DNA of 23,921 bases from a virus. Positions 1 to 23,921 of this stretch are shown in pieces. The notes below the pieces were generated by a model that worked only from the letters and a program-made list of their open reading frames with translations, searched no databases and was not told the DNA's origin. The first letter of the stretch is position 1; every line of letters begins with the position of its first letter. The position numbers and the translations under genes were made by a program. Where the stretch lies: positions 1 through 23,921 of the IMG/VR virus record IMGVR_UViG_3300043294_000486, one strand, 5' to 3'.

Positions 1-1695
1 CTGGCGATCGCCTGGATATTCGGGCAGAAAGGGAAGATTGACCAGCGTCCAATGCCTGGACCAGATATCGGGAATAATGACATCGGCTTCCGACTTGGTT
101 TTACCCAGTTTCAGCAATAGCCCTTTCATGTCGTCCTTATTGCCGTCTATCCATCTGCCGCTGCGAGAACGTCCGACCCATCCCACGCTCTTGTTGTCGG
201 GCGTAACTAGAAAACGGGCGATCTTGTCATATTCGGAGTAGCTTTCATCGGTGGCCTGGGCCTTGATCTCGGCTTGGACACTCAAGACCCTTGTCAACCC
301 GGTGCGATCATTGAGCCAACCTTGTGGCGCTGCCTCGTTGGGATTGTTCTTCTTGACGGCAATGACAACTCGGCCGTCTTTTTGAGGCTTCAAACGGGTT
401 TCGCGTTGCTCGAACTGTTGTGGAATGTCGATGGTCTGGCCAAGCATTTTGACCACGTTTGCGACGTCGTTTGCTGTCGGAAAGACATATCCGCCATTGT
501 TCGGTGCTTCGACGCCGCCCCCGGCCCTGGCTGCGAGGTTCAAGTCGGGCGTCTTGTTGAAGAAGCAATTGGTCCAGCCGTTGCCGTCTTGCTCCCAGGT
601 TTCGGCTTCCGCTGTTCCGGGGGAAAAACGGTACACGCGCCATGCGCCGTTATCGAGGGGAAAACAGAAACAATTGCAGGTGGCGGGGTCTTTCCCTTCG
701 GAAATGGTCCTGAATATCCCTTTGAGTTTCAACGTGGATCGCTGGCCTGGATCGTCGATCAGGTTTTGCAGGGCCTTGGTGTGCGTTTGCAGGAGGTGAT
801 AGTCTGGTATCCAGACAGTGGAGAAACCCGAACGCCCCAGTTCCTCGATGACTGACTTATGCGATTCATCAAGTGGCACCAGGCGACGACTATTTGCCAA
901 CAGTTCAAATGGGTCTTCATGTTCGATCTGCAGTGAATTTATGCGAATCTTGGCCCTGCGTCGTGTGACGACCTCGATATGGTCCCGCCAATTGCCAGGC
1001 AAGTCATCAACGGAGACACTTCTCTCCGCTGGTTTTATAAGGGCCAGTCCATTGTTCGCTTTGTCCATTTTCCGATGCCAAATCCACATGTTCCCGCCGC
1101 AGGCGTCGATTTGGCTGGCAAAATCAAAACCCGTAGTGCTGCTCATCATGCCCAAAATGCAACGAGCCAGAGCGGCGTGCTCTGTGTGGTTGGCGGTCGG
1201 GATTCCATCCGTGGAGAAATAAATGTAGAAATGAAGCCCCTTGCCGCTCGTACTCTTGCGGACCTCCACGTAAGGCAGGGCCTCGGCCGCTTTCTTGACG
1301 CTTTGCAACTCGGCGTCGCTTAGGCCCACCCCTGTCGCGTGTCCAGTGATGCTGTCCACATCGAATCCGACCCAGCGCGACTGCCTCGACTGCCAATCCC
1401 AGCCGGTTGAACCGATTCCCTCGGCATACAGGTCGAGCGGCCAGCGCAACTCATAATCGTGCCACTGCGGTTCGCTGTCAGCATTATGCGGAATTCGGAT
1501 ATTGAACCACTGGTTCACACCGTCCGTGAATGTGCCACGCTTACCGTCGACCGGTTCGCCATTGGCGGCAGACACGTTTACTTGTATTTCCAAAGCGGGG
1601 AGGAATCGCAGTACGCGCTCCAGCAGGTCCGGGCCGTTATGACGCGGCACTTGGGCCTGTAGGAACATCTGTAAAGACTGAGTGACCGACGGCAT
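1..1695 (-). CDS. Archaeo-eukaryotic-type primase (PrimPol-like), 3' end cut off by window edge
   Basis: The minus strand is open from the TAA at 1707-1705 to position 1. This gives 565 codons with no stop in the window, so the C-terminus is missing. The ATG at 1695 is the likely start because AAAGG lies 6 nt upstream. Residues 110-200 carry the three AEP primase motifs: DVD (D112, D114, metal-binding), SGKGLH (150-155, nucleotide-binding His155), and an acidic stretch with D191 and D197. This predicts de novo primer synthesis for element replication, possibly with polymerase activity. Residues about 240-480 do not match a domain I know. The last visible residues (about 545-565) have a Trp/Pro-rich stretch like those before the ATPase part of primase-helicase fusions, so a helicase may follow off the edge; this is inference. 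It is transcribed divergently from all other genes. Plus-strand ORFs inside it are shadows. Confidence 0.8.
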   Translation of the reverse strand, partial: MPSVTQSLQMFLQAQVPRHNGPDLLERVLRFLPALEIQVNVSAANGEPVDGKRGTFTDGVNQWFNIRIPHNADSEPQWHDYELRWPLDLYAEGIGSTGWDWQSRQSRWVGFDVDSITGHATGVGLSDAELQSVKKAAEALPYVEVRKSTSGKGLHFYIYFSTDGIPTANHTEHAALARCILGMMSSTTGFDFASQIDACGGNMWIWHRKMDKANNGLALIKPAERSVSVDDLPGNWRDHIEVVTRRRAKIRINSLQIEHEDPFELLANSRRLVPLDESHKSVIEELGRSGFSTVWIPDYHLLQTHTKALQNLIDDPGQRSTLKLKGIFRTISEGKDPATCNCFCFPLDNGAWRVYRFSPGTAEAETWEQDGNGWTNCFFNKTPDLNLAARAGGGVEAPNNGGYVFPTANDVANVVKMLGQTIDIPQQFEQRETRLKPQKDGRVVIAVKKNNPNEAAPQGWLNDRTGLTRVLSVQAEIKAQATDESYSEYDKIARFLVTPDNKSVGWVGRSRSGRWIDGNKDDMKGLLLKLGKTKSEADVIIPDIWSRHWTLVNLPFLPEYPGDRQ

Positions 1696-1732
1696 GAGTT
1701 GCCTTTAGGACAAGGAACAATGGACGACCATT

Positions 1733-1854
1733 TATAAGAAAGTGACGACATGCCTTGCGCATCCCAAAAATCTGAAAAATGTTTTTTGCCGCGTCATTTC
1801 AGAAAAATATTTCCATTTTTTGGGATGGACATGCCGGTTTGTCACTTTCTTATA
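1733..1854. promoter_or_regulatory. Divergent control region with an interrupted inverted repeat
   Basis: TATAAGAAAGTGAC (1733-1746) is repeated as its exact reverse complement at 1841-1854. About the same centre, ATCCCAAAAA (1761-1770) is matched by its exact reverse complement at 1817-1826. The gap between the two blocks is 14 nt in both arms, so the arms are 38 bp with 24 invariant positions. GACATGCC also occurs directly repeated at 1747-1754 and 1828-1835. Each outer block, read toward its own gene, is GTCACTTTCTTATA. It lies between the primase start (38 nt away) and the start of the rightward gene (about 145 nt away). This layout suits paired operators or promoters for a regulator, or an origin-binding site next to the primase. 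Which of these is inference. Confidence 0.7.
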
Positions 1855-1867
1855 TGTGGCACATAGT
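1839..1867 (+). promoter_or_regulatory. Candidate rightward promoter
   Basis: TTGTCA (1839-1844) and CATAGT (1862-1867) are separated by 17 bp, giving a fair match to a housekeeping sigma-70 promoter. The -35 overlaps the right arm of the inverted repeat, so a bound repressor would block it. An alternative -10 is TATATG within and just after the repeat (1851-1856). The leader to the ATG at 1999 would be over 120 nt. It holds a second copy of ATTTCAGAAAA (1900-1910; first copy 1796-1806). No convincing gene is present between 1696 and 1998. Confidence 0.35.
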
Positions 1868-1998
1868 TGCACCATCGATAGGCGAGCACGCCGTCAATAA
1901 TTTCAGAAAAGAATGCGAGGCCCTGCATGATATAGACGTTAAACCGCGTTTTTCAAGTTTGCTCCTTCGTATGTCTCTCCTCTTAAAAGGTGCTTTTC

Positions 1999-2742
1999 AT
2001 GTCTCAGAACGCATTAGTGAATCTTGATCTGACTCAACTTCCTTCCACACAGATCGGCAGCGACGAAGCCTATACGGAGCTTTCCAAGGGTGGCGATTTC
2101 CTCAGTTACGTCAAGCTGTGTACCAATGACAAATACACAAAAACCGGCAAAATCCTTCCTGGCCATTGGGGCATCCCAGATGCCGGCGACGAGATCATCG
2201 ACCTGGGCGATTCCATAGACGTGCTGCCTTTAGCTCGTCGACCAAAGGCACTTGATTCCAGCGATAAGTCGGCGATCGTCATTTCCTACGATGAGCAATC
2301 GCCTGCGTTCAAGCGGATCGCCGCGAAATCAATGGAGCCGAATTCTGGCTGCCAGCATGGAATCAGCTTTCTGGTAGTGGAACGCTCCACGGGTCAGTTC
2401 CTGGAGATATATTTTGGCACCAAATCAAGCCGGCCGGAGGCCAAAAAGATATTTCCATACCTGCCGTTGAGTCAGGCGGACATCGAACGCAAGGCTGCCG
2501 CAGGAGCCGACGTGCAGGACCTTGTTCCGCATGGCCCGATACCGGTAACTCTCAAAGTCCGCCTAGCGGAAAACAAGAAGGGAATGTGGCACTGCCCTAT
2601 GGTCGTAAAGTGCTCTGCTCCCTTCGCCAAAATCCCGCCCACTACAGCAATCGTCCGCGAGATCAACAGGTTCCTCAGTGCCAAATCGGGTGGCGTGGAA
2701 AAGGTCGAAGAACCAGTAGGCCATAAGGGCCGGGCGCGATAA
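1999..2742 (+). CDS. Unknown phage-type protein, first gene of the rightward operon
   Basis: This is a 247-residue soluble protein with no signal peptide or membrane segment. ATG 1999 is preferred over the in-frame GTG at 1990 because AAAAGG (1985-1990) sits 8 nt upstream of the ATG. The protein has a compact, mixed-structure look and a basic C-terminal tail (ends HKGRAR). It contains the segment GCQHGISFLVVE near the middle. I do not recognise a catalytic motif. Its place as the first gene opposite a primase, ahead of a methyltransferase and helicase, fits a replication accessory protein such as a single-strand DNA-binding protein. That is a guess from context only. Confidence 0.75.
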   Translation: MSQNALVNLDLTQLPSTQIGSDEAYTELSKGGDFLSYVKLCTNDKYTKTGKILPGHWGIPDAGDEIIDLGDSIDVLPLARRPKALDSSDKSAIVISYDEQSPAFKRIAAKSMEPNSGCQHGISFLVVERSTGQFLEIYFGTKSSRPEAKKIFPYLPLSQADIERKAAAGADVQDLVPHGPIPVTLKVRLAENKKGMWHCPMVVKCSAPFAKIPPTTAIVREINRFLSAKSGGVEKVEEPVGHKGRAR

Positions 2743-2765
2743 CAAGACGCTTCCTTCTCTCTATG

Positions 2766-2802
2766 CCCCGCACGGGCGCTCTTCTCTCTCGCCCGTGCGG
2801 GG
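2766..2802 (+). terminator. Strong stem-loop, possible attenuator or terminator
   Basis: CCCCGCACGGGCG (2766-2778) pairs perfectly with CGCCCGTGCGGGG (2790-2802), a 13-bp GC-rich stem with an 11-nt CT-rich loop. It begins 23 nt after the stop of the gene ending at 2742 and ends 29 nt before the next start. No U-run follows, so it is not a textbook intrinsic terminator. It may instead protect the upstream transcript end, act as an RNA-processing barrier, or attenuate the downstream operon. Confidence 0.5.
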
Positions 2803-2831
2803 TCATATCCATTTGTCATTCCAGGATTCGC

Positions 2832-3359
2832 ATGATTCCGAGCGCCGTTCTCATCCAGACGCCGAACGTGGATTTCGCCACCTTCCTCGGACTTTGCCAA
2901 CAAGCCCTGGGACGCAACCCAGCGGCAACAGTTGATGCAAGTCCATTGGAACGATCAGACGCCGAGCGTTTTTTGGCTTGTCTAGCAGCGCTAAGGGATC
3001 GGAATGCTTCTGTCGGGCTAGCGCCAAACTTGCTGACGCACGTTTCGGTCAGCATTCTCGCTGCTGCCGACGATCGGGACATGCTCGATATCCTCCAAGC
3101 ATCCACCACAATGCCGTTTGTGGCAACAGATACGCTTATGCACGGCGTCCAGTTGGCAGTAATAACCGGCACGTTGGCTCAGTGGCGCGATGCCGTAAAG
3201 TCCGGTTGTTCAAAGAACAACACACCAAACATGCGGGTGTTCTTCAATCGCGTGATGTCTCTCTTCGAGTCAGCCGGTTTGGGTGGAATCTGGAAAGATT
3301 TTGAAAGCCGGCCGTTGCGGGACCAGACGTTCTATCTGGAAGACAAACGCCAGCGATGA
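2832..3359 (+). CDS. Unknown phage-type protein
   Basis: A 175-residue protein. I chose ATG 2832 because CAGGA lies about 6 nt upstream. The longer frame from 2763 would translate through the stem-loop at 2766-2802 and reads like non-coding sequence. The protein looks mostly helical, with no signal peptide, membrane helix or recognisable catalytic motif. The C-terminal third (from about residue 120) is rich in aromatic and charged residues (FFNRV, GGIWKDFE) and looks like a conserved core. Its stop overlaps the start of the downstream methyltransferase (ATGA at 3356-3359), so the two are probably translationally coupled. Function unknown. Confidence 0.7.
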   Translation: MIPSAVLIQTPNVDFATFLGLCQQALGRNPAATVDASPLERSDAERFLACLAALRDRNASVGLAPNLLTHVSVSILAAADDRDMLDILQASTTMPFVATDTLMHGVQLAVITGTLAQWRDAVKSGCSKNNTPNMRVFFNRVMSLFESAGLGGIWKDFESRPLRDQTFYLEDKRQR

Positions 3360-4621
3360 TCTCTCCTTTCTTCGAGAAAGACCAAATTACGATTTACCAG
3401 GGCGACCTGCTTCGCGTACTGCCGGAGTTGCCGGAGGCGTCGGTTGACTGCGTATGCACCGATCCACCCTATTCGCTTTCGTTCATGGGCAAGGATTGGG
3501 ACAAGGAAATTCCCGGTCCCGAGTATTGGCGGACAATAGCCCGAGTATGCAAGCCCGGCTCGATGATGCTGGCCTTTGGCGGCCCACGGACTTTTCATCG
3601 TTTGACCTGTGCCATTGAAGACGCCGGTTGGGAAATCCGCGATTGCTTGATGTGGCTTTACGGGCAGGGCTTTCCCAAATCAATGGACATCTCTAAGGCC
3701 ATCGACAAGGCGGCCGGCGCAGAACGGGAAGTAGTCGGCAAATACCAACCTCCCGGCATGAATAAGCCTTGGAACCTGCAAAACGCAAAAGATGAACGGA
3801 CAGTCGACGTTTTTGCGTCAAGCCGCAACAACCTGGACATTACCGCTCCTGCCACTGACGCTGCAAAGCAATGGCAGGGTTGGGGGACGGCTCTTAAGCC
3901 CGCATGGGAGCCAATCATTCTGGCCATGAAACCGCTCTGCGGCACTTTTGCAGCCAATGCGGAAAAATACGGAGTAGCAGGCTTGAATATCGACACCTGC
4001 CGGATTCCAAGTTCAACCGGTTCGCCTGCCGCAGAGCGACGTGCGTCAGCGCGCAAAAACGGAACCGTGCCACTGCAAAGCCGAGCGCTGGGCGTGGACA
4101 CGGTGGCCGAGGCAAATCAGTTGGGCAGATTTGGCTATCGAGGTTCTGCTGAGACTTATATGGCCGAGCGTCCATCCGAGCGTTTGGGGCGCTGGCCTGC
4201 CAACCTGTTATTGGACGAAGAGACGGCTATTGAATTGGACGTTCAATCAGGCTTGCTAAAAAGCGGTACGAACTGCGTCCGCTCAAAGCCAGGCACCGGT
4301 TATCACGGGAACATCGGCAAGGCCGGCGATCTGCAAACCACCTATGGCGACTGTGGTGGAGCAAGCAGATTCTTCTATTGCGCCAAGACCACTCAAAAAG
4401 AGCGCGGAGCAGGCAACAACCATCCGTGCGTGAAGCCTATCGAATTGATGAAGTATCTGTTGACGCTACTTTCCACGCCCGCTGGCGGCGTGATTCTCGA
4501 CCCATTCGCGGGCAGCGGTTCCACGGCCCTGGCCGCCGGGCAGCTTGGCCGCCGCTGCATCTGCGTGGAGCTTGACGGGCATTACTGCGACATCGCCGCC
4601 GCACGATTACAGAACTCATAA
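3356..4621 (+). CDS. Site-specific DNA methyltransferase, beta class (N6-adenine or N4-cytosine)
   Basis: 421 residues. The catalytic motif DPPY (36-39) comes before the S-adenosylmethionine-binding motif DPFAGSGST (from D382), the order typical of beta-class amino-methyltransferases. A long central region (about 130-350) is a plausible target-recognition domain. FYCAKTT followed by HPCVKP in the C-terminal third is characteristic of phage and restriction-system enzymes of this class. No nuclease partner lies next to it, so it looks like an orphan phage methyltransferase that protects DNA from restriction or marks it for replication. The start overlaps the previous stop (ATGA), and its TAA overlaps the helicase start (TAATG at 4619-4623). 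Confidence 0.9.
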   Translation: MISPFFEKDQITIYQGDLLRVLPELPEASVDCVCTDPPYSLSFMGKDWDKEIPGPEYWRTIARVCKPGSMMLAFGGPRTFHRLTCAIEDAGWEIRDCLMWLYGQGFPKSMDISKAIDKAAGAEREVVGKYQPPGMNKPWNLQNAKDERTVDVFASSRNNLDITAPATDAAKQWQGWGTALKPAWEPIILAMKPLCGTFAANAEKYGVAGLNIDTCRIPSSTGSPAAERRASARKNGTVPLQSRALGVDTVAEANQLGRFGYRGSAETYMAERPSERLGRWPANLLLDEETAIELDVQSGLLKSGTNCVRSKPGTGYHGNIGKAGDLQTTYGDCGGASRFFYCAKTTQKERGAGNNHPCVKPIELMKYLLTLLSTPAGGVILDPFAGSGSTALAAGQLGRRCICVELDGHYCDIAAARLQNS

Positions 4622-6591
4622 TGGACGACATCCGTGAAGTCAACTTGATTCATCGCTCCGCCGGCGGCTCGCTGGTGCGGTCCGACGCCACCCTGCGATA
4701 CACAAATGGCCGAATCGAGTTCCTCAAAAGCCCTTTTGCCTTGCGTGATGAAGTCAAGGCCATGCGCGGATCAAAGTGGCATGGTTTCGATGATCCGCCC
4801 CGCAAAATCTGGTCCGTTGCTGACTGCCAGAGGAATCGGTTTCAACTTGGCTATCTCATGGGCGAGGATGTTTATGCGTGGTTCGACCAGGAGATCAAAA
4901 AGCATGATTACATCCGGCCGCTCATGCCACATCAAAAGGAACTGGCCGACCACTTCCTGACTTATCACTATGGCATCATGGCGGCGGAGATGGGAGTCGG
5001 CAAGACACTGGCTGTCCAGGAAGTGATGGAACGCTCCGGCATTAAGGAGTGGTGGTGGATCGGACCAAAAACGTCTCTGCCGAACATCAAACGCGAGTTT
5101 CGCCGCTGGAATCTCGATCCAGCACTTAACATCGAAATGCTGAATTACGAGGCCCTGGTCCGCGTCATGGACGATTGGGAGCAGGGCGCACCAGTACCGC
5201 AAGGCGTGGTGGCCGATGAATCAAGCCGGCTGAAAGGGGCGAGTTCACAGCGCAGCAGCGCCATGCAGCGGCTTGCCGACATTGTGCGGGAAAAGTACGG
5301 CTTTAAGGGTTACGTCATCGAGATGTCGGGCACGCCGTCGCCAAAATCGCCCTTGGATTGGTGGAGCCAGTGCGAGATAGCATGGCCCGGCTTCCTGAAG
5401 GAAGGCTCTCCAAAGGCCCTTGAAGACCGGCTGGCATTTCTAGTGGAGCATCAATATGACGCCGGGGTATTCAAGAAACGCATCGGCTGGAAGGATGACG
5501 AGCGAAAGTGCCGTCACTGCGGGCTGTTTGAAGACGATGGTTTGCACCGCGATAGCGATGAAGTCGATCCAACCGGAGATTATCACAGGTACGAACCTTC
5601 ATTTAACGAGGTCGCCTATCTCCATGAGCGCCTGAAAGGTTTGGTCATAATCAAGCACAAGAAGGATTGCCTTGATCTGCCCGAGAAACGCTATCGCAAG
5701 GTATTCTGCAAGCCCAATGCCAGCACGCTGCGCGTGGCCCAGGCCCTTGTTACGTCTGCTCCAAACACTGTTACCGGTTTGACTTGGCTACGAGAATTGA
5801 GCGACGGCTTTCAATACCGCGACATCACAGATGGCGCAATCTGCTGCCCTCATTGCCCGGAAACCAAGGGCGTAGTGGAAGAATGGTTCGATCCATCCGA
5901 TGAGGAACGGACCTTTCAAGCGGTTGACATGATCGATAAGGAATTAGTCGCCCGCCTGAAAAAGCGAACTGTTCCTTGTCCGCGATGCGGCGGAACGGGC
6001 GAGGTGCCAAGAAAGGTTCGCGTAACCAAGGAAGTTCCCTGTCCAAAGGACAAGGCCCTCGGCGAACTGCTGGAGGAGTGCGAGGAGACCGGCCGCATTG
6101 TGATATTCGCCGGCTTTACCGGAAGCGTGGATCGAGTTGTTGGGTTGTGTCGCAAGCATGGTTGGGATGTGGTGCGTTGCGACGGCAGGGGGTGGCTGAT
6201 AACGAAGCAAAACGGCGAAACAGTGCTTACCGAGGAGCCATTGGATTACTGGTCCAATCTCGAAGATCATCCCCGCGTGGCCTTTGTAGCGCATCCCGCC
6301 TCGGGCGGAATGTCTTTGACCCTTACTGAAAGCCGCATGGCGGTCTATTGGTCAAACACTTTCAAACCTGAAGATAGAACCCAGTCGGAAGATCGCATCC
6401 ATCGCCTTGGCATGGATTTGAACAAGGGGGCAGTCATTGTTGACCTAATACATCTGCCATCGGACGCAAAGGTCCTTGATGTAATCCGAGAGAATCGTCG
6501 TTTGGAGTTGATGACGATGGGCGAGGTCATGGAAGATGTGAATTGGGAGTCTGATGAACAAGGTGAACCGCACATACTAGAAACCGTTTAG
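4621..6591 (+). CDS. SNF2-type superfamily 2 helicase with zinc-binding inserts
   Basis: 656 residues. Walker A is MGVGKT (K128), motif II is the variant DESS (D199, E200), motif III is SGTPSP (236-241), and motif VI is QSEDRIHRLG (588-597, with arginines 592 and 595). Three Cys clusters interrupt the two RecA lobes: C297/C300, C408/C409/C412 and C453/C456 with C474. The last starts as CPRCGGTG, like a DnaJ-type zinc motif. Phage-encoded SNF2-like proteins of this kind act as DNA translocases in replication or recombination. Methyltransferase plus helicase in one coupled pair could also suggest restriction, but no nuclease domain is seen here. The target DNA structure is unknown. Confidence 0.88.
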   Translation: MDDIREVNLIHRSAGGSLVRSDATLRYTNGRIEFLKSPFALRDEVKAMRGSKWHGFDDPPRKIWSVADCQRNRFQLGYLMGEDVYAWFDQEIKKHDYIRPLMPHQKELADHFLTYHYGIMAAEMGVGKTLAVQEVMERSGIKEWWWIGPKTSLPNIKREFRRWNLDPALNIEMLNYEALVRVMDDWEQGAPVPQGVVADESSRLKGASSQRSSAMQRLADIVREKYGFKGYVIEMSGTPSPKSPLDWWSQCEIAWPGFLKEGSPKALEDRLAFLVEHQYDAGVFKKRIGWKDDERKCRHCGLFEDDGLHRDSDEVDPTGDYHRYEPSFNEVAYLHERLKGLVIIKHKKDCLDLPEKRYRKVFCKPNASTLRVAQALVTSAPNTVTGLTWLRELSDGFQYRDITDGAICCPHCPETKGVVEEWFDPSDEERTFQAVDMIDKELVARLKKRTVPCPRCGGTGEVPRKVRVTKEVPCPKDKALGELLEECEETGRIVIFAGFTGSVDRVVGLCRKHGWDVVRCDGRGWLITKQNGETVLTEEPLDYWSNLEDHPRVAFVAHPASGGMSLTLTESRMAVYWSNTFKPEDRTQSEDRIHRLGMDLNKGAVIVDLIHLPSDAKVLDVIRENRRLELMTMGEVMEDVNWESDEQGEPHILETV

Positions 6592-6607
6592 TTCAGGAGT
6601 TTGCACC

Positions 6608-7522
6608 ATGAAGTATCTCTTGTCGTTGCTTGTTTGTTTCCTCGCTACCGCAGCATTTGCGAGCGTCCCTGACGACCTGCAAGCCGTCAGCGTGACTATC
6701 AGAGCAGGCTCATCCCAAGGGTCCGGGACGTTGGTCACGCGAAAGATCGGGGACGATTGCGTGAGCTTTGTTTGGACCGCCGCGCATGTAGTTGATGGGT
6801 TGCGCACCACTCGATCGGTGATTGTCAATGGTTCAACGAGAATATTGATCGAATATAAGGATGCGGAAATCATCCAGGAAATCCAGCAAGACGGCCGGCG
6901 AATAGGCGAAGTGAAATACGACGCCAAGGTGGTCAAAGTGAGCGACGCCGACTATGGCGAGGATTTGGCTCTGCTCATGGTCCGGCGGAAAAACGCATAT
7001 CCCTGCACAATCACTGCAAAATTCCAGAGCGACAAAAAGTACATTCCGGCCATCGGCACAAGGTTAGTGCATGTAGGCAGTTTGCTAGGACAATTCGGAG
7101 CCAACAGTTTCACCAACGGCGTTGTCTCGCAAATTGGCCGCACGCTGCCGGGCAAGGGTGCCAACGTCAAGGTTTTTGACCAGGTGACCGTTACCGCCTT
7201 TCCGGGATCTTCAGGCGGAGGCGTTTTCCTGGAAGATACGGGCGAATACGTCGGAATGCTGACCCAGGGCGTGCAGAAGTTGCAAGGGTTCAATTTCATC
7301 GTGCCCGTTCGGCGCATACATCAGTGGGGGGAAGCGGCTAATATCGAATGGGCCATTGATCCCAATATTCCAATACCCAGTCTGAAAACCATTGAGTCTA
7401 TTCCTGTTGAAGATGCCGGCGAGATGAGTAGTTCAAGGGAGCCGACGCTTGCTCCAACCGACGAGCCGTGCGATTTCAACAGAATCATTGATTGGCTGAT
7501 ACCGCTATTCTATACCAACTGA
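6608..7522 (+). CDS. Exported trypsin-like serine protease
   Basis: 304 residues with an N-terminal signal peptide (hydrophobic core about 4-17, likely cleavage after AFA). The chymotrypsin-fold triad is complete: His60 in TAAHVV, Asp119 in GEDLALL and Ser202 in GSSGGG. The catalytic core ends around residue 245 and is followed by a low-complexity, acidic and Pro-rich tail. There is no PDZ domain, so it is not a full DegP/HtrA. AGGAG lies upstream of the ATG. It should work in the periplasm or outside the cell. Finding it directly after the helicase in a replication operon is unusual; it may process host envelope or phage proteins, but this is inference. Confidence 0.85.
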   Translation: MKYLLSLLVCFLATAAFASVPDDLQAVSVTIRAGSSQGSGTLVTRKIGDDCVSFVWTAAHVVDGLRTTRSVIVNGSTRILIEYKDAEIIQEIQQDGRRIGEVKYDAKVVKVSDADYGEDLALLMVRRKNAYPCTITAKFQSDKKYIPAIGTRLVHVGSLLGQFGANSFTNGVVSQIGRTLPGKGANVKVFDQVTVTAFPGSSGGGVFLEDTGEYVGMLTQGVQKLQGFNFIVPVRRIHQWGEAANIEWAIDPNIPIPSLKTIESIPVEDAGEMSSSREPTLAPTDEPCDFNRIIDWLIPLFYTN

Positions 7523-7589
7523 TTTGCCTTCATGGTGGGCGTTCCGCGCCACTGCAATTTTCCAGGTTCATAATGTGGATCAATATCGC

Positions 7590-8903
7590 ATGAGACTATC
7601 CGCCAAAAAGGTCGCCAAGATTAAATCGCACATCCTAAGCGGCATCAAGCAGCCGGATATCGCTAGGCAATTCAAAGTCAGCCGTTCGGTGATTTCGGAC
7701 ATTGCCACCGGGCGGATTCACAAGGACATTCCTTGGCCGGATGGAAAACCCTGTCCGAAAAAGGCCGGAGGCCAGCGGAAGCCCATCGGCGATTATGATC
7801 CGACCGACGCGCGGATCATGGAACTGGAAAGCGAGATCGTCCATCTAACGGAAGAACGCAACAGAGAGCGTGCCAAAGTCAAGGCTGGAGCCAAAATCGC
7901 CGGATTGTTCAAGGCCATCGTTGTGGAAATGGACCGGCGTGTCACGCCCTTCTCGGCCTTGCCCACGGCCATTGACTTCCGCCGCAAGGCCCAAATCGTG
8001 GAACACTGCGCTTTGCACCTGAGCGACGGCCACCACGATCAAGTAATCCGCCCCGAACAGGTCAACGGCTTCGAGGAGTATAATTTCCCCATCTCCTGCG
8101 CGCGTGGCGAGCGACTGGTGGAAACGGTCATTGAATGGACGCAGGACACGCTCGCGCCGAAATTCTATTTTCCCGTCCTCTGGGTATTGGCATACGGAGA
8201 TCATTCGAGTGGCGAGATTCACAAGGCTTGCGAGCGATCATATTATCGCAATCAGTTTAAGAATTGCCTTGCCATCGGCCAGCTTCACGCCTTGATGTAC
8301 CGGGATTTTGCCCGGCACTTCGAGCAGGTCAACGTTCTGTATCTTTCCGGCAATCATGGGAGGCGGACCCCGAAGAAAGACTATTATGGTGCCAACGACA
8401 ATTGGGATTATCTCATTGCCGAAATTGCCCGGCTCCACTGCCGCGAGATTGGAAACATCCATTTCCAGATTCCTGATGCGTGGTCGGTCAATGTCAATAT
8501 CAATGGCGTCGGTTTCAACATTGCGCACGGCGATGATTGCCGCAGCAGTCTCGGCATTCCCTGGTATGGCTTGGTTCGCCGCCAGAAGGGCTTGATTGCT
8601 CTGGGTGCAGCCGCTGGCAACCAGAGAGTGCGCTATCACTGCGTCGGCCATCATCATTCGGCCAGCACCCTGTCCGACATAGACGGCGAACTGATGATAA
8701 ACGGAGCTTGGCTGGGAACCGATCCTTTTGCCTACAACTCTCTGGCGACCTATCGGGAGCCGGCCCAATGGCTGCACGGTGTCAATCCCAAGTACGGAAT
8801 CACCTGGAGGCTAGACTGCAAACTGCGGCATCCAAATGAGAAACAAGGGCCGAAGCGCTATCTTCTCGACGGCGGCCGCGAGGTCGGTCCCTTGGAGGTT
8901 TAG
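7590..8903 (+). CDS. Helix-turn-helix / calcineurin-like metallophosphatase fusion
   Basis: 437 residues from ATG 7590. The frame can be extended to a TTG at 7524, but that extension has no ribosome site and reads poorly. Residues 1-50 form a resolvase/homeodomain-type HTH (core about 18-40), and about 75-110 looks coiled-coil. The rest is a metallophosphatase domain with all metal-ligand motifs: SDGHH (D146, H148), GDH (D204), GNH (N255, H256), AHGD (H313) and GHHH (H354, H356). The family includes SbcD/Mre11-type nucleases and other phosphodiesterases. A DNA-reading HTH on such a domain suggests a nuclease or end-processing enzyme that is sequence- or partner-guided. The substrate is not known. 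Confidence 0.85.
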   Translation: MRLSAKKVAKIKSHILSGIKQPDIARQFKVSRSVISDIATGRIHKDIPWPDGKPCPKKAGGQRKPIGDYDPTDARIMELESEIVHLTEERNRERAKVKAGAKIAGLFKAIVVEMDRRVTPFSALPTAIDFRRKAQIVEHCALHLSDGHHDQVIRPEQVNGFEEYNFPISCARGERLVETVIEWTQDTLAPKFYFPVLWVLAYGDHSSGEIHKACERSYYRNQFKNCLAIGQLHALMYRDFARHFEQVNVLYLSGNHGRRTPKKDYYGANDNWDYLIAEIARLHCREIGNIHFQIPDAWSVNVNINGVGFNIAHGDDCRSSLGIPWYGLVRRQKGLIALGAAAGNQRVRYHCVGHHHSASTLSDIDGELMINGAWLGTDPFAYNSLATYREPAQWLHGVNPKYGITWRLDCKLRHPNEKQGPKRYLLDGGREVGPLEV

Positions 8904-8912
8904 GCGAAAGGC

Positions 8913-8951
8913 ATGAAATTGCCAAAGCACGTCAAGAAGTACAGGAATTAG
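8913..8951 (+). CDS. Possible 12-residue micro-ORF
   Basis: ATG 8913 to TAG 8951 encodes MKLPKHVKKYRN. It fills the only gap between the metallophosphatase and the next gene. Its first six residues resemble the start of the nuclease at 17025 (MRLPKH). An AAAGG sits too close to the ATG for good initiation. It could be a leader peptide, the remnant of a longer gene, or chance. Confidence 0.2.
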   Translation: MKLPKHVKKYRN

Positions 8952-8958
8952 ATGCTTT

Positions 8959-9171
8959 ATGTCAAAGCGCGTGGGGCGGCACACGATCGAGCATTGGCGG
9001 GACGGCGAATTGCTGGAGAAAGTCGAACTTACCGCAGATATTATCCAGCGCCACGAAGACGGCACCGCTTGTGTTGTGATCCCAGCCGGATTTATTGAAT
9101 TGGCCACCAGCGACCAGTTGCGCTTTAACTGCGATGGATTGATTGACTTGCTAGGGGAAAATCCCCAATGA
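8959..9171 (+). CDS. Small unknown protein
   Basis: A 70-residue, soluble, acidic protein with alternating charged and hydrophobic residues suggesting a small beta-rich fold. It has no cysteine pairs beyond two isolated Cys and no membrane segment. The ribosome site is weak (AGGA about 12 nt upstream). The stop overlaps the next start (ATGA at 9168-9171), which supports it as a real coupled gene. Function unknown. Confidence 0.6.
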   Translation: MSKRVGRHTIEHWRDGELLEKVELTADIIQRHEDGTACVVIPAGFIELATSDQLRFNCDGLIDLLGENPQ

Positions 9172-9800
9172 CCACGGAAGATGAACGCAGGCGCAATCGG
9201 GAAAAACAAAAACGATTTCAAAAAAGACACCCAGGATACAATGATTACTATTGCAAGCGAAAAAGGTTGCTGAATCCCCAACCCAAAAAATACTCCGCTC
9301 AGCATCGCACTTTCGAGCTTGCCGACCCGCGCGATCAGGATCGCCTTCCATGCATTGTGGGCTATTGCAAGATCACGACGTTTCCAGTTTGGTCTGCGCT
9401 ATGGGCGGTCAAGGATATAAGCAACAGCCGTTGGGCGGCGTGGTTTCGTGAACTGGCCGCCCTAGGCTTAATGCCCGTCGAGCGTTTGGGATGGTCGTGC
9501 GGATCAATTATCCCGATAAGCATGAATCTCGCCCATCGCCTGGTGGTAATGCGCATTGCGCAAATCAACAGATTGAGCACCGGTAACCCCTTTACCGCTC
9601 CTTCCTGGCTGCTCCGCGATATCGATGTTGGAAAGGTACGCAGTTATCCCGTGGGCAGAGTCTATCCCGACGGGCGGGTCGAGCGCTTTGCGAGCATAAA
9701 GAAAGCCGTCAGAATAACCGGCTACGTTCCGTTCAGGATAAATTACTGGATACACATCGCCGGGCGCAGTTCGGACGGCTGCATCTGGTTCGACGATTAA
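9168..9800 (+). CDS. Unknown protein with a basic N-terminus and a C-terminal NUMOD1-like DNA-binding motif
   Basis: 210 residues. The first 35 residues are very basic and Arg/Lys/Glu-rich, likely helical and nucleic-acid binding. The last 45 (about 165-210) read DGRVERFASIKKA, then a helical segment, then DGCIWFDD. This pattern matches the NUMOD1-type helix-turn-helix units found at the ends of HNH and GIY-YIG homing endonucleases. I see no HNH, GIY-YIG or LAGLIDADG catalytic motif, so it is either a DNA-binding protein without nuclease activity or a nuclease of a type I cannot recognise. It is coupled to the preceding gene by an ATGA overlap. Confidence 0.65.
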   Translation: MTTEDERRRNREKQKRFQKRHPGYNDYYCKRKRLLNPQPKKYSAQHRTFELADPRDQDRLPCIVGYCKITTFPVWSALWAVKDISNSRWAAWFRELAALGLMPVERLGWSCGSIIPISMNLAHRLVVMRIAQINRLSTGNPFTAPSWLLRDIDVGKVRSYPVGRVYPDGRVERFASIKKAVRITGYVPFRINYWIHIAGRSSDGCIWFDD

Positions 9801-9820
9801 AAAACTGCCGCAGAGTCTTT

Positions 9821-10237
9821 ATGGAGCCATTTCAACCTTACCGCCTGGATGACGAAGGTCGCGCCAAACGGTTGAAGGAATTGACCAACACTGAGAATCC
9901 GACAAGTCTGGAAGGAGAGATCGCCGCTCTTCGACTTTTATGCGAAGAAGCCTTGAATGCTGGACAGGCCCGGACCGCTATGGAATTGATGCGGGTCATC
10001 GGCCAGCTTTCTCACGCCACCGAGGATGCGAAATTCCGGCGCGGCGAGCTTCTCAGCCGGGTGGCCGTCTTGAGCGTCGCCCGGCAATTCGTAGAGGCTC
10101 TGTCAAATGGCGTGGCCGGTCGCTTCGATGGTTGGGAAGAAGTCATAGCCAATGTCAATCGGCGAGTATTGTCGATCGTCAGTGAAGCCCGCAATCCCGA
10201 AGCGAATGAAATCGACGCGGCAAAAACGCCCGAGTAG
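9821..10237 (+). CDS. Small helical unknown protein
   Basis: 138 residues, almost entirely predicted helix (runs such as LEGEIAALRLLCEEAL and RRGELLSRVAVLSVARQ). Small helical proteins of this length and charge occur in phages as terminase small subunit-like or DNA-packaging factors, but I see no diagnostic HTH, so this stays open. After its TAG (10235-10237) the same reading frame stays open for 38 codons into the ATG of the next gene at 10352. A stop-codon readthrough would therefore fuse the two proteins. Confidence 0.65.
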   Translation: MEPFQPYRLDDEGRAKRLKELTNTENPTSLEGEIAALRLLCEEALNAGQARTAMELMRVIGQLSHATEDAKFRRGELLSRVAVLSVARQFVEALSNGVAGRFDGWEEVIANVNRRVLSIVSEARNPEANEIDAAKTPE

Positions 10238-10280
10238 CCGGACTGTGCGGACGATTCTGAGTTTAACGACCTTCTTCTCG

Positions 10281-10331
10281 AAGAATTCCTGAAAAACTCT
10301 GCAACAAGTTTCCTCTTCCTCCGGTATAAGG
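10281..10331 (+). promoter_or_regulatory. Promoter-like element, copy A
   Basis: AAGAATT (10281), CTGAAA, TGCAACAA (10300-10307), a 15-bp spacer, then GGTATAAGG (10323-10331). The same string with identical spacer length and one change in the last block occurs at 20370-20419. The layout (AAC-containing -35, short spacer, TATAAG-like -10) suggests a promoter for an alternative sigma factor. GGGAG follows before the ATG at 10352. It would start the polymerase operon. Confidence 0.5.
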
Positions 10332-10351
10332 GCACCGGGAGAAAACGTCTT

Positions 10352-10723
10352 ATGACCAACAGCGCTCTACAAACGTCGAAAGAAGCCCTTGCTGCCTTGG
10401 CATCTGAGCCGAGCCTTGATCTGGCACGTCAACGATCAAGAACGCACGTCTCTCTGGAGACCACGGACTATTCATACCGGTTGACGTTGCTCAACGAGCG
10501 CTTGCTTAAGGTGGAGATCGTCTCCAACGATCGGCGCATTGGCGTCCGATCCATCGGCTTCTTTGAAAGGTCTGTGTATGACGAAGAGGGCAGCGTGTTC
10601 TTGGCCGGGCGGATCGTTTCGGGCATGAGGATGCAAATCCGATTTGCCAATGGAGTGTTTTGCAGTCGGCCTGTTGTCTCGGCTACGGTTTGCGGGGACG
10701 GATGGCATTATCGAGTCTTTTAA
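10352..10723 (+). CDS. Small unknown protein upstream of the polymerase
   Basis: A 123-residue, soluble, basic protein. The first 35 residues look helical and the remainder is beta-strand-rich with alternating hydrophobic and charged residues, ending GDGWHYRVF. The start at ATG 10352 is supported by GGGAG at 10337-10341. No domain recognised. Its place between a promoter-like site and the polymerase suggests a replication accessory or regulatory role; this is context only. The frame is open upstream to the stop of the preceding gene. Confidence 0.6.
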   Translation: MTNSALQTSKEALAALASEPSLDLARQRSRTHVSLETTDYSYRLTLLNERLLKVEIVSNDRRIGVRSIGFFERSVYDEEGSVFLAGRIVSGMRMQIRFANGVFCSRPVVSATVCGDGWHYRVF

Positions 10724-10735
10724 CAAGTATTTCAC

Positions 10736-13048
10736 ATGGGCAAATGCTACCTCGATACTGAAACCTGCGGATTACATGGATTTGTAGTCCTGATCCAGTA
10801 TGCCATCGATGATGGGCCGATCACCATCTACGACGTATGGAAACACCCGATTAGTGAAACGCTCGCCCTGATCGAACGGCTCTGCGAATACACCGTCGTC
10901 GGCTTTAATCTCTCCTTCGATTGGTTCCACCTTGCCAAGTGTTACACAGTATTTCTACTCTGCCCGCGCGAATGGATTCCCGAGGAGCACATAGATGAGA
11001 TTGCTCTAAAGGAACCCGAAGCGCAAGAAGGCCCGTGCTTGAAACCTGCGGGGGCTTTGGACCTAATGCTTCACGCCCGCAAGGGACCGTATCAATCGCT
11101 AATGGCCCGCGACGACGTGCGGATCAAAAAAGTACCCACGGCATTGGCCCTGGCCCTGGCACAGGAACTGGAAAAGCGGGTCGAATTGGATGGAATCTAT
11201 TTTGCTAAGTCGGCTGACAGGGATGCTCCGCGATGGAAGGTGTTTGACCTCAAACGGCGTGACGGCGAAATTGATCCGAATTTCAAAGACGTAGTGTTGA
11301 AATTCAATCCCGCCGGGGGATTAAAATTTCTGGCCGAATACGCAATGGACTATGTGCCAAAATATCATTACAAGGACGTGGAACCGGATGGGCGGCCGAT
11401 CGAATTAGGTTACGCGCCGACGGCGCTTGCCGTGTCTTCGCCCGAGCGGAATTGGGCATTCCACACTGACGATAAGATTTGTGGCTATGCTTGGCCCGGC
11501 GTTATCAAAAGCCACATCGAACATTGGGCAAATCGTTTGGACGCCAGGGATTATGCCTCGGGCGACGTAGTTTACACCCGTGCGCTGGACGCCCATTTCA
11601 ATTATCCAGAACCAAACGATGATGATTCCATTCTGGCCTGTATGGTGGCTGTGGTCCGCTGGCACGGCTTCCAGATTGACATCGCAGGCATCAGACAGTT
11701 ATTGGCCAGCGCCCGGGAAACCGTTGCCCACTCGCCGATAAACTGCAACAAGCCGTCTGAAGTCCGTGCATACATTTATGAGTGCATGGACGACACGGAG
11801 AAGATCATCCTTGAGGAAAGCACGAAAAAAGCCCATCTGGAAAGCCTTCTGAATTGGGAGGTCGCCGAGCGCGAAGAATGTTCAAAGTGCGAAGGCACAG
11901 GCTGTCTGCGTTGTAACGACGGCTTTTTGGAAGCTGGAAAACACCCTGCCGCCACGCGGGCCAAGGACATTCTGGAGGTGAAAATCGCGGCCAAGCAGGT
12001 GGAGTTATACACAAAACTGCTCCGCGCCAAGAAGTTTCACGCCTCGTTTGTGGTCATCGGCACGCTGTCCAGCCGGATGGCTGGGGCGGACGGCCTTAAT
12101 CCGCAAGGCATCGCCCACAGCAAGGAAATCCGCCGCATGTTCCCCTTGGCATGGGACGGAATGCGATTGAGCCTGGGCGATTTTTCCGCCTTTGAAGTGA
12201 CGCTGGCAGACGCGGTTTACAACGACCCCAATCTGCGGCGTGATTTGCTGTCTGGCAAAAAAATCCACGCTCTGTTCGGCATGTCTTTATCCGGGAAGAC
12301 TTATGAGGAAGTCTGTGCCTCGAAAGGCTCCGAAGAAGATTGGTACGACAAGGGCAAGCGCGGCGTGTTCGCCCTGGTGTATGGCGGCGACTGGAATACT
12401 CTGGTGCAAAAACTCGGTGTGCCGGAGACCCGCGCCAAAACGGCTTATGAAGACTTTGTGAAGCGCTACCCCGGCATCGAAAAGGCCAGGCAAAAGACAT
12501 TCAATGCCTTTTGTTCAATGCGCCAGCCTGCAGGGATCGGTTCGGCCGTCATTTGGGCAAACCCAGCGGACTATTGTGAGACGTTTCTGGGTTTCCGCCG
12601 CTACTTCACTTTGGAAAACGCCATTTGCAGGGCGCTCTTCGACCTGGCCCGAAAGCCGCCCAGGGAGTGGAAAGACTGTCAAATCAAAGTTGTGCGTCGA
12701 GATCGCGTGCAGACTGCCGGTGGCGCGGTGTCAAGTGCCTTGTACGGAGCCGCGTTTCAGATGCAGGCCGCCAACATGCGGGCGGCCGCGAACCATGAAA
12801 TCCAGTCACCCGGCGCGCAGATCACCAAATCCGTGCAGCGCCGCATCTGGGATTTGCAGCCGGCGGGAATCAATGATTGGCGCGTGGCCCCGATAAATGT
12901 GCATAACGAGATACTGTGCGTCCATGTGCCTGAAATGGCTGAGGCAATTGAAAGAACGGTGCTGGACCGCGTGGAATCGTTCCGCGAAAAAGTGCCGCTC
13001 ATTGCAATGGACTGGCAGCAAAATGCGGGAACATGGGCTGACAAATGA
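10736..13048 (+). CDS. Family A (PolI-type) phage DNA polymerase with 3'-5' exonuclease
   Basis: 770 residues. The exonuclease domain has D7/E9 (LDTETCG), D62 (NLSFDWF) and YASGD (Y273, D277). A zinc-knuckle-like insert CSKCEGTGCLRC (C382, C385, C390, C393) separates it from the polymerase domain. Motif A is GDFSAFE (D482, E487). Motif B is KRGVFALVYG (K541, F545, Y549). Motif C reads VHNEI, with Asn724 where family members have the second catalytic Asp (normally HDE). The rest looks intact, so the change is worth checking. It should be the element's replicative polymerase, working with the primase at 1-1695. The ribosome site is weak. The stop overlaps the next start (ATGA). Confidence 0.92.
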   Translation: MGKCYLDTETCGLHGFVVLIQYAIDDGPITIYDVWKHPISETLALIERLCEYTVVGFNLSFDWFHLAKCYTVFLLCPREWIPEEHIDEIALKEPEAQEGPCLKPAGALDLMLHARKGPYQSLMARDDVRIKKVPTALALALAQELEKRVELDGIYFAKSADRDAPRWKVFDLKRRDGEIDPNFKDVVLKFNPAGGLKFLAEYAMDYVPKYHYKDVEPDGRPIELGYAPTALAVSSPERNWAFHTDDKICGYAWPGVIKSHIEHWANRLDARDYASGDVVYTRALDAHFNYPEPNDDDSILACMVAVVRWHGFQIDIAGIRQLLASARETVAHSPINCNKPSEVRAYIYECMDDTEKIILEESTKKAHLESLLNWEVAEREECSKCEGTGCLRCNDGFLEAGKHPAATRAKDILEVKIAAKQVELYTKLLRAKKFHASFVVIGTLSSRMAGADGLNPQGIAHSKEIRRMFPLAWDGMRLSLGDFSAFEVTLADAVYNDPNLRRDLLSGKKIHALFGMSLSGKTYEEVCASKGSEEDWYDKGKRGVFALVYGGDWNTLVQKLGVPETRAKTAYEDFVKRYPGIEKARQKTFNAFCSMRQPAGIGSAVIWANPADYCETFLGFRRYFTLENAICRALFDLARKPPREWKDCQIKVVRRDRVQTAGGAVSSALYGAAFQMQAANMRAAANHEIQSPGAQITKSVQRRIWDLQPAGINDWRVAPINVHNEILCVHVPEMAEAIERTVLDRVESFREKVPLIAMDWQQNAGTWADK

Positions 13049-13434
13049 AGAAGATTCGCAGACCTAAGCACGGAGCAGAGTACAAAATCCAGCAAGCCTT
13101 GATCGCGCTGCTGGAAGCCCGAGGCTGGTTGGTAGAGCGGATGATCGGAAACGCCTTTCAAACAGGCGTTCCCGACTTATACTGCCACCATCCGAGATGG
13201 GGCTATCGCTGGATTGACGTGAAACAACCCAATAAATACACCTTTACAAAAGCACAAAAAAGGAAGTGGCCGAACTGGGAAAAGGCCGGCGTGGGAATCT
13301 GGATTCTCACAGCGGCCACGCAAGAGGAATACGACAAATTATTCGCTCCCCCGAACTTCAGACATTATTGGAAGAACTCCTGGGGCGAATTGCCGGACAT
13401 AGATGACCTTTTAGAACAGATTACTGATTCGTAA
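13045..13434 (+). CDS. VRR-NUC family nuclease
   Basis: 129 residues, a stand-alone VRR-NUC domain of the PD-(D/E)XK fold: E12 in the first helix, GVPDLY with D44, and DVK (D58, K60), followed by a helix with KAQKRKW. Phage VRR-NUC proteins are structure-specific nucleases, the best-studied relative being the FAN1 catalytic domain, and often sit beside helicase and polymerase genes as here. It probably resolves branched replication intermediates. It is coupled to the polymerase by an ATGA overlap at 13045-13048. Confidence 0.88.
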   Translation: MKKIRRPKHGAEYKIQQALIALLEARGWLVERMIGNAFQTGVPDLYCHHPRWGYRWIDVKQPNKYTFTKAQKRKWPNWEKAGVGIWILTAATQEEYDKLFAPPNFRHYWKNSWGELPDIDDLLEQITDS

Positions 13435-13467
13435 CGCTGCATTCGCGGCCATTTTTGAAAACTATCC

Positions 13468-14115
13468 ATGATTTTCTGCGCTCGAAATATGCGCTTACAA
13501 CAACCAAACCGCTGGTCATGTCTGCCGACAGCTTTTGCAATGGCCGTGGACATATCGGTGAAGGAATTCATTCGCCGCATCGGCCACGATGGGAGCAAAA
13601 TTGCGTTTCCGACCCAACCTGAGCCGACGTGCAGACGAGGATTCCACATCCAGGAGTGCATTCACGTCGCGCACCAATCGGGCTATGCGGTCACTCCCAT
13701 TGAACTTTTTCCACGCCACGCGCCATCGCTGTCAGTGGAACCGGTTACAGTTTTGTTCGGCGACGAAGAGACCAATCTGGAACGCTTTGCAGCCATTGTC
13801 AATTCAGGGCGCGGAGTAATTACAGGACACGGCCGCCATTGCTGCCATGCCGTGGCTTACAACAGAGGCACCATTTATGACCCAAATGGCAGCGTTTATC
13901 GCTTTTCTCCGTCCAAATGTGAGTCCGAGGGATTCATCGGGACTTGCGCTTGGAATGTAAATGCCATCCATCAAAACCTCAACCTTTGTTTCAACATCCA
14001 TGAAATACAACCACGAATTAAAAGCCAATCTGCAAGCTGTATGCGACACGAACACGGACGCTACGGAAAACGACCGACTCTATCATCTTCTCGTAGACGG
14101 CGACGAGTCGGCTAA
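13468..14115 (+). CDS. C39-like (papain-fold) cysteine peptidase
   Basis: 215 residues. Cys18 follows an oxyanion Gln (QPNRWSC, Q12), His127 lies in RHCCHAVAY and Asp138 in YDPNG, which is the C39/papain-like order. No signal peptide or ABC-transporter domain is present, so it should act in the cytoplasm, perhaps on a leader peptide or host protein. ATG 13489 (residue 8) is an alternative start; neither has a strong ribosome site. The reading frame overlaps the sigma factor gene by 155 nt. The overlapped tail is Arg/Ser-rich and of low quality, so a frameshift near 13950 or a true long overlap are both possible. Confidence 0.65.
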   Translation: MIFCARNMRLQQPNRWSCLPTAFAMAVDISVKEFIRRIGHDGSKIAFPTQPEPTCRRGFHIQECIHVAHQSGYAVTPIELFPRHAPSLSVEPVTVLFGDEETNLERFAAIVNSGRGVITGHGRHCCHAVAYNRGTIYDPNGSVYRFSPSKCESEGFIGTCAWNVNAIHQNLNLCFNIHEIQPRIKSQSASCMRHEHGRYGKRPTLSSSRRRRRVG

Positions 14116-14677
14116 AGAGCAAATGATCGTCAATAATCTGCCACTGGCCGCTTCATGCGCAGCATCTTACGTCGCCCGGCACCAGGAGTATTCGCATCTT
14201 CAAGACGATCTGATCGGCGAAGGCTTTCTTGCAATCGTGAACGCCGTCAACACGATACATCAGCGCACCAATAATGGGAACGGGCGCATCACTTCATACA
14301 TTATCAAGTGCATCCACAGGCACATTAACCGCTTCATCGACAAATCCCCGTTAATTCCCGCTTCTGCTAGGGCATTGCGCCGAGCGCGGCGTGACAAAAC
14401 GGCCTATCCCGCAATACCCAAGGTCACAGCTACGAAAGACGTAACCAGGGCGAAACTCAATACGTCGGCAGAGCCTATTGGAGTTGTAGAACTGCGGGAC
14501 ACCATCGATTCGTGCTGCTTATCGGCGGAGGACAGGGCAATAGTCGCCATGCGGCAGCGTGGTTCCACTTTCCAGGAAATCGCCGCAACCCTCGGCCTTT
14601 CGTGCAATACGACCCATCGGATGTACCTGGAGATCCAACATCGCTTCGACGCCAAGATGAAGGAATTGCAGCAATGA
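13961..14677 (+). CDS. Sigma-70 family RNA polymerase sigma factor
   Basis: 238 residues from ATG 13961 (a weak GGA 6 nt upstream); ATG 14000 is a possible later start. Region 2 is seen from about residue 40 to 130 (LQDDLIGEGFLAIVNAV, then ITSYIIKCIHRHINRFI). Region 4 is a helix-turn-helix at about 190-230 (LSAEDRAIV, then STFQEIAATLGLSCNT). There is no region 1.1 or 3, as in short alternative sigma factors. It should redirect host RNA polymerase to element promoters, plausibly the two similar sites at 10281 and 20370. Its start lies inside the cysteine-peptidase frame, and its stop overlaps the next gene (ATGA). Confidence 0.82.
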   Translation: MPSIKTSTFVSTSMKYNHELKANLQAVCDTNTDATENDRLYHLLVDGDESAKEQMIVNNLPLAASCAASYVARHQEYSHLQDDLIGEGFLAIVNAVNTIHQRTNNGNGRITSYIIKCIHRHINRFIDKSPLIPASARALRRARRDKTAYPAIPKVTATKDVTRAKLNTSAEPIGVVELRDTIDSCCLSAEDRAIVAMRQRGSTFQEIAATLGLSCNTTHRMYLEIQHRFDAKMKELQQ

Positions 14678-15264
14678 TCCGTCGCATTTTCATCGACCTG
14701 GACGACGTGTGCAACATATTCACCATGTATGCGCTACGTTCGGTCGGATGCCTTGTGAGGCTCGATTACGCTGATTATCCCGCAAAATGCGGATACGACA
14801 TCGTGGCCGCAGCCAACCATTTGTTCGAGGAACCGCGCTACACTGCAAAAACCTTCTGGGACGCCATTGCCCGCGACCTGTGGGCGACCATACCGCAATC
14901 CCCGATTTTCCCTTGGCTGATGGATACTGCGGAAAAACTTGTCGGCCGAGATAGGGTTTGCATTGCCACCACTCCCACGAAAGACCCGGACAGCCTCGCC
15001 GGCAAATTGGAATGGATTCACCGCAATATGCCCAGTTGGATGTGGCGTCAGTATGCCATCACGCCCAGAAAACACCTTCTGGCCAGACCTGATGCGCTGC
15101 TGATCGACGACAACCAGGAGAACATCGGCAATTTCATCGCTCACGGAGGGCATGGTGTCTTGGTCCCTCGGCCTTGGAACGATCTTTACGGCCGCGATCC
15201 ATTGAAACACCTGGATGAAGAACTCAGTCGCCTTTTCTCTCGATCTGCACAATCAGCGGCATGA
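14674..15264 (+). CDS. HAD-family phosphatase, 5'(3')-deoxyribonucleotidase-like
   Basis: 196 residues. The HAD nucleophile motif FIDLDDV (D8, D10) is at the very N-terminus, a Thr-rich motif IATTPTKD lies mid-protein, and LLIDDNQENI supplies the C-terminal acidic pair. Together these match the short 5'-nucleotidase type C group that dephosphorylates deoxynucleoside monophosphates. A role in adjusting nucleotide pools during replication fits the neighbouring polymerase. ATG 14674 has AAGGA upstream and overlaps the sigma stop. The longer frame from 14512 lies inside the sigma gene and is a shadow. Confidence 0.8.
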   Translation: MIRRIFIDLDDVCNIFTMYALRSVGCLVRLDYADYPAKCGYDIVAAANHLFEEPRYTAKTFWDAIARDLWATIPQSPIFPWLMDTAEKLVGRDRVCIATTPTKDPDSLAGKLEWIHRNMPSWMWRQYAITPRKHLLARPDALLIDDNQENIGNFIAHGGHGVLVPRPWNDLYGRDPLKHLDEELSRLFSRSAQSAA

Positions 15265-16106
15265 TATTGGATCAATACTTTACCGAGCAGCGCGTGGCGG
15301 ACGAGTTGGTTGAATCCCTGATTCACCGGCTCGATCCTGCCTGCGCCCGGCATTATATCGAACCGTCATGTGGGAAAGGCGCGTTTGTAACCGCCTTGGT
15401 GCGGGCCGGAGTTCCCAGGCGTCAAATCCGATCAGTGGAAATTGATCCCGACTTGCCGGCCGACATCCACCAGGATTTCTTGCAGTCCACCCGCGAGTCG
15501 CTGGGCATTACAGATTGCGATCCCGTTAGCACGGTCGTCATTGGCAATCCGCCGTTTGGCCGCAACGGCAAGTTGGTCAGGCGGTTCATCAACAAGGCTG
15601 CGACGTATGCACGCTGGATTTGTTTCGTCGTGCCCCGCTCGATGCACGGCGCTCACCTCTGCGGCCCGATGAATCCCTGCCTGGAACTAATTTACGAGAA
15701 GGACCTAAAAGGCGGCTTCAGCGCCACGAGGGCCAAATGCAACTGGCAGGAATGGTTCCTGCTGCCCGAAGGCTGTCGCGGCTACCGGCCATCCGACGCG
15801 CCGCCGGACGCGAACGGCCTTTATGAACTTGTCTCCGCCGGTGACCGCTACGACCTTGTTATTCAGCGCTGTGGCGGATCGGCCGGACGTGTAACCGGCT
15901 GCAATGGCACCGGCGAAGGCAAGTATTATGTCCGCAGCCAATTTCCCGCAGTTTTACAAGCCTTTCGCAATCTTCCGCAAGATAAAGAGGCAGGTTTGAC
16001 AACGCAGCAAAACAGTCTGTCTGCGCGTATGCTCCACGAACTCCTCGAACAATCTCTGCTTAACCAGTATGTCTCTCAAATCAGAAATAATTCCCAGCGT
16101 AATTAA
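15261..16106 (+). CDS. DNA adenine methyltransferase, gamma class (NPPF)
   Basis: 281 residues. SAM-binding motif I is EPSCGKGAF (from E34), an acidic motif II follows (SVEIDPD), and catalytic motif IV is GNPPFG (N96-F99). Motif order puts it in the gamma class, usually N6-adenine. It has little room for a separate target-recognition domain, so it may be a small stand-alone enzyme. It is coupled to the HAD gene by ATGA (15261-15264). Its 3' end overlaps a 56-codon membrane protein (from 16069). It is the second of three methyltransferases in the window. Confidence 0.87.
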   Translation: MILDQYFTEQRVADELVESLIHRLDPACARHYIEPSCGKGAFVTALVRAGVPRRQIRSVEIDPDLPADIHQDFLQSTRESLGITDCDPVSTVVIGNPPFGRNGKLVRRFINKAATYARWICFVVPRSMHGAHLCGPMNPCLELIYEKDLKGGFSATRAKCNWQEWFLLPEGCRGYRPSDAPPDANGLYELVSAGDRYDLVIQRCGGSAGRVTGCNGTGEGKYYVRSQFPAVLQAFRNLPQDKEAGLTTQQNSLSARMLHELLEQSLLNQYVSQIRNNSQRN

Positions 16107-16239
16107 AATCGCCAATCAAATGGTCCAGGACGCAAAGGCACAAGCTGTCTGGAACCAAAGTCTCAAGACGCTTGCGCTGGCCGTTGTTCTCGGGCTTCTG
16201 ACCTATTTAATTTTCCGTTTTGCCAATCGCTATCTATGA
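16069..16239 (+). CDS. Small single-pass membrane protein
   Basis: 56 residues. An N-terminal amphipathic stretch (about 30 residues) is followed by one transmembrane helix (about 34-52, LALAVVLGLLTYLIF) and a short basic end. It overlaps the methyltransferase 3' end by 38 nt. One-helix proteins of this size in phages include holin-like and lysis-control proteins, but there is no endolysin beside it, so function is open. Confidence 0.55.
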   Translation: MSLKSEIIPSVIKIANQMVQDAKAQAVWNQSLKTLALAVVLGLLTYLIFRFANRYL

Positions 16240-16258
16240 CAATCGAAAGGATCAAACT

Positions 16259-16432
16259 GTGAGAACGCTGTCTTTCTTCAAGTTTTTCTGTCTGCGACAA
16301 ATACTGATTCCGCTTAGCACAGTCTACCGGCACTACCATGAGCACATCGGTGCCGGCATCGCGCCTATCAGCTACGTGTATCTCGATGTTTACGTATTCT
16401 GCATCAGGGTAGCCCGCTTCCAGCAGAGATAA
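16259..16432 (+). CDS. Small unknown protein with GTG start
   Basis: 57 residues from GTG 16259, which has AAAGG 8 nt upstream, a better start than the TTG at 16220. It is rich in aromatic residues (SFFKFF near the start, several Tyr and His) and weakly hydrophobic, but with no clear membrane helix. It ends 2 nt before the next ATG at 16435. A minus-strand ORF covers the same stretch, but it has no ribosome site context and opposes all neighbours. Confidence 0.4.
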   Translation: MRTLSFFKFFCLRQILIPLSTVYRHYHEHIGAGIAPISYVYLDVYVFCIRVARFQQR

Positions 16433-16434
16433 TA

Positions 16435-16617
16435 ATGATCGAGACAATTCAGTTCTGGCTGGCCTACTGCCAGTTCGCTCTTCTCACATCCTATTGGTTT
16501 TATCCGCTCCTGATTATCGTGTTTCTCTCAGGCTTTGCAGTCGGCTCTGAGTTGCAATACCGGCTTCTGCGGCGACATATCAATCCGAAAAGGACGATCA
16601 ATGACCCAACAAATTGA
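16435..16617 (+). CDS. Small membrane protein
   Basis: 60 residues: a hydrophobic segment with aromatic residues (about 5-20) and a strong transmembrane helix (about 22-40, FYPLLIIVFLSGFAVG), then a basic tail with RRHINPKR. It starts directly after the stop of the previous small gene (TAATAATG) and overlaps the next gene by 17 nt. It could be a holin-type or envelope-associated protein; no family recognised. Confidence 0.55.
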   Translation: MIETIQFWLAYCQFALLTSYWFYPLLIIVFLSGFAVGSELQYRLLRRHINPKRTINDPTN

Positions 16618-17008
16618 ACTTGGTCGCGTAAAGACCAACATCGGCGAACTTGTGGATTCGTTTGTGCTTCATCGCTGGCAGACCGGACAGCCGCGCTTTC
16701 ACATGCGCGACCTGCACGATTACATATTCACGCGAACGCACACCGCACCAGCCTCGCCGGATCGAATTCTCCGGCAATTGCGCCAGGAAGGCAAATTCGA
16801 CTACAAAGTGATCGACCGCAGCGCATCATGCTATCAGATCACCGCCATTGGAACCGTCCAGACTACAGGCAAGCCGAAGAAAGTGACACTGCTGCATCGT
16901 GGCAAGCCAGTGGACCACTTCGAGGCCGTTGGCAGACGCTTCCGTCTGCCTGCACATGTTATTGACCACCTTTTCACCTCCAACGACTTTGAGTTGGCAA
17001 TAGGCTAA
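16601..17008 (+). CDS. Small protein, probable winged-helix DNA-binding
   Basis: 135 residues from ATG 16601, with AAGGA 6 nt upstream. Residues about 30-85 show the pattern of a winged helix: a helix with DLHDYIF, the recognition-type helix SPDRILRQLRQEG, then a beta wing ending SCYQI. The C-terminal 40 residues look like a second small domain. This suggests a transcription regulator or DNA-organising protein; the pattern is weak and unconfirmed. It lies 16 nt upstream of the exonuclease gene. Confidence 0.6.
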   Translation: MTQQIELGRVKTNIGELVDSFVLHRWQTGQPRFHMRDLHDYIFTRTHTAPASPDRILRQLRQEGKFDYKVIDRSASCYQITAIGTVQTTGKPKKVTLLHRGKPVDHFEAVGRRFRLPAHVIDHLFTSNDFELAIG

Positions 17009-17024
17009 ACCGGGAGAGTCTTTG

Positions 17025-18017
17025 ATGCGTCTGCCAAAACACCTTAGCCATTCGGGCTTCTCCCTTTGGGAAAAGAACCCCGACGAATTCTACCTGAAAT
17101 ATCTCAGCGATCGGCGGCCGCCGCGCGTGCTCCAGGATCGGCCGGCAGCGGCCGGGTCTGCCTTTGATGCCTATGTTAAGTCTGCCCTTCATGCGGCCAT
17201 TTATGGAATCGGCTTTGATCCGAAATACCAGTTTCAAGCCCTGTTCGAGGCCCAAGTTGAACCGCAAAACCGGGATTGGGCCTCGGCCGAAGGCAAATAC
17301 ATCTTTGATTGCTATGTTCGATCGGGCTTTTACGGAGAGTTTTTGGAACTCTTGATTACTACCAAGCAGCCGCCGCGATTCGAGTTCTCTGTGGAGGCCA
17401 TCATCAATGGTGTTCCCTTTTCCGGCAAACCGGACTGTCGTTTTGTAACCCCAGGCGGCGTGAACGTGGTCCATGACTGGAAAGTAAACGGTTATTGCAG
17501 CAAATATCCAACCAGTCCGCATCGAAGCTATATGTGCTGCCGGGACGGTTTTATTTCCGCTAAGCCATCCATTAACCCTAATGCTGAGCATAAGGAATTT
17601 CTGGCATATCGACATGGCGACCTCACGATCAACGCCACATATCTGGAAGCCGCCAACACCTCCTGGGCCGATCAATTGTCACTCTACGGCTGGGCCTTGG
17701 GCGAGAAGATAGGTGACGAGAACGTAGTGCTGTCCGTCCATCAGATCGTCGCCAAACCTATCCTGGATCAGAGGCCGCAGCTTCGCGTGGCCCAATACAG
17801 GGCAAGGGTCAAGGCAATATACCAGCATGAATTGGTGGCCCGGCTTAAGCGGTGCTGGGACGCTATTGTCACTGGCCACGTCTTCCTGAATCTCAGCCGT
17901 GAAGACTCCGACGCCCGCTGCCAAGTGCTCGATGAGACGGCAGTAGGACTTCAATCAGACGGTTCCAGTCTGGAGACGTATTTCAACGAAGCCACGCGCG
18001 ACAGATACATGGGCTAG
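17025..18017 (+). CDS. PD-(D/E)XK exonuclease (RecB/lambda-exo-like)
   Basis: 330 residues, ATG 17025 with GGGAG 8 nt upstream. The core has GKPD (D137), HDWK (D151, K153) and the helix motif QLSLY (Q217, Y221), which is the RecB-family QxxxY signature. I see no Cas4-type iron-sulfur cysteine set. Such phage nucleases resect DNA ends for recombination or process replication intermediates. It precedes the second metallophosphoesterase. No recognisable annealase (Bet/RecT) is adjacent. Confidence 0.85.
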   Translation: MRLPKHLSHSGFSLWEKNPDEFYLKYLSDRRPPRVLQDRPAAAGSAFDAYVKSALHAAIYGIGFDPKYQFQALFEAQVEPQNRDWASAEGKYIFDCYVRSGFYGEFLELLITTKQPPRFEFSVEAIINGVPFSGKPDCRFVTPGGVNVVHDWKVNGYCSKYPTSPHRSYMCCRDGFISAKPSINPNAEHKEFLAYRHGDLTINATYLEAANTSWADQLSLYGWALGEKIGDENVVLSVHQIVAKPILDQRPQLRVAQYRARVKAIYQHELVARLKRCWDAIVTGHVFLNLSREDSDARCQVLDETAVGLQSDGSSLETYFNEATRDRYMG

Positions 18018-18020
18018 ATT

Positions 18021-18809
18021 ATGACTCGGTTTTGCATCAGTGACTTACATCTTTGCGACAAAGGGCCGCGCGATAATTTTGCATTTAACGGCCGTGGAGA
18101 GCGATTCTGCGAGTTTTTGAATTTCGTCGGCAACCAAGGTGGCAAACTGCTCATCCTCGGCGACCTTTTCGATTGGTGGCAGGTCAATCTAAGCGAATCG
18201 GTGCTTTGCTATCGCTGGCTGATTGACCGTCTTGCCGCCATGCAGGCGCGCTACGTTATCGGCAACCATGATAACGCCCTAGCCAAATTCATCGGCGCTT
18301 CCTTAATGCCGGCGCATCCGCTGCTGCAATTGTCTACCGGACCTTTCGAGGAAACAATCGGCGGCCGGAAGTTCGCTTTTTTGCATGGACATGAAGCTGA
18401 TCCTTATTGCAATAGCCTTAACCCAGGCGTCGGCGAAATTACGGCTGTAATTTCCGGGGTGCTGGAAGACCGCAACAAGGGGCCGTTCAATGCTCATGGA
18501 CATGCTATCGAAGATGAGTTTGTCGGCACACTTGAAAGCGTTTTGACTCTCTGGCGCAGGCTCACTTTCCAACACGGTCGGCTCGATGAAATGATTGACC
18601 AGGTGGAAGCCCATCGAACTGAGAGGCAAGCCGATGTCGTTGTCTACGGCCACACCCATGAGCCAGGCCGCATCGGCGATCGCCACTACAACACCGGATG
18701 CTGGTGTCGAAGCAAGGACACCTTCCTGTGCATTGAAGACGACGGCGCTGTCAGCCTGTGGGAATGGACCGAGGCTGGGGCCGTTCCTTTCAACAGGACT
18801 CTGCGTTGA
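18021..18809 (+). CDS. Calcineurin-like metallophosphoesterase, LpxH-like
   Basis: 262 residues. The motifs are complete: SDLH (D8, H10), GDLFDWW (D48, D51), GNHD (N82-D84), HGH (H122, H124) and GHTH (H211, H213). The GDLFDWW and GNHD pattern is closest to UDP-2,3-diacylglucosamine pyrophosphatase (LpxH) and related phosphatases. In an element it may instead act on nucleotides or modified lipid A. It is a different architecture from the HTH-fused enzyme at 7590. It starts 3 nt after the nuclease stop. Confidence 0.82.
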   Translation: MTRFCISDLHLCDKGPRDNFAFNGRGERFCEFLNFVGNQGGKLLILGDLFDWWQVNLSESVLCYRWLIDRLAAMQARYVIGNHDNALAKFIGASLMPAHPLLQLSTGPFEETIGGRKFAFLHGHEADPYCNSLNPGVGEITAVISGVLEDRNKGPFNAHGHAIEDEFVGTLESVLTLWRRLTFQHGRLDEMIDQVEAHRTERQADVVVYGHTHEPGRIGDRHYNTGCWCRSKDTFLCIEDDGAVSLWEWTEAGAVPFNRTLR

Positions 18810-18859
18810 TGCAGGGAACCTTTTCTTCACTTTATTCCTTTTCACGGGAGATGCTGCCA

Positions 18860-19303
18860 ATGAAGACTATCAAGAGATTCTTTACCTCATCATTTCTATT
18901 TGCCACAGCCATATCCTTGCTTGCAATTCTGGTTCTGTCGGCCCAACCGTTTGCTCAATTGAAGTATCAAAAGGCGATCCCGGTTTTGAACTCTAATCCG
19001 GCCCCTGGTCCGAAACATGCCGACGCCCAACCCGTTCCGTCAGAACCATCGCCCTGTCCGAAGCCAAACGCGCCTGAACTGACAGTTTTTTCCGCGAAAT
19101 GGTGCGGCGCTTGTCAACGCGCAAAACCTATCGTCAGTCAGATTGAACGCTTGGGCGTGAAGGTAATCCGCGTAGACGCGGACGAACAACCTCAATTATT
19201 GAAGGAAAACAACGTCAGGTCGCTCCCCACATTCATTGCCGTCAAAGACGGCAAGACGCTACGCACCCAGGATGTAAACAAAGTTCTGGAGTTCCTGAAA
19301 TGA
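18860..19303 (+). CDS. Exported or membrane-anchored thioredoxin-like protein
   Basis: 147 residues from ATG 18860 (GGGAG 9 nt upstream). ATG 18809, overlapping the previous stop, is an alternative. An N-terminal signal or anchor (about 5-30) is followed by a Pro-rich linker (about 40-72) and a short thioredoxin domain with WCGAC (C82, C85) and the cis-Pro loop SLPTF (P123). It should reduce or exchange disulfides on the periplasmic side. Carriage on a replication operon is uncommon. Coupled to the next gene by ATGA (19300-19303). Confidence 0.82.
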   Translation: MKTIKRFFTSSFLFATAISLLAILVLSAQPFAQLKYQKAIPVLNSNPAPGPKHADAQPVPSEPSPCPKPNAPELTVFSAKWCGACQRAKPIVSQIERLGVKVIRVDADEQPQLLKENNVRSLPTFIAVKDGKTLRTQDVNKVLEFLK

Positions 19304-19539
19304 TTCTAGTCCTATTGGCATTTGTTTGCGGAGTGGGGATGGACATTGTTTGGACGTGCTGCGTTCATTCAATTCAAGCCCGTAAGCCCATCATGGCCGC
19401 CAATATGTCCGTGCTGATCTTCGGCTTTGCCTTGGTCTCTACGGTCATAGTTGTTGAAAAGTGTACGTTGGCCATCGTTGCCTATGCGATTGGCAATTGG
19501 ATCGGCACTTACATCACGGTGAAAAAAGAGACATGGTAA
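19300..19539 (+). CDS. Small membrane protein with two to three helices
   Basis: 79 residues: hydrophobic segments at about 2-22, 33-52 and 55-72, with a short basic loop (ARKP) between the first and second. The arrangement of GMDIVW in helix 1 followed by the RK loop resembles a small phage membrane protein type seen beside DNA-metabolism genes, but I cannot name a function. It overlaps the upstream thioredoxin gene (ATGA) and the downstream methyltransferase by 7 nt. Confidence 0.65.
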   Translation: MILVLLAFVCGVGMDIVWTCCVHSIQARKPIMAANMSVLIFGFALVSTVIVVEKCTLAIVAYAIGNWIGTYITVKKETW

Positions 19540-20258
19540 ATCACCGGCTGATTCAAGGCGATGTTCTTCAGGTGTTGCCCGAGCTTGGCAACTTCGCCTG
19601 TTGTTTTCTTGATCCGCCTGATGCCCTGGGACTGAAGCTCAACGGATACCGCGACCACCCACGCAAGGGATACATTGAATGGCTGGCCAAGGTGATGGCT
19701 ATGACGATCCAGCGCTGCGGAATCACTTGGCTGAGTTACAACAGTCAGTGGGACCTGGCGGTAAAGCATTGGGCATGTGACTATGGCATGAACCACCAGG
19801 ATGTCGAGATCAAGCCATTTTACCAGCACTACACCTTTTTCCAGTGCAATAACAACGACTGCGCACCGGCCGAGCGCCCCATGCTGAGGTTTCGACACAA
19901 GGAAGCACCGATCTACCCGAATCAGATACGTGTTCCTTCTTGGCGGATGCTCAATGGCGACAAACGGGCCTCTCCCGACGGCAAAGTGCCGGGCAACGTC
20001 TGGGAGTCACCGCGCGTGGTGGGCAATTCAAAACAGCGCCGTTCTTGGCATCCAACGCAACTCAACGAGAGCCTGGTGGAACGGGCCATTCTTCTAAGCA
20101 CAAGACAAGGAGACGAAATTCTTGATCTCTTCTCGGGAACCGGAACGGTGATTCGCGTCTGCCGCCGTATCAACAGATCAACCACTTCTATAGAACTCAA
20201 CGAGTTCTATTGTCGGAAGATCGCCGAAGAGCACGGATTGGAAGTGCTGCGGGCATGA
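19533..20258 (+). CDS. Site-specific DNA methyltransferase, beta class with DPPD motif
   Basis: 241 residues from ATG 19533. The catalytic motif is DPPD (27-30) in place of DPPY/SPPY. The SAM-binding motif LDLFSGTGT (from L197, D198) is near the C-terminus, so motif order is beta class (N4-cytosine or N6-adenine). The segment RSWHPTQL before motif I is typical of this group. It is shorter than the enzyme at 3356 and lacks its long central region. The fourth residue of the motif normally stacks on the flipped base, so Asp there suggests a different target base or altered chemistry; this is inference. Confidence 0.8.
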   Translation: MVNHRLIQGDVLQVLPELGNFACCFLDPPDALGLKLNGYRDHPRKGYIEWLAKVMAMTIQRCGITWLSYNSQWDLAVKHWACDYGMNHQDVEIKPFYQHYTFFQCNNNDCAPAERPMLRFRHKEAPIYPNQIRVPSWRMLNGDKRASPDGKVPGNVWESPRVVGNSKQRRSWHPTQLNESLVERAILLSTRQGDEILDLFSGTGTVIRVCRRINRSTTSIELNEFYCRKIAEEHGLEVLRA

Positions 20259-20369
20259 ATCAATACATCTCCCTTTGAATAGCATCGGAAACGCCATCTG
20301 CCTGCAATAACGGATTTGACGGTGGAGCGTCTAATATCGAGTTTCTGGCGCTGAGCCGGCAATTGCGTC

Positions 20370-20419
20370 AAGAATTGCCTGAAATCCTGCAACAAAAACT
20401 CTGCTCGCCCGGTGTAAGG
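20370..20419 (+). promoter_or_regulatory. Promoter-like element, copy B
   Basis: AAGAATT (20370), CCTGAAA, TGCAACAA (20388-20395), a 15-bp spacer, GGTGTAAGG (20411-20419). It matches copy A at 10281 in the two boxes and spacing, with one substitution (TATAAG to TGTAAG). It lies in a 184-nt gap (20259-20442) with no gene I accept, and would drive the operon from 20443 to the integrase. The ribosome site AAGGAG follows at 20429-20434. Confidence 0.5.
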
Positions 20420-20442
20420 ACAGCCAGTAAGGAGCAAAAACC

Positions 20443-20685
20443 ATGAGAGAAGTCACCCAAGAAGAAATGGACGTAATCGGTGTCCGGCACGGCATCCATC
20501 CCCGTTATCGCCGTGAGTTTATGAAGCTGGCCAATGAGGGCCGCATTGACGACAGGCAATTCAGCACTCGGCTACACGCCTGCTTGAACTACAAAGCGGC
20601 TTGCCGCGACTTAATGGAACTCCTCGCGCAACCAACGCAACATCTGTTCGATTATCGCCAATTCCAGTCCGTAGAAGCCTTATGA
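20443..20685 (+). CDS. Small unknown protein
   Basis: 80 residues, soluble, with mixed charge and helical appearance; no motif recognised. The start is well supported (AAGGAG 8 nt upstream). It is the first gene after promoter-like copy B, and its stop overlaps the next start (ATGA). Function unknown. Confidence 0.65.
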   Translation: MREVTQEEMDVIGVRHGIHPRYRREFMKLANEGRIDDRQFSTRLHACLNYKAACRDLMELLAQPTQHLFDYRQFQSVEAL

Positions 20686-20906
20686 CCCTTTACGATTTTG
20701 TCGGCAAACTGATTACCGTCGGCTGCCGTGTCGCATATCCGAAACGGCGAGGCTCCAAAATGTGGCTGTCGATACTGCGAGTTGAAAGCGTAACGCGGAA
20801 TGGAGATGTCTTCACGCTTGCCGGCCGCGACCACCGAGGCCGCCGCACAAGGACTAAAAATATCAACAATTGCATTGTTGTGGAAGCCAATGATCTTCAA
20901 ACTTAA
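20682..20906 (+). CDS. Small basic unknown protein
   Basis: 74 residues from ATG 20682. Strongly basic, with beta-strand-like alternation and a run of Arg/Lys/Gly near residue 50 (GRDHRGRRTRTK). This suggests a small nucleic-acid-binding fold such as an OB or SH3-like barrel, which is speculation. It overlaps the previous stop (ATGA) and runs 17 nt into the next gene. Confidence 0.55.
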   Translation: MTLYDFVGKLITVGCRVAYPKRRGSKMWLSILRVESVTRNGDVFTLAGRDHRGRRTRTKNINNCIVVEANDLQT

Positions 20907-21147
20907 ATCGATCAAAGGCAGGAGCCGCAAATCATATAAGGAATGGCTCGATGAAACCAAACGATATCGCATCACCTGGATCACGGAAGTCGGCGGCGTT
21001 CGAGTACCACCGCACTTTTACGCCTGCGTCCGAATACGTTTGCCCAACGGTCGGGAAATGTGGGATTTTGCCGGTCGGCGCGGTCCATACAGAACCTTCA
21101 AACTAGCAAGCAAAGCCTGCGAAACGCACGCCAAGGAGAACAAATGA
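20890..21147 (+). CDS. Small basic unknown protein
   Basis: 85 residues from ATG 20890 with GGAAG 5 nt upstream. Basic, rich in Arg, Lys, Tyr and Trp, with a beta-rich middle and a helical C-terminus. No motif recognised. The end overlaps the CAP-protein start (ATGA at 21144-21147). Confidence 0.55.
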   Translation: MIFKLKSIKGRSRKSYKEWLDETKRYRITWITEVGGVRVPPHFYACVRIRLPNGREMWDFAGRRGPYRTFKLASKACETHAKENK

Positions 21148-21578
21148 AAACCTTAATCGCTTTGACATTGATGTCCGCTCTGACTTTTCCAACTGAAGCC
21201 TTGATTCGCGTCGGACGCGAGTTGGGCGTAAGAAGCATTGCGACCGGACAGCAGCATCCGATACTGCAAAAAGCGGCGGAAAATCAAGCTGCTTATCAAG
21301 CCCGTATCCATGCACAAGGCCATTGGAACTGGGAATCCAGGGTCCAACAACTCTACAGAGAGATGCCTGACTGCGGCGAATTCGCTGAGGTCTGCAACCA
21401 ATCTTGGGCAGGACAGGATGTCGAGTCGGCAGCCCATGAAATGTATCGGTCTTGGAGACTATCGCCCGGCCACTGGTCGGCCGTGAACGGAACATGCGAT
21501 TACTGGGGCTATGCAATGGCACGCGGAAGCAATGGAATCTGGTATGCAACTGGAATCTTTGCCAAAAAACGCAAGTGA
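21144..21578 (+). CDS. Exported CAP-domain (SCP/PR-1-like) protein
   Basis: 144 residues, ATG 21144 with AAGGAG 5 nt upstream. A signal peptide (about 1-19) is followed by a short CAP domain: AENQAAYQARIHAQG, an acidic Glu (EFAEV) and the core SPGHWSAVNG, then GYAMARG and WYATGIFA. These match the CAP signature HNxxR/GHYTQ-type fold, though the family's first His region is shortened. Bacterial CAP proteins act in the envelope or outside the cell; function in an element is unknown, perhaps cell-wall or adhesion related. Confidence 0.75.
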   Translation: MKTLIALTLMSALTFPTEALIRVGRELGVRSIATGQQHPILQKAAENQAAYQARIHAQGHWNWESRVQQLYREMPDCGEFAEVCNQSWAGQDVESAAHEMYRSWRLSPGHWSAVNGTCDYWGYAMARGSNGIWYATGIFAKKRK

Positions 21579-21588
21579 AGGGTCAAAC

Positions 21589-21900
21589 ATGAGTAAATTC
21601 ATTCTGGAGTCTGTTGTTGCCGGTCTAGTCACGCTAGTCTTACTCGCCCTCGTTGGCAGCGTTTGCTACATCGCAATTATCAATACTCCAAATTTCATCG
21701 TGCAACATTCGATTGCGATCTTCCAGGGGATCGGCACGGCATTCGGCACTTTTATTGCCGGGGCGTTACTTCGCCGAATCAAAGTGGCCCGGAGAATTCT
21801 GCACAGATTGACCTGCAAACGCCTTTTTCGTGAGGAACCCGATAATCAATACGCAACGAGATTAAAGGCGCTCGCACACTATTACCACGACAACGATTAG
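21589..21900 (+). CDS. Small two-helix membrane protein
   Basis: 103 residues from ATG 21589 (GAAGGGT just upstream). Two transmembrane helices (about 6-30 and 42-62) are followed by a basic cytoplasmic tail with many Arg (RRIKVARRILHRL). A holin or membrane-anchored regulator is possible, since size and two-helix layout fit, but there is no lysis enzyme next to it. Function unknown. Confidence 0.65.
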   Translation: MSKFILESVVAGLVTLVLLALVGSVCYIAIINTPNFIVQHSIAIFQGIGTAFGTFIAGALLRRIKVARRILHRLTCKRLFREEPDNQYATRLKALAHYYHDND

Positions 21901-21912
21901 GGAAACCGAACC

Positions 21913-22071
21913 ATGAAAGTCCAAGAACTCATCAGTCTGCTGCAAAAATGCGATCCCGATTTACCAGTCTATTACTGCACGAGTCTATCTGTGGACCAGG
22001 TTTTGACGCAAACGGTCATAACCGAAAGTGCAAATGGCGAAACCTCGGAAAAGAAGGTGGTGCTCCGGTGA
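21913..22071 (+). CDS. Small unknown protein
   Basis: 52 residues. The N-terminus MKVQELISLLQKCDPDLPVY matches a common pattern in small phage proteins of unknown function; the rest is Thr/Ser/Val-rich and likely beta-structured. Its stop overlaps a possible GTG start of the next short ORF (GTGA at 22068-22071). Function unknown. Confidence 0.6.
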   Translation: MKVQELISLLQKCDPDLPVYYCTSLSVDQVLTQTVITESANGETSEKKVVLR

Positions 22072-22157
22072 TTGAATCACAAATACTTGAACTACTGATC
22101 CAATTCCTTGGCGACGTGGCAGTGTTGCTCAAAGAGCCGAGAGAAATCGTCTCGTAG
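22068..22157 (+). CDS. Possible 29-residue peptide
   Basis: GTG 22068 to TAG 22157 encodes a helical, amphipathic peptide (VIESQILELLIQFLGDVAVLL). The GTGA overlap with the preceding stop supports coupling. It may be real or chance; it fills the gap before the excisionase-like gene. Confidence 0.35.
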   Translation: MIESQILELLIQFLGDVAVLLKEPREIVS

Positions 22158-22164
22158 GAAAGAC

Positions 22165-22656
22165 ATGAATCAATTCAAGAACTGGATTCGTGAACAATTA
22201 GAATATCTGGATGATCTATCAGCCAACTGGGAGTTGTCTAATGATCCATGCGATTCGGTTGGATGGGTAATCGAACAGGCCGCCGATCGCGCAGCAAAAC
22301 TAGGGCTGAGTGAACTCTATCGAAGATCGCTCAATCTCAGAAGAACCATATCGGATGGAAAATGGTATCTATCAGAATGCCTGTGCTGCTTACCAGCAGT
22401 AGGCAACTCGCCCCTTATGACCGAGGACGAGCTAATTGCCTATTTGCGCCTTGATGCCGATGATCGAAAACCACTTGACCGTTTACGTAACTTGATACGT
22501 CGACAGAGGTTACCAGTGATTCATCGGGGGCGTCTCCTGCTATTCCGCAAAACGGCGATTGACGAATGGCTTCAGGAAAAGCAAGAAATTATACTGAAGT
22601 ACGAAAGTCGGGCGCGTGCCCGGCAAAACGTCAATCCTCGGAGGATCAAAGTATGA
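22165..22656 (+). CDS. Excisionase-like protein with C-terminal helix-turn-helix
   Basis: 163 residues from ATG 22165 (AGGAAAG just upstream). The first 80 residues look helical and unrelated. From about residue 85, TEDELIAYLRL, then RLRNLIRRQRLPVIHRGR and FRKTAIDEWLQ form a winged-helix of the MerR/excisionase type (HTH_17 pattern). The long N-terminal extension is unusual for an excisionase. Coupled to the integrase by ATGA (22653-22656). It likely bends DNA at the attachment site to favour excision and may also repress. Confidence 0.78.
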   Translation: MNQFKNWIREQLEYLDDLSANWELSNDPCDSVGWVIEQAADRAAKLGLSELYRRSLNLRRTISDGKWYLSECLCCLPAVGNSPLMTEDELIAYLRLDADDRKPLDRLRNLIRRQRLPVIHRGRLLLFRKTAIDEWLQEKQEIILKYESRARARQNVNPRRIKV

Positions 22657-23921
22657 TTCAAGTTTATTTGGTCAAACGCTACATGCGAAAGCGAAAACGC
22701 AACGGTGCCCGAGAGTATCGTTGGGTTTTGCGCTGGGAGGAGTCGGGCGAGTGGCAGTGTGAGAGCACTGGCACGGCCGACAGGACTCTCGCCGAGGGCC
22801 TACAGAAACAAAAGTGGGCCGAGTTGAACATTCCTGAATGTCAGCCGGAACCGGAACCCGAACCGGAACCGGCCAAGGCAACGTGGAAGGAATGCAAGGA
22901 CGCACTAAAGCGTGCAATGGAAGCGGATAATTTACGGCCGGGTTATGTTTCTGATGCCTTGCTTATGTTCGACAACTTCCGCCAGATGTTCCCAGAAGCG
23001 GCAACACCTGCTGATGTGACAGTAGCAATGGCACAGGAATACAAACGCCAACGGTCAGAAGCCAAAGTATCACCTTGGACTATCAAGGTAGACTTGGCAA
23101 CGTTAAAAGCAGCGTTTGGCAAGTGGCTGGGTCGGGAATGTGGCTTGCTCATTTCCAATCCATTCGCCAATGTCAAACCGCCTAAATGTGATGACCCGGA
23201 AGTCAGGATCGTAACGGCTTCCGAATCACAAGCCCTATTTGATTGGCTTGCCAAGAGGTGGAACAATTGGCGATTGCCACTTGTCTACCTGGAAATTGCC
23301 GTGCTATTAGGTTGGAGGGCAACCGAGATCGCCAGCATCCGTAATGATGATCTACTGGCCGACGGTTTTGTTCGAGTAGCTGCCAGCCGATCTAAAACCA
23401 GGCGGCACAAATACGGCTGGTTGCCTCCCGACTTATACGCCGATTTGCAGGCGTGCGCGACCGGTGAGTGGGTTTTCGGTCGATTCTCGGATGAACTTCG
23501 CCGATTACTTGTGCTATGGAAGAAACAACCTCACCACGCCGCAATGGTCAAAGATTTCTCCCCTAAACGGCTTGTGTGCTGGATTCAGGATGAAATCAAG
23601 CGGTTCAACGATGATCAGGAGGGAGAATCCTTCACCCTTCACGATTTCCGGCGAACCGCCATTACGGGCCTCCAAACGGCTGGCGTGACCGAAAAAGAGA
23701 CCTCCCTTATGGTGGGAGCGACACCAGAAGTGATTCGTAAACATTACGAAAAAATGGACGCAAAAGTGATTGCTAAACGGTCTGTTTTAAGACGTTTACA
23801 GTCGGACGAATCCGGCAAGAAAAACGATCCGAATGCACCAATCTTTGCGCGCCTGTTGCGCGCAGAGCCTATTTTGGCCCTTGACGACTCGGAGGAAATG
23901 TCGCAAACTATTGGAGCGTAA
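22653..23921 (+). CDS. int: Tyrosine recombinase (integrase)
   Basis: 422 residues, ATG 22653 with GGAGG upstream, ending on the last base of the window. An N-terminal arm-binding region, then a Pro-Glu repeat (residues 65-73), a SAM-like core-binding domain (about 75-190) and the catalytic domain with R222 (GWRATE), K248, H330 and R333 (HDFRR) and nucleophile Tyr365 (KHYEK). The box that normally has Gly-His reads VGAT, with Ala356 where the family has His or Trp. Placement at the right edge, next to the excisionase, suggests the attachment site lies just beyond the window. No obvious att site or tRNA is inside. Confidence 0.92.
   Translation: MIQVYLVKRYMRKRKRNGAREYRWVLRWEESGEWQCESTGTADRTLAEGLQKQKWAELNIPECQPEPEPEPEPAKATWKECKDALKRAMEADNLRPGYVSDALLMFDNFRQMFPEAATPADVTVAMAQEYKRQRSEAKVSPWTIKVDLATLKAAFGKWLGRECGLLISNPFANVKPPKCDDPEVRIVTASESQALFDWLAKRWNNWRLPLVYLEIAVLLGWRATEIASIRNDDLLADGFVRVAASRSKTRRHKYGWLPPDLYADLQACATGEWVFGRFSDELRRLLVLWKKQPHHAAMVKDFSPKRLVCWIQDEIKRFNDDQEGESFTLHDFRRTAITGLQTAGVTEKETSLMVGATPEVIRKHYEKMDAKVIAKRSVLRRLQSDESGKKNDPNAPIFARLLRAEPILALDDSEEMSQTIGA

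Follow-up and report, generated by a model that had tools for sequence, protein, structure and literature searches.

Promoters of the T7-type single-subunit RNA polymerases are long, phage-specific and present in nearly identical copies. Repressor operators, for example the stoperators of cluster A, are known to diverge rapidly between related phages, and the oriV of RSF1010 carries two like sites, ssiA and ssiB, in inverted orientation within a primase-dependent origin. In phages phiEco32 and 7-11, the promoters recognized by the phage-encoded sigma factors have few copies, are well conserved within the genome and lie at divergent and structural gene clusters (PMC4331800). The phage-encoded sigma gene itself is preceded by such promoters, and ten short motifs of ~10-12 bp are listed for phage 7-11 (PMC4331800).

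The locus described here lies in a 23.9-kb virus fragment from an uncharacterised phage; we refer to this whole stretch of 23,921 nt as the window. A two-block inverted repeat separates a primase gene from a replication operon that is transcribed in the opposite direction. The plus-strand gene set to the right of the repeat includes a 247-aa protein, a DNA methylase, a helicase, a phosphoesterase with a helix-turn-helix (HTH), DNA polymerase A, an endonuclease match, a sigma factor and an integrase. The 247-aa protein may be SSB-like and carries that label provisionally. The phosphoesterase (7524-8903) has its HTH at the N-terminus, and the recognition helix is nearly invariant across the phage family. 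The features of the locus are as follows.

1..1695, minus strand: primase gene (left gene), truncated by the window end; full-length relatives match the PHROG DNA primase and Pfam DUF5906
1733..1746, minus strand: outer block of the left copy, GTCACTTTCTTATA, with a -10-like TATAAA at 1736-1731
1760..1770, minus strand: inner (upstream) block of the left copy, TTTTTGGGATG
1771..1816, no strand: 46-nt AT-rich centre separating the back-to-back copies
1817..1827, plus strand: inner (upstream) block of the right copy, TTTTTGGGATG
1841..1854, plus strand: outer block of the right copy, GTCACTTTCTTATA, with a -10-like TATATG at 1851-1856
1999..2742, plus strand: right gene, the first of the long replication operon, encoding the conserved 247-aa protein; no match in Pfam or PHROG
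13961..14677, plus strand: phage sigma factor gene, downstream of the right copy and on the same strand; proposed reader of the element

On the plus strand, the outer block TATAAGAAAGTGAC at 1733-1746 is matched at 14 of 14 positions by its reverse complement at 1841-1854, and the inner block CATCCCAAAAA at 1760-1770 is matched at 11 of 11 positions at 1817-1827. The two blocks are separated by 13 nt in each arm, and the repeat spans 122 bp in total. The spacers are equal in length and are neither symmetric nor complementary. The outer-block pair is the sole pair of exact inverted 14-mers within 200 bp of each other in the window. When the region 1696-1998 was aligned to its own reverse complement, the score was 62; 1000 dinucleotide shuffles averaged 21.2 and reached 51 at most, so that none scored as well. 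The exact block matches and the shuffle test, therefore, bear out the original prediction of a two-block inverted repeat with perfectly matched blocks and a span of about 122 bp; its inner block of 10 bp and spacer of 14 nt, rather than 11 bp and 13 nt, result only from assigning one C to the spacer instead of the block. An Rfam search gave no match. Two short motifs were observed nearby. GACATGCC is present in both spacers (1747-1754 and 1828-1835) in the same plus-strand orientation, i.e. not mirror-wise, and GCCGCGTCA, at 1788-1796, is also found in intergenic DNA near the elements in the contigs of L004, L009, L012 and L026; its frequency in some contigs is somewhat above that expected from base composition.

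Relatives were gathered by searches with the two flanking proteins, which yielded 30 loci, several of them sharing one contig. The bacterial-genome records among them are mainly from Planctomycetota, with one Anaerolinea bin and one Thioalkalivibrio bin, for which binning errors are possible; a search of phage and plasmid records with the primase protein gave no match. Most of the relatives examined have a comparable repeat at the same place, with different letters in each. In the directly divergent relatives, the perfect outer arms are 22, 27, 28, 47, 23 and 11 bp long, the longest (47 bp) being that of G004. In a second group, a ParB-like gene lies between the primase gene and the gene for the 247-aa protein, and most members have the repeat between the primase and ParB-like genes; no repeat was found in a few loci (e.g. 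L013 and L032). Upstream of the primase gene in L023 and L025, the usual position of the element is occupied by GC-rich repeated blocks (AGGGGACGGAG-like), which may be a different repeat. Differences were also seen among the replication genes. The helicase of L003 (8352-11036) has an apparent intein-like insertion in its ATP-binding motif, between AEMGC and NCGKT, that the helicase of the window does not have, and L004 has, between replication genes and where the window has the DNA methylase, a 224-aa reading frame (7525-8199) whose product looks, by eye, similar to a ClpP-like protease.

Across the phages, the position of the element, its orientation and its two-copy arrangement are kept and the letters are not; direct comparison of DNA letters fails because the arms differ in sequence from one phage to another. 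The original prediction had proposed comparing the intergenic region in relatives, and was to be dropped if the blocks were not conserved and neither a transcription start nor protein binding mapped there. The comparison went against it in the letters of the blocks and in its favor in their placement, and the lack of letter conservation, taken as a refutation, would have misled.

In the longer contigs of several phages, the arm recurs singly with its block spacing unchanged. To avoid choice by eye, a consensus was built for each of eight phages from its two replication copies only, and the whole contig was ranked against it. In six of the eight (G002, G003, G005, G006, G009 and G016), the best other site in the genome is found where the late (packaging) operon begins, no more than 50 nt from the start of the first gene, the start codon in G003 being approximate. 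The score of the late site was unmatched in ~1.8 million null positions for five of these six phages; for G005, E was ~0.18. Two sites share the top score of 35/37 in G013, one of them preceding a second ParB-like gene and DNA polymerase and the other ~0.8 kb upstream of the TerS-like gene that opens the packaging operon, and the genome-wide ranking gave no clear third copy in G011. The number of copies is two to four per phage. In G009, the primase and ParB/247-aa operons are co-directional and ~6 kb apart, and three direct copies, one each at the primase gene, the ParB-like gene and the late operon, are found, and the element forms no inverted repeat. The element therefore does not depend on symmetry, and each copy belongs to one operon. 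The conserved element thus stands directly upstream of several operons, in the correct orientation, in the relatives; in the window, the two replication copies are visible. For the phage of the window itself, a late-operon copy is only predicted, since the fragment does not include the late operon. A minus-strand match in the window at 22033 (24/38) has no two-block structure and was taken as noise, though a rough null gave it a low E.

Over 35 nt, the identity of copies is 0.74 within a phage and 0.43 between phages, the latter even though the best-matching of 21 registers was taken. Each phage has its own upstream block. The apparent common feature of the phages is a TAnnnT-like or TATA-like hexamer at the outer end of most copies, as identified by eye, which is unclear in G004 and G012. 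In most cases, the hexamer is followed by a start codon after 10-60 nt; the right gene of the window starts farther away, after ~140 nt. Conservation runs right up to the -10-like element. The distance from the upstream block to the hexamer is ~24-27 nt in several phages, so that the standard sigma-70 spacing of -35 and -10 (16-18 nt) is not kept, although such spacing is not required of every phage sigma factor. Scanning the two arms for a consensus sigma-70 promoter detected no matched pair, and only one weak match, in the right arm. Because the block-to-hexamer spacing exceeds that usual for sigma-70, an additional activator, or a different reader, may be involved.

The best candidate for the reader of the element is the phage sigma factor. 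A homologue was found in the window and in all eight contigs of at least 55 kb, the matches in G013 and G011 being weak. Solved sigma factors are matched by the profile of these homologues (best E, 5.6e-19), and sigma factors are the top Foldseek matches of the predicted structure, which has a mean pLDDT of 74. The seven alignable sigma genes are each located downstream of, and on the same strand as, the copy at the SSB/ParB operon. The region-4 recognition helix of the seven aligned sigma proteins is less conserved than any other stretch measured, with an identity between phages of 0.22, compared with 0.54 for the helix of the ParB-like protein and 0.82 for that of the HTH phosphoesterase. 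If a protein reads a site that changes fast, its recognition helix is expected to change too, and this pattern suggests the sigma factor, as a correlation rather than proof. Region 4 may diverge for other reasons, and other fast-evolving DNA-binding regulators could have escaped notice. We would place even odds on the phage sigma factor, acting with the host RNA polymerase, being the reader of the element.

The single late copies and the direct copies of G009 lead us to conclude that the symmetry is a by-product and that each arm is very probably a regulatory element, promoter or operator, that marks the start of an operon; the repeat is inverted because two equal copies stand back to back. 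The twin copies, their recurrence at the late operon in most long relatives, their gene-ward orientation and their fast divergence with kept placement can be read directly from the sequences; the element is probably a promoter rather than only an operator. The best explanation, to which we assign a probability of about 0.68, is that the repeat represents back-to-back phage-specific promoters, with a further copy at the late operon and a candidate sigma factor as their reader. Each arm would be one two-block promoter of ~40 bp, composed of the upstream block TTTTTGGGATG, 13 nt and then a block ending in the -10-like TAnnnT (GTCACTTTCTTATAtg here), and transcription would start just beyond the outer end of the arm. 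The back-to-back copies would switch on the primase operon to the left and the replication operon to the right together, and the further copy elsewhere in the genome would drive the late (packaging) operon. Because the sigma gene lies in the operon of the right copy, the loop would have to be started by another promoter or by leaky recognition by the host. The original prediction had offered a dual operator, a matched pair of element-specific promoters or a replication origin; the matched promoters are best supported, by the single late-operon arms and the direct copies in the co-directional G009, while the operator stays in contention and the origin has lost ground.

A repressor operator that overlaps host promoters is a serious, if unlikely, rival. 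In that case, the arms would be bound by a repressor or activator of the phage, would overlap promoters of the host type at both early operons and at the late operon, and would diverge in the manner of immunity types. The same sequence evidence fits this arrangement, since a promoter with an overlapping binding site would have this appearance as well; the -10-like TAnnnT would suit a host sigma factor, and integrases are present in the window, G003, G006 and G009. However, no Pfam HTH_3 match above the cut-off was obtained in any of 15 records, several long contigs gave no PF00589 integrase, and recognition helices are better conserved in the other HTH proteins measured than in sigma. That conservation extends right up to the -10-like element also counts against an operator. 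If the promoters were instead those of a single-subunit RNA polymerase, a PF00940 match might be expected; none was found in 12 records, a weak result since control genomes also gave none.

One could also envision a replication origin, with the two arms serving as initiator or primase sites, one per strand, that flank an AT-rich core in a layout comparable to that of ssiA/ssiB of RSF1010 or of the origins used by SF3-type helicases. The repeat does adjoin the primase gene, with an AT-rich centre and strand symmetry, and a strong single-strand hairpin is predicted (z, -5.4). An origin is not needed to account for the repeat, however, and we consider it very improbable, given the further copies at late-operon starts far from the primase gene and the separate direct copies that replace the inverted repeat in G009. 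The GC-skew analysis suggested with the original prediction found no clear turn at the site and is unhelpful there because gene direction also switches. The same G009 arrangement and the single, unpaired copies at operon starts elsewhere led us to reject the idea that the symmetry itself is the signal, as a hairpin or cruciform, which now seems scarcely credible. Perfect arms of up to 47 bp in G004 and a predicted fold better than that of shuffled sequences would favor it, but a good z-score is expected of any inverted repeat, and the spacers, though of equal length, are not complementary.

The back-to-back promoter model yields a map of gene control that can be tested in an uncharacterised phage group whose cellular relatives are mostly in Planctomycetota genomes, together with ~8 candidate sigma-promoter pairs, different in each phage. 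An extension that we consider rather unlikely is a rapidly changing, self-consistent promoter code, in which, in each phage, the sigma factor has changed in concert with its two to four long promoters under a fixed genome layout; related phages would then have mutually incompatible transcription systems, possibly forming a barrier between co-infecting relatives. More generally, two equal promoters standing back to back can produce a striking inverted repeat as a by-product, and comparing relatives by position and symmetry, instead of letters, can reveal this.

The element resembles T7-type promoters in being long, phage-specific and present in nearly identical copies; here no PF00940 match was obtained in 12 records, and the control was uninformative. 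Compared with the oriV of RSF1010, the inverted layout is dispensable in these phages, and copies are present at late operons as well. As with OL and OR of lambda and the stoperators of cluster A mycobacteriophages, the same site is found at divergent early operons and elsewhere, with a specificity that diverges between relatives. Unlike the operators of temperate phages, the sites are long and nearly all at operon starts; no HTH_3 repressor was recognised, and lysogeny in the family is only putative. The likeness to phiEco32 and 7-11 lies in the low copy number, the conservation within a genome, the placement at divergent and structural gene clusters and the presence of a phage-encoded sigma gene preceded by such elements. 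The element described here is a two-block site of ~40 bp with two to four copies, located at replication and late operons, and is, in comparison with the promoters of those phages, longer, rarer and different in sequence in almost every relative.
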